From Microcystis aeruginosa W13-11 (GTDB lineage: Bacteria; Cyanobacteriota; Cyanobacteriia; Cyanobacteriales; Microcystaceae): a DNA stretch of 64,000 bases. The DNA is taken from positions 1 through 64,000 of the forward strand of contig JAADBR010000007.1 in NCBI GenBank assembly GCA_009995705.1, read 5' to 3'. Below, piece by piece: positions 1 through 64,000 of this stretch; positions within the stretch are counted from its first letter, which is position 1; each line of letters starts with the position of its first letter. Position numbers and translations under genes: made by a program. The notes under the pieces are model-generated. The model did not search any database and had not been told where the DNA came from. It saw only the letters and a program-made list of their open reading frames with translations.

Positions 1-273
1 TTGAGTAGGAACTTGCAAGCCTTACCCAAAAGAACCCAGGAGGAGAGGAAATTTATTATGCGTTTAGCCCCTTTATACGAACAAGATAGAGAAAAAGCTA
101 TTCAACAAGGAGAAACCAAGGTAGTGCTGCGTCAACTAAAGCGACGTTTTGGTGAACTGCCCCCGCATATCACTGAAACTATCCAAAAACTCTCAGTAGA
201 AAAATTAGAAGACTTAGGAGAAGCATTGCTAGACTTTGAGACTCAAGCTGACTTAATTAATTGGCTGAACTAA
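1..273 (+). CDS. DUF4351 domain protein, C-terminal part (5' end outside window)
   Basis: The reading frame is open from the first base to a TAA, so this is the end of a longer gene. The last ~60 residues have the DUF4351 pattern (VVLRQLKRRFGELPP followed by I..LS.E.LE.LGEALLDF). In cyanobacteria this domain sits at the C-terminus of Rpn/PDDEXK-type putative nucleases related to transposases, which are about 250-300 residues long. The nuclease part is not in the window, so activity cannot be judged. The TTG at base 1 is not evidence of a real start. Confidence 0.75.
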   Translation: MSRNLQALPKRTQEERKFIMRLAPLYEQDREKAIQQGETKVVLRQLKRRFGELPPHITETIQKLSVEKLEDLGEALLDFETQADLINWLN

Positions 274-328
274 TAAATAGGCTTTGAAGATGATAAAATA
301 ATTATCATCATTGATTTAATAACTTAGG

Positions 329-409
329 TCTTGACTCGCTTTCTTTGGGACAAATGAATCTTAGTTTAAGTTTATTGTTGATTCCCTCGACCACCCCATT
401 CGTTGGGAA
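329..409 (-). pseudogene. transposase C-terminal remnant (ISL3-like)
   Basis: Read on the minus strand, this stretch encodes PTNGVVEGINNKLKL followed by a diverged tail. TNGVVEGINNKxK is a typical C-terminal motif of ISL3-type DDE transposases. No start, upstream catalytic region or flanking inverted repeats remain, so it is a relic. The rest of the 274-687 gap holds the small palindrome at 424-445 and A+T-rich DNA without a convincing gene. Confidence 0.55.
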
Positions 410-423
410 GCATCTCGCCTTTC

Positions 424-445
424 CATTAAGCAAAAATGCTTAATG
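424..445. repeat. short perfect palindrome
   Basis: CATTAAGC and GCTTAATG form an 8-bp perfect stem around a 6-base loop, next to the transposase remnant. It may be a decayed element end. No U-run follows, so it does not look like an intrinsic terminator. Confidence 0.4.
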
Positions 446-687
446 AGGTAAATAAAAAAGTTAAAAAAGAGAACCATTCGGATAGGCACAGCGATGACGA
501 AGGACTTGCGGTACATTGCCAAAAATATTTATATAACCTAAAACTATCTTAAATATAATAATCATAATAAATAATGATTAAATAACCCTTGACTTCCCCC
601 CCTTGTGATAGCTTCGGGTGTAGTATATTGGCGCAAAAATAGCGTTAAATATGACCATAATTTTGTCTTATTACTTTCATCAAATCC

Positions 688-1368
688 ATGAAAAAATTAC
701 TGACAATGTTAACCCCCTTGACTCTGATGGGACTAGCTGGGGTTACTCCTGCTCAAGCGGCAATAGTAGCTGGTTGGAATGCATTTAATGCCAATACCGC
801 ATCCTATCCCAAAGCAGCCGATACTGTAGGTGCGAATATAACCAGCACTGGGTTAGATACCGCTGGGATAAATCGGGCGATTAGTTCTTCGTTCGTGCTG
901 TCTGGATGGAATACAGGTGGCACTGTTAATACCAACCAATACGTCGAATTTGCCGTACAACCGGCTGCAGGTTTTCAAGTCGATTTTACTAACTTGCAAC
1001 TCAATGCGTCGCAGAGTGGAAGTGGGCTAAATTTAGTCTTGCGCTCTAGTGTTGATGGGTTCACCAGTAATTTAGGCACACAAGTTAGCCTAACAGATAT
1101 CTTCAATACCTACAGCTTTGACCTAAGCAGTTTAGCACCCCAAACCGGACCAGTGCAGTTCCGTCTCTATGGACTGAATGCTGATTCATCTCAAGTCTTC
1201 CTCTCTGGTGAAAACTCTACCAATGTTGCCGGGGGTGGGTTTGTGGCTATTAATGGGGATATCACTCCCACTGGTGGCGGTCCTGTGTCAACTCCGGAAC
1301 CTAGGGGTATAGTGAGTTTAATCGCTGTGGGTGCGTTGGGTGCCGCTTCCCTTCGTCGTCGGGGATAA
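688..1368 (+). CDS. PEP-CTERM sorting domain protein
   Basis: 226-residue predicted exported protein. Residues 1-25 form a signal peptide (MKKLL, hydrophobic core, AQA cleavage site). The C-terminus has STPEPRG at about 201-207, then a hydrophobic segment and a final RRRG, the PEP-CTERM sorting signal. PEP-CTERM proteins are handled by exosortase-type systems and end up in the envelope or outside the cell. The body is rich in Asn, Ser, Thr and Gly, as in other surface proteins of this class, and shows no catalytic motif. The substrate or partner is unknown. A weak promoter-like pair (TTGTGA at 603, TATATT at 624, 15-base spacing) lies upstream. Confidence 0.85.
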   Translation: MKKLLTMLTPLTLMGLAGVTPAQAAIVAGWNAFNANTASYPKAADTVGANITSTGLDTAGINRAISSSFVLSGWNTGGTVNTNQYVEFAVQPAAGFQVDFTNLQLNASQSGSGLNLVLRSSVDGFTSNLGTQVSLTDIFNTYSFDLSSLAPQTGPVQFRLYGLNADSSQVFLSGENSTNVAGGGFVAINGDITPTGGGPVSTPEPRGIVSLIAVGALGAASLRRRG

Positions 1369-1499
1369 ATTATCCTTGGCAGGGGCAACTACAGAGGGGT
1401 TGCCCCGATATTGGTTAAATATTATCAATATTCTTTTACATTTCCTCGGCAATTTGTTAAGGTGATAAGGTGAAAGAGGAATAACAATCAATAGAGCCA

Positions 1500-1766
1500 A
1501 TGACTCCCCAATTAATGATTCAACCTTCGTCTTTAATGAGAGAAGGGGTTGAACTGCGCGAATTTGGTAACATTTATTTATTCAGGTTTACTTCAGAGCT
1601 ACAATCTCGTTTTGAGCAGTTATTAGCTAAGAAGAAAACTGACAGTCTCTCTGTTGACGAAGAAGCGGAGTATGCTGGAATTTCTGAACTAGAGCGCGTT
1701 TTTACGCTTATTAACGCCCAACTTGCCACAAAAAGTCAATGGTGTCCCTATCAACTCGAAGAATAG
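1500..1766 (+). CDS. hypothetical protein next to an HNH fragment
   Basis: 88-residue soluble protein, not assigned to a named family. It is acidic and helical, with ELQSRFEQLLAKKK in the middle and EEAEYAGISELERVF near the end. The C-terminal end overlaps the start of the HNH-type frame at 1739 by 28 bases in another frame. That arrangement suggests translational coupling, and small proteins of this type sit in front of HNH genes in cyanobacteria. The partner is truncated here, so the pair is probably non-functional. Confidence 0.55.
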   Translation: MTPQLMIQPSSLMREGVELREFGNIYLFRFTSELQSRFEQLLAKKKTDSLSVDEEAEYAGISELERVFTLINAQLATKSQWCPYQLEE

Positions 1767-1870
1767 TCCGACAACGAGCCAAATATCTTTGTGAATATTG
1801 TCATTCTCCAGAATACTTGAGTCCAGACCTTTTTACCCTTGACCACATATTGCCAAAGTCCTTTTTTTAA
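1739..1870 (+). pseudogene. truncated HNH endonuclease
   Basis: A 43-codon frame starting at ATG 1739 inside the 3' end of the preceding gene. It encodes RRIVRQRAKYLCEYCHSPE and then LDHILPKS before a TAA. The CxxC zinc knuckle and the DHI.PKS motif are the N-terminal half of a cyanobacterial HNH nuclease, normally about 170 residues with a further CxxC and HxxxN/H part. The second half of the fold is missing, so this is a truncated gene, not a small functional protein. Confidence 0.65.
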
Positions 1871-1881
1871 TTAGAGAAAAT

Positions 1882-2097
1882 ATGCAGATAAAAGACATGA
1901 CTCCCCAAGAGTTACAAAGTTTAATCCGTAATACAGTAGATGATACTCTAGATGAATACTTTGGTGATCCGGATGAGGGAAAACAAGTTAAAGAATCTTT
2001 TAAACAAAAGTTATTAGCAATCCAACAAAAAAGATTACAAGGAAGACCGACTATTCCCGCAGCCGAGGTGGATAAAAGATATGGGATAGAACCTTAA
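1882..2097 (+). CDS. antitoxin-like small protein of a type II pair
   Basis: 71-residue acidic protein starting MQIKDMTPQELQSLIRN, with a basic C-terminal region (KQKLLAIQQKRLQGRP.IPAAEV). This resembles the small cyanobacterial partners found directly in front of ParE/RelE toxins. It ends with TAA at 2095-2097 and the toxin ATG follows at once at 2098, the spacing expected for a co-translated pair. Function is inferred mostly from position. Confidence 0.65.
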   Translation: MQIKDMTPQELQSLIRNTVDDTLDEYFGDPDEGKQVKESFKQKLLAIQQKRLQGRPTIPAAEVDKRYGIEP

Positions 2098-2358
2098 ATG
2101 AGCTATTCTGTTACTTTTGAACCAGAGTCGATAACTGATTTAGATTTGATCACCGATTTTATCAGACTGAGGATTCTTAATAAAATTGCATGGTTAGCCA
2201 TCAACTTTGAACAGATAACCCCCCTAACTCTTACGAGAGAATGGTCAGGGTTTTATAAATTAAGAGTAGGAGATTATCGGGTTATTTATGAATTTGATCG
2301 AGAGAGTAGGATAATTATTATTATTAGAGTAGGTCATAGAAGTGAAGTTTATGACTAA
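2098..2358 (+). CDS. ParE/RelE-superfamily toxin
   Basis: 86-residue protein with the RelE/ParE fold signature. An N-terminal helix region (ESITDLDLITDFIRLRILNK) is followed by the beta-sheet core GFYKLRVGDYRVIYEFD and RVGHRSEVYD at the end. RelE-type members cleave mRNA at the ribosome and ParE-type members poison gyrase; the sequence alone does not separate the two. Length and motifs are complete, so this pair looks intact, unlike the HigBA and HicAB remnants near 44 kb. Confidence 0.8.
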   Translation: MSYSVTFEPESITDLDLITDFIRLRILNKIAWLAINFEQITPLTLTREWSGFYKLRVGDYRVIYEFDRESRIIIIIRVGHRSEVYD

Positions 2359-2360
2359 AT

Positions 2361-2577
2361 AGGGCTTGCTGAATAAATGTGGAATGTAGGCAAGGTAAGG
2401 GTTTTGTGGCTTTTCTCGCGAAACAGGTGCAAGATTTTGAGAGAATCGTCGTTCAAAACCTTACGTCTTCATCGGCCCGTGTCCTGTAGGGGCGAAGCAT
2501 TCGGGCAATAACCTATCGGTGAAACCGGAGATTTTCTATCCGAATGCTTCGCCCGTACTTTTTGTCGCAAACCCTAA
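2361..2577. repeat. MITE-like element with nested hairpin
   Basis: Starts just after the toxin stop. The ends match imperfectly as inverted repeats (TAGGGCTTGC on the left, TAGGGTTTGC read from the right). Inside, 2486-2504 pairs with 2540-2558 over 19 bases with one mismatch (core GGGCGAAGCATTCGG), enclosing a smaller CGGT/ACCG hairpin. No coding potential. Non-coding inverted-repeat units of this kind are abundant in Microcystis genomes. Element boundaries are approximate. Confidence 0.55.
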
Positions 2578-2649
2578 ATACTTACTAAAATAATGGGATC
2601 AGCAATAACCTAAGACACATTTTAACCGTCCATCCCTAGAATAGCGAGA

Positions 2650-2793
2650 TTATTTTCTAGTAAAAATTGCCAAAGACAGCCCAATTATTGACAAAATTAT
2701 GGCAGCATAAATCGATCGATAGCCCTGATTAATTACGGCACGACATATAATAAAAAACGGTCTCCCTAAACCAGTTGCCAAAATCGCCACCAT
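2650..2793 (-). CDS. possible small membrane protein or remnant, start overlapping larE
   Basis: A 47-codon minus-strand frame reading MVAILATGLGRPFFIICRAV and ending in a hydrophobic stretch and FTRK. The composition suggests one or two membrane segments. Its ATG (2793-2791) lies in the same CATG as the larE start, so the two frames are exactly head to head. A stop codon sits two codons upstream and no Shine-Dalgarno sequence is seen. It may be the end of a deleted transporter gene or a chance frame. Confidence 0.25.
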   Translation of the reverse strand: MVAILATGLGRPFFIICRAVINQGYRSIYAAIILSIIGLSLAIFTRK

Positions 2794-3601
2794 GGACAGT
2801 CAATTACTTGATAAACTCGGACAATTACAAAACCTCTTAAAAACCAGCGAAAAGGCTCTGATTGCCTATTCTGGGGGCGTGGATAGTACCCTAGTGGCCA
2901 AAGTGGCCTATGATCTGCTAGGGGGTCAAGCATTGGCAATTACGGCGGTTTCCCCTTCCCTACTGCCGGAAGAATTAGAAGAAGCGATCGCTCAAGCTGA
3001 TTATATCGGTATTCGGCATGAATTGGTGGAAACCGAGGAAATGAATAACCCCAATTACACCAGTAATCCCGTTAATCGCTGTTATTTCTGCAAAAGTGAG
3101 CTACACGACACCCTTAAACCCCTTGCTCTCGCTCGTGGTTATTCCTACGTCATCGATGGCGTTAATGCTGATGATTTAAGGGATTATCGTCCCGGGATTC
3201 AAGCAGCTAGGGAGCGCGGCGCTCGTTCACCTTTGGCGGAAATTTCTATCACAAAAAGCGAAGTCCGTCAACTATCTCGTTACTTAAATTTACCTTGGTG
3301 GGATAAACCGGCGCAACCCTGTTTAAGTTCCCGTTTTCCCTACGGGGAGGAAATTAGTCTGGAGAAATTGCAAAGAGTCGGGCGGGCGGAGATTTATCTG
3401 CGAAAATTAGGTTATCGTCAATTACGGGTGCGATCAATCGGCGATACGGCACGGATTGAATTACCAGCAGCAGAAATTCCCGACTTTATTAATCGGACAA
3501 ATTTAAGCCAATTAGTCGCTGATCTGCAAAAATTAGGCTTTATCTATGTCACCCTCGATCTAGAAGGTTATCAAAGCGGCAAGCTTAATCGAGTCCTCTA
3601 G
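2792..3601 (+). CDS. larE: ATP-dependent sacrificial sulfur transferase LarE
   Basis: 269-residue PP-loop enzyme. It adenylates the LarB product and then donates sulfur from its own cysteine to build the nickel-pincer cofactor of lactate racemase-type enzymes. Visible are the PP-loop SGGVDST (residues 27-33), NRCYFCKSEL (95-104), and PCLSSRFPYG with Cys177, matching the sacrificial Cys176 described for Lactobacillus plantarum LarE. Length is normal for the family. larB and larC are not in this window, so the rest of the pathway must lie elsewhere or be absent. Confidence 0.88.
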   Translation: MDSQLLDKLGQLQNLLKTSEKALIAYSGGVDSTLVAKVAYDLLGGQALAITAVSPSLLPEELEEAIAQADYIGIRHELVETEEMNNPNYTSNPVNRCYFCKSELHDTLKPLALARGYSYVIDGVNADDLRDYRPGIQAARERGARSPLAEISITKSEVRQLSRYLNLPWWDKPAQPCLSSRFPYGEEISLEKLQRVGRAEIYLRKLGYRQLRVRSIGDTARIELPAAEIPDFINRTNLSQLVADLQKLGFIYVTLDLEGYQSGKLNRVL

Positions 3602-3602
3602 T

Positions 3603-3654
3603 TTAGTGATCAGTGATCAGTAAACAGTAATCAGTGGACTGAAAACTCAAATCT
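3603..3654. repeat. iterated CAGTGATCAGT/CAGTAATCAGT repeat
   Basis: Short imperfect iterations built from (T/A)CAGT(G/A)ATCAG, followed by a CTGAAAACTC tail. The same vocabulary recurs at about 5660, 11239, 16880, 33120, 34876, 46700, 60035 and 60870, always between genes. No function is evident. Confidence 0.6.
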
Positions 3655-3660
3655 GCTCTA

Positions 3661-3712
3661 ACAGTTATCTTAATGGTGAGGTACGAAGTTTTCCTTTTGG
3701 GGACTCGGTCGT
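3661..3712 (+). repeat. dispersed ~50-bp repeat, copy 1
   Basis: The segment from ACAGTTATCTTAATGGTGAG through GTACGAAGTTTTC and TTTTGGGGA.TC.GTCG is repeated almost exactly at 62912-62963. No coding potential in either copy. Each copy lies in an intergenic gap close to other dispersed repeats. Confidence 0.7.
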
Positions 3713-3832
3713 CAATACCAAATTGGGTTATGCTTATAACTCATAACTGGTCACTGATAACTGATAGATGAACCTTTTTCTAGGGTTCCTAAGTCTTTAC
3801 CCCTAAACCTCTAATTGCCAAGGCGAGGATAG

Positions 3833-4843
3833 ATGAGTCAACTACAAAATGCCTTTACCCTATTCCTGAGCCTGTTGGTGGAAGCGATGCCTTTCTTACT
3901 GCTAGGGGTGATTCTCTCTAGTATTCTGTTAATATTTGTCGATGAACGTCGCCTAGTTGCTCTGATGCCTCGAAATGCTGTTTTAGGAGCATTTGTGGGG
4001 GGATGTATCGGTTTTTTGTTTCCCGTCTGCGAGTGTGGCAATGTGCCGGTGGCGCGACGTTTACTTGTGCAAGGAATGCCGAATGCAGTAGCGGTTAGTT
4101 TTCTGTTAGCAGCGCCGACAATCAACCCGATTGTTATCTGGTCCACTTGGGTAGCTTTTCGCGATCAACCGGAAATTGTTTTCTATCGAGTTATCTTTTC
4201 TTTGTTCATCGCTACGGTTATCGGTATTATCTTTAGTATCCAAAAAGATCCGCGACCGCTCCTCCAAACCTCTTTGGCAAAAAGTCTCAATTGGCAACTG
4301 CAAACACCGGAAAAAGAATCTATCCCACTACTACTACAATCCGGTTCTTTTCTGATCGGTAATTCTGGTCAAACTTTGCGCTTAGACGAAGGTTTTGCCG
4401 CTACTGCTGTCCTACCAGCAGTGCAAGCTATCCCGATGAAAAGGCGCTGGTTAACTTTTCTAGAAAACGTGGTGATGGAATTACGGGAATTAGGAGGAGT
4501 GTTAATCTTAGGAAGTGCTATAGCGGCTGGTTTACAGGTGTTTGTTCCCCGGGAATTTATTCTTAATTTGGGTCAAGATCCGATTACTTCAATCTTGGCA
4601 ATGATGCTGTTAGCGGTAATTGTTTCGATTTGTTCCACAGTTGATTCTTTTTTTGCCCTCTCCTTTGCCTCTAGTTTTACCAGTAGTTCCCTGCTAGCTT
4701 TTCTAGTGTTTGGTCCAATGATTGACCTGAAAGGGATTGGTTTAATGTTGTCTATTTTTAAACCCAGAATGTTAATTTATCTCTTTGCTTTAGCAGCGCA
4801 AATGACTTTTTTACTCACCTTAGCTCACAGTTATTTATTCTAG
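3833..4843 (+). CDS. YraQ/DUF318-family permease
   Basis: 336-residue membrane protein with about eight hydrophobic segments in two groups separated by a hydrophilic linker (about residues 140-215). The first half carries FPVCECGNVPVARRL and the second ICSTVDSFFA, the repeated conserved cores of this permease family. The transported substrate is not established. The next gene, 24 bases downstream, is the TIGR03943 partner that usually accompanies this permease (YcgR/YcgQ in Bacillus subtilis), so the two are probably an operon and may form one complex. Confidence 0.8.
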   Translation: MSQLQNAFTLFLSLLVEAMPFLLLGVILSSILLIFVDERRLVALMPRNAVLGAFVGGCIGFLFPVCECGNVPVARRLLVQGMPNAVAVSFLLAAPTINPIVIWSTWVAFRDQPEIVFYRVIFSLFIATVIGIIFSIQKDPRPLLQTSLAKSLNWQLQTPEKESIPLLLQSGSFLIGNSGQTLRLDEGFAATAVLPAVQAIPMKRRWLTFLENVVMELRELGGVLILGSAIAAGLQVFVPREFILNLGQDPITSILAMMLLAVIVSICSTVDSFFALSFASSFTSSSLLAFLVFGPMIDLKGIGLMLSIFKPRMLIYLFALAAQMTFLLTLAHSYLF

Positions 4844-4867
4844 GTCAGTCCCTGGATAGTTTTTCCC

Positions 4868-5659
4868 ATGAATTCATCACGTCTAAAAATAATCGCTCCC
4901 CAATTTATCGATATTATTGCCCTCATCGGTTGGGGTTCATTACTATTTAAATACTGGATCACTGGACGGTTAAATTTACTGATCCATCCTAATTACTTTA
5001 TTCTGGTTCTCATCACCAGTATCGCTTTATTTGCCCTAGGATTGGTCAAGCTTTGGACATTATTAAGACAGTGGCAAAAAAAGATTAATTTAGATAGTAA
5101 CGATAATCGATCGCATATTACTATTCTTCCCCAACATTTTGGCTCAGGTTTATTAGTAATAACTGCCCTTTTAGGCCTATTTATCGCCCCGCAGCCCCTC
5201 AGCAGTCAAATCGCATTAGAGAGGGGAATTAGTGAATCTTTACCCCTAACTCGCGTGCAAACTCAATCCTTTGGTACTACCGTTAAACCGGAGGAAAAAA
5301 GTTTAATTGAATGGGTAAGAACTTTGAATGCTTATCCTGAACCCGATGCTTACACAGGACAACCAGTAAAAGTCACGGGTTTTGTGGTACAATTACCCCA
5401 ACTACCCGATAATTATTTATTGATTAGTCGCTTTATTCTTACCTGTTGTGCCGTAGATGCTTATCCCGTCGCTTTACCGGTGAAACTATCAGGAAGTCGC
5501 AGTCAATATCCCAATGATACCTGGCTAGAAATCACCGGAGAAATGGCCACGGAATCTTTACCCATAGAGGTGGGAAAATCAACCAGCAGAAGACAATTAG
5601 TAATTAGGGCTAAATCGGTGAAACCTATACCCACTCCTGCGGATCCCTACGGATATTAA
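4868..5659 (+). CDS. TIGR03943/DUF1980 (YcgQ-like) protein
   Basis: 263 residues. The N-terminal half has three hydrophobic segments (about 12-30, 38-60, 95-115). The C-terminal half is soluble, with the conserved GFVVQLPQLPDNYLLISRFI and a CCAVDAYPVALPV motif followed by a beta-rich end. This is the YcgQ-type partner of the YraQ permease just upstream. Function is unknown; the vicinal cysteines could bind metal, but that is inference. Confidence 0.78.
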   Translation: MNSSRLKIIAPQFIDIIALIGWGSLLFKYWITGRLNLLIHPNYFILVLITSIALFALGLVKLWTLLRQWQKKINLDSNDNRSHITILPQHFGSGLLVITALLGLFIAPQPLSSQIALERGISESLPLTRVQTQSFGTTVKPEEKSLIEWVRTLNAYPEPDAYTGQPVKVTGFVVQLPQLPDNYLLISRFILTCCAVDAYPVALPVKLSGSRSQYPNDTWLEITGEMATESLPIEVGKSTSRRQLVIRAKSVKPIPTPADPYGY

Positions 5660-5686
5660 CAGTTATCAGTGAGCAGTTATCAGTTG
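5660..5686. repeat. CAGTTATCAGTGAGCAGTTATCAG repeat
   Basis: Two head-to-tail CAGTTATCAG units with a GAGCAG spacer in the 46-base gap before the next gene. Same family as the iterated repeats elsewhere in the window. Confidence 0.55.
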
Positions 5687-5705
5687 TTTCTAACCATCTA
5701 CTATA

Positions 5706-7184
5706 ATGATCAAGACCTTACAACTACAACCGATTGATAAATTAGCAATAACATTAATTGTATCCCTAACCTTAGTAATTGGTGGCTTAATTTGGTTGGG
5801 TAATAGCTGTGGTAATCAATGTCTTTTACAAACTGGCCCAAGAGTCAAGGAATTTAGCTGGGAAAATCGAGAAATTGGAGCGGAAGATCAAGCATTTATT
5901 ATTACTTTTGATCGCCCCATGGATCATGCTAGTGTAGAAAAAAATCTAGTTATCGATCCTGCGCTGCCGGGGAAGTTTAGTTGGGCCGGAAGACGATTAG
6001 CTTATACTCTCACTTCTCCCATTCCCTACGGAGAAAAATATCATCTGCAAATTGAAGGTGCGCGGGAACAATTTCCCAGCGGTAATCGATTAGGACAAAC
6101 CCTAGCAATCTTTGAAAGAGAATTTAAAAGTCGGGATCGTGCTTTTGCCTATATTGGCACTAATGGGGAAGAACAGGGAAGATTAATTTTTTATAACTTG
6201 ACCGAGGAGAAGAAAACCCTCTTAACCCCCGCAAATTTGACCGTTATGGCTTTTGAATTTTACCCTGATGGTAAAAAAATCCTCTTTTCGGCCGTGGCTA
6301 AAAATCAGGGAATACAGGGAATTCGTGAACTGCAGCTTTACCAAGTTGATTTTGGCCAATCTTCCCCAAAAATTGAGTTAGTGCTAGACAATAAAGATTA
6401 TCAAAACAATCATTTTGATTTAGCTAAAGATGGGAAAACCCTTGTCGTGGAGAGAATTGAGCGCCGCAATCCGATTAACTTCGATTTATGGGCAGTTAAA
6501 TCGGGGGAAAAACCCAAACAATTAAACATTCAAGGTGGAGAATTTTTGATTGCACCTGATAGTAAAACTTTAGCTGTCACTCAGGGGGAAGGAATCGCCC
6601 TTTTGCCTTTGAAAACTGAAACAAAACCCCTAGATTTTTTACCGAAATTTGGGCGAATTTTGAATTTTTCTGCTGATGGTACGGCTGCGGCAATGGTAAA
6701 TTTTAATACTGATAATGCTAAAATGCGTTATATTCGATCGCTTTTTTATGTCAATAATCAAGGATTACAAAAACGCTTACTCAATCTACAAGGTTCGATT
6801 ATAGATTGTCAATTTAATGTCACCGGTAGTGATTTATATTGTTTGTTAACCGAGTTAGTTACTAACAGTCAAGAGTACAAAGAAAAACCCTATTTTGCTA
6901 AAATAGATGTGAAGACTGGTCAAGTGACTCCCCTACTGGAATTAGCCGATTATCGTGATATTCACATTAGTTTATCTCCCGATAGTTTAGCAATTATTTT
7001 TGATCAACTTCGCACCAGTTATGATAGTAATCCGACTAATACCCTGACTACCGATTCAGGAGAAACAATTATCGGTGGTCGTTTGTGGATGTTAATTCCT
7101 CCCCTAAAAGATGGAGTGAAAGCAAGTAAATCTGATTTAATTGAATTACCTCTAGCGGGAATTCGTCCCCAATGGATGCCGTAG
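5706..7184 (+). CDS. membrane-anchored Ig-like/beta-propeller protein
   Basis: 492 residues. Residues 12-32 are a membrane segment or signal anchor followed by NSCGNQCLL. Residues ~45-130 resemble the SbsA/Big_5 Ig-like domain (QAFIITFDRPMDHASVEKNL, then PALPGKFSW and the YGEKYHLQI strand). The remainder has WD40/TolB-like blades (FEFYPDGKKILFSA, HFDLAKDGKTLVVE, HISLSPDSLAIIF). No catalytic motif is visible. Probably an extracytoplasmic binding or scaffold protein. It follows the permease pair by 46 bases and precedes the aldehyde dehydrogenase by 30 bases. Confidence 0.6.
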   Translation: MIKTLQLQPIDKLAITLIVSLTLVIGGLIWLGNSCGNQCLLQTGPRVKEFSWENREIGAEDQAFIITFDRPMDHASVEKNLVIDPALPGKFSWAGRRLAYTLTSPIPYGEKYHLQIEGAREQFPSGNRLGQTLAIFEREFKSRDRAFAYIGTNGEEQGRLIFYNLTEEKKTLLTPANLTVMAFEFYPDGKKILFSAVAKNQGIQGIRELQLYQVDFGQSSPKIELVLDNKDYQNNHFDLAKDGKTLVVERIERRNPINFDLWAVKSGEKPKQLNIQGGEFLIAPDSKTLAVTQGEGIALLPLKTETKPLDFLPKFGRILNFSADGTAAAMVNFNTDNAKMRYIRSLFYVNNQGLQKRLLNLQGSIIDCQFNVTGSDLYCLLTELVTNSQEYKEKPYFAKIDVKTGQVTPLLELADYRDIHISLSPDSLAIIFDQLRTSYDSNPTNTLTTDSGETIIGGRLWMLIPPLKDGVKASKSDLIELPLAGIRPQWMP

Positions 7185-7214
7185 AATTTCATTATTAACT
7201 TAGGAATTATTTCG

Positions 7215-8591
7215 ATGCTGTCAAACTTAGAAAAATTAGCCAAATTGCGTCAGTATTTTGCTAGTGGTGCCACTCGTTCTTATCAATTCCGTCGTCAGCA
7301 GTTAGAGAAGTTAAAACAGGCAATCATTAAATATGAAGCAGAAATCTATCAAGCTTTATATAGCGATTTAAAGAAAAGTCCCGAAGATTGTTGGATTGCT
7401 GAAAATGGTTGCCTTTTGGTAGAAATTAATAGCGCTTTAAAAAATTTGCGCTCATGGATGCAACCCAAAACTGTTAAAACTAATCTCTTAAATTTTCCTT
7501 CCTCCAGTCAAATTATTCGGGAACCTTTGGGAGTGGTGTTAATTATTAGTGCTTGGAATTATCCCCTCCAATTGTTATTAGTGCCTTTAGTTGGTGCTAT
7601 TGCTGCTGGTAACTGTGCGGTATTAAAACCGAGTGAATTTGCCTCAGCGACGGAAAAATTAGTAGTTAAAATAATTCAGGAAATATTCTCCGAGGAATAT
7701 GTATTAATTGTCTTGGGAGATGGTGCGGAAGTAATTCCGAATATGTTAGACAGTTTCACCTTTGATCATATATTTTTTACTGGCAGTACTAGGGTAGGAA
7801 AAATTATTTATCAACTAGCGGCAAAAAAGTTAATTCCTGTTACTCTAGAATTAGGGGGAAAAAGTCCCTGTGTTATCGAAGCTGATGCTAATATTTCCGT
7901 GGCAACTCGTCGCATTGCCGTGACAAAATTCTCTAATTGTGGTCAAATGTGTATTGCAGCTGATTATGTTTTAGTACATCAATCCCAGCAGGAGAATTTG
8001 ATTAGAGAATTAGCTAATACTATTGTTAATTTTTTTGGTGAAGATGCCAGATTAAGTGCTGATTATGGTAAGATAATTAATGAGAAACAATTTGATCGCC
8101 TGATTGACTTGCTCAAAGATGGTGAGATTGTCTTTGGTGGCAAAACTGATCGAGAAAATTTATATATTCAACCAACTTTATTAACTAATGTTTCCCTTGA
8201 TGCTCCTATTATGCAAGGGGAAATATTCGGACCAATTTTACCGATCATTGCCTTTAGCACTTTTGAGGAAGCTTTAGCAATTATTGCTAAAAACCCTAAC
8301 CCTCTAGCTTTTTATCTGTTTACTACCAAGGCAAAAACCGAAAAGAAATGGTTAGAATCAGTCCAGTTTGGGGGAGGTTGTATTAACAACAATAGTTTTC
8401 ATTTTACTAATCCTAGTTTACCCTTTGGTGGTCGTGGAAATAGCGGTATTGGTAGCTATCATGGTCGTTTTTCCTTTGAGAATTTTAGTCACCAAAAAGC
8501 GATTATGAAAACACCTCTTTGGTTCAATCCTGCTTTAAAATATCCGCCTTTTAAGGGGAAGTTAGGCTTATTTAAGTTATTGGTTCGCTAA
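7215..8591 (+). CDS. class 3-type aldehyde dehydrogenase
   Basis: 458-residue NAD(P)-dependent aldehyde dehydrogenase, oxidising aldehydes to acids. Visible are ISAWNYPLQL (Asn115), KPSE (138-141), FTGSTRVG, LELGGKSPC with the general-base Glu212, and NCGQMC with the catalytic Cys246. The lack of a long N-terminus and the hydrophobic tail (NPALKYPPFKGKLGLFKLL) fit the membrane-associated fatty/apocarotenal-aldehyde ALDH3 group found in cyanobacteria. The exact substrate cannot be told from sequence. Convergent with menF, with an 11-base gap. Confidence 0.88.
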   Translation: MLSNLEKLAKLRQYFASGATRSYQFRRQQLEKLKQAIIKYEAEIYQALYSDLKKSPEDCWIAENGCLLVEINSALKNLRSWMQPKTVKTNLLNFPSSSQIIREPLGVVLIISAWNYPLQLLLVPLVGAIAAGNCAVLKPSEFASATEKLVVKIIQEIFSEEYVLIVLGDGAEVIPNMLDSFTFDHIFFTGSTRVGKIIYQLAAKKLIPVTLELGGKSPCVIEADANISVATRRIAVTKFSNCGQMCIAADYVLVHQSQQENLIRELANTIVNFFGEDARLSADYGKIINEKQFDRLIDLLKDGEIVFGGKTDRENLYIQPTLLTNVSLDAPIMQGEIFGPILPIIAFSTFEEALAIIAKNPNPLAFYLFTTKAKTEKKWLESVQFGGGCINNNSFHFTNPSLPFGGRGNSGIGSYHGRFSFENFSHQKAIMKTPLWFNPALKYPPFKGKLGLFKLLVR

Positions 8592-8618
8592 AAAGCTAAA
8601 GTTTAAGTTAAAGCTTTT
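8590..8618. terminator. possible shared terminator hairpin
   Basis: AAAAAGCT and AAGCTTTT form an A/T-flanked hairpin in the overlap of the two convergent 3' ends (aldehyde dehydrogenase and menF). The stem reads A-rich to T-rich on both strands, as expected for a weak bidirectional terminator. Confidence 0.35.
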
Positions 8619-10012
8619 AAGAGAGCTTGAAATTTCAGCTGAATTTCTGCTAGTTCTTTTTCTGGATCGGAGCCGGCAACAATACCCGCACCGGCGTATA
8701 ATCGCGCTCGATCGCCTTTAACTAATGCCGAACGAATACCAACAATAAACTCACTATTATTTTGACAATCAATCCAACCCAAAGGAGCGGCATAAAGAGA
8801 GCGATCAAAGGTTTCATAATGACGAATTTGTGCTAGGGCGATCTCCGTGGGAACCCCAGCAACAGCAGGAGTGGGGTGTAGTTGGTCCACAATTTCGAGG
8901 GGATGGATGGAGGGTTTTAGTTTGGCATGGATAGGAGTCCAGAGATGTTGAATATTAGAGAGTTTTAACAATCTAGAGGGAGAATTTTGCGGATTTAAGC
9001 CAATTTGTCGCAGTTTTTGGTTAATAAAGTCACTAACAGCCCGATGTTCCCGTTGTTCTTTTTCACTAGCGAGGAGTTTATTGGCTAAAAGAGCATCTTC
9101 GATCGCATTTTCTCCCCGGGGGGCGGATCCCGCTAAAGCATCGGTGATTAATTGCCCCTGATGGACGGTTAACAAGCGTTCGGGACTAGCGCCAATAAAA
9201 TGATCTCCCCGTCCATTGCCGAGGGAAAAAGTGTAGCAATCGGGATGACGCTGACGCAAATTATCGAGACAGTTTACCAGATGAAAAGGACGAGGAGAAA
9301 TCACGTCAAGAGCGTGAGCGAGGACAATTTTGCTAAATTTTTGAGCATGGATAGATTGGAGGGCATCGGCAACAGCCGCCTGAAAATTATAGGTAGGATG
9401 AATATAATAACTACAGGGATCCTGGTGAGGATTTTGTCGGCAATTGCTCGAGTTGTTTTGGACAATTTTGAGGTTATTAATAGTTTCTTCGAGGGATTTT
9501 TCTATTTCTTTTTCGCCGGTGATTAAGAGATTGGTCAGGAAAAAATATTCCGACCGTTTTTTGATAATTTGAAACTTAGGCAGGGTCAGGGTAGCTGAGG
9601 GAAAGGGGGTAGCTGTTGCCGAGTCGAAAAAAGTGAAACTGCAAAAGATGCGGGGAGTAATCTCGCTATAATTATCAATTTTAATAATCCTTTGCTGACA
9701 GTTTTCAATAAATTTTTGAGCTTTTAAAAAACGTTGTTTGCCGTGGAAAGTAGCAGTAAAAGCGATGCCGTAGCCGAGAAAAGCAGTTTCTCGTTCGGGA
9801 TTTTCCCAATAATAATGGGTGGGATAGCTAGAAGCAATCCGAGAGAGAATTTCTAGGGGATCAAGGGGGGAAATTTTTTGACAAAAACTGACGATTGACC
9901 GATTTCCCTTTTCTGCGGCTAAAAGTTGCGGGTTGAGAATAAAGTCATAGAGGCCGCGAAGATCAGCAATCGGACTATCAGGATAGGAAAGGCGAGGAAC
10001 GGCAGAAGTCAT
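8603..10012 (-). CDS. menF: isochorismate synthase
   Basis: 469-residue chorismate-utilising enzyme, converting chorismate to isochorismate as the first step of phylloquinone (menaquinone-type) synthesis for photosystem I. The C-terminal chorismate-binding domain shows KIVLAHALDV, FIGASPERLL, DALAGSAPRG and the end YAGAGIVAGSDPEKEL, typical of MenF/EntC. Anthranilate and aminodeoxychorismate synthases of this fold have different signatures here. Starts at ATG 10012. The 235-base upstream gap holds only weak short frames. Confidence 0.88.
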   Translation of the reverse strand: MTSAVPRLSYPDSPIADLRGLYDFILNPQLLAAEKGNRSIVSFCQKISPLDPLEILSRIASSYPTHYYWENPERETAFLGYGIAFTATFHGKQRFLKAQKFIENCQQRIIKIDNYSEITPRIFCSFTFFDSATATPFPSATLTLPKFQIIKKRSEYFFLTNLLITGEKEIEKSLEETINNLKIVQNNSSNCRQNPHQDPCSYYIHPTYNFQAAVADALQSIHAQKFSKIVLAHALDVISPRPFHLVNCLDNLRQRHPDCYTFSLGNGRGDHFIGASPERLLTVHQGQLITDALAGSAPRGENAIEDALLANKLLASEKEQREHRAVSDFINQKLRQIGLNPQNSPSRLLKLSNIQHLWTPIHAKLKPSIHPLEIVDQLHPTPAVAGVPTEIALAQIRHYETFDRSLYAAPLGWIDCQNNSEFIVGIRSALVKGDRARLYAGAGIVAGSDPEKELAEIQLKFQALLKALT

Positions 10013-10247
10013 GTCAAGTTTTTTGTATTTTTTGCAAAAAAACCATGATTAATGGTATGTAATCCCCACAGATGTGGCCAGAGTCAAGGCTCTCTTTTTA
10101 ACTATGGTATCGGAGAAAGGGTCTTTAGGCAGAAAGGGAGCGGGATATTTGTGGCGATTAACCTCCTTGGCAACACATCAAGGCTTAAAATCTCCAGAGA
10201 TGGCTATTATTTAAATGGGCAAAAAAATTAATTTAATAATTTCTATT

Positions 10248-10652
10248 TTACAAGTTTGTGGAAATTGCCACCACGGGACAAGTGGGGATACATTGTTCAC
10301 AAACCACACAACGGGAACGCAAAAACTTAAGACGAAAACTTTCGGGATCAAGGATTAAAGCTTCCGTGGGACAAACTCCCGTACATAAGCCACAATCGAC
10401 GCATTTTTCTTCATCAATAACGATTTCGCGACTAACTTGGGAAACGCCAATATTTTGTAATTGTAACCATTCGATCGCCGCTTCTAACTCATCGATATCT
10501 CCCGATAATTCTAATACTAATGTTCCCACTTGATTGGGGGCAACTTGGGCGCGGATAATATTAGCGGCGACGTTAAAATCCTTTGCCAGTCGATAGGTAA
10601 CGGGCATATGGACGGCTTTTTTGGGAAAAGTGAGAGTAACGCGTTTTTTCAT
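10248..10652 (-). CDS. NIL domain - 4Fe-4S ferredoxin protein
   Basis: 134 residues. Residues 1-75 form a NIL domain (ligand-binding ferredoxin-like fold, also seen in MetN). Residues ~78-131 carry two 4Fe-4S motifs, CVDCGLCTGVCPTEA and CVVCEQCIPTCPV. Such proteins are common and conserved in cyanobacteria; roles in sulfur-amino-acid metabolism or electron transfer have been proposed, but nothing here fixes one. Divergent from txlA, 36 bases away, so the two promoters share a short region. Confidence 0.85.
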   Translation of the reverse strand: MKKRVTLTFPKKAVHMPVTYRLAKDFNVAANIIRAQVAPNQVGTLVLELSGDIDELEAAIEWLQLQNIGVSQVSREIVIDEEKCVDCGLCTGVCPTEALILDPESFRLKFLRSRCVVCEQCIPTCPVVAISTNL

Positions 10653-10688
10653 TAGGATAGGATAGGAATAATTTTTGAGAGACTATCC

Positions 10689-11240
10689 ATGACAGCCACC
10701 ACACCCACCAACAAAACCAGAAATCTGCTACTGGCACTAACGGCAGTTATCCTTAGTGTAGCGATTTTCTTCGGCTTTCAAACCACCGCTAGTTCCGTAT
10801 CTTTGGAAGCGCAAGCGGAAAAAGCGACACCTTTCGATCTTGCCGTCAGCAATGGTAAACCCACCCTGACAGAATTCTATGCTAATTGGTGTACCAGTTG
10901 TCAGGCGATGGCCCCTGAAATTGCCGAAATTAAAAAACAATACGGTAATGCCATCAATTTTGTTATGCTCAACGTTGATAATAATAAATGGTTGCCGGAA
11001 ATTCTCCGTTATCGTGTGGATGGTATTCCCCATTTTGTCTTTTTAAATAACCAAGGACAACCAGTTGCCCAAGCGATCGGAGAACAACCAAAATCAATTT
11101 TAACTGCTAATTTAGAGGCACTTTTAACTAATTCTACCCTACCCTATGCCACCACTACGGGAGAGACTTCTGATTTTAATATCCTTGTGGGTGCTAGTCA
11201 AACCGATCCTCGCAGTCACGGCAGTCAAGTTAAGCAGTAA
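10689..11240 (+). CDS. txlA: thioredoxin-like protein TxlA
   Basis: 183-residue thylakoid/plasma-membrane thioredoxin of the TxlA/HCF164 type. Residues 14-31 are a membrane anchor and the thioredoxin fold follows. The active site is NWCTSCQAM with Cys68 and Cys71, and the cis-proline strand is DGIPHFVFLN. HCF164-type proteins pass reducing power across the membrane for cytochrome assembly. The cytochrome-maturation gene ccsA lies 4.6 kb downstream but is not linked. Confidence 0.85.
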   Translation: MTATTPTNKTRNLLLALTAVILSVAIFFGFQTTASSVSLEAQAEKATPFDLAVSNGKPTLTEFYANWCTSCQAMAPEIAEIKKQYGNAINFVMLNVDNNKWLPEILRYRVDGIPHFVFLNNQGQPVAQAIGEQPKSILTANLEALLTNSTLPYATTTGETSDFNILVGASQTDPRSHGSQVKQ

Positions 11241-11324
11241 GCAGTAAGCAGTTATCATTGGAAAGCTTAGGGCGGAAAGCTAAGTAGCTGGTTATAATTA
11301 AATTAAAAACGGATTTTAGCTTCG

Positions 11325-11428
11325 ATCCCCCCTGCCCCCCTTGATAAGGGGGGTGCCGATAGGCGGGGGGATCCCCCTTGATAAGGGGGGTGCCGATAGG
11401 CGGGGGGATCCCCCTTGATAAGGGGGGC
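11325..11428. repeat. GC-rich tandem palindrome array (37-bp period), locus 1
   Basis: The hairpin unit CCCCCTTGATAAGGGGGG followed by TGCCGATAGGCGGGGGGATC repeats head to tail; the TTGATAAGG phase points are 11341, 11378 and 11415, a strict 37-base period. Each unit contains two palindromes (CCCCCTTgatAAGGGGG and GGGGGGATCCCCCC). There are no unique spacers, so it is not CRISPR. Related arrays lie at 50171-50330 and 57630-57720. A few copies of the iterated CAGT repeat precede it at 11239. Confidence 0.85.
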
Positions 11429-11513
11429 ATCTGATAGTTTTTAACGCCTACCTACTTATCATTCAAGAGTCAACTATCAATCGGTACATTTCATTGACTA
11501 AAATCTTTTAACT

Positions 11514-11867
11514 ATGGCCATTATTGTTCAACATTTGACCACAGGTAACGAATATATATTCCTAGGAGTTAGTGGGGGTGAAAGTAAGAATATTTTACCC
11601 ACCAAAATGTTAGGAGATTTCTTCGCAACGGAGAATCCAGATAAATCTCGATCGCTGACGGTTTGTGACGATCAAGGCCGCATACTTTGGTTTCCCGTCA
11701 CAGAAATGATTGTGGTGGAGGTAGATGGTCAAAAACCCGAAGAATTATTACCAGAAATTATCCCTCCTGAACCAGTTCCTTTACAATTAGATAAAGAAAA
11801 TCAACCTCAGTCCCCAGAAAATCAAGGAAACATCGATGAATTTGCCGAAGATGACGATTGGATCTAG
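11514..11867 (+). CDS. conserved cyanobacterial hypothetical protein
   Basis: 117-residue soluble protein, not assigned a function. The N-terminal 80 residues look like a small beta-rich fold (MAIIVQHLTTGNEYIFLGVS, RSLTVCDDQGRILWFPV, MIVVEVDG). The tail is acidic and Pro/Glu-rich and ends FAEDDDWI. Its 3' end overlaps the next gene by 32 bases in another frame, so the two are probably translationally coupled. Confidence 0.6.
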   Translation: MAIIVQHLTTGNEYIFLGVSGGESKNILPTKMLGDFFATENPDKSRSLTVCDDQGRILWFPVTEMIVVEVDGQKPEELLPEIIPPEPVPLQLDKENQPQSPENQGNIDEFAEDDDWI

Positions 11868-13752
11868 AATTAAATATCTAATTCTAGCGGTAATAATTGC
11901 CCTATTTACTATTGGCTTTAATTCCCTCTATTCTGTTTCTCAAAACTCGATCTCTTCCTTCCCTGTTGCCGAAGTTCAAACCCAATATCTTAACGATTGG
12001 ACACTGGAATTAGAGGCAGAATTTCAACAAAGGGCTAAGCAGGTTATTAACCATTTTGCTAATCGGGAAAGTTATGGCAATTTGTGGGGAGAAAACGAGA
12101 AAAAATCCTATGCCATGGCCATGTTTGATTTCTTGGCAGGAAACCGGCAAAAAGCCCTAGATTTCCTGCAGCAGGATGACCCACAAAAACGGGAACAGGC
12201 CCACACTGATTATATAGATTATTATTTTTGTTTTACTCTAAAAGGACAAATTAGAAAATATTTTCTGCTCGGAAAATATCTCGATCCAGTTTATCGTCAG
12301 AGAATGTATAATGCGGCGAAAATTTGGACAGAAACCGACCCTTTACAACGGCCTCATCCTATCCACGGCACTGGCCAAGGAACGGGTAATGATTGGAGTA
12401 TGAAAAGACGGGGTTTATGGGTAGATAGTCGCAATACTGATAACCTGCGAGCGATGAGGGAAACATCGATTTATCTAATGGCCGAAGAAACAGGAAATGA
12501 GGCAACTCGTCAACTCTATAAAAGTAAAATTAAGCGCTACGTTTCAGCTTTATATAACATCGGGATGGGAGAATGGGATTCAGAAGTTTATCACGGTCAC
12601 ACCTTTGCTCCCTATCTCAATCTCTACGATTTTGCTCAAGATACGGAAGTTAAACAATGGGCAAAAATGGCCTTAGATTGGTTATCCATGGCCGCTAGTG
12701 TTAAATATTATCGGGGTGGTTGGGGTGGCCCTGTAAAACGTGATTATGGTGATGGCCATGGCGTAATGCGATCCCACGCAGGTCGCACTTTTTGGTTATA
12801 CTTTGGTGATACTCCCGTCGCCAATAATCGCCAAGAATTGGACTGTCTGTATCTAATTACCAGTCGTTATCGTCCTCCTTTAGCAGTGATGGAATTAGCC
12901 CGAAAAAACTTTAATAAACCGGTAGAAATTCTCGCCAGTAAACCCCTATATGAAAACTGGAAACCGGGCAATAATCAAAGTCCGGGTTATTGGGAAACTC
13001 AATTTATTGGGGCTAGTTATCAAATGGGTAGTCTGGCGGGAACTTTCCCCGACGGCGATGTGGCCCCATTTAAATTAATGGCCTTTAATCAACAAAAAGG
13101 TGTGGATTTTTTTGTGGCTAACACGGGCAAAAATGGACTAAAACCTGGCAAAAATCCTTGGGATGAAATCGGACAATATCGCAATCTTTTAATCTGGTTA
13201 CGACCGGCAGATCAAGCTTTTTTCTGGCAATTACCGAAAACTGCCAAGGTAGAAAAAGATGATAATATCTGGTTTATTCAATTAGAAAAAACTTGGTTAG
13301 CTCTGAGATTAATCAATCTTTCTTCTCCTGAAATGATCGAGATTCCTAATTCCCCTTATCCCGATGATCATACCTACCAAGCTTTACCCACAGGTAACAA
13401 TTATGCGGGTTTTGCGCTGGAAGTGGGGGAAGCGGCAACCCAGGGCAGTTATGAGAACTTTAAGAGCATATTTAAGCAAAAAAGTCAAGTAAATTTAACT
13501 CAAATTAATCAAGGCAGCCTCTTATTTAAAGGCAGTCAAGGGCAGCGTTTACAATTTACCTATAATCAAATCAATCTACTGCCGATATTAATTCGTAACG
13601 GTCAAAAGCACGATTGGTCAAAAAATTTTGCCCTTTATAACAGTTTAAGTCGAGGTAACTCTCCCGTTTCTTTGGGATGGAAACAGGGCAAATTAACCGT
13701 GAAAGCAGGGAAATATCAGTTTTCCAATGCTTTGATTCTGTCTCCTCCTTAA
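11836..13752 (+). CDS. secreted protein, possible alpha/alpha-toroid (lyase-like) fold
   Basis: 638 residues. A membrane segment lies at about 13-34 (IKYLILAVIIALFTIGF), then a long soluble extracytoplasmic domain. Helical repeats with many conserved Trp, Tyr and His residues (HPIHGTGQGTGNDWSMKRRG, EVYHGHTFAPYLNLYDF, KRDYGDGHGVMRSHAGRTF) recall alpha/alpha-toroid polysaccharide lyases and related enzymes. The last ~200 residues are beta-rich. I do not recognise a named family. AGGAAA six bases before ATG 11836 supports this start; an alternative ATG is at 11851. Confidence 0.5.
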   Translation: MNLPKMTIGSRIKYLILAVIIALFTIGFNSLYSVSQNSISSFPVAEVQTQYLNDWTLELEAEFQQRAKQVINHFANRESYGNLWGENEKKSYAMAMFDFLAGNRQKALDFLQQDDPQKREQAHTDYIDYYFCFTLKGQIRKYFLLGKYLDPVYRQRMYNAAKIWTETDPLQRPHPIHGTGQGTGNDWSMKRRGLWVDSRNTDNLRAMRETSIYLMAEETGNEATRQLYKSKIKRYVSALYNIGMGEWDSEVYHGHTFAPYLNLYDFAQDTEVKQWAKMALDWLSMAASVKYYRGGWGGPVKRDYGDGHGVMRSHAGRTFWLYFGDTPVANNRQELDCLYLITSRYRPPLAVMELARKNFNKPVEILASKPLYENWKPGNNQSPGYWETQFIGASYQMGSLAGTFPDGDVAPFKLMAFNQQKGVDFFVANTGKNGLKPGKNPWDEIGQYRNLLIWLRPADQAFFWQLPKTAKVEKDDNIWFIQLEKTWLALRLINLSSPEMIEIPNSPYPDDHTYQALPTGNNYAGFALEVGEAATQGSYENFKSIFKQKSQVNLTQINQGSLLFKGSQGQRLQFTYNQINLLPILIRNGQKHDWSKNFALYNSLSRGNSPVSLGWKQGKLTVKAGKYQFSNALILSPP

Positions 13753-13784
13753 GTTAGCTCTTCTCGACTATTTATGAGGATTGA

Positions 13785-15749
13785 TCAGAGCATTTGCGCT
13801 TGATTTAATAACTCTTGCAGTTCTTCTCCTTCGATTACTTCCGTGGTCAAAAGATTAGCGGTAATCGACTCTAATAAATTGCGGTTGTGACTAAGAATTG
13901 CTAGGGCTTTTTGGTAACTAGCGTCGATAATTTGTTTAACCTCTTCATCGATCGCTTTGGCCGTATTTTCCCCGATCGAACGCCGGGGACTACCCTGATT
14001 ATTGCCTAAAAAATTAGCCTGTCCTGTTTTATCGTAGGCTAGGGGACCGAGGGATTTACTCATACCATAAATTGTCACCATTCTTTCCGCAATATCCGTC
14101 GCCCTTTGTAAATCATCGGAAGCGCCATTAGTGACACTGCCAAAGATTAATTCTTCAGCTGCCCGACCGCCCAATAACATAGTAATTTGTTCTTTAAATT
14201 CGGTTTCTGTCATCAAAAAACGGTCTTCCGTGGGAATTTTCAGGGTATAACCCAAAGCGGATAAACCCCGAGGAACGATGGAAATTTTCTCGACCCGACC
14301 ACCTCCCGGCATGACAGCGCCAACTAAAGCATGGCCAACTTCGTGATAAGCGACGATTTTCTTTTCTTTTTCCGATAAAACCCGACTTTTCTTTTCTAAA
14401 CCAGCGATAACTCTTTCTATCGCCTCTTTAAAATCAATTTGACTGACTTTTTCCCGATTATTACGGGCAGCCAAGAGGGCGGCCTCATTGACGAGGTTGG
14501 CTAAATCGGCACCAGCAAAACCGGGGGTTTGGGTGGCGATCGCTTTGAGGTTAACATCTTCACCCATCTGGACTCGTTTGGCGTATATTTCCAAAATTGC
14601 CAATCTTCCCGCTAAATCGGGACGATCCACCAAAACTTGACGATCAAAGCGCCCCGGACGCAATAAAGCGGCATCAAGAGTCTCTGGGCGATTGGTGGCG
14701 GCTAAAACGATGACGACAGCTTCTTTGGGGCTAAAACCGTCCATTTCTGTCAAAAGTTGGTTTAAAGTCTGCTCGCGCTCATCATTGCTGCCGCTAGTTC
14801 CCGATCCCGAACTTCTCGATTTACCGATCGCATCCAATTCATCAATAAAAATGATGCTAGGGGCATTTTTCTTCGCTTGGGCAAATAGATCCCGCACCCG
14901 GGCTGCCCCGGTGCCGACAAATAACTCCACGAATTCCGAGGCCGAAATGCTAAAAAAAGTCACTCCCGCTTCTCCCGCGACCGCTTTTGCTAAGAGGGTT
15001 TTTCCTGTCCCCGGCGGTCCGACCAAGAGAACACCTTTAGGAATACGCGCCCCGATTTTATTAAAGCGCTCGGCATCCTTGAGAAATTCGACAATTTCCT
15101 TTAACTCGGTTTTTGCTTCCTCGGCCCCGGCCACATCACTGAAAGTAATCGGGTATTTTTCGCCGTCTCCGTAAACTTTAGCGAGATTTTTATTAAAAAG
15201 CAGCGATTTACCCGTGTCATCGTTGCGATAGAACAGAAACTGCATAGCGGCGACTAAAATTATGGGGGGAACCACCCAAGCGAGGAGAGTGCTGATCCAA
15301 CTGTTTTCGGCCACAGGAATCGCCTCGAAGATTACGCCTTTTTGCCGTAATAGTTGAGGTAATTGGGGGTTATAGACTGGAATCGTGGCCAAGACTCGTC
15401 CGGGGGCTAGATTAATGCTCGGTTTGCCCGCCAGAGAACTAGAATCACCGCGAAAGGGATTACTTGATTCTGGGGGATTAAGGGGGGGATTACCCGGAAT
15501 AGGCAGGGATTCTAAAGGATTTTTTAATTGATAAAAGATGACTTGATTGCCAATTCTGACGCTACTGATGTCGCCCCGTTCCACTTTACTGATAAATTCG
15601 CTGTAGGGTTCGAGGGGAATATTGGATAATTCTGAGGGACGAGGGATAAGAAAATAGCCTAAAGCGGCAACACCAGAACAAATGATCAGGATTTTGCCTA
15701 ACTGCGGCAACCGTGACCAGGAAAATTGATTATCTTCTTGATTAGCCAT
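13785..15749 (-). CDS. ftsH: ATP-dependent zinc metalloprotease FtsH
   Basis: 654-residue membrane AAA+ protease that removes damaged thylakoid and plasma-membrane proteins such as photosystem II subunits. N-terminal membrane segments lie at about 18-35 and 150-173, with a Pro-rich loop between them. The AAA domain has Walker A GPPGTGKT (244-251), Walker [10 protein letters not shown] (301-309) and the [13 protein letters not shown]. The peptidase site is HEVGH (469-473). Cyanobacteria carry about four FtsH paralogues, and I cannot assign which one this is. Confidence 0.95.
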
Positions 15750-15881
15750 AATTTTTAGGGTGGGTGAGAGTGAAAATGCAAAGTTTATACTAACAATTCT
15801 CTGTCTTGATCGCCTTACCGATGGGATAGGATAGAGGATGGAATACTTGGTAGCGAGCGAGCGACAAACGAGAGAAATCCC

Positions 15882-16868
15882 ATGAATTTAGTTAGCTTAG
15901 AGAACTTTCTCGATAACACTTCTTTTTTAGTCCTGTTTTTAACTATGCTGGTTTATTGGGCTGGGGCAGCCTTTCCTAGCATACCTTTGTTGTCTGGCTT
16001 AGGCAGCACGGGAGTGGCCATCGCTAACCTCTGTATCGCCGCTTTATTGGGAGCGCGTTGGTTAGAAGCGGGTTATTTCCCCATCAGCAATCTTTACGAA
16101 TCTTTATTCTTTCTCGCTTGGGGTGTAACTGCGGTTCATTTAATTGCTGAGTACACTAGCCGCAGTCGCCTGGTGGGGGTGGTGACGACTCCTGTAGCCA
16201 TGGGGATTACTGCTTTTGCCACTTTGTCTTTACCCGGAGAAATGCAAACTTCGGCACCCTTGGTTCCGGCTTTAAAATCGAATTGGTTGATGATGCACGT
16301 TAGCGTCATGATGTTAAGTTATGCTGCTTTGATGGTGGGTTCCCTGATGGCGATCGCTTTTCTGATCGTCACGAGAGGTCAAAATATCGAGTTAAAAGGC
16401 AGTTCCGTGGGTACGGGGGCCTATCGTCTGCAAAATAAGTTATCTACCACTCTTTCCGCGCCAGTTTTCATGGAAACGGCTAACGGTGGCACAACCGCCC
16501 TTTTAACTCCCACCCTAACAGCGATGGCGACTCTTTCGCCCCAACGTCTTAGCTTGGCGGAAACCCTCGATAATATCAGTTATCGGGTCATTGGTCTCGG
16601 TTTTCCCCTTCTCACTATCGGTATCATCGCCGGGGCAGTTTGGGCCAATGAAGCTTGGGGTTCCTATTGGAGTTGGGATCCGAAAGAAACTTGGGCGCTA
16701 ATCACTTGGCTAGTGTTTGCCGCTTATCTCCATGCCCGCATTACCCGGGGATGGCAGGGAAGAAAACCGGCTATTCTAGCGGCGAGCGGTTTTGTTGTGG
16801 TTTGGGTATGTTATTTAGGGGTGAATCTTTTAGGTAAAGGTCTTCATTCCTACGGTTGGTTTTTCTAA
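15882..16868 (+). CDS. ccsA: CcsA/Ycf5-type cytochrome c biogenesis protein
   Basis: 328-residue polytopic membrane protein of the System II cytochrome c maturation complex. It handles heme delivery for c-type cytochromes on the lumenal side. Eight or so hydrophobic segments are visible, plus the Trp-rich heme-handling motif [16 protein letters not shown] and [13 protein letters not shown] near the C-terminus, ending in GLHSYGWFF. Some databases call the bacterial form CcsB (TIGR03144). Divergent from ftsH across a 132-base region. Confidence 0.9.
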
Positions 16869-16869
16869 A

Positions 16870-16922
16870 TCAGTTACAGGGGTGGGGTGTGGGGAGTTTT
16901 CTCAGTGAACTGATAACTGACT
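16870..16922. repeat. dispersed GTGGGGAG/CAGTGAACTGATAACTGA repeat
   Basis: The segment GTGGGGAGTTTTCTCAGTGA followed by ACTGATAACTGA recurs near 34876 with small changes. It belongs to the CAGT-type iterated repeats. Lies between ccsA and the aspartoacylase-like gene. Confidence 0.55.
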
Positions 16923-16990
16923 CCTAACCCCACCAACAAACTTTTTGCCGCAAACCATAAATAATTACAACTTTTCAAAAATTATAAAAA

Positions 16991-17884
16991 ATGATCGATA
17001 AGAAAACTACTATTAAAAATCTGGCTTTAATTGCTGGTGTGCATGGCAATGAACTAACTCCCGCTTATTTGGTTAAATACCTGCAAAACTCACCTAATCT
17101 TATTGCTCGCAGCAGTTTTCAATCCCACAGTCTCATCGCTAATCCCTTGGCCCTAAAGCAACGGGTTAGATATATCGATGCGGATTTAAATCGTTGTTTT
17201 AACCAGAAAGATTTAGTGAATCCCAATTATCAGCAATACGAACAAAAACGAGCTAAAAAAATAGTCAAAGAAATCCGAGAAAAATCCATTGATTTATTAA
17301 TCGATATTCACAGCACCACATCTAACATGATGCTGGCGATTATTTATTCTAATCCCCATCCTTGGCTATTAAAACTCTTTACCTATCTGACTAAAATTAA
17401 TCCTGAAGTGCGCTTAATTTATCATCCCGTCAGCGAGGAAGAAAATCATTTTCTGAAAGGAATTTGTCTCCTAGCTTTTACCCTCGAAATCGGTCCCATT
17501 AACCATGGTGTCATCTGTCCCTATCTTTTTCGTCAAACCGAAACACTCATCTATCAAATCCTAGACTATATCGAACAGGAAAATTATCTCGCTGCCCATC
17601 TCGATACTTTCAGCGAATCCCTAACAGTTTACCAACGTTTAGGCTCGATCGATTATCCTAGGGATGAACAGGGTAAAATTAAAGCCATGTTACATCCTCA
17701 GATTCTCCAACGAGATTATCAGGCAATTCAACCCAACCAACCGATTTTTCTAGGATTTGATGGTCAAGAAATCATCTATCGTGGTGAATCTGAATTATAT
17801 CCTATCTTTGTCGGAGAATCTTCCTATAAAGAAAAAGGAATCGCCCTTTGTTGGACAGCCAAAAAACAAATTGATATTAATTAG
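16991..17884 (+). CDS. aspartoacylase / succinylglutamate desuccinylase family
   Basis: 297-residue zinc hydrolase of the AstE/AspA family, a carboxypeptidase-like fold that deacylates N-acyl amino acids. Zinc ligands are suggested by GVHGNE (His18, Glu21) and DIHSTTSN (His107). DADLNRCF provides the substrate-binding Asn-Arg pair, and LEIGPINHG matches the catalytic Glu region. Length fits aspartoacylase (~300). The acyl-amino-acid substrate in cyanobacteria is not known. Confidence 0.85.
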   Translation: MIDKKTTIKNLALIAGVHGNELTPAYLVKYLQNSPNLIARSSFQSHSLIANPLALKQRVRYIDADLNRCFNQKDLVNPNYQQYEQKRAKKIVKEIREKSIDLLIDIHSTTSNMMLAIIYSNPHPWLLKLFTYLTKINPEVRLIYHPVSEEENHFLKGICLLAFTLEIGPINHGVICPYLFRQTETLIYQILDYIEQENYLAAHLDTFSESLTVYQRLGSIDYPRDEQGKIKAMLHPQILQRDYQAIQPNQPIFLGFDGQEIIYRGESELYPIFVGESSYKEKGIALCWTAKKQIDIN

Positions 17885-17938
17885 TACCAGACAGCAGTTT
17901 TCCTGAAAAAAACAGGTCTAAATAAGGGAAAAGCCACT

Positions 17939-19234
17939 ATGACCTTTACTTCTGATTCTCTTTTAGCTGAACGTTACCAACTGCAAAAACGCCTAGGCAA
18001 TACCGCTATCGGTCGTCAAACTTGGTTAGCTACCGATATATTATCCCAGGAATCGGTAATTATTAAACTCCTCGCTTTCAGTCCCCAGATGGAGTGGGAA
18101 GAATTAAAATTATTTGAACGGGAGGCCGCCGTCTTAGCTTCTCTCCATCATCCCCGTATTCCCCGCTATCGCGATTATTTTTCCCTCGATAAAAATCAAG
18201 GTGACGGGATTCCTTGGTTTGTACTTGTACAAGATTATATACCGGGAGAATCCTTAAGCGATCGCTTAGAAAAGGGGCGACGTTTCACCCCTATGATAAT
18301 TCGGAATATTGCCCAAGAAGTTCTCGAAATTCTCATTTATTTGCATGAATTATCGCCCCCAGTATTACATCGAGATATTAAACCTAGTAATTTAATTATT
18401 AACTTGGAAAATAACGTTTATTTAGTGGATTTTGGGGCAGTTCAGTCCAGGGGTGCAGTAACAGGAGTTACTTTTACTGTGGTGGGAACGAGTGGTTATG
18501 CACCCCTAGAACAATTTTGGGGCCGGGCAGTTCCCAGTTCTGATTTATATGCTTTAGGTATGACTTTAATTCATTTATTGACGGGAATTGTGCCGATAGA
18601 ACTGCCCCATCGCGACTCTAAAATTCAATTTCGTCAACTGGTGACAATCGATGATGATTTAATCGATTGGTTAGAAACTATGACCGATATGGCGGTAGAA
18701 AAGCGGTTTAAAAGTGCCAGAGAAGCTCTGAAATTTCTCCAGGATCCCTACCATCGTCAAGTATTAAGTTTGGTCGATCCTAAGAAATTACCAAAACCTC
18801 CCCACAGTTCCATCCGTATCGCTAAACACCGAGATAATTTAGAGATTAATTTACCCCCAAAAATTAAGCTACCTTCGGATGCGCCTACCCTCTGGTCTTT
18901 GGCGATTGTCCTTACTGTCACTGTTTTTATCTCCCCGATTCTTACCTTTATTATAGCTCTAATTGGTTGTGTTTGTTTGCGTCAGATGCAATTGATTTTT
19001 ACTCCTCAAGAAGTTTTAATTAAATATAAACTTTTCAATTTTATCTACAAAAAATTTGCTTTTAAAACTCAAGATTTATGGGGTATTTTTCTCCATAGCA
19101 ATGGCACAGAAGGTAACTACCAGATTCGTCTGCGGACGGCTAAAAATTATTATCTTATCGGTCAGAATCTCCGCGAGGATGAATGTCTCTGGTTAGGACA
19201 GGAAATCCAAGATTGGTTAAATTTTATCAAATAA
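17939..19234 (+). CDS. serine/threonine protein kinase
   Basis: 431 residues. The Hanks-type kinase domain spans about 12-275: ATP-binding Lys43 (VIIKLL), catalytic loop HRDIKPSN (144-151), DFG at 164-166, GTSGYAPLEQFWG activation segment and DLYALGMTLIHLLTG. The glycine loop is weak (LGNTAIGRQ). The C-terminal region has a hydrophobic segment at ~318-350 and a small soluble tail, a common cyanobacterial layout. It lies 20 bases upstream of a methyltransferase-like gene and a DUF815 ATPase, probably in one operon. Confidence 0.85.
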   Translation: MTFTSDSLLAERYQLQKRLGNTAIGRQTWLATDILSQESVIIKLLAFSPQMEWEELKLFEREAAVLASLHHPRIPRYRDYFSLDKNQGDGIPWFVLVQDYIPGESLSDRLEKGRRFTPMIIRNIAQEVLEILIYLHELSPPVLHRDIKPSNLIINLENNVYLVDFGAVQSRGAVTGVTFTVVGTSGYAPLEQFWGRAVPSSDLYALGMTLIHLLTGIVPIELPHRDSKIQFRQLVTIDDDLIDWLETMTDMAVEKRFKSAREALKFLQDPYHRQVLSLVDPKKLPKPPHSSIRIAKHRDNLEINLPPKIKLPSDAPTLWSLAIVLTVTVFISPILTFIIALIGCVCLRQMQLIFTPQEVLIKYKLFNFIYKKFAFKTQDLWGIFLHSNGTEGNYQIRLRTAKNYYLIGQNLREDECLWLGQEIQDWLNFIK

Positions 19235-19254
19235 ATTGGGAGAATTAATTAGTT

Positions 19255-19938
19255 ATGGTAATGAAGTTAGATAAGGTGGTTCCTTTTGGACGTTCTTTTG
19301 ATGAATACGTCAAAATGTTTAAACTTTCCTGCCAAGATTTACAGGGTAAAATTTTAGCAGTTGCTGATGGACCAGCCAGTTTTAACGCCACGGCCAGCAA
19401 GCAAGAAAGTCAAGCAATTTCTATCGATCCTGTGTATAATTTTTCTGGAGAGGAAATTAAACAGCGTTTTGAGGCAGTAGTTGATAATATTATCGCTCAA
19501 GTAGCGGCCACTCCCGATGATTGGGTCTGGAGTTATCATCAATCTCCCGAAGATTTAAGGAAAAATCGTCAACAAGCTTTAGAAATTTTTCTGGCAGATT
19601 ACGATTTAGGTAAACAGCAAGGACGTTATCAAATCGGAGAATTACCGTCATTAAATTTCTCTGACCAAACTTTTGATCTCGCCCTTTGTTCTCACTTTTT
19701 ATTTTTATACTCTGAACAATTAAGTTATCAATTTCATCTGCAATCAATTCAAGAAATTCTGCGAGTTAGTCGGGAACTACGCATTTTTCCCCTTTTAACC
19801 TTAATGTTGCAGAGATCACCCTATCTTGATAGAATAATAACTGATTTACATTCTCTCGGCTACAGGACGGCAATTATTAAATCAGACTACGAATTCCAAA
19901 AAGGCGGTAATGAAATGTTAGTTATTAGTAGAGAATAA
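19255..19938 (+). CDS. class I SAM-dependent methyltransferase-like protein
   Basis: 227 residues. The fold outline is a Rossmann methyltransferase (GKILAVADGPASFNA for motif I, AISIDP for the acidic loop, SLNFSDQTFDLALCSHFLFLY for the motif IV region, and a long C-terminal sheet). Motif I lacks the usual GxGxG, so SAM binding may be altered. The family is frequent in cyanobacteria without known substrates. Start at ATG 19255, or Met3. Only 3 bases separate it from the following ATPase gene. Confidence 0.65.
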   Translation: MVMKLDKVVPFGRSFDEYVKMFKLSCQDLQGKILAVADGPASFNATASKQESQAISIDPVYNFSGEEIKQRFEAVVDNIIAQVAATPDDWVWSYHQSPEDLRKNRQQALEIFLADYDLGKQQGRYQIGELPSLNFSDQTFDLALCSHFLFLYSEQLSYQFHLQSIQEILRVSRELRIFPLLTLMLQRSPYLDRIITDLHSLGYRTAIIKSDYEFQKGGNEMLVISRE

Positions 19939-19941
19939 AAA

Positions 19942-21186
19942 ATGATCTCTGAAATTTATCAAAAAGTCAGCTTGTTAGTTTTATATCAAGGGGTTTTTGA
20001 CAATGCTATTGGCAAGGCATTTATTACCCTATTATCTACGGATAATCTCGCCGATTTTCTCAAAGCTTATGGTAAATTGTTTCAAGCTTTAGCCTCTAAA
20101 AATATCAGCTGGAATGATTTTCTAGTCGAACAAATTTTATTAGATGATAATCCCTTTAGTCAACAGGTACAGAAAAAAAGTTTTTGGGAGTTACCCGAAT
20201 CTTTAATTAATGGCGTTAAACAGGATTTATCTATCCTTCAATCTCTCTATAATTCTAGCATTTATAGCCTCAGCAATTCGACAATTTTGGAACAAATTAA
20301 ATTTCTCAATTTCCCGACTTGGGAAGTGGACAATAAATTAGAAAGTTTTCTACATTCCGGTTTAAATTGGATCGAATTAGTCGAAGATCTAGCAGATTAT
20401 TATCGCGAATGTGGTACAGGAATTTTTGCCCGTTATCAAGCTTTAAGGTGGCAAGAAGGTCGATTACAAGGAATTGCTCATCCCGATCCCGTGCAGATTC
20501 AAGAAATAGTCGGTTATGAAATGCCTAAGGAAACCTTGATTAAAAACACTGAGTTTTTATTAGCAGGTTATCCCGCTTTAAATGTGCTACTCTATGGCAG
20601 TCGTGGTTCAGGAAAATCCTCTCTAGTCAAGGGATTATTGCCAAAATACCATAGTCAAGGATTGCGCTTAATTGAAGTGGCCAAATCCCAATTAAAAGAC
20701 CTACCATTAATTATTGAAATTCTGCGAGATTTACCGCAAAAATTTATTATCTTTGTTGATGATTTATCCTTTGAAGAAGACGATGAAGCGTTTAAAGCTT
20801 TAAAGGTTGTTTTAGAGGGAAGCATCACCGCTAGACCGAAAAATGTCGTAGTTTATGCCACCTCTAATCGCCGACATTTAGTCAGAGAATTTTTTGCAGA
20901 TCGACCCCAACCAAAAGATAGGGATGAAGTGCATAATTGGGACACAGTACAAGAAAAATTATCCTTTAGTGATCGCTTTGGTTTAACCCTAACTTTTGAA
21001 CCAGCTAATCAAGAAAAATATCTGGAAATAGTACGTCATTTAGCCAGTTTAGCTAAATTAAAAATTAGCTTAGAAGACTTAGAATTTCGTGCCAAACAAT
21101 GGGCAACCCAACATAATGGGCGATCGGGAAGAACTGCTAGACAATTTATTGATTTTCTTCAAGGGGAATTAGAATTAAATAGGTAG
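19942..21186 (+). CDS. DUF815 AAA-type ATPase
   Basis: 414 residues. The first ~180 are helical and the ATPase core follows. It has Walker A YGSRGSGKSS (218-227), Walker B FIIFVDDLSFEEDD, sensor-like YATSNRRHL, and the DUF815 hallmark of a long insertion (REFFADRPQPKDRDEVHNWD). The C-terminus has a small lid (GRSGRTARQFIDFL). Function is unknown; DUF815 proteins are conserved ATPases in many bacteria. Coupled to the methyltransferase-like gene upstream. Confidence 0.8.
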   Translation: MISEIYQKVSLLVLYQGVFDNAIGKAFITLLSTDNLADFLKAYGKLFQALASKNISWNDFLVEQILLDDNPFSQQVQKKSFWELPESLINGVKQDLSILQSLYNSSIYSLSNSTILEQIKFLNFPTWEVDNKLESFLHSGLNWIELVEDLADYYRECGTGIFARYQALRWQEGRLQGIAHPDPVQIQEIVGYEMPKETLIKNTEFLLAGYPALNVLLYGSRGSGKSSLVKGLLPKYHSQGLRLIEVAKSQLKDLPLIIEILRDLPQKFIIFVDDLSFEEDDEAFKALKVVLEGSITARPKNVVVYATSNRRHLVREFFADRPQPKDRDEVHNWDTVQEKLSFSDRFGLTLTFEPANQEKYLEIVRHLASLAKLKISLEDLEFRAKQWATQHNGRSGRTARQFIDFLQGELELNR

Positions 21187-21232
21187 CATTAATTGTGTTA
21201 TGACTAAATAAAAAAATATCTAATCTAGAAAA

Positions 21233-21679
21233 ATGTTGACTTCATCTCCTCCCGAAACCCTCAGCTTACAAGAATATCGTAATTTAGAAACTAGCGCAGA
21301 AACTAAACACGAATATCACGACGGGGAAATCATCGAGATGACGGGGGGAAGCATCAATCATAATAGTATTCTCATTAATCTTATTTTCCTGCTTAAATTA
21401 GCTTTAAGAGGAACTAATTATCGTCTTCAATCTAGCGATCTACGTCTATGGATACCCCAGTATAATCGCGGTTTATACCCAGATTTAATGATCATTGCTG
21501 GGGAACCATTATTTAGTGATAATCGCAACGATGAAATCTTAAATCCCTGTGTAATTATCGAAGTTTTATCCCCTTGGTTACTGCAAGAATACACCCCAAC
21601 AAGGGGAATTATAACTCTAGATTCTTTAGGAATTAGCTTAAATCCTGCCGGTATTTACGAAGAAATTAATTTTAATTGA
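21233..21679 (+). pseudogene. Uma2-family (DUF820) endonuclease, internally deleted copy 1
   Basis: 148 codons. The N-terminal 115 residues are Uma2-like (LSLQEYRNLETSAETKHEY, HDGEIIEMTGGSINHN, YPDLMIIAGEP, NPCVIIEVLSP). After VLSP the usual part with RGEKF..YR..PSL.EYLLV is missing, and the frame jumps to GIITLDSLGISLN, which normally lies much later. About 40-50 residues including a catalytic Lys/Glu region are lost, so it is probably inactive. Family members are PD-(D/E)XK-fold putative nucleases common in cyanobacteria. Confidence 0.7.
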
Positions 21680-21747
21680 GGAATAATTGATGAATGATAA
21701 CCTTTTTTTCTGTGATCTAGGTTATAATCGGGAGGATTAAAAATTCT

Positions 21748-22195
21748 GTGACAGAGAAAATGCTAACTCGATCTCCTACCAAAACCCTCAGCTTAGAAGA
21801 ATATCGTAATTTAGAGACTAGAGCGGAAACTAAACAGGAATATCACGACGGGGAAATTATCGAGATGACAGGGGGAAGTATCAATCATAATCGACTGGTA
21901 CGCAATTTAATTCGCTTGTTAGACAATGCTTTAAGGAAAACTATTTATGAAGTCTTTCCCAGTGATTTGCGACTATGGATACCCCAATATAATCGCGGTT
22001 TATACCCAGATTTAATGATCATTGCTGGGGAACCATTATTTAGTGATAATCGCAACGATGAAATCTTAAATCCCTGTGTAATTATCGAAGTTTTATCCCC
22101 TCCCAGCTAGGGAAATTATAACTCTAGATTCTTTAGGAATTAGCTTAAATCTTGTCGATATTTACGAAGGAGTTGATTTTAATCTCAACTCCTAA
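21748..22195 (+). pseudogene. Uma2-family (DUF820) endonuclease, truncated and frameshifted copy 2
   Basis: A tandem duplicate of the preceding gene, highly similar up to NPCVIIEVLSP. The open frame ends at a TAG (22108-22110) right after VLSPPS. The C-terminal segment (IITLDSLGISLNLVDIYEGV) continues in another frame to TAA 22193-22195. As in copy 1, the middle third is gone. Both copies break at the same point, which suggests a shared deletion before or during duplication. GTG 21748 or ATG 21760 could be the start. Confidence 0.7.
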
Positions 22196-22208
22196 CTTTA
22201 GCTATCTT

Positions 22209-23696
22209 TTAAGAGGACGTACTAAAAATAATTTTACCATCTTTTACCGCTACTAAACGCAAGGTTAACGGTCCAGATGTATTGGTTTTACTAGCAGCAA
22301 CTGCCTCAAGTGTCTCGATAGAATTACCTGACTTTTTCACTTGACCAATAAAGTTAACCACTGTAGTTAATAAACCATCTTCCACTTGAATTGACCCTAA
22401 AACTCCCGCACTTCTAGCGCGAAATTGAGCCGAAGCTAAGAGTAAATCTAAGCGCTTTTGTAGGTCTTCTTCTGTCATATTTTGGGGATCAATAGAAACG
22501 GCAGCGATTACCTGTTTCTCCTCAAAAACTCTTTGATTGGGAACCACATCAGCAAAGACACGAATCTCGCTTTCTCCTAAGACATAATTACCTGCGGAAA
22601 GGATTCTCACCACATATTCTTTACCGTCCTGTAATTGTTGACTTAACTGTTCTACCTGTGCTTTTGTGATCTTAACTAAACGCTGGTCAAAATTAGGCTG
22701 ATTCGGTTGGGTCGCACGGATAGCATTCATATTCGCTTCCCGCAATAACTTATCAATAACAGCGACAATAGCTTGGGGATCGACAATACGAAAAGCTCCA
22801 AAAGATAACACCTGCCCCCGGAAAATAGCAATTTGTTTTTCCCGCAATTCTTGATAGGTTTGATAGTATTGTTCTAAAACTTCCACTTCCCGCTTAAGAA
22901 AAGCCATTTGGCTTTCTAAATCCTTTAATTTTTCCTCGCGCTGTTCCAAAGCTAAATTTTTATCCACAATCGATCGATCGAGTTCTCCAATGCGCTGATC
23001 CCGGCGATCAATTTCTAGCTGTAGGGTTTTTTGTTGAGTTTCCAACTGTTGAAGTCGCGCTTGTCTGGCTGTTAATAACTTTTGTTGATTAGCTAACTCT
23101 TTATCTCTAACTTGAAGGGTGGTGTGTAGTTGATTTATTTGACCAGAAAGAATTGATTTTTGTTGAAACAATTGATCCCGTTGACTGCTTAACTCTGCCT
23201 TTTGATTAGTTAAAATAACTCGTTCATTGTTTAAATTAGCCACTTCCTTCCGAAACTTTTCCAACTGTCCCGAAACTAATCGCAAACGTTGACGAGAAGC
23301 TTGATAATTTTTATTAAGAACCTCTAGACGTTTCTGCACAGCTATCTGTTCACTTTTAGCCGTTTTTAAAGCCTTTTCCACTCGATTTTTTTGTTCGGTG
23401 GTTTTTCTTACCTGACTTTCCAAATCCTTAATAGCGGCACGACGTTCATTTAAAAGGCGATCCAGTTCAAAAACTCCTTGACGCAGGGATTTACTAGAAG
23501 CAAACAAGACAATTAAAGTCGAGCCAGCGATCAAAATTCCCGTTACAATCGTCATCAAAGTTGCGGTTTGTTTCGGACGCAGATTAAATAAACGCATCCT
23601 TTTCTTACCGATACGGCTACCTATGTGATCGCCAATCGCCGCTATCAGACCACCTAAAACCACGATGGCCAAAACTAAAATATAAGCGCTAGTCAT
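22209..23696 (-). CDS. DUF3084 coiled-coil membrane protein
   Basis: 495 residues. Two N-terminal membrane segments (about 4-22 and 46-66) flank a basic loop (RIGKKRMRLFNLRPKQ). A very long coiled coil (~75-290) is rich in Gln, Lys and Glu. A C-terminal soluble domain (FGAFRIVDPQAIVAVIDKLL to the end) follows. DUF3084 is conserved in cyanobacteria with no established role. It lies 8 bases downstream of ntcA on the same strand and is probably cotranscribed with it. Confidence 0.85.
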   Translation of the reverse strand: MTSAYILVLAIVVLGGLIAAIGDHIGSRIGKKRMRLFNLRPKQTATLMTIVTGILIAGSTLIVLFASSKSLRQGVFELDRLLNERRAAIKDLESQVRKTTEQKNRVEKALKTAKSEQIAVQKRLEVLNKNYQASRQRLRLVSGQLEKFRKEVANLNNERVILTNQKAELSSQRDQLFQQKSILSGQINQLHTTLQVRDKELANQQKLLTARQARLQQLETQQKTLQLEIDRRDQRIGELDRSIVDKNLALEQREEKLKDLESQMAFLKREVEVLEQYYQTYQELREKQIAIFRGQVLSFGAFRIVDPQAIVAVIDKLLREANMNAIRATQPNQPNFDQRLVKITKAQVEQLSQQLQDGKEYVVRILSAGNYVLGESEIRVFADVVPNQRVFEEKQVIAAVSIDPQNMTEEDLQKRLDLLLASAQFRARSAGVLGSIQVEDGLLTTVVNFIGQVKKSGNSIETLEAVAASKTNTSGPLTLRLVAVKDGKIIFSTSS

Positions 23697-23704
23697 CCAG
23701 AATT

Positions 23705-24382
23705 TTAAGTAAATTGTTGACTGAGAGCGACGGGATTATGGACGGTAATTTTCTTCTTGTAAATTGAGACCATTTCTTGATCCCGCAGCTCCCCCAATAA
23801 ACGGGTGACAGTGACGCGGGTAGAACCGATCGCTTCGGCGATCGCTTGGTGAGACAATTTTAGATCCACCCGGATGCCATCGGTGGTGGGAACCCCAAAA
23901 TCACGACAGAGAATTAATAAAAAACTGACCAAACGTGAACCCATATCCCGGTGAGCTAAGGTTTCGATCATCATTTCTGTTTGCAGAATCCGCGATGACA
24001 AACCCTGCAGCATCAACATTGATAAATCGGGATTATTGCGGAGGGATCTTTCTACCTGCTCGATCGGGGCCGAGAGTAATTCTACCGGAGTAAAAGCCAC
24101 GGCATGATAAAAACGATCCGATCGCTGACCAGTCAGTAAGGATAGCACACCAAAGACGCTATTTTCCCGCAGTAGAGCCACGGTAATTTCTTCTCCCGCT
24201 TCATAGACTCGCGACAACTTAACGGCTCCTTTCAGCAAAAAATAGACTCTTTCGGCGGGATCTCCAGGAAAAAAAATCGTTTTGCCACGCTCGAACAACT
24301 CCACCACCGGGGGGAAATTGCCGCTGCCGATTCGACGGAACACATCTGCTAGGGGTTTATCTTGTATTAATGATAAGTCCAT
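23705..24382 (-). CDS. ntcA: global nitrogen regulator NtcA
   Basis: 225-residue CRP/FNR-family activator that senses 2-oxoglutarate and controls nitrogen assimilation genes in cyanobacteria. The N-terminal cyclic-nucleotide-type domain shows [20 protein letters not shown] and [10 protein letters not shown]; the C-terminal HTH is [21 protein letters not shown] place the start at ATG 24382 ([15 protein letters not shown]), which gives the usual NtcA length; the longer frame to 24445 adds an unlikely 21-residue leader. No clear GTA-N8-TAC autoregulatory site was found by eye upstream. Confidence 0.95.
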
Positions 24383-24596
24383 CTCACATCCAAAAAAGGG
24401 GAAAATTGTTTTTATTATGCAACGAGTGTCACCTCTATTAAACATAACCGCTGCCTAAACTGGGAAAAGTTTTGGGCGCTTTTTGCCAGACAATGGGGAA
24501 GGGGTGATCATTGCTGCCCTGTTATCTGTATCCCTATTATACCGAATCTCGCTGGGGTCGGCTATTGGGGAGATTTTTGTAAGAGAAACGAGAACT

Positions 24597-25373
24597 ATGT
24601 TAGATTTAACGGGAAAAAACGCCCTAGTGACAGGAATTGCCAATAATCGCTCGATCGCTTGGGGAATTGCCCAACAACTCCATCAAGCTGGTGCAAATAT
24701 CGGTGTCACCTATCTCCCCGACGAAAAAGGCCGTTTTGAGAAAAAAGTGCGAGAATTGGCCGATGAACTTAATCCCGCTTTTTACGTCCCCTGCGATGTC
24801 CAAAATGACCAACAGGTAGAAGATACTTTCGCTATAGTGGCGGAAAAATGGGGCAAACTGGATATTTTGATTCACTGTCTCGCTTTTGCCGATAAAGAGG
24901 GTTTAACGGGGGATTTTACCGCCATTCCCCGGGAAGCTTTCACTAAGTCCCTAGATATTAGCACTTTTTCCCTAACCCGTCTAGCGCGATCGGCTAAACC
25001 TTTGATGACGGAAGGGGGAAGTATTATCACTCTTACCTATCTCGGTGGTGTCAAGGTAATTCCTAACTATAATTTAATGGGGGTGGCAAAAGCCGGTTTA
25101 GAAATGAGTGTTCGCTATTTGGCCGCCGAATTAGGTGGCCAAAAGATCCGAGTTAATGGTATTTCTGCCGGTCCAATTCGCACCTTGGCATCTTCGGCCG
25201 TGGGGGGAATTCTTGATATGATCCATCATGTGGAAGAAATCGCTCCTTTACATCGCACAGTGACACAAATTGAGGTAGGAAATACGGCCGCTTTTTTAGC
25301 CAGTGATCTTGCTAGTGGTATTACCGGTCAGATTATTTATGTGGATTCCGGTTACGAAATTATGGGAATGTAG
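24597..25373 (+). CDS. fabI: enoyl-[acyl-carrier-protein] reductase (NADH)
   Basis: 258-residue SDR enzyme, the last reduction step of the type II fatty acid elongation cycle. Visible are the FabI-type nucleotide loop GIANNRSIAWGIA, the CDVQNDQQV region, and the Tyr-x6-Lys active site in YNLMGVAKAGLE, with SAGPIRTLA after it and GYEIMGM at the end. I chose ATG 24597 (MLDLTGKNALVTG) because the longer frame to 24483 adds 38 residues with no homology. Divergent from ntcA. Confidence 0.95.
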   Translation: MLDLTGKNALVTGIANNRSIAWGIAQQLHQAGANIGVTYLPDEKGRFEKKVRELADELNPAFYVPCDVQNDQQVEDTFAIVAEKWGKLDILIHCLAFADKEGLTGDFTAIPREAFTKSLDISTFSLTRLARSAKPLMTEGGSIITLTYLGGVKVIPNYNLMGVAKAGLEMSVRYLAAELGGQKIRVNGISAGPIRTLASSAVGGILDMIHHVEEIAPLHRTVTQIEVGNTAAFLASDLASGITGQIIYVDSGYEIMGM

Positions 25374-25534
25374 TTTTATTCAGTTATTAGTGTCACGGGG
25401 TTCTGAAGGGGGATTTTTGACTTCTTTGGGGTTAATTGTGATCGGACTGAAGGTTCGTTTAATTTTTTCACAATTTATTCCCCATTTTCAAACAATTTCT
25501 CAATGATGCGTTTCATTTTTGCATTGGCGTTCTA

Positions 25535-25729
25535 TTGGGTCGTCTTATAGACCCCCTAGGAAGTGAATCATTTTATAACATCACACTGGGTATTCCAGGT
25601 TCCGTACTGGTACAATCTACCCCTGAACTGAGTGCTGTTGTCGCCTTATTGGGGTTAGGGTTGGGTGCCTTGGCTTCTAGAGTTAGGAAACAAGGTTATC
25701 GCTCTTCTGGAACTTTCGGAAATCCCTGA
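25535..25729 (+). pseudogene. C-terminal remnant of a PEP-CTERM protein, interrupted by a MITE
   Basis: The frame encodes LGIPGSVLVQSTPELSAVV and then a hydrophobic stretch GLGLGALASRVRKQ, a typical PEP-CTERM tail (PE, membrane helix, basic end). Upstream there is no signal peptide or start, only A+T-rich DNA. The last codons (GYRSSGTFGNP) come from the MITE that begins at 25697, so the element sits at the 3' end of this remnant. The remaining parts of the 25374-26195 gap (25374-25534 and 25903-26195) show nothing I can call. Confidence 0.55.
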
Positions 25730-25902
25730 CCGAATCCAGATTCTGAAACCCTTGCTTGACAAGTGATCGCTAACTTTTTTTCTAATAAAAACCCAAATTT
25801 CGGGTTTCTGTTAGTTAGCGATAGCTTGAAGGCTTACCCCATAATAGAGCTAGAGTTTAGAGACTGTAAGACTTTTGCCAGAGTCCCTCCAAGAGCGTTA
25901 TA
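25697..25902. repeat. ~205-bp MITE-like element, copy 1
   Basis: Nearly identical to 46782-46990 over its whole length. The ends are inverted (TATCGCTCTT at left, AAGAGCGTTATA at right), degraded compared with copy 2. Inside are the self-pairing segments CGCTAAC...GTTAGTTAGCG and AACCCaaatttcGGGTTT. No full-length reading frame. An element with these features moves only with a transposase supplied elsewhere. Confidence 0.75.
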
Positions 25903-26195
25903 GCGTTTCTCACACCTGTGTGGCACAGTTAAACCTTTGCTGATTAAACTTTTCACCATCGAAAATGTACCTCTTGCGAACAGGAAACGCCATAATTAAT
26001 TTGCAAGAGTTCTAGTTAGGGGAGAATGAGTACGTCTAACTCAAAAAAAGCAATATCTTCAATAGCTTACCAGTTCGCCAAAATCTGACTAAAAAACTTT
26101 CATCCCCCCGGCATCTCCATCCCTCTTAAAAAAAGGGAAAAGGGGGACTTAAATTCGCCGATTTGATCTGTAATTTCTCTGGGCAAAAATTGCTA

Positions 26196-27512
26196 TTAAC
26201 TACCAGGAGGGGGAATTACAGGAATTTCGATACCGTCCGGTGCTAAGGGGGGAGGTGTGGGAGTTAGTCTTGGCTGATAAACAGGTTCAGGAGTACTAAC
26301 TAAGGGGAGATTTTCCACCACGGGAAGACGGGGAGTGATGGGTTGCGAAAACATCGCTTGAATTGCCGCTTTTCTGGTTTCTGGAGGTTCCAAAGCTTGC
26401 TGCCAGAGACTTTCATAAAAGAAGAAAATCACCCCTAAACCCCGTTGACGAGCAGCCAATACCTTTTCTTCAATCAAGGGTAGGGCAATCGGTCGATTGC
26501 GTAAACCGGTTAAAACCCCCACACCGGTGGGGATAGTTTGCTGGGTTTCCTGAATTTCGGGACGCTCTATTTGTTTGAGAAAACTGGGCAGATCGGGACG
26601 ATAAACCTGTACGATTAACTCATCGACTAATCCTTGCCGCACCCAAGCGAGCCAATCCTGTAAATGACCATTATAGGCGAATTCGTAGGGATTAGGGGCG
26701 ATCGAAAGCAGTATATTCGGTTTAATTGCCTGAATTGATTCTTTGAGATTAGCCAGAAAAGCGGTGATTTTATCGGCCCGCCATTTTGTCCATTCAGGAT
26801 CCCGGGGGTTAGCTGGAGGCGTTTTTTCGGTTTCCTGTTGATAAAGAGCGATAGTATAGGGATCATAGCCGAATTCGTTTGGTAAACTCAGATGATCGTC
26901 GAATTGGATGCCGTTAATATCGTATTGTCCCACCACTTCCAAGACTAATTCCCGCAGAAAATTCTGCACCTCGGGACGGAAGGGATTCAACCACACCACC
27001 TCACCGGCTGCCCCCACCCAAGTGGTCCCCCCGTCGCGTTTTTGGGTTAACCAGTTCTGATGTTTTAAGGCTAATTCTGAGGTGGGAGGGGCCATAAATC
27101 CGAATTCAAACCAAGGAATGACCAATAATCCCCTGCTACTGGTTTGTTCCACCAATTCTGCCAAGATATCTTGTCCCTGCGCTCCCGTAGGCACAAAAGG
27201 CTGTATTCCTTCCCGTTTTGCGATCGCACTAGGATAGAGAGCATAACCGGAATTCCAGACCACGGGATAGATAGCATTAAAATTAAGATTAACTAATTGC
27301 TCGATCGCCTGTTGTCGTTTATCCCTGTCCATCAGCATCCCAGTATCGTTGGTGGTAATCCAAACACCGCGAATATCAGGAGCTCGACTTTGAGAGAAAG
27401 CGGTAGAAAAATAGCCTAATAGTACGACTATCAGAAAAGATGCTAAGAATAGTAGTATAGGGAGCTTTTTAAGAATTTGCCGCCAAACGCTAGTCGGAAT
27501 TAGAAAAGTCAT
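26196..27512 (-). CDS. GHL10-family (glycosyl hydrolase-like) protein
   Basis: 438 residues. A signal anchor at about 15-36 precedes a TIM-barrel-type domain with RGVWITTNDTG, NFNAIYPVVWNSGYALYPS, VIPWFEFGF, WLNPFRPEVQ, INGIQFDDHLSLP and LLSIAPNPYEF. These are hallmarks of the GHL10/DUF187 'family 10 glycosylhydrolase' group found outside the plasma membrane. The Pro-rich tail (TPTPPPLAPDG) looks unstructured. The substrate is probably a cell-wall or capsular glycan, by inference. Confidence 0.82.
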   Translation of the reverse strand: MTFLIPTSVWRQILKKLPILLFLASFLIVVLLGYFSTAFSQSRAPDIRGVWITTNDTGMLMDRDKRQQAIEQLVNLNFNAIYPVVWNSGYALYPSAIAKREGIQPFVPTGAQGQDILAELVEQTSSRGLLVIPWFEFGFMAPPTSELALKHQNWLTQKRDGGTTWVGAAGEVVWLNPFRPEVQNFLRELVLEVVGQYDINGIQFDDHLSLPNEFGYDPYTIALYQQETEKTPPANPRDPEWTKWRADKITAFLANLKESIQAIKPNILLSIAPNPYEFAYNGHLQDWLAWVRQGLVDELIVQVYRPDLPSFLKQIERPEIQETQQTIPTGVGVLTGLRNRPIALPLIEEKVLAARQRGLGVIFFFYESLWQQALEPPETRKAAIQAMFSQPITPRLPVVENLPLVSTPEPVYQPRLTPTPPPLAPDGIEIPVIPPPGS

Positions 27513-27604
27513 TTCTTTAAGGTGAAGATTAACGGTTTTAACTGGTTATGATACCGGCTTTGCTCAACTCTTTCAGGCTAGATTGACCAAAAATATATAT
27601 TTAC

Positions 27605-29182
27605 CTATTTCTTCACTCGCGACAATTGGCCTTGAGGATAGAAATAATCAAGATGAATATCGAATTGATCTAGGGCCAGTAATAACCGATTGGAAGGACG
27701 AAAAAGAAATAAGTTGACCTGGGGAATTTCTAGGACTTCTTTTAACTTATCGGTATCGGGGTTAGTGGTAGTCAGGAAGTATTGTACATCAGCATTAAGA
27801 CGATAATTAAGGGAAAGCAAATCACCTAAGTTAGTCCAGTCATTACCTTCGTCGCTAATAATAATGGCATTGGGGACCGCATTGATTTTTCTAGCAACTT
27901 CGCCATTCCAATAACTAGGAACTTTTGCCCAACTGGTTTCGGAAAGAGCATTATTAAAGTTCGATATTATACTAGCAGTTAACAAAAAAGTCAAGATAAT
28001 TTTACCTAAAATTTTACCTCGACTAAGCAATTGTGACAAGAAAAAAGCCACAGTTATATAGATAGTGGGAAAGGAGGCAATTAGATAACGGGTGACAGTT
28101 GATCTAGTGGTGGTCAAAATTAGATCGGGAATGACTAAAGCGAGGAAAGGTACTAGGGTTGAGGTAATCAGAAAAGTAAAAGCTATGGGGTTATTGTAGC
28201 GATAAACTCGCTGCAAAGCATAGATAATTAAGATTAAAAAAATTAGTCTATATATATAGGTGAAGATGTTATTAAAACCAAAATCGCTATCGCTAAATGG
28301 ACAGGTAAAAGTTAAGAGCCATAATTTACTGAACAATCCCCAATCAAGATAGTTAACGGCAGCCCAACTGGTGGAGCTAAAGGCCTTTTTAGAGTTAGTT
28401 AAAAAAACCTGTAACCAGGGTATGTATAAAATTATCATTGTTAACCCAGATAACAGGAAAAATATCAAGGTATTTTTTCGCTCTGGTTTCATAAGAAGAT
28501 ACCAAAGTATCAAAGCTGCCTGAGCAAATAAGTTGAGAATAAAAAAGAGATGGGTGTAGAGTCCGAGAGTATTAGAGAGAGTGTATAAGGACCAATTAAC
28601 AAGAGTTCTTTTTTTTAGGCATTTTAACAGCATTAATTGACTGATTATCGTTAACATAACTAAAAGACTATACTGACGGGATATTTGAGCAAATATTATA
28701 TCAACTGGAGATAGTGCTAATAAAATTACTGCTAGAATTGCCGTTAACTTTGATGTAAATAGTTCTAGGGATAGATAGTAAATCAATGGCAAAGAGAGAA
28801 GACTAAAAACAATCGCTAAACTGCGGGAAGAAACAGGAGAAAAACTGAATATTTTTTCCCAATAGCGAGAGATAATAAAGTATAAAGGTGGGTGTTGAGG
28901 ATCTTCTTTAGCGAGAGATTTAATTGTATCAAAAACATTACTTTCGGGTTTCAGTTGTTGAAATTTTCCTAATTCTGTGGTAGATAAAAGACGATTTTGA
29001 AAGATAGTATCAGCGATTTCCTTTGCTTGATAACCAGTGGTTCTAATGGTGGTGTAGGATTCATCATGCCAATAGACTTTTTTATCGATATTTGCCCAAC
29101 GAAAAACCACACCAAGAGTTAGGATAATTATCAAAAGTATTAAGAGCCAATTGGGGGTTTTATAATTAATATTTGCTTGCAT
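27605..29182 (-). CDS. GT39-type membrane glycosyltransferase
   Basis: 525 residues with about 10-11 membrane segments. Near the N-terminus is YWHDESYT (Asp40-Glu41), matching the acidic motif in the first loop of GT-C/GT39 (PMT/ArnT-like) enzymes that use polyprenyl-linked sugars. KEDPQHPPLYFI follows in the first extracytoplasmic loop, as in family members. The acceptor is unknown. Its start is one base from the dnaB stop, so it is probably transcribed with dnaB. Confidence 0.78.
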   Translation of the reverse strand: MQANINYKTPNWLLILLIIILTLGVVFRWANIDKKVYWHDESYTTIRTTGYQAKEIADTIFQNRLLSTTELGKFQQLKPESNVFDTIKSLAKEDPQHPPLYFIISRYWEKIFSFSPVSSRSLAIVFSLLSLPLIYYLSLELFTSKLTAILAVILLALSPVDIIFAQISRQYSLLVMLTIISQLMLLKCLKKRTLVNWSLYTLSNTLGLYTHLFFILNLFAQAALILWYLLMKPERKNTLIFFLLSGLTMIILYIPWLQVFLTNSKKAFSSTSWAAVNYLDWGLFSKLWLLTFTCPFSDSDFGFNNIFTYIYRLIFLILIIYALQRVYRYNNPIAFTFLITSTLVPFLALVIPDLILTTTRSTVTRYLIASFPTIYITVAFFLSQLLSRGKILGKIILTFLLTASIISNFNNALSETSWAKVPSYWNGEVARKINAVPNAIIISDEGNDWTNLGDLLSLNYRLNADVQYFLTTTNPDTDKLKEVLEIPQVNLFLFRPSNRLLLALDQFDIHLDYFYPQGQLSRVKK

Positions 29183-29183
29183 T

Positions 29184-30941
29184 TTAATAATTAGAGCGAC
29201 TTTGTTTAAGATTGAGAAACTTGGTAAATTCTGGTTGAAAAAGTAGCTTAATTGTGCCGGTGGGACCGTTACGGTGTTTAGTAATAATTACTTCAGCCAC
29301 ACCTCGATCGGGACTATCGGGGTTATAATATTCATCTCGGTATAACATCATAATTAAATCCGCATCCTGTTCAATACTATTATGGACGATGATATTATTG
29401 GCAATAAAGTTATGCAATTTATCTACTGTTAAATCATACACTTCTGTCTCTCCATCCGCTTGAATTGCCATAACTTCATCCCAATTAAAAGTTAGGTCTG
29501 AATTACTCAGAGAGCGAGGTAAAGCGATACAATTACCAATATTTAATTCATCTAATCTTTGCCAACCGTGGACAGTCAAAAATTTATGATTGGCTGTAGC
29601 TCTAATCGTGCGGTCTAAACGAGTTGTTAATCGAAAAACTGGCTTAAATCCTGTGGAAAAGACCTTAGTTACCAGTGCTTTTTCTAATTTCATTGTTTCC
29701 TCATTAAGAGCAAAAACCGTAAAATTAGAGCAATTCACTAACTCACAAATTGGTACTTTAGCAAGGGGATCAGCTAACTCAACTAAACTATCACCCGCTA
29801 AACATCCCGACTCGCGTAAATCGGACATCATCGGTCTTTTATTATTGCGAGATTCCACAGCGCGACTTAACTGAGAAAGAGCAATTACTGGAGCGTGAAT
29901 TTCTCTTGCTAAACCCTTAAGACTGCGGGTAATTTTGGAAATTTCCTGAACGCGATTATCACCTCCTCCTTCCATTAATTGCAGATAATCGATTAAAACT
30001 AATCCCATTTGTCCCTTTTTTTCTGCCTGTAAACGCCGCACTTGGGAACGCATTTGAATCACACTTAAATTGGCACTATCATCGATATATATGGGCAAAT
30101 TTAATAACTTTTCTAGTCCCACAATAACCTTATCTAAATCATTTTGTCCCAAACGGCCCGAGCGAATCCGATTACTTTCGATTCTAGCCTCATTCGATAA
30201 CAAACGTTGGGCTAATTGTTCCTTGGACATCTCCAAACTAAAGACAGCCACAGGTAAATTCTGTTGAGCGATATTATAGGCAATATTAAGAGCAAAAGAA
30301 GTTTTTCCCATGGAAGGCCTCCCCGCGATAATAACTAAATCTGAGGGTTGTAAACCACTGGTCATGGCATCGAGATCATAAAATTGAGTTTCAATACCGG
30401 GTAGAGTGGTCGTCTCCTGCATTTTCTCAATTTCGTTAAAAGTTTCCATTAAAGTATCCCCCAGAAAAATTAAACCCTCCTGGGGTCGTTTTTGGGTGAG
30501 ACGAAAAATCTTTTGTTCCGATTCATCGAAAACATTTTCTAATTCTAGTGTCGTATCTCTGGCTAACTCGATAATTTCTCCCCCCGTGGAAATTAACTGA
30601 CGACGCATATATTTATCCATCACTAATTCCCCATAGCGATCAATGTTGGCAGCCGAGACAGTGCGCTCAATTAATTGTAACAATCGCGGCATTCCCCCGA
30701 TTTCTTCCAGCAGATGATTATCCTGTAACCAACTGCTAACCGTCATTAAATCCGTCGGGTTTCCCTTCCCTTGTAAAGCAAGCGCCGCACGATAAATATC
30801 TTGATGGGTTTTCACATAGAAAGCTTCTGGAATTAAAAAATCACTGATTCTACCTAACGCTTTTGGATCTAGCAAAATGCCACCTAGGATAGATTCTTCC
30901 GCTTCAATATTTTGGAGGGGGAGGGATTGATCGCTAATCAT
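29184..30941 (-). CDS. dnaB: replicative DNA helicase DnaB with an intein
   Basis: 585 residues before splicing. The host DnaB (~443 residues) has the N-terminal primase-binding domain (SLPLQNIEAEESILGGILLD), Walker A GRPSMGKTSFAL, Walker B LVLIDYLQLM and the C-terminal LYRDEYYNP...KHRNGPTG. DnaB unwinds DNA ahead of the fork. An intein interrupts it after SDLRESG and the host resumes at SIEQDADLIMM; see the separate entry. I chose ATG 30941; a TTG two codons upstream (30947) would add only Met-Thr. Confidence 0.95.
   Translation of the reverse strand: MISDQSLPLQNIEAEESILGGILLDPKALGRISDFLIPEAFYVKTHQDIYRAALALQGKGNPTDLMTVSSWLQDNHLLEEIGGMPRLLQLIERTVSAANIDRYGELVMDKYMRRQLISTGGEIIELARDTTLELENVFDESEQKIFRLTQKRPQEGLIFLGDTLMETFNEIEKMQETTTLPGIETQFYDLDAMTSGLQPSDLVIIAGRPSMGKTSFALNIAYNIAQQNLPVAVFSLEMSKEQLAQRLLSNEARIESNRIRSGRLGQNDLDKVIVGLEKLLNLPIYIDDSANLSVIQMRSQVRRLQAEKKGQMGLVLIDYLQLMEGGGDNRVQEISKITRSLKGLAREIHAPVIALSQLSRAVESRNNKRPMMSDLRESGCLAGDSLVELADPLAKVPICELVNCSNFTVFALNEETMKLEKALVTKVFSTGFKPVFRLTTRLDRTIRATANHKFLTVHGWQRLDELNIGNCIALPRSLSNSDLTFNWDEVMAIQADGETEVYDLTVDKLHNFIANNIIVHNSIEQDADLIMMLYRDEYYNPDSPDRGVAEVIITKHRNGPTGTIKLLFQPEFTKFLNLKQSRSNY
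29379..29804 (-). other. natural mini-intein in DnaB (142 residues)
   Basis: Starts at Cys in CLAGDSLVELADP (block A). TANHKFLTVHGWQ is the block B TxxH region. It ends VYDLTVDKLHNFIANNIIVHN (blocks F and G) with Ser as the +1 extein residue, the same insertion point (RESG/SIEQDAD) known for the Synechocystis DnaB intein. All splicing residues are present. Length is 142 residues and no LAGLIDADG endonuclease is present, so it is splicing-competent in principle but not self-homing. The frame is intact, as required for an essential gene. Confidence 0.92.
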
Positions 30942-31054
30942 TGTCAATGCTGACTGTGCTTTATCATTAATATTGTATAGTCAGTTTCACCCTAATTAAA
31001 TACAAATGTTCAGGTTAATGATAGGATTCAGGATTCAGGAGATTATTTTTATTT

Positions 31055-31095
31055 ATTCTCCCCACACCCTACACCCCTACACCCTACACCCCTTT
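31055..31095. repeat. CACCCTACACCCCTA low-complexity tandem repeat
   Basis: CCCCACACCCTACACCCCTA and further CACCCTACACCCC units repeat just before cobM. It is pyrimidine-rich and low in complexity. It lies in the leader region of cobM, so it might affect transcription or slippage, but no function is shown. Confidence 0.5.
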
Positions 31096-31110
31096 TAAAC
31101 AGGATTTAGT

Positions 31111-31899
31111 ATGACTTTAATTGACTCCTCGGCGCTCTCCCCGGCCGTCTATTTTATTGGCGCCGGCCCCGGAGATCCAGAATTATTGACGGTAAAAGCC
31201 TATAAAATTCTCCAAAAAGCCGATGTTATCGTCTTTGCTGATTCCCTCGTCCCCAAACAGATTCTTGAGGACACTCCTAAAGATGCCGAGTTAATTCCCA
31301 CCAGTAGCATCACCCTAGAGGAAATTATCCCTTTAATGATCGATCGCGTGCGTCGGGGTTTAGCGGTGGTGCGACTGCAATCGGGGGATTTAAGTCTCTA
31401 TAGTGCCATCCAAGAACAAATTGAGCTTTTGACAGCAGCAGATATACCCTTTCAGCTAATCCCTGGAATTAGTGCCTTTCAAGGATTAGCGGCCAAATTG
31501 GCCCTAGAATTAACGATTCCGGAATTAGTCCAGACAATTATTCTAACCCGGGTGGAAGGAAAAGCCTCTCCCATGCCAGAAAGTGAAGAATTAGCCTCTT
31601 TAGCCGCTCATAAAGCCAGTTTATGCCTATATTTAGCCGCTCGTCATGTTGACAAAGCCCAGGAAAAACTCCTACAATACTACCAGCCAGAGCAACAGGT
31701 GGCCGTTTGTTTCCGTCTCGGTTGGCCCGACGAAAAAATCTGGGTTGTCCCCCTGTCAGAAATAGCCCAACTAACCCATCGGGAAGATTTAACTAGAACT
31801 ACCCTTTATCTCATTAGTCCCGCTTTAAACCAGATTACAGGAACTCGATCGCAACTTTATCACCCGCAACATTCCCATCTTTTCCGTCCTCATCCCTGA
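31111..31899 (+). CDS. cobM: precorrin-4 C(11)-methyltransferase
   Basis: 262-residue tetrapyrrole methyltransferase that methylates C-11 of precorrin-4 (or cobalt-precorrin-4) in cobalamin synthesis using SAM. Family motifs are FIGAGPGDPELLTVKAYKIL at the start, VRLQSGDLSLYS, and PGISAFQGLAAKL; these fit CobM/CbiF rather than the other methylases of the pathway. No cobalamin riboswitch could be recognised upstream. Confidence 0.9.
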   Translation: MTLIDSSALSPAVYFIGAGPGDPELLTVKAYKILQKADVIVFADSLVPKQILEDTPKDAELIPTSSITLEEIIPLMIDRVRRGLAVVRLQSGDLSLYSAIQEQIELLTAADIPFQLIPGISAFQGLAAKLALELTIPELVQTIILTRVEGKASPMPESEELASLAAHKASLCLYLAARHVDKAQEKLLQYYQPEQQVAVCFRLGWPDEKIWVVPLSEIAQLTHREDLTRTTLYLISPALNQITGTRSQLYHPQHSHLFRPHP

Positions 31900-32034
31900 G
31901 TATTTTCTGGGGAATCTATCGAAGGAAACACTAGGTTTCTACCTAAAGTTAGATTTAAAGAGCGGCGATTTTGTTTAGGATCGCAGTGGGAGGTAGGACA
32001 ATTTTAAAAACGTTTAAAATTTCTCTAACAATCC

Positions 32035-32193
32035 ATGCACGGCTGCCCGATTTGTTCGGGAATTACCCTTCGTCACCTTGTAGCTAGTCGTGCCTACTGG
32101 TATTGTTCTCACTGTCGTCAGGAGGTTCCTGACTTCCTTGATTGCTCCAGTCCTGTCAGGGTAGAGCGAGTTAGAGCGCAAAAAACAGTCTAG
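32035..32193 (+). CDS. small zinc-ribbon-like protein (52 aa)
   Basis: A short frame with two CxxC pairs: HGCPICSGI near the start and YWYCSHCRQEVP in the middle. This pattern of a small treble-clef or ribbon with Arg-His-rich spacer fits a conserved cyanobacterial small protein. Start ATG 32035, stop TAG 32191-32193. No strong Shine-Dalgarno is seen. It lies alone between cobM and the terminator at 32225. The remainder of the 31900-32264 gap shows nothing else. Confidence 0.6.
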   Translation: MHGCPICSGITLRHLVASRAYWYCSHCRQEVPDFLDCSSPVRVERVRAQKTV

Positions 32194-32224
32194 ATTTTTA
32201 AGTTGGTAGATGGCAATAATATCT

Positions 32225-32259
32225 GTGGGATGGGTTAATTTTTAACCCACCCCACTTTT
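32225..32259. terminator. bidirectional intrinsic terminator
   Basis: GTGGGATGGGTTAA and TTAACCCACCCCAC form a 14-bp stem with one mismatch and a 3-base loop, followed by TTTTC. It sits between the 3' end of the small plus-strand gene and the 3' end of minus-strand tspO, so it can serve both. Confidence 0.7.
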
Positions 32260-32264
32260 CCTGT

Positions 32265-32732
32265 CTAGACATCCCGAGGATTGAGATGACTCATTTCCCA
32301 AGTCACATAGGTACCAATCGGACTCCAGATCAGGTAAGGTAGGAGTAGGATACCCGCCCAAGAAGAAACAGGGAAAACCAAGAGCGCCAGAAGACAACCC
32401 AAGAAAAAACCCGTACCGCCGATAATCGTTCCCGCTTTGAGACTGCGTAGTTTACAGGTGACGGGAGTATAGGCAGTAATAGTCAATTCCACCAACAGAT
32501 AAAAAGCCATCAAAAACCAGCGATTAGCCGGTTGAGCTTCCCAGACTAAATAAGCAGAAATTGCGCCACAAATATAGATAATTGTCCAGATAAGAGGGAT
32601 TAATCTTTCAAAGGTTAACCAATCGGGACGACGCAAACGCGCAAACCAACGCACATCGCGAGAATTGAGTAATCCCCCAGCTAACGCTACCAAAAATCCC
32701 ACGACACCGATAAGCAACCAAGAAGGAATCAT
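32265..32732 (-). CDS. TspO/MBR-family protein
   Basis: 155-residue Trp-rich membrane protein with five hydrophobic segments. Visible are WFARLRRPDWLTFERLIPLI, LIWTIIYICGAISAYLVW and the C-terminal LLPYLIWSPIGTYVTWEM. TspO proteins bind tetrapyrroles and are implicated in stress signalling or tetrapyrrole breakdown. It lies 9 bases downstream of the SUI1/YciH gene. The neighbouring cobM is also a tetrapyrrole gene, though on the other strand. Confidence 0.85.
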   Translation of the reverse strand: MIPSWLLIGVVGFLVALAGGLLNSRDVRWFARLRRPDWLTFERLIPLIWTIIYICGAISAYLVWEAQPANRWFLMAFYLLVELTITAYTPVTCKLRSLKAGTIIGGTGFFLGCLLALLVFPVSSWAGILLLPYLIWSPIGTYVTWEMSHLNPRDV

Positions 32733-32741
32733 GATTTTTAG

Positions 32742-33083
32742 CTATCCTCCGCTAATTTTGGCTTTGTAACCCGATTCAATGAGAATTTGTAGTATTTTTT
32801 GGCGATGCTCTCCTTGGATCTCAATGGTATTTTCTTTAACTGTACCACCCGTTCCGCAAGCAGTTTTTAACTGTTTTAATAATTTCGTCAGAGTTTCGGT
32901 ATGGCATTGAAAACCTGTAACTATGGTAACGGTTTTTCCCGCACGACCAGAGCGGGAGGTTTGTACTCGCAAATTCTGCTGATTTGGGGGTAATTCGGGT
33001 ATGGAACGCTCAAAAGCTTGAGAATTACTTTGATCTCCAAATTCCTGATAGGCAATCCGGTTTTTTTCCTTAGATTTACTCAT
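32742..33083 (-). CDS. SUI1/eIF1-like translation factor (YciH type)
   Basis: 113 residues. The first ~45 are polar and poorly conserved. The SUI1 domain covers ~46-113: GKTVTIVTGFQCHTETLTKL, KTACGTGGTVKENTIEIQG and DHRQ-like HRQKILQILIESGYKAK. Bacterial SUI1 proteins resemble eIF1 and can influence start-codon fidelity in initiation. Co-oriented with tspO, 9 bases apart. Confidence 0.88.
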   Translation of the reverse strand: MSKSKEKNRIAYQEFGDQSNSQAFERSIPELPPNQQNLRVQTSRSGRAGKTVTIVTGFQCHTETLTKLLKQLKTACGTGGTVKENTIEIQGEHRQKILQILIESGYKAKISGG

Positions 33084-33118
33084 ACAGCAATTATCATAGT
33101 GGGTTTCGGGGTTTTTCA

Positions 33119-33165
33119 GTGAGGAGTAAACAGTAATCAGTGAACTGATAACTGATAACTGATTT
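33119..33165. repeat. iterated AACAGTAATCAGTGAACTGATAACTGA repeat
   Basis: Head-to-tail CAGT(A/T)ATCAGT, AACTGATAACTGA units between the SUI1-type gene and the photolyase stop. Same repeat family as at 3603, 34876 and 60035. Confidence 0.55.
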
Positions 33166-34678
33166 AAAGCTGACTACTGATAGCTCGTAATTGATTGGAC
33201 TGGTAGCGCATTTGAGCGAGTTCAGCTGCCGACATTCGATCGAGATGACCTAAAATCATATTAACTCGACCTTGGGATTTTAATTTTTCTCGATGTCGTG
33301 CCAAAAAATCCCAGTAAAGAAAGTTAAAAGGACAGGCTAAATCCCCGACTCGTTCATTTTTCTTATAGACACAACCCCGACAATAATCACTCATTTTATC
33401 AATATAGTTGGCCGAGGCGGCGTAGGGTTTGGAGGCGAGAATTCCCCCGTCGGCAAATTGTCCCATTCCCAGTACATTAGTCTGCATTACCCAATCGTAG
33501 GCATCGATAAAAACACTATGAAACCAGTTTTCAATCTCTTGGGGAGAGCAACCAAAAATTAAGGCAAAATTGCTCAAGATCATTAATCTTTGAATATGAT
33601 GAGCATAACCAGTATTTTCCACCTGTGATAATACTTGTTTGAGGCAATTCATCTCGGTTTGATTACTATCCCAAAAGAAAGCTGGTAAGGGTTGTTGATG
33701 CTCAAACCAATTATGATTAGCATAATCTTCTCCCAAATAATGATAAATCCCCTGCATATATTCGCGCCATCCCAACACCTGACGGATAAATCCTTCAATG
33801 CTATTTAGGGCTAAATTATCTTTTTTATAGGCAATTTCTGCCCCTTGAATCACTTCCAACGGCGTTAGTAATCCTAGATTAAGATAGGGGGATAATAGGG
33901 AATGCCAGAGGGTTTCTTCTCCCGTTATCATCGCATCTTGGTAGGAGCCAAAGTTGGGCAGACAATTAGTAATAAAATGCTCCAAGACTTGTAAAGCTTG
34001 TCTGCGGGTTACTGCCCAGGGAAAAGGTTTAATTTTTCCATATTTAGGAATATCTAAAGCTTCCACATCAGCGATAACTTGAAGGGTAATTTCATCAGGT
34101 TTAAACCAAAGAGGAGCAGCAGTTTTTAATCCATCTTTGGGCGGTTTGCGGTTTTGTTTATCAAAGTTCCATTGTCCTCCTATGGGTTGATTGTTCTCCA
34201 TTAAAATCTGCCATTTTTTGCGACTTTCTCGATAGAAGTCCTCTAGTAATAGTCTTTTACGAGATTTAGCCCAATTATTAAAATCTGTCCTTGTCCAGAG
34301 AAAGTGATTATTATCAATTAGGGTGATAGCACAGTGTAAATTGAGATTTTTAATTAATCTAATAAATGGCAAATCATTAGGCATCATAATCTGTAATTCC
34401 TTAATACCTAATCGCTTAATCCAAGCAGATAAAATCGGCTCAAAATCTTCAGTAACTTCGTAGGTGACAGACCATCCTAAAGTTTTTAATTCTTCAGCGA
34501 AATGACGCATCGCCGACCAGATTAAAACTAATTTTTGCTGATGATAGGGTCTTTGTCGAATATGATTGTGGGATTCAATTAAAATAACCGGTGTTTCCTG
34601 TGCATAGGCTTGACGATTGGCTAAGGCCGCTTGTCCTGTCCATAATTGATCACCTAAAATCCAAATACCAATGGTCAT
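33164..34678 (-). CDS. FeS-type bacterial cryptochrome/photolyase (DPRP family)
   Basis: 504-residue flavoprotein of the deoxyribodipyrimidine-photolyase-related group, whose studied members are (6-4) photolyases or cryptochromes with a 4Fe-4S cluster. The N-terminal antenna domain begins GIWILGDQLW. The FAD domain shows GWREYMQGIYHYLG, HIQRLMILSNFALIFG and GMGQFADGGILASKPY. The C-terminal cysteine set, CRGCVYK....GDLACPFN, fits the cluster ligands. The blue light-dependent repair role is by family. A small gene (34681-34839) is just upstream. Confidence 0.88.
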   Translation of the reverse strand: MTIGIWILGDQLWTGQAALANRQAYAQETPVILIESHNHIRQRPYHQQKLVLIWSAMRHFAEELKTLGWSVTYEVTEDFEPILSAWIKRLGIKELQIMMPNDLPFIRLIKNLNLHCAITLIDNNHFLWTRTDFNNWAKSRKRLLLEDFYRESRKKWQILMENNQPIGGQWNFDKQNRKPPKDGLKTAAPLWFKPDEITLQVIADVEALDIPKYGKIKPFPWAVTRRQALQVLEHFITNCLPNFGSYQDAMITGEETLWHSLLSPYLNLGLLTPLEVIQGAEIAYKKDNLALNSIEGFIRQVLGWREYMQGIYHYLGEDYANHNWFEHQQPLPAFFWDSNQTEMNCLKQVLSQVENTGYAHHIQRLMILSNFALIFGCSPQEIENWFHSVFIDAYDWVMQTNVLGMGQFADGGILASKPYAASANYIDKMSDYCRGCVYKKNERVGDLACPFNFLYWDFLARHREKLKSQGRVNMILGHLDRMSAAELAQMRYQSNQLRAISSQL

Positions 34679-34680
34679 AA

Positions 34681-34839
34681 TTATTTCATTGCCTCGACTA
34701 TTCCCCCGTATTTTTTAGCCATAATATCCGCCATTTCTCGAGCAGAAAATTTACTGGCTTTGTCGATGCTGGGGGTAAATGTCCCCGCAGGGGTTAAATA
34801 ATGGGTAAATACCCCGACTTTTTTGCTAATAATCCACAT
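34681..34839 (-). CDS. small protein (52 aa) upstream of the photolyase
   Basis: A frame reading MWIISKKVGVFTHYLTPAGT and ending MADIMAKKYGGIVEAMK. The stop is two bases from the photolyase start, so the two would be translationally linked. The composition is that of a real soluble protein (balanced charge, amphipathic C-terminal helix), with no low-complexity bias. No Shine-Dalgarno is evident at ATG 34839. I do not recognise the family. Confidence 0.5.
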   Translation of the reverse strand: MWIISKKVGVFTHYLTPAGTFTPSIDKASKFSAREMADIMAKKYGGIVEAMK

Positions 34840-34870
34840 ATTTCTTGAAGTCAAAAATCAAAAAGGGGAT

Positions 34871-34945
34871 GAGAAGTGGGGTGTGGGGAGTTTTCTCAGT
34901 GAACTTAAAACTTAAAACTCAAATCTGATAACTGATAACTGATTA
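34871..34945. repeat. dispersed GTGGGGAGTTTTCTCAGTGAAC repeat plus CTGATAACTGA units
   Basis: The GTGGGGAGTTTTCTCAGTGA block matches 16880-16905 and is followed by ACTTAAAACT copies and CTGATAACTGATAACTGA iterations. It directly abuts the stop codon of the next minus-strand gene. Confidence 0.55.
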
Positions 34946-36076
34946 GGTTTTTGTCCTGAGACTTTGGGCGCTTAGATAAAGTTGCGTCCATTCTTTGACC
35001 ACTTGTGTGCGTTTACAGTTTAATTCGCCGGCGATTTCCTCAAGGGTTTTACCCGCTTTTAAGCCATCGATAACGCTTTTACCCGTGGGAGAAAGGGCAG
35101 CATAGAAACTTTGCCATTGACTGAGAGTTAAGCCAAAATTATGCTCTTTCGGGCTGATTTGTAACCATTCACTGATTAATTCTCTCCCTTCCTTGAGGGC
35201 AAAAACCTTAATCGCATGATAGCCAACTTTTTCCCGGAGACGATAAATCCGTTGGATGGGAATATTCATCACCAAGGCGATCGCATCTTGGCTTTCGCCC
35301 CCTAGATAGAGGTTAAACCAAGTCACCGCCTCCCGACTAACATTTTCCTCTAGATACTTGGCAAAACTCTCTTGAACTTTTGCCCGTTGAATTTGCGCTT
35401 CTTGGGAAGTGCGTTGATCTTCGTAGGTAGCGATCGCGTTTTGGTCCAATAAACTTAAGCTAGTTTCCCCCTCATCGCCACTAATTTCATCCGAGAGAAT
35501 CCGGATTATTTCTTGCTGCGGCACATTAGTGATACCGCTCCTCGATTGACGACGGAGATAATTAACAAAACGATAGGCTAACAGGGGTTGATTGCGGATC
35601 GGACGCAGAGCGTATTCCTCCAGGGTGGCTAACAGCAGCTGATCGCGAGTAGCTTGATCGGTGGTACAACGAGCGATCCATGCTAACTGGGATTGCATAT
35701 AGCGATCGCTATTTAACATCTCCTGAATAACTTCCTGCAAGACATCGACCACCGCTTGCCGACGATCGCGACTTAGGGAAACCCAAGTGCGAATTTTTTG
35801 CCGGAGAGTGACACAAGCACCGAGACGATCGATCAGGTTACGATAGGCGCGGGTGGGACTAACCTTGAGATAGCGTTGCCGCAAAATTTGCCAAAGATAG
35901 ACTAATCCCCGTTTAGCAATTTCTAAATCTCTCTGGTCTAAATTTTCCCAACGTTGGCTATCTTCACCGAGTAACCAATTGATAATGGTATCCCGTTGGC
36001 GATCGGTTAAGGAGTCATCTGTTTGAGAGAGGATATCTTGCCATTGTTGCCTTAACTCGTCGATTATTGTCGTCAT
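34943..36076 (-). CDS. conserved cyanobacterial helix-turn-helix protein, possibly HetZ-related
   Basis: 377 residues, soluble and helical. Motifs are LGACVTLRQKIRTWVSLSRD, LRPIRNQPLLAYRFVNYLRR and two sigma-r4-like helical pairs (AIALVMNIPIQRIYRLREK and TLEEIAGELNCKRTQVVKEW). This matches my recollection of the 'HetZ-related protein 2' group, but I cannot confirm it. The organism does not form heterocysts, so the role would be a general one. ATG 36076 is preferred over the TTG at 36094. Confidence 0.55.
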   Translation of the reverse strand: MTTIIDELRQQWQDILSQTDDSLTDRQRDTIINWLLGEDSQRWENLDQRDLEIAKRGLVYLWQILRQRYLKVSPTRAYRNLIDRLGACVTLRQKIRTWVSLSRDRRQAVVDVLQEVIQEMLNSDRYMQSQLAWIARCTTDQATRDQLLLATLEEYALRPIRNQPLLAYRFVNYLRRQSRSGITNVPQQEIIRILSDEISGDEGETSLSLLDQNAIATYEDQRTSQEAQIQRAKVQESFAKYLEENVSREAVTWFNLYLGGESQDAIALVMNIPIQRIYRLREKVGYHAIKVFALKEGRELISEWLQISPKEHNFGLTLSQWQSFYAALSPTGKSVIDGLKAGKTLEEIAGELNCKRTQVVKEWTQLYLSAQSLRTKT

Positions 36077-36094
36077 CGAAAAATTGAGTTCCAA

Positions 36095-36560
36095 ACCCCG
36101 TCTTTTTAGGACGGCTTTAGTTTGAATATTAGCGCATTTACACGATATATGCTAAAACCTGAGCCATGGAGAAAGCCGATCGCACCGATTTTACCCAACA
36201 CCCGACTAGAACGAACTAATCAATTAAGTCTTTGGCCAGATAAGGATTTAGTCGATTTATGCCCCCCGATCAAACCATACCAAGTAACGAAGAGCCACCC
36301 TAAAGCAAGCCCTGCAAACCTCGAACTCGGCAATCTAACATCCGAAATGGGATTTCCTCCTTTGGCAACGTTTGGAACTGGATGTGAAGAATAGAATCCT
36401 CGGATTAGAGTACAATCATCGCATCGGCTCAAATCGGATCGAGGGAAAGTTCCGATGGTTTGAGTTTCGCCATCATGACAGTCTCTTTCAGCAGCCAACT
36501 GGCGAAGTTGCCTGAGAAATGTTCGGCGAGGAATCGGCAAGTGTTATATAAGAAGCGAAT
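36095..36560. other. gap with degraded coding traces
   Basis: No intact gene. On the plus strand a stretch around 36351-36507 reads as a plausible protein tail (WDFLLWQRLELD, then HRIGSNRIEGKFRWFEFRHH, TGEVA, stop) but lacks a start and is out of frame with sequence upstream. It may be a relic of a small nuclease-type gene. It is G+C and codon-poor compared with flanking genes. Confidence 0.3.
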
Positions 36561-36655
36561 TATAGTCATTTCAGATAAGTCTGATACACTCTAGACCAGT
36601 TAAACCCTTATGAACTCTGGCATTAATATTCTCAATCTTAATTGAAATGACTATA
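36561..36655. repeat. 95-bp MITE with terminal inverted repeats
   Basis: TATAGTCATTTCA at 36561-36573 is the exact reverse complement of TGAAATGACTATA at 36643-36655, and the match extends imperfectly (GATAAG versus ATTAAG). The ends are T/A, as in IS630/Tc1-type MITEs that insert at TA. No coding potential. The rest to 36942 contains AAGGACTT...AAGTCCTT pairing but nothing more. Confidence 0.75.
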
Positions 36656-36942
36656 GAACACAATCTTCGGTGTAAGGACTTGATCGCTTAGGGGGTGATG
36701 GAATATTATAAGGATAGGTTTTTTCAGTGAGCCATTCATGCGGATGCGGAGGTTAAGTCCTTAAGTTTGATTACGGTTCGACCGAACGCTCAGTAACGTT
36801 CTTCTCGGCGATTTGTGACAAAGGGTATTGTGAACAGTTTCTTGGGTAACTAAGCCATGAAAGCCTTGTCCAGACTCCATTTGAAAAGCTATAGATCACA
36901 AGAAACCCAAGAAAGCTAAATTGATTCGCATCTGGCTTAAAT

Positions 36943-38151
36943 ATGAAAAAAACACTAAGATTACTGACTATTTTATTCATCTTCATACTGTCGCTAGTTA
37001 TAACTGCGTACCCTGCTTTTGGACAACTAAAGGAAGGTAATTTAATTTGGACGACGAAAAAAGAAGACATATTTTATATTTTAAGAAGTAATAACACTGA
37101 ACCATCTATATTTCTTGATATTCCAAAAACATTTAATATTGAGGAGAAATATGAGACAGGAATCAATCTGGTTAGTAGTGGGAAATCTATTTTTTGGCTG
37201 GATTATGATTATGAGTTTAAAGAAGGTAATGACAATAACATTTCCATGTATGTTTATAAGATGGACATTGATAGTTCTAAACCATCTGTTGTTGTTGATC
37301 TTTCTCAAAAAGCCGGGTCTCAAATAGTACGATGGCTTCCTAGTTCTTTAACGACAGACGGGAAGTTTCTTTTTTGGTTAGGACAAAATTTAGAGGGAAA
37401 GCCTTTTATTTATAGATCAGATATCAACGGGGATAATTTTTCCATGCTTTTTGAATTTCCCTATGAATCTACAACATTTAAGCCTCAGATAAAACATTTA
37501 ACAACAGATGGAAAATTTATTTATACACATATTGACGGCAATCTTCGTAATCAATCTGGCGGCTTCGGGAAGCCAACCGAACTTCTATTAAAAATAGAAA
37601 TAAGCAATCCCGTTTTATTAGCCATTGATGCACTGTCGATTTTACGAAACTGGACAGGTGAAGGAGTTTTGTCCATTAATAATTATGAGGATACTTTATT
37701 AACAGATGGTAAGTTTTTATACTTTACTATTGGTTTACTTAATCCTAATTATGGCGACGGAATTGTTCGTTCTGATTTTGATGGACAAAATCCATCAATG
37801 ATTGCTGAGCCTAAATATGGGACTGGTGTAACCAGTATGACTAATAATAAGAATTCACTTTTTTGGGTATTGCGATATTCTAAATTTTTCCAAATTAATC
37901 AATCAGCTTTTGATGGCTCATCAAAGTCTGTTTTAATTGAGGTTCCTGTTGAGGATAGTCTCTCTCATCATAGAAGTTATAACATACCATCAAGTATTGC
38001 TTTTGTATCGAATAATTATCTAAGCTCACAACTAATAATGGGAGTCGTCATTTTCTTGATAAGTTTGGCAATAATCTTAGGTTTATTATGGATTTTCTCA
38101 AAAAACCTATCAAACTCTGACATAAAACAGGAGGCTGAATCAGAAGCTTAA
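36943..38151 (+). CDS. membrane-anchored beta-propeller-like protein
   Basis: 402 residues. A signal peptide (residues 1-27, ending PAFG) is followed by a repeat-rich ectodomain and a C-terminal membrane segment (~377-395) with a short charged tail. Repeat cues are TDGKFLFWLGQN..IYRSDI, TDGKFIYTHIDG and TDGKFLYFTIGL..GIVRSDFDG, a DUF5050/YWTD-like propeller pattern. No catalytic motif. It lies 73 bases upstream of the TIR-GUN4 gene on the same strand and might be a sensor for it, which is only inference. Confidence 0.6.
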   Translation: MKKTLRLLTILFIFILSLVITAYPAFGQLKEGNLIWTTKKEDIFYILRSNNTEPSIFLDIPKTFNIEEKYETGINLVSSGKSIFWLDYDYEFKEGNDNNISMYVYKMDIDSSKPSVVVDLSQKAGSQIVRWLPSSLTTDGKFLFWLGQNLEGKPFIYRSDINGDNFSMLFEFPYESTTFKPQIKHLTTDGKFIYTHIDGNLRNQSGGFGKPTELLLKIEISNPVLLAIDALSILRNWTGEGVLSINNYEDTLLTDGKFLYFTIGLLNPNYGDGIVRSDFDGQNPSMIAEPKYGTGVTSMTNNKNSLFWVLRYSKFFQINQSAFDGSSKSVLIEVPVEDSLSHHRSYNIPSSIAFVSNNYLSSQLIMGVVIFLISLAIILGLLWIFSKNLSNSDIKQEAESEA

Positions 38152-38224
38152 AGCAATCTAATTCGTTATCTGTTAACAATTTTTTTTCTAATTGAATAAT
38201 CCAGAATCATTTGTAAAAGAGACT

Positions 38225-39253
38225 ATGAAAGACGTATTTATTTGTCATACCAGTGAAGACAAACTCCTGATTGTGGAACCTTTAGTTTCAGGCTTAGAAA
38301 AAGCTGACATTACTTTTTGGTATGATCGGGCTGAAATTAAATGGGGAGATAGTATTACAGCCAAAGTAAATGAGGGTTTAAGAATCTCTCGTTTTGTGAT
38401 CGTTGTCTTGAGCGAAGCTTTTCTAAACAAAAATTTTCCTAAGCGAGAGCTTTTTGCCGTCCTCAATCAGGAAATTTATTCCGACCAAACTAAGGTACTT
38501 CCCTTATTTTCAGATAATAAACAAAAACAAAAGGTATTAGAAAGTTTACCGTTACTCAATGATAAACTATACCAAACTTGGAACGGCAATGCAGATACAA
38601 TTATTGAAGCTCTTTTACCTCACTTGTCAGAAAAAACAACGCTTAAATTTAAAGATCAAAAAAGCGTAAATGATTTTTTAAACAGAGATAAGTTGATTTC
38701 TGATAAAGGGGTTAGCTATAGCAAACTTCGCCAACTCCTAGAAGCACAAAGTTGGCTAGAAGCTGATCAGGAAACGATCAGGCTTCTTTATAAAGCTACC
38801 GATAAACCAGAATTTACATCAACCTCTCATTTTTCTGTTGTAAAAATTCCCAATGAGGCCTTATCATCAACTGAACTTAAAAGAATATCTGATAATGACT
38901 TAATTATTCTTGATAATCTTTGGAAAAAGTATAGCCACAACAAATTTGGTTTGTCCACTCAAGCTCGTATCTATGAACAAGAAGGGGAAGATTACTATGC
39001 TTTTGCGAATCGTGTCGGATGGCGAAAAAATGGACGGTGGTTAGGTTACAATGATCTGACTTGGCATTTGGACGCTCCAATCGGTCATTTACCTTGGCTA
39101 CAGGGGAAAAAAGCATATCCCACAGAAAAGCAAATGAGAGACTTCCATTTTAGTGCTTGGACATTGAATTTAGGTGACAAACATTTTGCCGAAGATACTT
39201 TTATTTCAGTTCTCCAGCAAAAAGTAATCAGTATTCCTTTATTACAATTTTAA
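38225..39253 (+). CDS. TIR-GUN4 fusion protein
   Basis: 342 residues from ATG 38225 (AAGAGA just upstream; the TTG at 38192 is less likely). Residues 2-125 form a TIR domain: KDVFICHTSEDK, WYDRAEIKWGDS, ISRFVIVVLSEAFL and a Glu75 in RELFAVL placed like the catalytic Glu of NAD-cleaving TIRs. Residues ~164-292 form a GUN4 domain: YSKLRQLLEAQSWLEAD, LDNLWKKYSHNKFGLSTQ, GWRKNGRWLGYNDLTWH and APIGHLPW. GUN4 normally binds porphyrins and stimulates Mg-chelatase. The rest (to 342) is GUN4-like. First gene of a tight three-gene operon (3-base gap). Confidence 0.85.
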   Translation: MKDVFICHTSEDKLLIVEPLVSGLEKADITFWYDRAEIKWGDSITAKVNEGLRISRFVIVVLSEAFLNKNFPKRELFAVLNQEIYSDQTKVLPLFSDNKQKQKVLESLPLLNDKLYQTWNGNADTIIEALLPHLSEKTTLKFKDQKSVNDFLNRDKLISDKGVSYSKLRQLLEAQSWLEADQETIRLLYKATDKPEFTSTSHFSVVKIPNEALSSTELKRISDNDLIILDNLWKKYSHNKFGLSTQARIYEQEGEDYYAFANRVGWRKNGRWLGYNDLTWHLDAPIGHLPWLQGKKAYPTEKQMRDFHFSAWTLNLGDKHFAEDTFISVLQQKVISIPLLQF

Positions 39254-39256
39254 ATT

Positions 39257-39901
39257 ATGTCTCAAAAAATACCTAATTACCTTCGAGCGATCGCCAAATC
39301 TCTTGCTTCCGTAGTAGGCCCATTTGGAGTTCCTGTTGAGTTTGTCTTGAGTCTTTATGATGATCAAATAGAGAACTCCCGTGAGGCCAAACTAGATGCA
39401 ATGATTGCCGAAGGTCAAAGCCTTACTCGTAAGTCTCTTGATGCTATCTTTGAGACAAAAACTGAAATAAAAGAATTACGAGAACAATTTATTTTAGGAA
39501 TACAATTTTGTTTTACTATTCTTATGCAAAATCAAGAATTATTGCAAAATTCTGAAAATTTTGAAGATAAGTTTTCACTTTTACTTGATCGACAAAAGGA
39601 AAAACTTGAGGAAGCTGGTTTTTTGACCAAAGATGTTTTGGTAAAGGAATTGTCAGAACTTTACGGAGCAGATAGCGAACTATTTAAAGCAACTGTTGGG
39701 TCAGCAGGGTTTCCTTTAGCAACAATTCCTCAAAATCAAGCACCCAAAGTTATTGTCTTTCAATTTATTAATCGTTGTTATACTTTGAAACTTAACGATC
39801 AGTTTAAAATATTTAAAGCACTACATAAAGAAAATCCAAATAGTAAAGTTTTGCAATTGGTGAGTGCTTTGCTACAAGAAAAATCCTCAAACCAAATATA
39901 G
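39257..39901 (+). CDS. hypothetical protein with C-terminal adaptor-like domain
   Basis: 214 residues. The N-terminal 120 are helical (IAKSLASVVGPFGVPVEFVL, LREQFILGIQFCFTILMQNQ), perhaps membrane-active. Residues 131-199 form a small domain (ELSELYGADSELFKA to the ENPNSKVL region) that aligns without gaps to residues 19-87 of the next protein, with 21 identities in 69 by my count. Sharing of such a small helical domain between neighbours is typical of effector-associated adaptor domains (EADs). Function not known. Three bases from the TIR-GUN4 gene and 18 from the next gene. Confidence 0.6.
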   Translation: MSQKIPNYLRAIAKSLASVVGPFGVPVEFVLSLYDDQIENSREAKLDAMIAEGQSLTRKSLDAIFETKTEIKELREQFILGIQFCFTILMQNQELLQNSENFEDKFSLLLDRQKEKLEEAGFLTKDVLVKELSELYGADSELFKATVGSAGFPLATIPQNQAPKVIVFQFINRCYTLKLNDQFKIFKALHKENPNSKVLQLVSALLQEKSSNQI

Positions 39902-39919
39902 CAGTTAAACATTTAATTT

Positions 39920-40786
39920 ATGAATACTCCTTTTGAATCTTATTTAGGCTCTCTCAAAAATCAAATTATTAGAGATTTAATTTCTCTCTATGAATCTAAC
40001 CCTTCTCTTTTTATTGCTATCATTTGGGAAGGGGGATTTTCTACAGCAAATTTGAGGAATGAACAAACTTTACGGATTATCATTCAAGACTTTATTTGTC
40101 AATGTAATTCTCTTAATATTCTGCAATTACGACAAGTATTCACCAAATTATGTGAAGAAAATCCAGGCTGTGAATCACTAAGAAAAGCGAGGAATTCACT
40201 TTATCAAAACTTTGATTACGTCAATAGCAACGAAGATTGCATCACTAAATACTTAGTAAAAGTCAAACCAAAACTTATCAGTCAAGGTTGCTCATCCATT
40301 TACAATGATATTATCTATGATGGCAAAGTTTTTAAACAAGTAGCTAAGGCAGCTAGTTTTAAAACATCAATTGGTGGTCTGCCAATGAGAGGAGAAGCTT
40401 TTTTTATCTTTTCCTATTTTTCTTCTGTTAATGATAACTCATTAAGAGAGTTTGCAACGAATTGTTTCAATTACGCCAAAAAAAACTCTAACTTTTCTAG
40501 TATTTTACAAACTGTTTTTAACTTGAAGATACCTACAAATATTTGTTTTTCTATCTCTATGACAAACTTCATAGATGAGAAAACAAAACAACAAATTACA
40601 GAGACAAATCCCTTTGAAGAAACGGTAGATCTTCTATGGTATATTGTACCAATTGTTTACACTCTTAATGAAAAGCAAGTTTATTTTTACGAAGAAGTGT
40701 TAGAGTCTAAACCTTGGGAGTTTTTCAGAGGTGAAATAGTATGGAAAGAACTCAGGAAAATTATCAAACAAACTTTAAGTGACTGA
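39920..40786 (+). CDS. hypothetical protein with N-terminal adaptor-like domain
   Basis: 288 residues. Residues 19-87 (DLISLYESNPSLFIA to CEENPGCESL) match the C-terminal domain of the previous protein. Residues ~100-288 form an uncharacterised domain with IYDGKVFKQVAKAASFKT, GEAFFIFSYFS, KIPTNICFSISMTNF, and a final WEFFRGEIVWKEL. It has no recognisable catalytic motif. Third gene of the TIR-GUN4 operon. An untested but plausible role is a regulated effector or receptor that docks through the shared domain. Confidence 0.55.
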   Translation: MNTPFESYLGSLKNQIIRDLISLYESNPSLFIAIIWEGGFSTANLRNEQTLRIIIQDFICQCNSLNILQLRQVFTKLCEENPGCESLRKARNSLYQNFDYVNSNEDCITKYLVKVKPKLISQGCSSIYNDIIYDGKVFKQVAKAASFKTSIGGLPMRGEAFFIFSYFSSVNDNSLREFATNCFNYAKKNSNFSSILQTVFNLKIPTNICFSISMTNFIDEKTKQQITETNPFEETVDLLWYIVPIVYTLNEKQVYFYEEVLESKPWEFFRGEIVWKELRKIIKQTLSD

Positions 40787-40853
40787 GATAAACAGTTAAA
40801 CCATAATCAGGTAGAGAACTGGAGTTTCACTGGCACGATGGCCTCCAGTAAAC

Positions 40854-41771
40854 TTATTGAGAACTTGATAACGTTTTATTATAAAATTCGGCCTTAACAT
40901 TATCATTAAATTCAGGACTTTCTAGATAAGAACTAACTTCAATTACCCCAACTTTATTAATACTTTGTGGAACGTTTTCAAAAGTAATAATAACCTCAAT
41001 AGGAGTATCTTTAATCAAAATATTGTCGGCTTGATAAGTGCCAGAATTACTGCCAAAATCCACTTTGGTTGCAATTAGTTCTTTGCCATCCTCAATGATT
41101 CGACTTCTATTGTTAGAATTATAATTTCCGTGTATATAGAGCTTGTTTTTATCTTGTGTACTTGTCACCAAAAGAGAACACTTAATATTTTGAAGTGTTG
41201 AAGAAATTGCTGATCTTTGGCATTCTTTGAACTGAAAAATTAAAGATTGGACTTTAACAATCTTATCCGTATTAAAAGAAGACGGCTCTGACACAGTTTC
41301 ATTATCAGGTGCGAATGAAGCCGAGGGACTGGGTACATTTGAACCTTTTAAAGATTGATTTTCATCTTCAAGCTCTTTTATTTTTCTTTGCAAATCTTTG
41401 TTTTCCGACTCAAGTGTATTTAATTTTTCTGATAACTGAACTAAATCGGAATTGCTAGATTGCTGAAAAAAACTGGAAATCCATTCCTTAAATTTATAGC
41501 CGCCAAAAGCAGATAAGGGAATAGTTAAAACTAATAAAACAGAAGCAAATATTAGGTAATTTTTTCTTTGTTGTTTTTTAAATTCTTTATTCACTTGTCT
41601 GCGAACCTCCTCAATGTCATTATCCATTAACAAGTCAGATAATCCTAGTTCTTGAAGACTCTCTTTAACAGCATCAAGAGTGATAACCTCTTGATTATAC
41701 TGTTTTCTATAGGAAAGTCGTTCAATCAATTTTTTAAACTCATCATCACTTAAACCATCCTTCAAAACCAT
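40854..41771 (-). CDS. membrane protein with coiled coil, unknown function
   Basis: 305 residues from ATG 41771 (MVLKDGLSDDEFKKL). The longer TTG start at 41852 would read through the leader that is shared with the lipoprotein gene, so I reject it. The N-terminal cytosolic part has helices like a small death-fold or EF-type helical domain (LSYRKQYNQEVITLDAVKES). A membrane segment lies at ~71-92 (LIFASVLLVLTIPLSAFGG), followed by a coiled coil (QLSEKLNTLESENKDLQRKI) and a beta-rich extracytoplasmic domain. Convergent with the TIR-GUN4 operon, with a 67-base gap. Confidence 0.6.
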   Translation of the reverse strand: MVLKDGLSDDEFKKLIERLSYRKQYNQEVITLDAVKESLQELGLSDLLMDNDIEEVRRQVNKEFKKQQRKNYLIFASVLLVLTIPLSAFGGYKFKEWISSFFQQSSNSDLVQLSEKLNTLESENKDLQRKIKELEDENQSLKGSNVPSPSASFAPDNETVSEPSSFNTDKIVKVQSLIFQFKECQRSAISSTLQNIKCSLLVTSTQDKNKLYIHGNYNSNNRSRIIEDGKELIATKVDFGSNSGTYQADNILIKDTPIEVIITFENVPQSINKVGVIEVSSYLESPEFNDNVKAEFYNKTLSSSQ

Positions 41772-41816
41772 AAGTTTTACCCTAAATTGTAATAAAAATA
41801 AATGTCTGTCATTATT

Positions 41817-42059
41817 CTGTATAACACTTTCTACGGTAACGATATGGGTCAACTTTCTGTATATCCATCTATTTTAGTGCAATCGCAAGAAAAATTTCCC
41901 CATATCATACCCAAAAGCGTGTTAGCCATAGCACATTGCCAAAAACCTTGTTTAACTAAATTCCTGACAATAGGCTGAAATAACACGAGTTTTCTGGTGT
42001 TATAACAACTATTCGTCAATCTGACCGCACCTCTTGACAAAAATTTACAATTATTCGAC
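41817..42059 (-). promoter_or_regulatory. leader/upstream region of the coiled-coil gene, paralogous to 43026-43281
   Basis: Four ordered blocks match the upstream region of the lipoprotein gene. Read on the plus strand they are AACACT..C....GTAACGATAT (41824-41845), AACTTTC.GTATATC, TAACTAAATT..TGACA.TA.GCTGAAATAAC, and TCTGACCGCAC then ACAAAAATTTACAATTATTC. Spacing differs by indels. Both copies lie upstream of minus-strand genes of the island, so they may carry the same promoter or 5' leader. The remainder to 42372 shows an A+T-rich gap with a short GGTGCGTT-type fragment. Confidence 0.6.
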
Positions 42060-42372
42060 CCTTAGCGATCGCTATCGGGAGATAGAATGTGCGTGGTGCG
42101 TTACCCAAAATCGATCGGTGGAGCAGTAGGACTTGCATTAGACCTCGACCTAATATTATCTCAAGACCAAAAGTCTTTCTAGTTAAGGAATCTACCCGAA
42201 TAAAAATTATTTTAATTGCCTCATATTTTTTCAGTGAAATTGAATTAGCAACGATAGATATACATTTCAGCTATCGAACTACTTAATTAGTATATAGGCT
42301 AAAAGCAAGCTGTGACTGGGTTATAATTTTTGAAGATGTCTATTAGGGAACGCACCCTACGGCGATGGCAAT

Positions 42373-42978
42373 CTATAGTTTACATGTTTTCAAGGAGTGG
42401 AAGATAGCAGCCCTCGTTAGCTCCGGTAGCGGGCCTATCCATCTTTCCCTCACCGAGCGCGAGCGCTCCGGATTGCCGCTTGTCCACAGACGTTCTATGG
42501 TATTGAGGTCAGTACAGGGTATGTTCAGTAATTTATCTCGCGGGCAAAGGGCAGACCACGTCGGATCTTTTCTGGCTCGATTCGATTCGTAGCAGCTCGA
42601 TTCTAATCCCACGGACTGGGCAATTACCTTTTGAGTTTCGTCAAGAGCTGGATAATGATAATCGTTTAAGATTTTTTCACTCCTCTCTCTCGTCAGAGAT
42701 CCCGTCTCGATGTTAGTTACAGTTACAACGTACGCTTCCTTCAGCAGGTCGCGCAGGCGGGTGTAGTCCACCCCTCGTTCGGATTGCAAATCGTTGGATT
42801 GCAAATCGTTCGTCACTCGATTTTTCGCTGTATCCAGCAACCTCAACCCGCTGGTCTGATTTTGGAGTCCACAGGAAGCAAGAATTGCACTGCTAAAACC
42901 GACTGCGATCCATCTTAGAAATGCCTGCCGCAAAACCTTGAGCGCGTGGGGCAGTTGTTTTGGTTTATATGGAATCAC
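42373..42978 (-). CDS. lipoprotein with divergent GUN4-like sequence
   Basis: 201 residues. The signal region ends in lipobox LASC (Cys36). Then GVDYTRLRDLLKE resembles the beginning of GUN4 and LLNIPCTDLNTIERLW resembles the GUN4 core, but the porphyrin-facing YSNGRFGFSVQ part is missing and the middle is replaced (RERSEKILNDYHYPALDET). Start GTG 42978 with GGAG 7 bases upstream. A 15-base tandem duplication (GGATTGCAAATCGTT) gives the SNDLQSNDLQS repeat. Second GUN4-like protein within 3.1 kb of the TIR-GUN4 fusion. Confidence 0.55.
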   Translation of the reverse strand: MIPYKPKQLPHALKVLRQAFLRWIAVGFSSAILASCGLQNQTSGLRLLDTAKNRVTNDLQSNDLQSERGVDYTRLRDLLKEAYVVTVTNIETGSLTRERSEKILNDYHYPALDETQKVIAQSVGLESSCYESNRARKDPTWSALCPRDKLLNIPCTDLNTIERLWTSGNPERSRSVRERWIGPLPELTRAAIFHSLKTCKL

Positions 42979-43025
42979 GAGAGTCTCCTTAATGCGTAAA
43001 TGTTCAGGGGTTTACGAGAGAATAT

Positions 43026-43281
43026 CTGTACAACACTCTCCAGAGTAACGATATAGCACTTTTCACGTTACTGAGGTATCGACAAGTTTTGCCAACAAAG
43101 GGTTTAAGACCCTTGCCCATACCTTATTCTGATGAAAACTGCTATATGTAGAAACTTTCGGTATATCACCCCATTAACTAAATTTATGACAGTAAGCTGA
43201 AATAACGGAACTCTTCTAAAAGACTAGCTAAGATTTCTAGTTCTGACCGCACTTCTCCACAAAAATTTACAATTATTCGAC
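43026..43281 (-). promoter_or_regulatory. upstream region of the lipoprotein gene, paralogous to 41817-42059
   Basis: The same four blocks in the same order: ACAACACTCTCCAGAGTAAC..ATAT (43030-43055), AACTTTCGGTATATC, TAACTAAATT..TGACAGTA.GCTGAAATAAC, and TTCTGACCGCAC with ACAAAAATTTACAATTATTC. An insert of about 90 bases separates block 1 from block 2. It could be a duplicated promoter/leader or a small mobile unit; the sequence does not decide. Confidence 0.6.
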
Positions 43282-43297
43282 GCAATTAATGGACTGT

Positions 43298-43651
43298 CTA
43301 TAGAGCTATCGACTCGTTAGAAGTTTCTCCGGCGGGTTGGGGAGTGGAAAACCCCGTCAGGGATAGAAGCTGTCGTTTAGCGGTTTCCCGTTCGAGACGG
43401 TAACGGTTCAACTGAATCTCTAACTGTTCTCGTTGGGCGATTCTTGTTAGATAGGTTTCGGTGGATGAACCGCCCAGACGGTAATCTATCTCGGTAATCC
43501 TGGTCAAGAGGTCATGATTGGACAGTTGGGCTGATATCGCCCGTTCTCGATCGCCGGCGGTTTCGTAGGCGATCAGGAGGGTAAGATATTTTCTCACAGG
43601 GCGATCGCATTCTTTCCTAGGGTGTGTTCCCTGAAAACATGACAATTTCAA
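43298..43651 (-). pseudogene. TolC-like C-terminal fragment
   Basis: 117 codons. From KYLTLLIAYETAG onward the sequence resembles a TolC/outer-membrane efflux repeat (LLTRITEIDYRLGGSSTETY, LTRIAQREQLEIQLNRYR, LLSLTG). The first ~20 codons come from a repeat-like junction (GGTGTGTTCCC), so the true N-terminus is lost. Full-length TolC proteins have about 450 residues. Probably a truncated relic and not expressed usefully. Confidence 0.5.
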
Positions 43652-43688
43652 GGTTAACCAATATTTGGGAATGCACCACCCCTACCAT

Positions 43689-43910
43689 TTATAATTGGGG
43701 AACATTTTCCTGTTCATAATTTTCTATTAATATTCCCAAAATTTCCATTAAAGAAGCAAGAGGATGATTTTCATTTTCTCCTATTTCATCTATCAAATTA
43801 TCTAACATAATTACTAATTGTTCATATTCTGATTCATTGCGAGGGATAAAGAGTATTTGCTTTAAGTTTGTCCAGGCTTGCCGTGTTTTCTCTATATCTA
43901 TCGTCGGCAT
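43689..43910 (-). CDS. HigA-type antitoxin-like protein
   Basis: 73 residues from ATG 43910, preceded by GGAAGGAG (8 bases), which favours this start over the frame start at 43949. The core is ESEYEQLVIMLDNLIDEIGE and NENHPLASLMEILGILIENY, the N-terminal part found in cyanobacterial HigA-family antitoxins. The usual HTH at the C-terminus is absent, so it is either a short variant or truncated. The matching toxin upstream is a remnant. Confidence 0.6.
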   Translation of the reverse strand: MPTIDIEKTRQAWTNLKQILFIPRNESEYEQLVIMLDNLIDEIGENENHPLASLMEILGILIENYEQENVPQL

Positions 43911-44030
43911 TTTTTTACTCCTTCCATTTATTTTTGTCCTATTCAGCATGAGTTAAAACTTCTCGAATATAAATTTTTTGTCGCTTGTAATGAATCGCCG
44001 CTATGAGTCTAATCTTATTTCCACCTTGGA
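43905..44030 (-). pseudogene. HigB toxin, C-terminal remnant with premature stop
   Basis: Read on the minus strand: GNKIRLIAAIHYKRQKIYIR and EVLTHAE, then TAG (43939-43941), then DKNKWKE. HigB mRNA interferases end with an HAEYDK-type motif, so the TAG probably replaces the Tyr codon. The N-terminal half is missing altogether. It sits directly upstream of the HigA-like gene, the normal HigB-HigA order. Confidence 0.55.
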
Positions 44031-44035
44031 ACCCC

Positions 44036-44245
44036 CTAAGCTACATCTACATACTCACAGATCGACACTGATTCAGGAACAGTTAATCCATCTTCTTTTA
44101 AGCCTTCCAAATGAAAAATTATTGCCTCAGCAATTAATTGTTTAACTTCTTCTAATGTTTCTGCAACCGCAACACATCCGGGAAGATCGGGAACATAAGC
44201 ACCGTAGCTATTTTCTCCTTTTTCAATAACAACTGCATATCGCAT
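44036..44245 (-). CDS. hicB: HicB-family antitoxin
   Basis: 69 residues with the HicB N-terminal fold: MRYAVVIEKGENSYGAYVPD then LPGCVAVAETLEEVKQLIAE and FHLEGLKEDG. The partial RNase-H-like domain binds the toxin; the usual short length fits cyanobacterial HicB proteins without an added DNA-binding domain. GAGGAGG precedes the ATG. The hicA partner is only a tail (next feature), so it is an orphan antitoxin here. Confidence 0.8.
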   Translation of the reverse strand: MRYAVVIEKGENSYGAYVPDLPGCVAVAETLEEVKQLIAEAIIFHLEGLKEDGLTVPESVSICEYVDVA

Positions 44246-44247
44246 TA

Positions 44248-44331
44248 TATTTTGTCCTCCTCAATTTGAGCTTGTCGCCATATATTTTTAAGAGTCCCAA
44301 TAGGAACATCAACGCTGGATTTCGACCAACA
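44248..44331 (-). pseudogene. HicA toxin, C-terminal remnant
   Basis: The minus strand encodes KSSVDVPIGTLKNIWRQAQI followed by EEDK and leads straight into the hicB ATG. The DVPIGTLKxIxRQA motif is the C-terminus of HicA RNA-binding toxins. The catalytic His-containing N-terminal part is absent. No open start exists. The order hicA-hicB is the normal one. Confidence 0.5.
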
Positions 44332-44416
44332 AAGCAAAGATTTGAGCTATCACCACTACAATAAAATCACTACTCACCCGCAGCAGATAAAGCCATAAAT
44401 CCCGAAAATATTGCCC

Positions 44417-45526
44417 TTAATTAGCCTTAACTTTCTGCCCGATTGTATCGGCAGTGGTAGTGGAAACCATGGCCGCCATAACTTGTTCGGGGGAAACCGT
44501 AAAAGGCAGACGATGAATGTCCGAATTAGGCTGACAGGCAATTGCCGCCGCGTGGCGCAATTGGGCAAGGGAAACATCTCTTAATCCTAAATCCTCTAGG
44601 GATTTCGGTAAACCAATTTGTTCATAAAACTGGATTAGTTGCCCCCGGGCCGATACTGCCAATTGATTACCCAAAACTATTTCCTCTAGACGCAATTGGG
44701 CGAGAATTCCGTAGGCGACTTTTTCCCCGTGCAGGGCATGATGGCAAGCGGGAATATGGGTTAAACCATTATGAATTGCATGGGCGGCCACGGTACGACA
44801 ATTAGCGCCCCCTAAACCACCAATTACTCCGGCTAATAAAACGGTGGCATCCACTACCTGTTTCCAGTCCTCCCCGCCGATATTTTCCAGGGCTGCCGGG
44901 GATTTTTGGAAAAGAATATCCCGCAAAACCCGGGCCTGTTGGACAGCGGCAATGATCAGGGTTTCTGTGGAATGACCGCTACTGACGGAAGCTTCGTACC
45001 ATTTAGCGATCGCATCGCCAATACCGGCGATTAAGGTTCTTTTCGGGGCAGTTTGGATAATACCGTAATCGAGAATTAATAAATCCGGACAACGGGCTAG
45101 GGACAGATCGTAAAGAAACGCCCCCGCGTCGGAATAGACATTAGATAGGGCTGTCCAAGCGGCACAGGTGGCGGCGGAGGTGGGAATTGTGGCGATCGGC
45201 AAATGGCACTGATGGGCGAGTAATTTGGCCGTATCGAGGGCCTTGCCGCCACCCACACCGATGATAAAATCTGCCTCATGACTCTTGACAGATGCCTTTA
45301 AATATGCTAGGGAATTTTCCGAACAATCGGGGGCGTAACTGTGATAGCTAGGAGTGAGATTTTTCAGGGGAGATGACAAAAAAGCTAAATTGCGATCGCC
45401 GCCCACCACCAGGGGACGTTTGCCCAAATCCGCTAACTTGCCGGTGGATTCTTCTAGGGCATTGTCACCCCGAATCACTTGTGCGGGGGCGATTAACAGG
45501 GGCAAAACAGCGACAGCATTGGACAT
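44417..45526 (-). CDS. iron-containing alcohol dehydrogenase family protein (GldA/DHQS-like fold)
   Basis: 369 residues. Motifs are LVVGGDRNLAF, FIIGVGGGKALDTAKLLAHQ (NAD-binding GGGS/K region), ATIPTSAATCAAWTALSNVY and metal-ligand candidates in AGIGDAIAKWYEA, NGLTHIPACHHALHGEKVAY. It most resembles glycerol-dehydrogenase-type enzymes. The substrate in cyanobacteria is unknown. Lies 19 bases downstream of ycf51 on the same strand and is possibly cotranscribed. Confidence 0.75.
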   Translation of the reverse strand: MSNAVAVLPLLIAPAQVIRGDNALEESTGKLADLGKRPLVVGGDRNLAFLSSPLKNLTPSYHSYAPDCSENSLAYLKASVKSHEADFIIGVGGGKALDTAKLLAHQCHLPIATIPTSAATCAAWTALSNVYSDAGAFLYDLSLARCPDLLILDYGIIQTAPKRTLIAGIGDAIAKWYEASVSSGHSTETLIIAAVQQARVLRDILFQKSPAALENIGGEDWKQVVDATVLLAGVIGGLGGANCRTVAAHAIHNGLTHIPACHHALHGEKVAYGILAQLRLEEIVLGNQLAVSARGQLIQFYEQIGLPKSLEDLGLRDVSLAQLRHAAAIACQPNSDIHRLPFTVSPEQVMAAMVSTTTADTIGQKVKAN

Positions 45527-45545
45527 TTTTTGACAACCTCAAGGA

Positions 45546-46058
45546 TTATTGGCTAATTTTAGCGAAACTTTCGGGAAAAAGCTGTAGTTCAGGAGTATTA
45601 TCCCCCGGGGCGGAGAAGGATTTTTTAATCTGTCCCAGGTACAAAGGAGCGGATAAACCGGGCTGAGGATGAACGAGAGTGCGAGCGCTAATGATAAATT
45701 GATTATTACCGCCAGCACCGGCGCGACCGGAGGAAAACAAGTCACTAGCGGCTTGTTTTAGGGTTGCTTCCACCTGCTCGGCAGTAACAGTATTGGGCAG
45801 GGAGATAACAGCTTGATTAGCTCCGTTATCATAGACAAGGGAGAATCTCACCGCTCCCGGAATTTCTGTGCGGGTAAACAGTCCCAACCCAAGACCGAAA
45901 ATTCCCACCGTCAACACAGCCATAAAGCTAGTGACACCGACGAGACGAAAGCGGATTCCCCAACCGACGAGAAAAGCGATAATCGTGAGTACCAAAAAAA
46001 CCAGCGTGGCAATACCAGACCATTGGGTGTATTTGGCGAAGTTCAGGGGAATGTCCAT
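45546..46058 (-). CDS. ycf51: Ycf51 family protein (DUF2518)
   Basis: 170 residues from ATG 46058 (MDIPLNFAKYTQWSG), with two adjacent hydrophobic segments at ~15-36 and ~42-65 and a soluble domain with NGANQAVISLPNTVTAEQVE and LYLGQIKKSFSAPGD. Ycf51 is encoded in some algal plastids and in cyanobacteria; function is not established. The longer frame (to 46340) overlaps queE and is rejected. Its start is 21 bases from the divergent queE start. Confidence 0.85.
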   Translation of the reverse strand: MDIPLNFAKYTQWSGIATLVFLVLTIIAFLVGWGIRFRLVGVTSFMAVLTVGIFGLGLGLFTRTEIPGAVRFSLVYDNGANQAVISLPNTVTAEQVEATLKQAASDLFSSGRAGAGGNNQFIISARTLVHPQPGLSAPLYLGQIKKSFSAPGDNTPELQLFPESFAKISQ

Positions 46059-46079
46059 ATTTTCTATAATACTAATTCT

Positions 46080-46697
46080 ATGAAAACGGTTAGCATAAAC
46101 CATTGTACCTATCCTGTGGTCGAAACTTTCCATTCTGTCCAGGGCGAGGGCTTTTGGACGGGAAGCAATGCTTTTTTCCTCCGTTTGGGAGGTTGCGATG
46201 TCTATTGTCCTTGGTGCGACCAAAAAGAGTCTTGGAATGCCCACCGTTATCCCCAAAAATCCCTGGGGGAATTGGTTGAGATGGCAAAAGGGGCTAACCC
46301 CGCTATGGTGGTGATTACCGGGGGTGAACCTTTGATGCACAATCTTGATCCTTTAACCAGGGAATTAAAAAATCAGGGTTTACGGGTACATTTAGAAACT
46401 TCTGGCGCTCATCCTTTTACTGGGGTTTTCGATTGGGTGACTTTTTCTCCTAAAACTTATAAAATGCCCGATCCTAGTATTTATGCACGGGTAAATGAGT
46501 TAAAAATTGTCGTGGCTCATCCAGAGGATTTAGACTGGGCAGCTATGCAGGAAAGTAATTTATCGGAAGGGGTGATTAAATATCTACAACCCGAATGGAA
46601 TACAGCAGAAAGCAAAGAGTTAGTCTTTAATTATGTTCTTCGGCATCCCCAATGGCGTCTCAGTCTCCAAACCCATAAGTTTTTAGGAGTCCGCTAG
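46080..46697 (+). CDS. queE: 7-carboxy-7-deazaguanine synthase
   Basis: 205-residue radical-SAM enzyme that makes 7-carboxy-7-deazaguanine for queuosine/7-deazaguanine synthesis. The FeS motif is CDVYCPWCD (Cx3Cx2C), with TFHSVQGEGFWTGSNAFFLR before it and MVVITGGEPLMHNLDP after it. I chose ATG 46080 (MKTVSINHCTYPVVETFHS), since the long upstream frame lies antisense to ycf51. Other queuosine genes are not in the window. Confidence 0.92.
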   Translation: MKTVSINHCTYPVVETFHSVQGEGFWTGSNAFFLRLGGCDVYCPWCDQKESWNAHRYPQKSLGELVEMAKGANPAMVVITGGEPLMHNLDPLTRELKNQGLRVHLETSGAHPFTGVFDWVTFSPKTYKMPDPSIYARVNELKIVVAHPEDLDWAAMQESNLSEGVIKYLQPEWNTAESKELVFNYVLRHPQWRLSLQTHKFLGVR

Positions 46698-46748
46698 TCA
46701 GTGATCAGTTATCAGTTATCAGTTATCAGATTTGAGTTTTCAGTAAGC
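46698..46748. repeat. iterated CAGTTATCAGTTATCAG repeat
   Basis: Three head-to-tail CAGTTATCAG units after CAGTGATCAG, followed by GAGTTTTCAGTAAGC. Directly after the queE stop. Belongs to the CAGT repeat family. Confidence 0.6.
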
Positions 46749-46781
46749 GGTATTGTAAAGTTTCAAGGCAAATATGGTCAG

Positions 46782-46990
46782 ATATATCGCTCTTCTGGAA
46801 CTTTCGGAAATACCTGACCGAATCCAGATTCTGAAACCCTTGCTTGACGAGTGATCGCTAACTTTTTTTCTAATAAAAACTCAAATTTCGGGTTTCTGTT
46901 AGTTAGTGATAGCTTGAAGGTTTACCCCATAAGAGAGCCAGAGTTTAGAGACTGTAAGACTTTTGCCAGAGTCCTGAAAGAGCGATATAT
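46782..46990. repeat. ~209-bp MITE, copy 2 with intact 13-bp inverted ends
   Basis: ATATATCGCTCTT at 46782-46794 is the exact reverse complement of AAGAGCGATATAT at 46978-46990. The interior is almost identical to 25697-25902 with few substitutions. The element is non-coding and can fold through CGCTAAC/GTTAGTTAGCG-like pairing. Presence of two near-identical copies 21 kb apart suggests recent movement or conversion. It fills most of the gap between queE and the M1 peptidase gene. Confidence 0.8.
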
Positions 46991-47017
46991 TGACTGATGA
47001 CTGATAGCTCAGGTTAA

Positions 47018-49570
47018 CTAACTATTTTTCGCCTCTAATTTGGTCAAACGACTTTTAAGTTCCTGATTTTCCTGTTTCATTTTTTCTAATTGCTCGCGAA
47101 TTTCCTGAATTGCTTTCTCGGAACCTAATTTTTTCTGGAGTTTTTGTACTGCTTCCTCCGCTACACGACGAACGCGACCATCGGGAGTTTGATCGCTCAA
47201 AGCTTGTAAAATAGCGATAGCTTTGGCATTTTCTATCTGTCCTAAAGCGTTACACACTGCCACTTGTGTCAAGAAAAAAGTTTCCTTGGCAATGGTTTCT
47301 AAACGTTCCAAAATTACGGTTAATTTATCCGTGGTTTGTCCCGAAGAAATCGCTCCTAGGGCGCGGATAGCGCCTAATCTCAGGGGTTGAGGTGTGCCTA
47401 AAGCCGTGTAGGTCAAAATTGACTCCAAAGCCGCCGGCGAGGTTTTTAACTGGCTTAAACCGCCAATTGCGCCCGCTCTTACTACCTCATTCCACCCCTT
47501 TCTTGACTGTAAAATATGATTGAGCAGGTCAATAATTTCCCCTTCTTTATTTTGCAATTGTCCCACGGCCATGCAGCCTAATCCTCGCGCCGTGGCCGCT
47601 TCCACATAATAACTAGCATCTCCGGTTTCTAGTAGGGATTTAAGCGCGTTATAACTATCTAAGGTTTTAATTTCACTTAATCCCTCGACAACTGCCCGAC
47701 GGACTTGTGCTTTTTCATCGTTTAAACCTTTAATTAAAGCAGTAACCGCCTGATCTAACCGAAGAGTTGCTAACTGTTTGGCCACCTCCACACGCACCCC
47801 CCAAAAAGGCTCATTTTCTAGGGATGTCCCTAAAGCTTCGATCGCTTCTAAACCGCCTTTTTTAGCAATAGCCGTCGCTGCATAGATACGAGAAATCGGG
47901 TCGGGATCCTGTTGTAATTGCGCTTTTAATTCGGCGATGGGATACTCAAGAGTGACGGTTTTGAGGAAATTATTACCCTGATCGAACTTGACAAAATCGG
48001 GCTTTTGTGCTAGGGGAAAATAGAAACTTTGTTCTTTTTGGTGAATCCGCAGATTGTAGGAAAGATCATCAGAGTTGAGATAGGCAAAAGCGACGGGAAT
48101 TTTCAAGTCGAATAGTTCCTTTTCGTCCTGGGTTTGGGTGACGGTTAATTGGGCTAAATTATTCTCATTATCCCAACTGTAGGCCACCTTATAATCGGGA
48201 TGACCACCGCGATAAACGTACTGATCAAAGAGGAATAATAAATTGTAGCCGGTCGCTTTTTCGATCGCTCGTAATAAGTCCACGGTTTCTACGGTTTTAT
48301 GGGCATTATCCCGCACAAAAGTATGAATCGCTTTTTCAAATAAATCTTCCCCTAAAATAGAGCGGATCATCTGATAAACACAAGCACCTTTTTCGTAGAG
48401 ATGACGATCATAAAGTTCGATCGCTTCTCGATAAACATGAGTAACAATCGGACGACGATAGCGGGAAGTATCTTCTTCTAAATAACTTCTTGCTTCCCCT
48501 AATAAATAATAACTAGCAGCAGCTTTTCCGTATTCCGATTCTGTCCATAAAACCTCAGAATAGGAAGCCATTCCCTCTTTAATCCAAGCGTGAGACCAGT
48601 GTTTAATTACCACTAAATCACCGAACCATTGATGAGCTAATTCATGGGCAACTAAGCTTTCTGTCCCAGTATGATCGATGCTGGCTCTTTGATCAATTAA
48701 ACAGCGATCGGTTAAAATTGTGGTGGAAGTATTTTCCATCCCACCAAAAATAAAATCATCTACACAAACTTGCGCGTATTTGGGATAGGGATAGGGATAA
48801 CCAAACTTTTGGCTAAAAAACTCGATCATGCGGGGAGTTTTACCCATACTTCTTTGTCCCTCTTCTTCCCGTCCTTTTTCCACATAATAAGTGACAGGAA
48901 CACCATTCCATGAGTCGCATAATTCGGCAAAATCTCCCACCGCAAGAGTCATTAAATAGGTAGGATGAACTTGCTTTTGTGACCAGTGATAAATTCTGTC
49001 TTCACCAACGGGTTCCACTGAGATTAATTCCCCGTTAGAAATAGCCATATAGGGTTGGGGAATTTTAACCCGAATTTCGGAGGTGGCTAATTGGCCGGGG
49101 TAATCAAAACAGGGAAACCAAAAGCGAGAATCTTCATCTTCTCCCTGGGTCCAAACTTGCATCGGTTTGTCGGGATAATATTCGTCGGGTTCGATAAAAT
49201 ATAATCCCCGTTGTGGTTGGTTAACTTGATAGTTAATCGTCAGGATAATCGGTTTATCGCTGGTGGGTTGTAGCAGATGAATGGTCAGGAGAGAATGATC
49301 ATAGTCAAAGGGTTGACTGATACCTTCAATGAACACAAAATTAATATTTAAATTCACCGCGTCCAGGGTTAAACTGGTAATTCCCTGACGAATGGGGGTG
49401 AGGGTAATCTGACAGCTGCCCTGAAAACTTTGTCGGGGAATATCAATAATTAAATCAAGAAAAATATGATTAACTTGTCCGGGTCGATCGGGGTTATAAT
49501 GGGGTTTAGCCCCCGGTAATTCAAAGAGTTGACGCTGATTATTTTCCGTGTCGATGGTGAGATGAGACAT
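47018..49570 (-). CDS. M1-family metallopeptidase with C-terminal HEAT-like repeats
   Basis: 850 residues from ATG 49570 (MSHLTIDTENNQRQ). The aminopeptidase core has GGMENTST (276-283), the zinc site HELAH (309-313) and WIKEGMASY with third ligand Glu332. Residues ~560-790 are HEAT-like helical repeats (LGTSLENEPFWGVRVEVAK, ALIKGLNDEKAQVRRAVVEG, SNALGQIE-type segments) instead of the ERAP-like C-terminal domain. The end is a coiled coil (EQLEKMKQENQELKSRL). The extended frame to 49654 runs antisense to the DUF4079 gene and is rejected. Confidence 0.85.
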   Translation of the reverse strand: MSHLTIDTENNQRQLFELPGAKPHYNPDRPGQVNHIFLDLIIDIPRQSFQGSCQITLTPIRQGITSLTLDAVNLNINFVFIEGISQPFDYDHSLLTIHLLQPTSDKPIILTINYQVNQPQRGLYFIEPDEYYPDKPMQVWTQGEDEDSRFWFPCFDYPGQLATSEIRVKIPQPYMAISNGELISVEPVGEDRIYHWSQKQVHPTYLMTLAVGDFAELCDSWNGVPVTYYVEKGREEEGQRSMGKTPRMIEFFSQKFGYPYPYPKYAQVCVDDFIFGGMENTSTTILTDRCLIDQRASIDHTGTESLVAHELAHQWFGDLVVIKHWSHAWIKEGMASYSEVLWTESEYGKAAASYYLLGEARSYLEEDTSRYRRPIVTHVYREAIELYDRHLYEKGACVYQMIRSILGEDLFEKAIHTFVRDNAHKTVETVDLLRAIEKATGYNLLFLFDQYVYRGGHPDYKVAYSWDNENNLAQLTVTQTQDEKELFDLKIPVAFAYLNSDDLSYNLRIHQKEQSFYFPLAQKPDFVKFDQGNNFLKTVTLEYPIAELKAQLQQDPDPISRIYAATAIAKKGGLEAIEALGTSLENEPFWGVRVEVAKQLATLRLDQAVTALIKGLNDEKAQVRRAVVEGLSEIKTLDSYNALKSLLETGDASYYVEAATARGLGCMAVGQLQNKEGEIIDLLNHILQSRKGWNEVVRAGAIGGLSQLKTSPAALESILTYTALGTPQPLRLGAIRALGAISSGQTTDKLTVILERLETIAKETFFLTQVAVCNALGQIENAKAIAILQALSDQTPDGRVRRVAEEAVQKLQKKLGSEKAIQEIREQLEKMKQENQELKSRLTKLEAKNS

Positions 49571-49658
49571 ATTAGCCCTAACTTGCTGATTTTTGTCCAG
49601 TAAACTTAAATTAACACGATCGGTCGTCCCTTTCCTTGCTAATAATAATCCCACCCCT

Positions 49659-50096
49659 ATGAATCTCCCCTCCTTTCTCTGGTTATGGAAAATTGCCGCT
49701 TGGTCGATGGGATTTGCCCTCTTTGCCTATTTTTTACTGGCGGTTTCGGGGGTAAACATGGGTTATCGACGACTTGCGGGCCAATCTCGACCGAAATGGT
49801 TAAGACCCTTTCATCTCCTCAGCGGCCTGATCATGGTTGCTTTGGTCTTAATTCTGCTGGGAATCGGATTAGTGGGAACAATCGGTCATTATGGCAGTTT
49901 AGGTCACTCTTCCCACCTGATAGCGGGTTTATCGGTGGTTTTTCTGGTTTTTGTTTCGGCAATTAGCGGCCTGAACATTACAACCCGTCCACCTCTAGCG
50001 CGGTCTCTGCACATCGGCACTAATCTTTTATTGTTTCTGGGTTTTCTTTTTGTTACCCTAACAGGATGGGATGTGGTGCAAAAATATCTACAATAA
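49659..50096 (+). CDS. DUF4079 membrane protein
   Basis: 145 residues with four hydrophobic segments (about 8-28, 48-70, 84-105, 120-138). HLLSGLIMVALVLILLGIGL and GHSSHLIAGLSVVFLV contain conserved His residues like those in small cytochrome b561-type membrane proteins. DUF4079 is found in cyanobacteria; the role is unknown. ATG 49659 (MNLPSF) is preferred over the frame start at 49593, since the latter lies in the leader of the divergent peptidase gene. Confidence 0.7.
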   Translation: MNLPSFLWLWKIAAWSMGFALFAYFLLAVSGVNMGYRRLAGQSRPKWLRPFHLLSGLIMVALVLILLGIGLVGTIGHYGSLGHSSHLIAGLSVVFLVFVSAISGLNITTRPPLARSLHIGTNLLLFLGFLFVTLTGWDVVQKYLQ

Positions 50097-50170
50097 AAAT
50101 AGTCGGCGATCGAGTGGAGACTGTTTGATCGATAAAAACTAGCTAAGTAAGTGGATGTTAAAAATTGTCA

Positions 50171-50330
50171 CATCCCCCCCCTTATAAAGGGGGAATTAAG
50201 GGGAGATCCCCCCGCCTATCGGCACCCCCCTTATCAAGGGGAGATCCCCCCGCCTATCGGCACCCCCCTTATCAAGGGGAGATCCCCCCGCCTATCGGCA
50301 CCCCCCTTATCAAGGGGGGCAGGGGGGATC
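50171..50330. repeat. GC-rich tandem palindrome array (38-bp period), locus 2
   Basis: Unit GGGGAGATCCCCCCGCC followed by TATCGGCACCCCCC and TTATCAA. The GAGATCC phase points are 50203, 50241 and 50279, a 38-base period, with a truncated unit at each side. It is the reverse orientation of the array at 11325 with one extra base per unit. No spacers. It fills most of the 330-base gap between the DUF4079 gene and the CobW-type gene. Confidence 0.85.
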
Positions 50331-50426
50331 AAGGACAAAATCTATCTTCAATTTAATTGAAACCACTTACTTATCTCATCCCGAAAAATCGCTTTTTAGT
50401 GACAGAATACTCACCCCCAAATCATT

Positions 50427-51527
50427 ATGCAAACCGTCGAATCACAAGCTATTAACACGATGTCAGGGACCAAAAAAGGGCTACCAGTAACAATTATTAC
50501 TGGTTTTCTTGGTAGTGGTAAGACCACTCTCCTCAATCATATTCTCAGCAATCAACAGAAATTAAAAACTGCTGTTCTTGTCAATGAATTCGGCGAAATC
50601 GGTATCGATAACGAACTGATTATCAGCGGTGATGACAGTATGGTAGAATTGAATAATGGCTGTATTTGCTGCACGATTAACGAGGATTTAATTCAAGCAG
50701 TTTATAAAGTTCTCGAACGTCCCGAAAAAATCGATTATTTAGTCGTAGAAACCACGGGATTAGCCGATCCTTTACCAGTAGCTTTAACCTTTTTAGGGAC
50801 GGAATTACGGGAAATGACCCGTTTAGATTCCATTGTCACTATGGTGGATTGTGCCAATTTTAGTCTTGATTTATTCAACGCGCAAGCGGCCTTAAGTCAA
50901 ATCACCTACGGTGATATTATTGTTCTCAATAAAACCGATCTAGTGGATGAAGCGGATGTGGATTCTTTAGAAATAAGAATCCGGGACATGAAGCAAGGAG
51001 CGAGAATTCTTCGTACTAGCAAAAGTCAGGTTCCTTTACCCTTAATTCTCAGCGTCGGACTATTTGAATCGGATAAATATTTCGATACAGAAGAAGAACA
51101 CCACGATCATCATCACCACGACCACGATCACGACCATTGCGATGATGATCACGATCATCATCACCACGATCACGATCATGATCATCACGACCATTCCAAT
51201 CATTTAGAGGTGGATGGATTTACTTCTATTTCCTTTGCTAGTGACCAACCTTTTTCGATTCGGAAGTTCCAATATTTCCTCGATAATCAGTTACCAGAAA
51301 GCGTTTTCCGCGCTAAGGGTATTATCTGGTTTGATGAAAGTCCTAAACGTCATATTTTCCACCTCAGTGGTAAACGTTTTACTCTCGAAGATGACGAATG
51401 GAAAGGTACTCCGAAAAATCAGCTAGTTCTTATCGGTCAAAATCTCGATCATGAAACCCTAAAAGAACAGATTAACAGTTGTCTCATTTTACCTGCTGTC
51501 AATCGCGGTAAAGGATTTGGGAAATAA
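50427..51527 (+). CDS. CobW-type metal-chaperone GTPase
   Basis: 366-residue COG0523 GTPase. Walker A GFLGSGKTTL (26-35), the CxCC metal motif GCICC (78-82), DYLVVETTGLADP and the base-recognition NKTD. A His/Asp-rich segment (about 224-265: HHDHHHHDHDHDH and further) suits metal storage or sensing. The CobW C-terminal domain ends QINSCLILPA. Family members insert or store zinc, cobalt or nickel. I could not see a Zur-type site upstream. The nearby mntC/znuA-type gene is also metal related. Confidence 0.88.
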   Translation: MQTVESQAINTMSGTKKGLPVTIITGFLGSGKTTLLNHILSNQQKLKTAVLVNEFGEIGIDNELIISGDDSMVELNNGCICCTINEDLIQAVYKVLERPEKIDYLVVETTGLADPLPVALTFLGTELREMTRLDSIVTMVDCANFSLDLFNAQAALSQITYGDIIVLNKTDLVDEADVDSLEIRIRDMKQGARILRTSKSQVPLPLILSVGLFESDKYFDTEEEHHDHHHHDHDHDHCDDDHDHHHHDHDHDHHDHSNHLEVDGFTSISFASDQPFSIRKFQYFLDNQLPESVFRAKGIIWFDESPKRHIFHLSGKRFTLEDDEWKGTPKNQLVLIGQNLDHETLKEQINSCLILPAVNRGKGFGK

Positions 51528-51620
51528 ACCCCGCTTTGTAGATCTACTAAGTTGGGATTTTTAAGGGGAAACTCTCTGCTAAAGTCGGTCGTTACTTTCG
51601 ATTTTTTCCCTCAATCCCAG

Positions 51621-51677
51621 CCTTTGGGGGGTTCTACCCCCCAAACCCGCCGCGCATTAGCTTTTCGGTGGGATGCT
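51621..51677. repeat. dispersed hairpin repeat, copy 1
   Basis: TTTGGGGGGT (51623-51632) pairs with ACCCCCCAAA (51636-51645) as a perfect 10-bp stem with a 3-base loop. It is followed by CGCGCATTAG and TTTTCGGTGGGATGCT. The same hairpin plus flank recurs at 62805-62862 with only a few changes. Between two metal-related genes; could act as a terminator for the CobW-type gene (no T-run, so weak). Confidence 0.65.
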
Positions 51678-51798
51678 TGCAGGCAGCTGCTGATCCATTT
51701 GTCATCATTATAAAAGTTACTGATAATTGCTGATTGTCGGTATTTCTGCCTTCCTAGCTCCTGACTCTAAGGACAATTTTTTGATTTTTACAATAGGT

Positions 51799-52719
51799 CT
51801 ATTGACCTTCTTGAGGTACTTTTCCTCCTAAAGATTCCACGATCGAGCGAGTATTTTCTTTCAGCATTTTTACATAACTATCCCCCCCAGTACCCACTGC
51901 ACCGATCGAATCAGAATATAATTGTTGTGGTGCTAATTTCACCCCCGCTTCTTCGGCTACAGTGGTAATTAAAGCGGGATTAATAGTCGTCTCGGCAAAG
52001 ATAGCAGGAACCTGGAGATTTTTAATAGCATCGGCTAAATTTTTCACTGTTTGGGCGCTAGGTTGTTCTTCGGTACTAATGCCAATTAAAGTTCCCGCAA
52101 CTTTTAAACCGTAGGCATGAGCATAATACTGAAAAGCGTCATGGGTGGTGACTAATTGTCTTTGGGAAGGGGGGATAGTTTCAATAGCCACAGTAATCCA
52201 GCGATCAAGATTTTCTAATTCCCTGATTAATTGGGCGGCATTTTCAGTAAAAATCTCTTCATCTTCGGGACTTAATTCAATCAATTGATCTCGGATTTTT
52301 TCCACCATAATTATCCCATTTTTAGCCGACCCCCAAACGTGGGGATCGGGGACTTTCTGCCCCTCTTTTTCCAATTGTAAAGGCTTGATTGCTTCTCCCA
52401 CAGCCACTTTTTTAGCTTTAATTCCCGTAGAATTGATCATTTTAATTAACCCCGGTTCGAGATTATAACCGTTATAGAGAATTAAATCGGCTTTTTCTAA
52501 AGCCACACTATCGGCGGGAACTGGTTCATAAACATGGGGATCATCCCCTGGTTTTAAAATGTCTTGATGGTCAATTTCTTCACCGCCCACTCGTGCGGTT
52601 AAATCGGCGATAATTGTGCTAGTGGAGATTACCTTGGGTTTTTGGTTATCAGTAGTATTAACCGAGGCATGACAAGCAACCAATCCCAAAAATAAACAGG
52701 ATAAAATTAGTTGTTTCAT
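51799..52719 (-). CDS. metal ABC transporter substrate-binding lipoprotein (MntC/ZnuA type)
   Basis: 306 residues. Lipobox LVAC at 13-16. It belongs to the cluster A-I binding proteins: STSTIIADLTARVGGEEIDH, DPHVYEPVPADSVALEKADL, DPHVWGS, TTHDAFQYYAHAYGL and AETTINPALI, giving the His-His-Glu-Asp set. The long His-rich loop of zinc-specific ZnuA is absent, which favours manganese (MntC-like), but zinc is not excluded. The ABC and membrane subunits are not adjacent; this is a lone gene in the window. Confidence 0.8.
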   Translation of the reverse strand: MKQLILSCLFLGLVACHASVNTTDNQKPKVISTSTIIADLTARVGGEEIDHQDILKPGDDPHVYEPVPADSVALEKADLILYNGYNLEPGLIKMINSTGIKAKKVAVGEAIKPLQLEKEGQKVPDPHVWGSAKNGIIMVEKIRDQLIELSPEDEEIFTENAAQLIRELENLDRWITVAIETIPPSQRQLVTTHDAFQYYAHAYGLKVAGTLIGISTEEQPSAQTVKNLADAIKNLQVPAIFAETTINPALITTVAEEAGVKLAPQQLYSDSIGAVGTGGDSYVKMLKENTRSIVESLGGKVPQEGQ

Positions 52720-52853
52720 CGAGAAATAGAAATGAGAGGTTAGAGGTTAGAGATGAGGGGAAATGGCATTGATATCTATCTTAATTTTTTTCCTGACTAA
52801 AGACTCCTTTTACTATTAAAATAGAGAATAGAGAAGGTGTAAATTGAAGAGAT

Positions 52854-54653
52854 ATGGATAACCAAGCCCCGATTAAACTACCGAAAACCAGCGAATCCGA
52901 CCACCTCAAGCGCATTCGTCACACCACCTCCCATGTTATGGCCATGGCGGTGCAGAAATTATTCCCGCAAGCCCAAGTTACTATCGGGCCTTGGACTGAA
53001 ACCGGATTTTACTACGATTTTGATGTGCCGGAACCTTTTACCGATAAGGATCTCAAGGACATCAAAAAAGAGATGGTCAAAATTATCAATAAAAAACTGC
53101 CGGTGATTCGCGAGCAAGTTTCTCGGGAAGAGGCGGAAAAGCGCATTAAAGCGATTAATGAACCCTATAAGCTAGAAATTCTGGCGGGAATTCAAGAACC
53201 CATCACCCTCTATCATCTTGGGGACGCTTGGTGGGATTTGTGCGCTGGTCCGCACCTAGACAATACAAGTGAACTAGACCCTAAGGCGATCGAATTAGAG
53301 ACGGTGGCGGGTGCTTATTGGCGTGGGGATGAAAATAAAGCCCAATTACAGCGCATTTACGGCACAGCCTGGGAAAATCCCCAACAATTAGCCGAATACA
53401 AGCGCCGTAAGGAAGAGGCACTGAAACGGGACCATCGGAAATTAGGCAAAGAATTAGGTTTATTTATTTTCTCTGATTCTGTTGGGCCGGGCTTGCCTTT
53501 ATGGACACCCAAAGGAACTTTAATTCGTTCTTTGTTAGAAGATTTTCTGAAAAAAGAACAGTTAAAACGCGGTTATTTACCCGTAGTTACTCCCCATATT
53601 GCTCGCGTCGATTTGTTTAAAATTTCCGGTCACTGGCAAAAGTACAAAGAAGATATGTTTCCCATGATGGCAGACGATGAGGAATCTGCTAGTAAGGAAA
53701 TAGGATTTGTCCTCAAACCGATGAACTGTCCTTTTCATATTCAAATCTATAAAAGTGATTTGAGATCCTATCGGGAGTTGCCGATGCGTTTGGCAGAATT
53801 CGGGACGGTTTATCGTTACGAACAATCGGGAGAATTGGGAGGATTAACTAGAGTTCGCGGTTTTACCGTCGATGATTCCCATTTGTTTGTCACTCCCGAA
53901 CAATTAGACAAGGAATTTTTAAGCGTTGTTGATTTAATTTTGACGGTGTTTAAGAGTTTACAATTAAAGAATTTTAAGGCGCGATTGAGTTTTCGTGACC
54001 CCAAATCGGATAAGTATATTGGTTCCGATGAAGCTTGGGAAAAGGCACAATCAGCGATTAGAAAAGCAGTGCAAACTTTGGGGATGGATTATTTTGAAGC
54101 CCCCGGAGAAGCGGCTTTTTATGGTCCCAAATTAGACTTTATTTTCCAAGATGCCCTCGAAAGAGAATGGCAGCTAGGAACGGTACAGGTAGATTATAAT
54201 TTACCCGAACGTTTTGAATTAGAATACGTTGCTGAAGATGGTAATCGTAAACGCCCGGTGATGATTCATCGCGCACCTTTTGGTTCTTTGGAACGTTTAA
54301 TCGGTATTTTAATCGAAGAATACGCAGGGGATTTTCCTCTTTGGTTAGCCCCTGTCCAGATACGATTATTACCGGTTAGTGATAGTCAATTGGATTACGC
54401 TAAAGAGGTGACAGCGAAAATGCAACTATTAGGAATTCGCGCCGAAACCGATACCAGTGGCGAACGTTTGGGTAAAATGATTCGCAATGCTGAAACGGAA
54501 AAAATTCCCGTGATGGCAGTGGTGGGGGCAAAAGAAATGGAAAGTAATAGTTTAAGTATTCGCCCCCGTGCCACCGGTGATTTAGGAGTAATTAGCGTTG
54601 AGGAAGTGGTGACAAAATTAGAAACTGCCATCCAAAATCACGGTAATTTTTAA
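52854..54653 (+). CDS. thrS: threonyl-tRNA synthetase lacking the TGS domain
   Basis: 599 residues; charges tRNA-Thr with threonine. The editing domain begins at once with LKRIRHTTSHVMAMA (HxxxH-type) and has CAGPHLDNT. The class II catalytic core shows DMFPMM, KPMNCPFH, LPMRLAEFGTVYRYEQSGE and RGFTVDDSHLF. The C-terminal anticodon-binding domain is WLAPVQIRLLPVSDSQLDYA. Typical bacterial ThrRS (~640) has an additional N-terminal ~60-residue TGS domain, which is absent here. ATG 52854. Confidence 0.93.
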   Translation: MDNQAPIKLPKTSESDHLKRIRHTTSHVMAMAVQKLFPQAQVTIGPWTETGFYYDFDVPEPFTDKDLKDIKKEMVKIINKKLPVIREQVSREEAEKRIKAINEPYKLEILAGIQEPITLYHLGDAWWDLCAGPHLDNTSELDPKAIELETVAGAYWRGDENKAQLQRIYGTAWENPQQLAEYKRRKEEALKRDHRKLGKELGLFIFSDSVGPGLPLWTPKGTLIRSLLEDFLKKEQLKRGYLPVVTPHIARVDLFKISGHWQKYKEDMFPMMADDEESASKEIGFVLKPMNCPFHIQIYKSDLRSYRELPMRLAEFGTVYRYEQSGELGGLTRVRGFTVDDSHLFVTPEQLDKEFLSVVDLILTVFKSLQLKNFKARLSFRDPKSDKYIGSDEAWEKAQSAIRKAVQTLGMDYFEAPGEAAFYGPKLDFIFQDALEREWQLGTVQVDYNLPERFELEYVAEDGNRKRPVMIHRAPFGSLERLIGILIEEYAGDFPLWLAPVQIRLLPVSDSQLDYAKEVTAKMQLLGIRAETDTSGERLGKMIRNAETEKIPVMAVVGAKEMESNSLSIRPRATGDLGVISVEEVVTKLETAIQNHGNF

Positions 54654-54739
54654 GCTTTTGCTCATCTAATTCTATGGGGCAGAAAATATTTCTGTCTCAG
54701 CATTTTTGATCAACCTAGGAGATTTTTCCTGATTATCCC

Positions 54740-55036
54740 TTAGGTGTCATCATCTTTTTGAAAGGGATTTTCTCCAATCCCTAGGCCTTTTTTGCTCTCT
54801 TTTAAGTCTTTCCAGAGGGCTTTAATTTTTTGGTAGGCTTCTAGAGAACTGATTTTGCCCCCCGTTTCCAGATTACAAATAAAACTGACTTTTTGGGCAA
54901 ATTCCTGTAAATTAGCGTTAAATAGCAGGTTTTCTGGCTTAAATTCTCCATAGTAGGGGGCGCGAGGATAGAGAAAATTCTCCTTGCGGCGCTCGGGGAG
55001 ATTCGGGTTATCATCGTTAGGAGGATTCTGGTTCAT
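54740..55036 (-). CDS. conserved cyanobacterial hypothetical protein
   Basis: 98 residues, soluble and Asn-rich at the N-terminus (NPPNDDNPNLPERRKE). The conserved centre is FLYPRAPYYGEFKPENLLFN and NLQEFAQKVSFICNLETGGK, then a helical YQKIKALWKDLKESKK. It fits a small family found in cyanobacteria (possibly DUF7219), which I cannot confirm. No function. Opposite strand to thrS and purC. Confidence 0.6.
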   Translation of the reverse strand: MNQNPPNDDNPNLPERRKENFLYPRAPYYGEFKPENLLFNANLQEFAQKVSFICNLETGGKISSLEAYQKIKALWKDLKESKKGLGIGENPFQKDDDT

Positions 55037-55354
55037 AGGGCGATGGCGGGTAATTTTGCGGAATTTCTTTAGATTTTTCGGTAATGGTAATGGGAGATAA
55101 TATCAATTGTTGGCTATGATTGAGGATTCAAGTGAAAACTTGCCTGATTTGCCAAAAGTTGACCCCTGGTATCGTGACACTTTTTGGTTATAGGTTAAGG
55201 TTCGGTCGCCAAATGTTGGCATTTATCTTTAAGCAGCAATTGTACATTATTTTTCTCAACAATTATCCCTCTGATGAGATAAATTTTTTGTCTGGGTTGA
55301 TCGCCCAAATTTACTGATGCCACTATCTGATTAACCATCGATTTTCGTTTATCA
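55037..55354. other. gap with a short, possibly frameshifted gene
   Basis: At 55116-55193 the plus strand reads MIEDSSENLPDLPKVDPWYR and then DTFWL, stop. Sequence continuing in the next frame down to 55317 is open too, so a frameshifted small gene is possible. The composition before the frameshift is protein-like, after it less so. I cannot support a functional gene. Confidence 0.25.
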
Positions 55355-56098
55355 ATGCCGAGGATGATAACTATGGAAAAACTCTATGAAGGTAAGGCTA
55401 AAATTCTCTATCAAACCGATGATCCCGATATTCTCCTCACTTATTACAAAGACGATGCCACCGCTTTTAATGCCCAAAAACGCGGTCAAATTGTCGGTAA
55501 AGGGGAAATTAACTGTACTGTCTCCACTGCCCTATTTCAATGGTTGGAATCCCTAGGAATACCTACCCATTATATCGATCGCCCTAGTTCTAGGGAAATG
55601 CGCGTCAAGGCGATTAAAATTATTCCTTTGGAGGTAGTAGTCAGAAATATCGCCGCCGGGAGTTTGTGCAAGCAAACGGGATTAAAGGAGGGGAAAGTTT
55701 TACCTTTTCCTCTTGTAGAATTTTACCTCAAGGATGATGCTTTAGGCGATCCTTTGTTAACAACCGATCGCATAAAAGTGATTGATATTGCCAGCGAGGA
55801 GCAAGTCAATCGGTTACGAGATTTAGCCCTAAAAATTAATCAATATTTACAAGAATTTTTTGATAAGTGCCAGATTATTCTCGTCGATTTTAAGTTAGAA
55901 TTTGGAGTTGATAAAACTGGCAAAATTTATCTAGGTGATGAAATTAGCCCCGATACCTGTCGTCTCTGGGATAAAACCCAAGAGGATGCTCAAGCGCGTA
56001 TTCTTGATAAGGATCGTTTTCGTCGCGATTTAGGAGATGTGGAAACTGCCTATCAACAAGTACAAGCAAGAGTTTTACAACAGATAGAGAGTTTATAA
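55355..56098 (+). CDS. purC: phosphoribosylaminoimidazole-succinocarboxamide synthase
   Basis: 247-residue SAICAR synthetase of purine biosynthesis; joins aspartate to CAIR using ATP. Motifs are LYEGKAKILYQTDDPD, YYKDDATAFNAQKRG, EVVVRNIAAGSLCKQTG and LGDEISPDTCRLWD. ATGs at 55355, 55364 and 55373 are all possible; the third (MEKLYEGKAK) gives the most usual start. The 5' gap contains no other intact gene. Confidence 0.93.
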   Translation: MPRMITMEKLYEGKAKILYQTDDPDILLTYYKDDATAFNAQKRGQIVGKGEINCTVSTALFQWLESLGIPTHYIDRPSSREMRVKAIKIIPLEVVVRNIAAGSLCKQTGLKEGKVLPFPLVEFYLKDDALGDPLLTTDRIKVIDIASEEQVNRLRDLALKINQYLQEFFDKCQIILVDFKLEFGVDKTGKIYLGDEISPDTCRLWDKTQEDAQARILDKDRFRRDLGDVETAYQQVQARVLQQIESL

Positions 56099-56100
56099 CC

Positions 56101-56135
56101 CTAGGGTGTGTTAGCGAGCGCGTAACGCACCTTAA
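56101..56135. repeat. GGTGTGTTAGCG/CGCGTAACGCACC hairpin
   Basis: Near-palindromic GGTGTGTTAGCG and CGTAACGCACC unit around a short loop, in the 61-base gap between purC and coaE. Fragments of the same word lie near 42346 (GGAACGCACCC) and 43618 (GGTGTGTTCCC). Confidence 0.5.
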
Positions 56136-56159
56136 TTGAGATTAGCAATTTAATAATTT

Positions 56160-56741
56160 ATGTCGAGAAGAATTATTGGGTTAACAGGGGGAATAGCTTG
56201 TGGTAAATCCACGGTTTCCCATTATTTGGAAAATATCTACAAAATTCCCGTCCTTGATGCGGATATTTATGCTCGGGAAGCAGTGGAAAAAGGTTCGGCA
56301 ATTTTAGAGAGAATTTTGGCGCGTTATGGCAGAAAAGTTAAAACTGAGGATAATTCCCTTAATCGCCAACAGTTAGGAGAGATTATTTTTAATAATCCGG
56401 AGGAAAAAATCTGGTTAGAAAGTCAGATTCATCCCTACGTCAGAGAATGTTTTAATCGGCATTTAGAGCAGTTAGAAGCCCCGATAGTTGTTTGTTCTAT
56501 TCCTTTATTATTGGAAGCAAAATTAACCCATTTAGTCACGGAGATTTGGGTGGTTTCTTGCAGTTTCGAGCAACAAATTCAACGCTTAACGACTAGAAAT
56601 AACCTAAGTAGAGAACAAGCGATCGCTCGGATTAATAATCAAATGCCTTTAGCCGAAAAAATTGCCTTAGCTGATATTGTTTTGGACAATTCCGGGGATT
56701 TAGAAGCTTTATATACCCAGATTGATCGAGCTATACAATAG
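56160..56741 (+). CDS. coaE: dephospho-CoA kinase
   Basis: 193-residue P-loop kinase, the last step of coenzyme A synthesis. P-loop GLTGGIACGKS (residues 7-17), the LDADIYAREAV substrate motif, VCSIPLLLEAKLT (HxxPLLFE type) and the lid region RLTTRNNLSREQAIARI. Full length. Convergent with the EcfT-type gene, 9-base gap. Confidence 0.93.
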   Translation: MSRRIIGLTGGIACGKSTVSHYLENIYKIPVLDADIYAREAVEKGSAILERILARYGRKVKTEDNSLNRQQLGEIIFNNPEEKIWLESQIHPYVRECFNRHLEQLEAPIVVCSIPLLLEAKLTHLVTEIWVVSCSFEQQIQRLTTRNNLSREQAIARINNQMPLAEKIALADIVLDNSGDLEALYTQIDRAIQ

Positions 56742-56750
56742 GGATTGAGT

Positions 56751-57581
56751 TTAAAACAACCAGGCAAATTTTCCCACCCCGAATTTTACATAGAGAATGA
56801 TTGCCAAAACCAATAAAAATAGAAAGCCAATAATTAATAAATAGTCTTTATTGGTTAAGATTGATTCCTGTAAAAATGTGCGATCGGGATCACCAGAGAA
56901 AGCTTTAGCTTGTAAAACTACTTCTAGTTTTTGCGATTTAGCCATAGCATTTAAAATTAAAGGTACAGCGATGGAAGCATAAATTTTTCCTTTTTGCAGC
57001 CAACCCATTTTTTCTATTGCTAATCCTCGTAATCTTTGAGCAGAAATAATCGAGCGAGATTCTTCTACTAGGAGAGGAAATAAACGCAGGGTAGAGGAAA
57101 AAATAAAGACTATTTTGTAAGGAATTCTGGCCTTAGTTAAACTCACCATCATCTGATTTATATCGGTGGTAAAAATAGCAAGAGGAATAATTAAAACCAT
57201 CGTGAGAGTTTTAAAGATCACATTTAAACCGTAGAGGGTTCCCTCCACAGTCATTTTAGTAGAACCGACGGTTAATAAGGGAGTTAATTCAGTTTTTCCC
57301 GTTAAAGCTTTTACCTGTTCCACATTAAAAAATCCCATGGTAATTAATAAGAATAGATAAAAAGGAGCCATGAATTTTAAAATAGTGAGGAGATAAGACC
57401 ATTTTACCCCCGCCCAGAGACAAGCTAAAGCGACAATAAGAGTTAGTAAACCGCCAGCGAGGGGACTTTCCCAAGTAAAAGCGATGAGAGTAACCACGAT
57501 TATCATGGTTAATTTTGTCCGAAAATCTAGGCGAGTAAAAGGAGAATCTTGATCGACGGTTTGCCAGTTAAATGATTGCAT
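56751..57581 (-). CDS. EcfT/CbiQ-type transmembrane transporter subunit
   Basis: 276 residues from ATG 57581 (MQSFNWQTVDQDSPFTRLD). Five or six membrane segments. The C-terminal cytosolic motif pair (KARIPYKIVFIFSSTLRLFP and SIISAQRLRGLAIEK, Ala-Arg-Gly type) couples to the ATPase dimers of energy-coupling-factor transporters. The longer frame to 57704 is rejected because it reads through the palindromic repeat array. No EcfA or S component lies nearby. Confidence 0.85.
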   Translation of the reverse strand: MQSFNWQTVDQDSPFTRLDFRTKLTMIIVVTLIAFTWESPLAGGLLTLIVALACLWAGVKWSYLLTILKFMAPFYLFLLITMGFFNVEQVKALTGKTELTPLLTVGSTKMTVEGTLYGLNVIFKTLTMVLIIPLAIFTTDINQMMVSLTKARIPYKIVFIFSSTLRLFPLLVEESRSIISAQRLRGLAIEKMGWLQKGKIYASIAVPLILNAMAKSQKLEVVLQAKAFSGDPDRTFLQESILTNKDYLLIIGFLFLLVLAIILYVKFGVGKFAWLF

Positions 57582-57629
57582 AATCAAGAAAAAAGTTAGT
57601 AAGTAGCTAGGTGTTAAAAACTGCCAGAT

Positions 57630-57720
57630 GCCCCCCTTATTAAGGGGTATCCCCCCGCCTATCGGCACCCCCCTTATCAAGGGGGGCAGGGGGGATCGGC
57701 ACACCCCTTATTAAGGGGGT
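57630..57720. repeat. GC-rich palindrome array, locus 3
   Basis: CCCCCCTTATTAAGGGG, CCCCCCGCCTATCGGCACC and CCCCTTATCAAGGGGGGCAG units like those at 11325 and 50171, here with fewer and more diverged copies. In the upstream region of the EcfT-type gene, between it and slt. Confidence 0.75.
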
Positions 57721-57783
57721 ATCTATCTTCAATTTAATTATAACTTTAAGGGAATGAGTTAATTACCCATCCCCATTAATTGA

Positions 57784-59952
57784 CTAGGAAGGGTTAGCAA
57801 CTCTCTTCATTTGCTCTTGAATTTCGGGGTTATAAATCTGGAGATAATTCCAATAATTACCAAACACCGATTCTATATAACCCTTAGTTTCTCTAAAGGG
57901 GATATTCTCGACAAATTCATCAGGATCGCTAAAATCAAAACCCTGTCTCCATTTGGAAACTGCTCCAGGTCCAGCGTTATAACTAGCCACAGCAAAAAGT
58001 GAATTTCCGGCGAATTTACCGTGGGTATAATCGAGATACCATGTCCCCATCATAATGTTATCTTCGGGATTAGTTAAAGAATAACTTTTATTGCCAGTAT
58101 TACCCGCGATATATTTACCCGTATCGGGCATAATTTGCATTAATCCCACTGCCCCCACAGGAGAACGAATTTCTTTTTCAAAGCGGGATTCTTGCCGGAT
58201 TAAAGCCGTCACTAGCAGGGGATTTAATTGTCTATCTTTTGACCATTGTAGGATGCTATCGTAGTAGGGGAAAGGGAATAAAGCGTGCCAGTATTTATCA
58301 TTTTGTCGTAGGATTTTCCATGCTGCTCTTTCTTCTGGGGTATCTCTTTCTCGCAAGCGCCAAATCAGGTTAATTCCTTCTAAATTTTGATTGCGAGAGA
58401 GTTTATAGACACCGAGGTTAAATTGTTCGTCAACGGTTAAATGCCAAGGATCGACAATTTCTGCGTGGAAGAGATTCCAAGCGTCCGTATCTTCACCAAT
58501 TCGATATAATTCCTTAAAAGCTTCCGAACCAGCGGGGGGATCGTTACGGGGGGCGGGTTTGACGGTGGTAGGATTATAGGAGCGAACAGTGGTAAAATCC
58601 CCCACGTCCCAACCTAATAAAACCGCCGAGCGCCAAGCATAATAGGAATGGGGATGACGAGAAATAGTGTAGGTAAAAGCTTGTTTTGCTTCTTGGTTTT
58701 TGCCCAGTTTTTGCGCCCATTTTCCCACCCAAAACGCCGCTTTCGGGGCAATTTGACTATCGGGATTATTAACCGCAATTGGCTGCGCCCACTGCCACGC
58801 CTTGGCGTAATTACCGGATTTAGCGGCTCTTTGGGCCATTAACCAGCGATAATCGGCGGCTTCGTCGGATTTTGGGTATTTATTTAATAAATTCTGCCAT
58901 GTTTGACTAGCGGCCCGGGCATTAGTTGATTCCAGTAATTTGGCTTTCGCTTCCAAAGCTTCCGGAGCGCGAGCGGGAAATTGCTTGACAATGCGATCGA
59001 GATATGCCATGGCATCGCGGTTAGGAGAAATTTGGGCGAGTCGCAGTAATCCTAAACCGGTTTCTGGGGCTTGGGGATAGGTTTTAATTAATTTTTGGTA
59101 AGCGCTGCGAGCTTCTGGCAGTTTTTTAGCAATTTGTAGCCCGCGGGCGTAACGATAGGCTTGTTCGGGGCTAGGAGTGGCTTTAGCGTAGGCTTTATAG
59201 GCTTTTTCGTACAATCCCGACTGCCAATAACCCGCCCCAATCATTGCCCAATCCGCCGGAGTTAACTGATTGGCGTAGTCTTTCACCAAACGATCGCGGG
59301 CTTGATTGAGGGTAGGATCAAAAGGATTAGCCTTGGCTAACTGTAACCATAAAGGGAATTGATCGGGATTTTCCTGAAGACGTTGGCGAATTAAAGCCAA
59401 AGTCCGCGGGTGTCGGGGGTATTCCTTGAGCAATTTCTCATGATAGCTAGGGTCGTATTTGCCCAAAGAGTAGTAAGCTTCGGCCACTACGGGCGATTGG
59501 GGATAGGTTTTCAGTAATTTTTGCCAAATTTCCTGCGCTTTTTCACTATCGTTGCTTAATTCGTGGGCGCGTCCCTGTTTGAGGAGAATCTGAGGAGCGA
59601 GGACAGGATATTGTTTTTCTAAGCCTTCTAATTGTTTTAAAGCCAGACCGCCTTCATATTTTCTCAATAAATCCATAGCCAAGAGATAGCGGGCGCGACT
59701 ACGATCTAAAGAGGGCTCCTTGGCATCAGCAACATCATTTAACTTGACATCTCGCTCCGTTTGTGGTAGGGAAGCGCTATCAACTACGGCAGAGGATTGG
59801 TTAGGATCTTGGCTAGGAACCGAAGCACTATTGCGATCGAGCCAAGGGAGAATTTTCGGGTGAAAGAGAAAGAGACTGGTGAGAGTAAAAAGCGCAACCC
59901 CAGAACCTAAGCCAAGAATGAGCGGGGTGTGAGGGGGGAATTTCTTAAACAT
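57784..59952 (-). CDS. soluble lytic murein transglycosylase-type protein with TPR repeats
   Basis: 722 residues. An N-terminal membrane segment (~10-32), then a long TPR-like helical region (about 75-520: LLRKYEGGLALKQLEGLEKQ, KAQEIWQKLLKTYPQSPVVA and similar), then an SLT domain: TALIRQESRFEKEIRSPVGA with the catalytic Glu in QES, VGLMQIMPD and VASYNAGPGAVSKWR. It cleaves peptidoglycan glycan strands. The TPR part replaces the ring-shaped N-terminus of E. coli Slt. Outside the plasma membrane by topology. Confidence 0.88.
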   Translation of the reverse strand: MFKKFPPHTPLILGLGSGVALFTLTSLFLFHPKILPWLDRNSASVPSQDPNQSSAVVDSASLPQTERDVKLNDVADAKEPSLDRSRARYLLAMDLLRKYEGGLALKQLEGLEKQYPVLAPQILLKQGRAHELSNDSEKAQEIWQKLLKTYPQSPVVAEAYYSLGKYDPSYHEKLLKEYPRHPRTLALIRQRLQENPDQFPLWLQLAKANPFDPTLNQARDRLVKDYANQLTPADWAMIGAGYWQSGLYEKAYKAYAKATPSPEQAYRYARGLQIAKKLPEARSAYQKLIKTYPQAPETGLGLLRLAQISPNRDAMAYLDRIVKQFPARAPEALEAKAKLLESTNARAASQTWQNLLNKYPKSDEAADYRWLMAQRAAKSGNYAKAWQWAQPIAVNNPDSQIAPKAAFWVGKWAQKLGKNQEAKQAFTYTISRHPHSYYAWRSAVLLGWDVGDFTTVRSYNPTTVKPAPRNDPPAGSEAFKELYRIGEDTDAWNLFHAEIVDPWHLTVDEQFNLGVYKLSRNQNLEGINLIWRLRERDTPEERAAWKILRQNDKYWHALFPFPYYDSILQWSKDRQLNPLLVTALIRQESRFEKEIRSPVGAVGLMQIMPDTGKYIAGNTGNKSYSLTNPEDNIMMGTWYLDYTHGKFAGNSLFAVASYNAGPGAVSKWRQGFDFSDPDEFVENIPFRETKGYIESVFGNYWNYLQIYNPEIQEQMKRVANPS

Positions 59953-60032
59953 TACCTTAATTCAAGACAGTAACTCAACATACATTATCAGTGATCGTGG
60001 TGACAGGTTGTTTGTTTCAATCAGGTTGGGGG

Positions 60033-60110
60033 GTTGTTCAGTTATCAGTAAGCAGTAATGAGTGAACTGAAAACTCCCATCTGATAACTGATCACTGATC
60101 CCTGAGATAT
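60033..60110. repeat. iterated CAGTTATCAGTAAGCAGTAATGAGT repeat
   Basis: CAGTTATCAG, CAGTAATGAG and CTGATAACTGATCACTGA units, inverted around CTGAAAACTC. Between slt and cysC. CAGT-type family. Confidence 0.55.
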
Positions 60111-60140
60111 GGTACGCTAAACAGGATTTAAGTATTATTA

Positions 60141-60695
60141 ATGATTGCTATGAAACAGCGCGGCGTGACGGTTTGGTTAACAGGATTGAGCGGTGCGGGG
60201 AAAAGCACGATTACCGAGGCATTACAGGCAAAATTAATCGCTGAAGGTTATTCAATTGAGGTTCTCGATGGCGATATAGTGCGGACGAACCTCACCAAAG
60301 GTTTAGGATTTAGTAAGGAGGATCGGGATGAAAATATCCGTCGTATTGGTTTTGTGTCTAATTTGCTTACCCGTCACGGTGTAATTGTCCTAGTTTCGGC
60401 TATTTCTCCCTATCGCGAGATTCGCGAGGAAGTACGGGGAAAAATCGGCAATTTTGTCGAAGTTTTCGTGAATGCTCCCTTAAGCGTCTGTGAGGAGCGC
60501 GATGTGAAAGGATTATATAAAAGAGCGCGTGCTGGCGAAATCAAGTCTTTTACGGGAATTGATGATCCCTATGAACCACCTTTTAACCCGGAAGTGGAAT
60601 GTCGCACTGATTTAGAGACTTTAGAGGAAAGTGTCGCCAAAGTCTGGAACAAATTGACGGAATTAGGCTACATTCATCAAGCTGTGGCGGTTTAA
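60141..60695 (+). CDS. cysC: adenylylsulfate kinase
   Basis: 184-residue APS kinase, making PAPS for sulfate assimilation or sulfation. P-loop GLSGAGKST (about 14-22), [29 protein letters not shown] and the mobile lid [22 protein letters not shown] 60141 or Met4 (60150, [12 protein letters not shown]) could start it. It stands alone; no cysH or cysN/D genes are beside it. Confidence 0.9.
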
Positions 60696-60728
60696 TTACA
60701 AAATAACTTTGTATTGTTGGAAAATATC

Positions 60729-60757
60729 GTAGGGACGTGGACTAAAAACGTCTCTAC
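60729..60757. repeat. GTAGGGACGT hairpin repeat
   Basis: GTAGGGACGT pairs with ACGTCTCTAC (one mismatch) around GGACTAAAA. Lies 34 bases after the cysC stop. This hairpin type is widespread in cyanobacteria; it might terminate cysC but lacks a clear T-run. Confidence 0.5.
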
Positions 60758-60869
60758 CCCCCGATTAACCCCTTAGGCAAATTTGTTAGTTAATCTCCTT
60801 TTCTTCAGTACCTAAGCAAGGTTAATTATACCTCTCAGTTAGCCTCTGGCCAAAGTGCAAAAGTACCTA

Positions 60870-60965
60870 AACAGTAATTAGTGAGCAGTAAACAGTGAAA
60901 AGACAGTAGGAAACTTCTATTTAATACTGCTCACTTAAATCTGATAACTGATAACCGATAACTGT
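60870..60965. repeat. iterated AGTAATTAGTGAGCAGTAAACAGTG repeat
   Basis: AGCAGTAAACAGT, AATCTGATAACTGATAACCG and similar units in the gap between cysC and the ABC transporter. Same CAGT family. Nothing else supported in 60696-61022 beyond this and the hairpin at 60729. Confidence 0.55.
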
Positions 60966-61022
60966 CTCGACTAGCAAATTAATTTTGCAGGAATACTTAA
61001 TATTTAAAGGCGCTAAATTATT

Positions 61023-62750
61023 TTGAAATCTCGCTCTAGTTATTGGAACCTCATTCCCTATCTCCGTCCCCAAACCCAAACAATTATTTTGGCGTTTATC
61101 TGTACGATCGGATTTACGGTATTTTGGCCGATTTTAGCCTGGTTAGCTGGACAAATGGCCAGATATATCGGTGAGGGAAATGTGCAAGCATTGGCGACAC
61201 TTTCGGGGGTGGGGGCAGTGGTTTTTTTACTGCGGGGAATGTCTCAGTATGGGCAAGATTCCCTGATGGCAAAAGCTTCTTTAAAAATTGCCCTAGAATT
61301 GAGAAAAAAAGTTTATGCACACCTGCAAACCCTCGGCTTAAATTACTTTGAAACGGCAAAAACTGGTGATTTATCCTATCGTTTAACGGAAGATATCGAT
61401 CGCATTGGGGAAGTAATTAATAAATTTTTCCACGATTTTATTCCCTCAGCCTTACAGTTAATTGTCGTGTTTGCCTATATGTTTATTGTTAACTGGCAAT
61501 TGACGATCGCTGTCATTATTATCGCTCCTTTGTTAGGAGTTTTGGTGGGATTTTTTGGTGAAAAATTATTACAATATGCTCGTCGCGCTCAAGCGAAAAT
61601 ATCTAATATTTCTGCGTTATTAACCGAAGTTTTTGGCGGTATTCGTGTGGTGCAAGCTTTCGCCGCTGAAGATTATCAAACCGAGCTTTTTGCCCAAGAA
61701 GCGGAGGAAAATCGCCGCGCTCAATACCTATCGGAATCCACCAAAGCTTTACAATACGTCGTGGTGGGATTTTTGCAAGCGATGGGAGTTATCTTTTTAT
61801 TTTTCCTTGCGGGTTGGCAAATTTCCCAAAAGAATTTAACTGGTGTTGAGTTTGTTAGCTATGTGGCGGCGGTGGCCATGTTAATCGATCCTATCGCCCA
61901 TATCACCAGTAATTATAATCAATTTAAACAGGGTCAAGCCTCCATGGATCGGATTTTTGAATTGTTAGCTATTCTGCCAACAATTACCGAAAAACCGAAT
62001 GCGATCGAGTTGCCACACCATAGCAAAGAAGTTGAATATTGTCAAGTAAATTTTTATTACAATGAGGACAGACAGGTTTTAAAAAATATTAATTTTACTG
62101 CACACGCTGGGGAAATGATTGCTTTAGTGGGAGCATCGGGAGCGGGAAAAACCACTTTAGTTAATCTTTTATTGCGTTTTTATGACCCCAATTCCGGCAA
62201 GATTTTAATCGATGGGGTGGATATTCGTGATGTGACTTTAAAAAGTCTCCGGCGACAAATTGGCGTAGTTTTGCAGGAAAATATTCTCTTTTCTGGTACT
62301 ATAGCCCAAAATATTGCTTTTGGTCAGGGAGATTTTAATCTGCAAGAGGTGGAAAAAGCGGCAAAAATTGCCAACGCTCATCAATTTATCAGTGAACTTT
62401 CCCAGGGTTACTATACCTATGTGGGAGAAAGGGGTGTTAATTTATCGGGTGGACAAAGACAAAGAATCGCCATCGCGCGAGCGGTTTTATCTAATCCGAG
62501 AATTTTAATCTTAGATGAAGCAACTTCAGCGCTCGATTCGGAATCGGAAGCTTTAGTGCAGGAAGCTTTAGAAAGAATTATGACGGAGCGCACAGTATTT
62601 GTTATTGCTCACCGATTAGCAACTGTCAGAAAAGCTAACCGTATTTTAGTCTTAGAAAAGGGTGAAATTATCGAGGTGGGTAATCACGAGGAGTTATTAA
62701 ATCTTAATGGTCGTTACGCTCAATTTCATGCTAGACAATTTCAAGATTAG
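61023..62750 (+). CDS. MsbA-like ABC exporter (fused permease-ATPase)
   Basis: 575 residues. Six membrane segments in residues 1-310 and an ATPase domain after ~330: Walker A GASGAGKTT, signature LSGGQRQRIAIARA, Walker B ILILDEATSALD. Substrate unknown (lipid or peptide class). No ATG is near; the start is TTG 61023, after in-frame TAA at 61014, with AAAGG 13 bases upstream. Confidence 0.85.
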   Translation: MKSRSSYWNLIPYLRPQTQTIILAFICTIGFTVFWPILAWLAGQMARYIGEGNVQALATLSGVGAVVFLLRGMSQYGQDSLMAKASLKIALELRKKVYAHLQTLGLNYFETAKTGDLSYRLTEDIDRIGEVINKFFHDFIPSALQLIVVFAYMFIVNWQLTIAVIIIAPLLGVLVGFFGEKLLQYARRAQAKISNISALLTEVFGGIRVVQAFAAEDYQTELFAQEAEENRRAQYLSESTKALQYVVVGFLQAMGVIFLFFLAGWQISQKNLTGVEFVSYVAAVAMLIDPIAHITSNYNQFKQGQASMDRIFELLAILPTITEKPNAIELPHHSKEVEYCQVNFYYNEDRQVLKNINFTAHAGEMIALVGASGAGKTTLVNLLLRFYDPNSGKILIDGVDIRDVTLKSLRRQIGVVLQENILFSGTIAQNIAFGQGDFNLQEVEKAAKIANAHQFISELSQGYYTYVGERGVNLSGGQRQRIAIARAVLSNPRILILDEATSALDSESEALVQEALERIMTERTVFVIAHRLATVRKANRILVLEKGEIIEVGNHEELLNLNGRYAQFHARQFQD

Positions 62751-62804
62751 TCTATTTGGCGTTAAGAATTGGGCGTTATTTCTGATTTTATCATTCAAGC
62801 CAAG

Positions 62805-62862
62805 TTTTTGGGGGGTAGAACCCCCCAAACCCCGGAGCGCATTAGTTTTTCGGTGGGATGCT
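62805..62862. repeat. dispersed hairpin repeat, copy 2
   Basis: TTTGGGGGGT (62807-62816) pairs with ACCCCCCAAA (62820-62829) with a 3-base loop; followed by GCGCATTAG, TTTTTCGGTGGGATGCT. Matches 51621-51677. Downstream of the ABC exporter. May provide weak termination. Confidence 0.65.
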
Positions 62863-62911
62863 GACACGCGGTTGTTCATACACTTGTACTAATTTCAGAA
62901 TCACCGATATA

Positions 62912-62963
62912 GCAGTTATCTTAATGGTGAGGTACGAAGTTTTCGTTTTGGGGAGTCAGTCGC
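62912..62963 (+). repeat. dispersed ~50-bp repeat, copy 2
   Basis: AGCAGTTATCTTAATGGTGA and GGTACGAAGTTTTCGTTTTG match 3661-3712. Found 50 bases after the hairpin repeat. The rest of the gap (62964-63183) contains a long imperfect inverted pair (GGTGGCTCTCTTA, TAAGAGAGCCATT) and no gene. Confidence 0.65.
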
Positions 62964-63183
62964 GGAATTAGGTGGCTCTCTTATCTTTGTGTGATAACTT
63001 ATATAGTAGTGATCGATCTTTGTGTCTCTGTGGTTCGTTCCACTCACTCGCCGGCAACACTGTATCTTAGGATGCATTTCACCCACCAAACCTAAGAGAG
63101 CCATTAGGTTAGACTTCATCTTTAGGGAAACGCTGTAACTATCCAGACAGAATTAATTACACATATTTTTCCGTTCCCTCTAC

Positions 63184-64000
63184 TTAGGGTTTTTTTCGGG
63201 GAATTCCTCGCAAGGTTAAAACATCATCGAGGGTGGAACAATAGTTTTTTAAACCGAAATCAGCAGGAGTATAGGTTTTAATGTGGGTGAAGTGGCGATA
63301 ATTCATCGCAAAACGGTCCCATGCTTCCATCTGCAAGTTAAAAACTTTGATAAAAAAGTTAGCAATGGTTAAAGATAAAGGAATGCGAAAATAGATTTTT
63401 TTGTTTAAATAAGCGCAGATTTCCTCCACTGCTTGGTTAGCTGTTGTGCGTTGATTGCCTAGGACAATTTTGCTTTCTGGTGCGGGATTTTCGATTAAAT
63501 AATTCACCACTTGAGCTATATCTTGAGCATGGATAAAATGAAAACTGCCATCAGCTTGAAACCAACGCACTAAACCGATATATTTCAACACATCTGGTAA
63601 ACCACCATAGATATGAGAATAGGGTTTATTTTCGTCACCACCTAAGACAAAAGTGGGGTATAAAGTGATAATTTTATCGGCAATTTCTAGGTTAGTAAAT
63701 TTACTATAACAAATATATTTAGTGCGGATATAATTAGTTCCTATCTCCCCAGCTTCCGGTAAAGGTTGATTATTTTGATTGAGAATGCTGGCAGTGGAAA
63801 AGTAGAGGACTTTCTTGCAGATTTGAGCATCTAAATAACTCATTAATTCTAGGGTTTTTACCACATTAATCTGATAACTTTCCTCCTCTCCTCCCCAACT
63901 GGTAGCGATTAAAACCGCTATATTCATTGTTTTTAAAAGCTCGGCATATATCCCAATATTTTCCATATCGCCTAAAAGTATATGAACATTTGATCGCCCT
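63184..64000 (-). CDS. NAD-dependent epimerase/dehydratase family protein (5' end outside window)
   Basis: The frame stays open to the window edge (VHILLGDMENIGIYAELLKT), so the N-terminal GxxGxxG part lies beyond 64000. SDR features are IAVLIATSWGG, VLYFSTASILN, the active-site YIRTKYICYSK (Tyr-x3-Lys pattern), HIYGGLPDVLKYI and FHFIHAQDIAQVVNYLIE. Extended SDR, likely acting on a nucleotide sugar or similar. Assigning the Met at 63966 as the start would leave it truncated, so it is not the real start. Confidence 0.8.
   Translation of the reverse strand, partial: GRSNVHILLGDMENIGIYAELLKTMNIAVLIATSWGGEEESYQINVVKTLELMSYLDAQICKKVLYFSTASILNQNNQPLPEAGEIGTNYIRTKYICYSKFTNLEIADKIITLYPTFVLGGDENKPYSHIYGGLPDVLKYIGLVRWFQADGSFHFIHAQDIAQVVNYLIENPAPESKIVLGNQRTTANQAVEEICAYLNKKIYFRIPLSLTIANFFIKVFNLQMEAWDRFAMNYRHFTHIKTYTPADFGLKNYCSTLDDVLTLRGIPRKKP

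Follow-up and report, generated by a model that had tools for sequence, protein, structure and literature searches.

Operon organization

Microcystis is a bloom-forming cyanobacterium, and in the 64,000-nucleotide stretch of Microcystis aeruginosa W13-11 DNA that we analyzed (hereafter, the window) the question arises why a protein fusing a TIR domain to a GUN4 domain should be encoded together with two proteins that have a small domain in common. The initial annotation had proposed a conflict or signalling operon comprising a 342-residue TIR-GUN4 fusion and, after gaps of 3 and 18 bases, two proteins sharing an adaptor-like domain. The ORF listing of the window bore out the three plus-strand genes and both gaps, and TIR_2 and GUN4 each scored above the Pfam curated cut-off in the fusion, for which a TTG start at 38192 is open as an alternative to the ATG.

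38225..39253, plus strand: gene 1, TIR-GUN4, 342 aa, ATG start
39257..39901, plus strand: gene 2, constant component, N-terminal helical domain and C-terminal EADx, 214 aa
39920..40786, plus strand: gene 3, EADx and predicted restriction-endonuclease-fold-like domain, 288 aa

Gene 1 shares 99% identity with a Microcystis aeruginosa protein, and a region of Microcystis viridis FACHB-1342 (G001) is collinear with the window at 98.4% and contains a near-identical operon. Public homologues of genes 1, 2, and 3 have identities of 87, 74, and 82%, respectively, that of gene 2 being a fragment.

The operon lies in an accessory island

Alignments of four Microcystis genomes (L153–L156) to the window jump from 36205–36251 to 43598–43599, and in one of them (L153) the two aligned blocks abut in the query, delimiting an accessory insertion that holds the operon. 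Our analysis of its content centred on six ORFs: the three operon genes, the upstream gene at 36943–38151, and two convergent genes.

36250..43598, no strand: accessory island of ~7.35 kb, the operon and three further genes
36943–38151, plus strand: 402-residue protein with a repeated TDGKF segment and, by eye, a C-terminal membrane-like stretch
40854..41852, minus strand: coiled-coil gene in convergent orientation, 332 aa; by eye, one membrane-like segment
42373–42978, minus strand: short protein with a lipoprotein-like start by eye and two GUN4-core-like pieces

The conserved genes that flank the island are present in all 12 Microcystis genomes examined. They are separated by 791–992 bases in five of the 12, by 8,630 in G001, by 8,322 in the window, by 4,898 in G311, and by 124 kb in G413; in the remaining four they lie on different contigs and their spacing was not judged. 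Full-length TIR-GUN4 was found in G001 only, among the matches listed for these 12 genomes. In G311 the space between the flanking genes holds a 1009-residue ORF that looks glycoside hydrolase-like by eye (L158, 3413–6439), and the site therefore takes alternative cargo. Transposon ends for the island were ruled out, as 100 bases at its left end and 120 at its right end share no direct or inverted word of 9 or more bases. At the left edge, near 36250, the plus-strand stretch 36122–36394 reads by eye like the decayed end of an insertion-sequence transposase gene, which may have served as the insertion site.

The 402-residue protein matched no library family above cut-off and, of the loci compared, M. 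viridis alone has it as well. In another cyanobacterium, an EAD8-P3C gene is directly followed by a homologue of the coiled-coil gene (L121; phmmer E = 4.3e-77), P3C being the C-terminal domain of gene 3, and the coiled-coil gene is possibly associated with the cassette. The two GUN4-core-like pieces of the short protein fall at residues 47–82 and 150–167 (15.2 bits, below the Pfam cut-off), and its gene looks like a decayed or rebuilt GUN4 gene.

A shared, predicted CARD-like domain in genes 2 and 3

The adaptor-like domain attributed to genes 2 and 3 is real: BLASTP aligns a domain of ~85 residues, here called EADx, between the two proteins at E = 3e-10, with 29% identity over 76 residues. 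When a profile was made from gene 2 homologues only and run on the ORFs of 11 loci, it picked up the gene 3 copy in M. viridis at E = 4.9e-16. Profile A4 was built with both EADx segments of the window, and so finds both by construction; with it, TIR-GUN4 showed no EADx, and no other copy in the window was credible (next best E = 0.056). The pair in genes 2 and 3 likewise accounts for all EADx copies found in G001.

39257..39610, plus strand: gene 2 N-terminal helical domain, model confidence mostly <80
39611..39883, plus strand: EADx copy A, CARD-like fold in the model, EAD1-related profile
39950..40210, plus strand: EADx copy B

Searches of Pfam, PADLOC, and NCBIfam returned no match for gene 2 and, for gene 3, none above the Pfam cut-off and none in PADLOC or NCBIfam; an assignment of gene 3 to ASFV_360 was rejected (E = 0.03, 14.2 bits, below the cut-off of 22.5). 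EADx is also not one of the named Pfam EAD families, as none of 15 EADx segments matched any EAD model; four other Pfam families matched one member each, at best with E = 0.013. In profile–profile comparison, EADx scored 34.0 against effector-associated domain 1 (EAD1), a value reached by none of 200 shuffles, compared with control scores of 11.9 for EADx against P3C, 14.1 against the gene 2 N-terminal domain, 11.4 against reversed EAD1, and 9.9 for reversed EADx against EAD1. These scores suggest a distant relationship to EAD1, the sole family in that comparison, and EADx could be nearer to another EAD or bacterial Death-like domain family. The best PDB neighbours of the EADx model are CARD, pyrin, and death-effector domains, and on this predicted fold EADx looks like a CARD-like recruitment adaptor, in line with the adaptor-like character first assigned to it.

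The two copies form separate groups. Across six operons, EADx identity was 0.285 within the same operon versus 0.274 between operons, and A copies grouped apart from B copies with support of 1.0 in a tree that placed two EAD1 outgroup sequences among the B copies on a long branch. Divergences of A and B copies correlated across the same operons (r = 0.85), a correlation that common descent of the genomes could explain. Three gene 2 proteins (P0005, P0009, and P0010) have nearly identical N-terminal parts; the EADx parts of P0005 and P0009 are divergent, and P0010 ends early, a pattern that looks like domain exchange.

Distribution and variable partners

We sampled 386 genomes at the level of the phylum, 340 of the order, and 50 of the family. 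The protein database held 10 gene 2 homologues, the window's own included. A single-sequence search found gene 2 in three of the 386 phylum-sample genomes, one of them a marginal match with a stop, and a profile search found it in nine of the 340 order-sample genomes and four of 135 genera. A plasmid or phage origin was rejected, as gene 2 had no match in 72,556 plasmid and 50,697 phage records (E ≤ 0.001).

Eight gene 2 loci could be read into the downstream DNA (G001, G319, G522, G589, G608, G612, G615, and G622:C88); G624:C85, where the contig ends, and G622:C22 and G624:C60, which have no intact gene 2, were left out. A second EADx gene follows gene 2 in seven of the eight, the exception being G589, in which a rearranged gene 2 stands alone, and the domain to which the second EADx is fused changes from locus to locus:

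Microcystis: P3C
G319: Band7-vWA-kinase
G608 and G615: GUN4, the EADx copy being broken in G615
G612: TRADD_N-CHAT-partial GUN4
G522: PPR repeats and a weak nSTAND3 match below cut-off
G622: ORF stops shortly after EADx

Gene 2 of G622, G612, and G615 (L059, L060, and L061, one genomic site) carries one in-frame TAA each, which suggests that the cassette decays often.

GUN4 lies within ~6 kb of gene 2 in at least five of the eight loci (G001, G319, G608, and G615, with a partial domain in G612), where the numbers of GUN4 per genome (6 to 30) would predict 0.22. Because five loci (G608, G612, G615, G622:C88, and G589) share one genomic site, adjoining a 707-residue ORF, the recurrence counted by site is three of four (P = 7e-5, in a test designed after the loci were seen). 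Since EADx-GUN4 fusions adjoin gene 2, GUN4 offers itself as the connection from TIR-GUN4 to the EADx pair, which we infer by a Rosetta-stone argument.

The initial annotation suggested looking for the three proteins together in other cyanobacteria. They do occur together in M. viridis FACHB-1342, the only genome with the exact trio among the matches listed, but elsewhere gene 2 has other EADx partners and GUN4 comes without TIR. TIR-GUN4 might be a stand-alone gene that happens to sit beside an unrelated gene 2–gene 3 pair, as the lack of an EADx match on TIR-GUN4 and the restriction of the trio to Microcystis among those matches would allow. We consider this improbable, given the 3-base gap, the single insertion common to all three genes, the public homologues of each of the three (87, 74, and 82%), and the presence of GUN4 alongside EADx or P3C elsewhere, in some cases in one protein with EADx.

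TIR and P3C as candidate effectors

The TIR domain is a candidate NAD-cleaving enzyme.

38234..38539, plus strand: TIR domain (Pfam TIR_2, 62 bits; phmmer to solved TIRs, E down to 5e-17)
38447..38449, plus strand: codon of candidate catalytic Glu75, by sequence alignment to solved TIRs

The TIR_2 match (E = 1e-16) exceeds the curated cut-off, and the comparison with solved structures that the initial annotation had proposed aligned the domain to bacterial TIRs that include the NAD+ hydrolase AbTIR. In three alignments, to 4lzp, 4c7m, and 3h16, Glu75 (in the numbering of the 342-residue form, the E of RELF) falls opposite the (R/K)EL glutamate, and the motifs flanking it are kept as well. Models of defence TIRs in PADLOC match the same part of the protein (PDC-S66, E = 3.4e-33; retron RT-TIR XII, 2.6e-26; ThsB, 9.5e-21). 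The initial proposal of a conflict or signalling operon with adaptor domains is supported. Gene 1 probably encodes an NAD-destroying enzyme.

40232..40780, plus strand: P3C, restriction-endonuclease-like predicted fold

Our Pfam and NCBIfam searches gave no name for P3C. It is found elsewhere in one protein with EAD8, EAD10, caspase, phosphorylase, or TIR, and by these sequence matches is a module common to three EAD types; in G482, an unrelated locus, EAD10-GUN4 comes after a caspase-P3C protein whose partial match to EAD10 falls just short of the cut-off. The predicted P3C fold resembles the structures of the nucleases Can2, NucC, Cap4, and FokI, a likeness that would fit a division of labour in which the TIR is a polymerising scaffold and gene 3 does the killing. 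We regard that arrangement as very unlikely: Glu75 and its flanking motifs are kept in the TIR, and the invariant and near-invariant P3C columns of 20 sequences, which show MRGEAF, contain no PD-(D/E)xK signature, with no ExK and no conserved upstream Asp.

GUN4 and the tetrapyrrole question

38699..39103, plus strand: GUN4 domain, paralogue type (Pfam GUN4, 115.9 bits; LxNxLR not conserved)

The initial annotation read the fusion as a TIR coupled to a tetrapyrrole sensor. As a novelty this does not stand: passages of Kaur et al. 2020 (PMC7159879) already list kinases, caspases, trypsin, and TIR as fusion partners of GUN4 and put forward gating by tetrapyrroles. The literature search term 'TIR-GUN4' itself gave no match. 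As a description it stands in part, since the fusion and the GUN4 core are present (E = 2e-33, 115.9 bits against a cut-off of 29.2) but the bilin-binding LxNxLR motif is absent. Passages of PMC10156173 tie this motif to bilin binding and report cyanobacterial GUN4 paralogues that likewise do not have it. In our alignment, the motif is intact in all three GUN4s taken as canonical and absent from all 11 fusion or cassette GUN4s, that of gene 1 included. With the bilin-binding motif missing, tetrapyrrole gating of TIR-GUN4 is no more than a candidate mechanism.

A GUN4 that does not bind tetrapyrroles could instead be a protein-docking domain or one for another ligand, with sensing of the trigger left to the N-terminal domain of gene 2 or to the coiled-coil protein encoded at 40854–41852. 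This has a substantial chance of being right, short of an even one. Besides the loss of LxNxLR in 11 of 11 sequences, the gene 1 GUN4 has, as read from the alignment, Tyr and Gln at the positions pairing with Synechocystis W192 and N211, and W192A alters porphyrin binding (as cited in passages of PMC8967248); what stays constant in the cassette is the N-terminal domain of gene 2, and the coiled-coil protein has its homologue beside another P3C gene. Bilin and porphyrin binding need not share residues, however, and the remainder of the GUN4 core is well kept.

Alternatively, the operon might serve stress physiology and not defence, TIR-GUN4 being a switch that matches NAD metabolism to conditions in the chlorophyll or heme pathway. 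The known role of GUN4 in Mg-chelatase regulation speaks for this, as does its treatment as a sensor of photosynthetic status in passages of Kaur et al. 2020 (PMC7159879). Its sporadic, accessory island, the presence of gene 2 in so few of the order-sample genomes (9/340), and the conflict-type partners of EADx and P3C elsewhere (CHAT, TRADD-N, vWA, caspase, and NACHT) make such a switch unlikely.

Several further observations concern GUN4 proteins more widely. The GUN4 part of gene 1 matches the PADLOC model for PD-T4-6 (E = 3.9e-29), which we take to be a GUN4-bearing kinase model; the match is not evidence for such a system. By eye, P0033 (TIR-GUN4) and P0035 (GUN4-TIR) have an N-terminal 'YNERIEGxYIQGNVYY', which could be a recruitment motif of EAD10-like or amyloid type, and P0035 and P0036 carry the two domains in the opposite order. 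One plasmid match covered at least 80% of TIR-GUN4: a GUN4 protein on Nostoc sp. C057 p057_F (3129–4139; L166), matching 84% of its length at 29% identity. This plasmid is typed as mobilizable, and the gene lies near AAA, second TIR, and SEFIR genes.

A proposed mechanism and its relation to known systems

We propose, at even confidence, that the three genes form a mobile conflict cassette, serving abortive infection or regulated death by the effector-associated-domain principle, in a form for which the island yielded no NTPase. Gene 2 would be the constant part, its N-terminal helical domain carrying one CARD-like EADx, and gene 3 would bring the matching EADx on its restriction-endonuclease-fold-like domain. 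On a trigger, the two EADx types, which form separate groups, would bind each other as CARD pairs do, leading to assembly. TIR-GUN4 would be the effector, its TIR cleaving NAD or making an NAD-derived signal, and GUN4 would tie the TIR to the assembly and may gate it by a ligand. What the sequences show directly is which domains are present, that the genes adjoin, that EADx pairs and GUN4 recur at unrelated sites, and that the island is an accessory insertion. A bolder form of the proposal, which we advance tentatively and think doubtful, is a self-contained, NTPase-free death switch built on an obligate pairing of two unlike CARD-like domains, the first carried by a constant sensor and the second by an effector-like protein; a GUN4 that has lost its chlorophyll-pathway role would bring the TIR NADase onto this pair, possibly gated by a tetrapyrrole or a phage-made signal.

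The EAD principle was defined in Kaur et al. 2020 (PMC7159879), and a 2021 paper (PMC8195603) extends the picture to bacterial Death-like domains and to GUN4 as a domain linked to effectors. Like the EAD-coupled conflict systems in passages of both papers, the cassette has a small helical adaptor duplicated in adjacent genes with varying effectors, draws on an overlapping repertoire (TIR, GUN4, kinase, vWA, CHAT/caspase, TRADD-N, and phosphorylase), and has an adaptor whose profile matches EAD1. Unlike them, its adaptor has no Pfam EAD match and occurs as two copies in separate groups, with a constant 214-aa gene 2 partner that matches nothing in Pfam, PADLOC, or NCBIfam. A Pfam scan of the six island proteins detected none of the core NTPases of EAD ternary systems (MoxR, STAND, or GTPase).

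Bacterial CARD-NLR systems (LypABC, and those of Lysobacter that PMC13236601 cites) resemble the cassette in their paired adaptors, CARD-like fold (here predicted), and suicide-type logic; they differ in that the adaptor pair here lies within a TIR-GUN4 operon, and the Pfam scan of the six island proteins gave no match to an NLR ATPase, a trypsin, or a gasdermin. With the cyanobacterial GUN4 paralogues and fusions in passages of PMC10156173 and PMC7159879, gene 1 shares a GUN4 core fused to a signalling enzyme and devoid of the bilin motif, but here that core is linked to an EADx pair in an accessory island. The TIR part matches the PADLOC models of antiphage TIRs (Thoeris ThsB, retron-TIR, and PDC-S66); unlike Thoeris and retron-TIR systems, the island proteins include no ThsA and no reverse transcriptase.

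Implications

We consider the cassette to be real, coherent, rarely distributed, and of conflict type, with a mechanism that we infer with moderate confidence. Bacterial suicide or defence switches have been predicted before, and this one seems to be a variant that had gone unrecognised. Relative to passages of the Kaur papers of 2020 and 2021, the new elements are EADx, the constant gene 2, the split A/B pair, P3C in three EAD types, and the accessory island. If this reading is right, a Death-fold-like adaptor family and its constant partner would join the predicted suicide network of cyanobacteria, as would an EAD system whose island yielded no NTPase, and GUN4, a chlorophyll-biosynthesis protein, would be found repeatedly beside an EAD system. 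P3C is defined here, from its predicted fold, as a restriction-endonuclease-fold-like module, and the three-gene cassette offers a direct test bed for the proposed tetrapyrrole gating of effectors by GUN4 paralogues.
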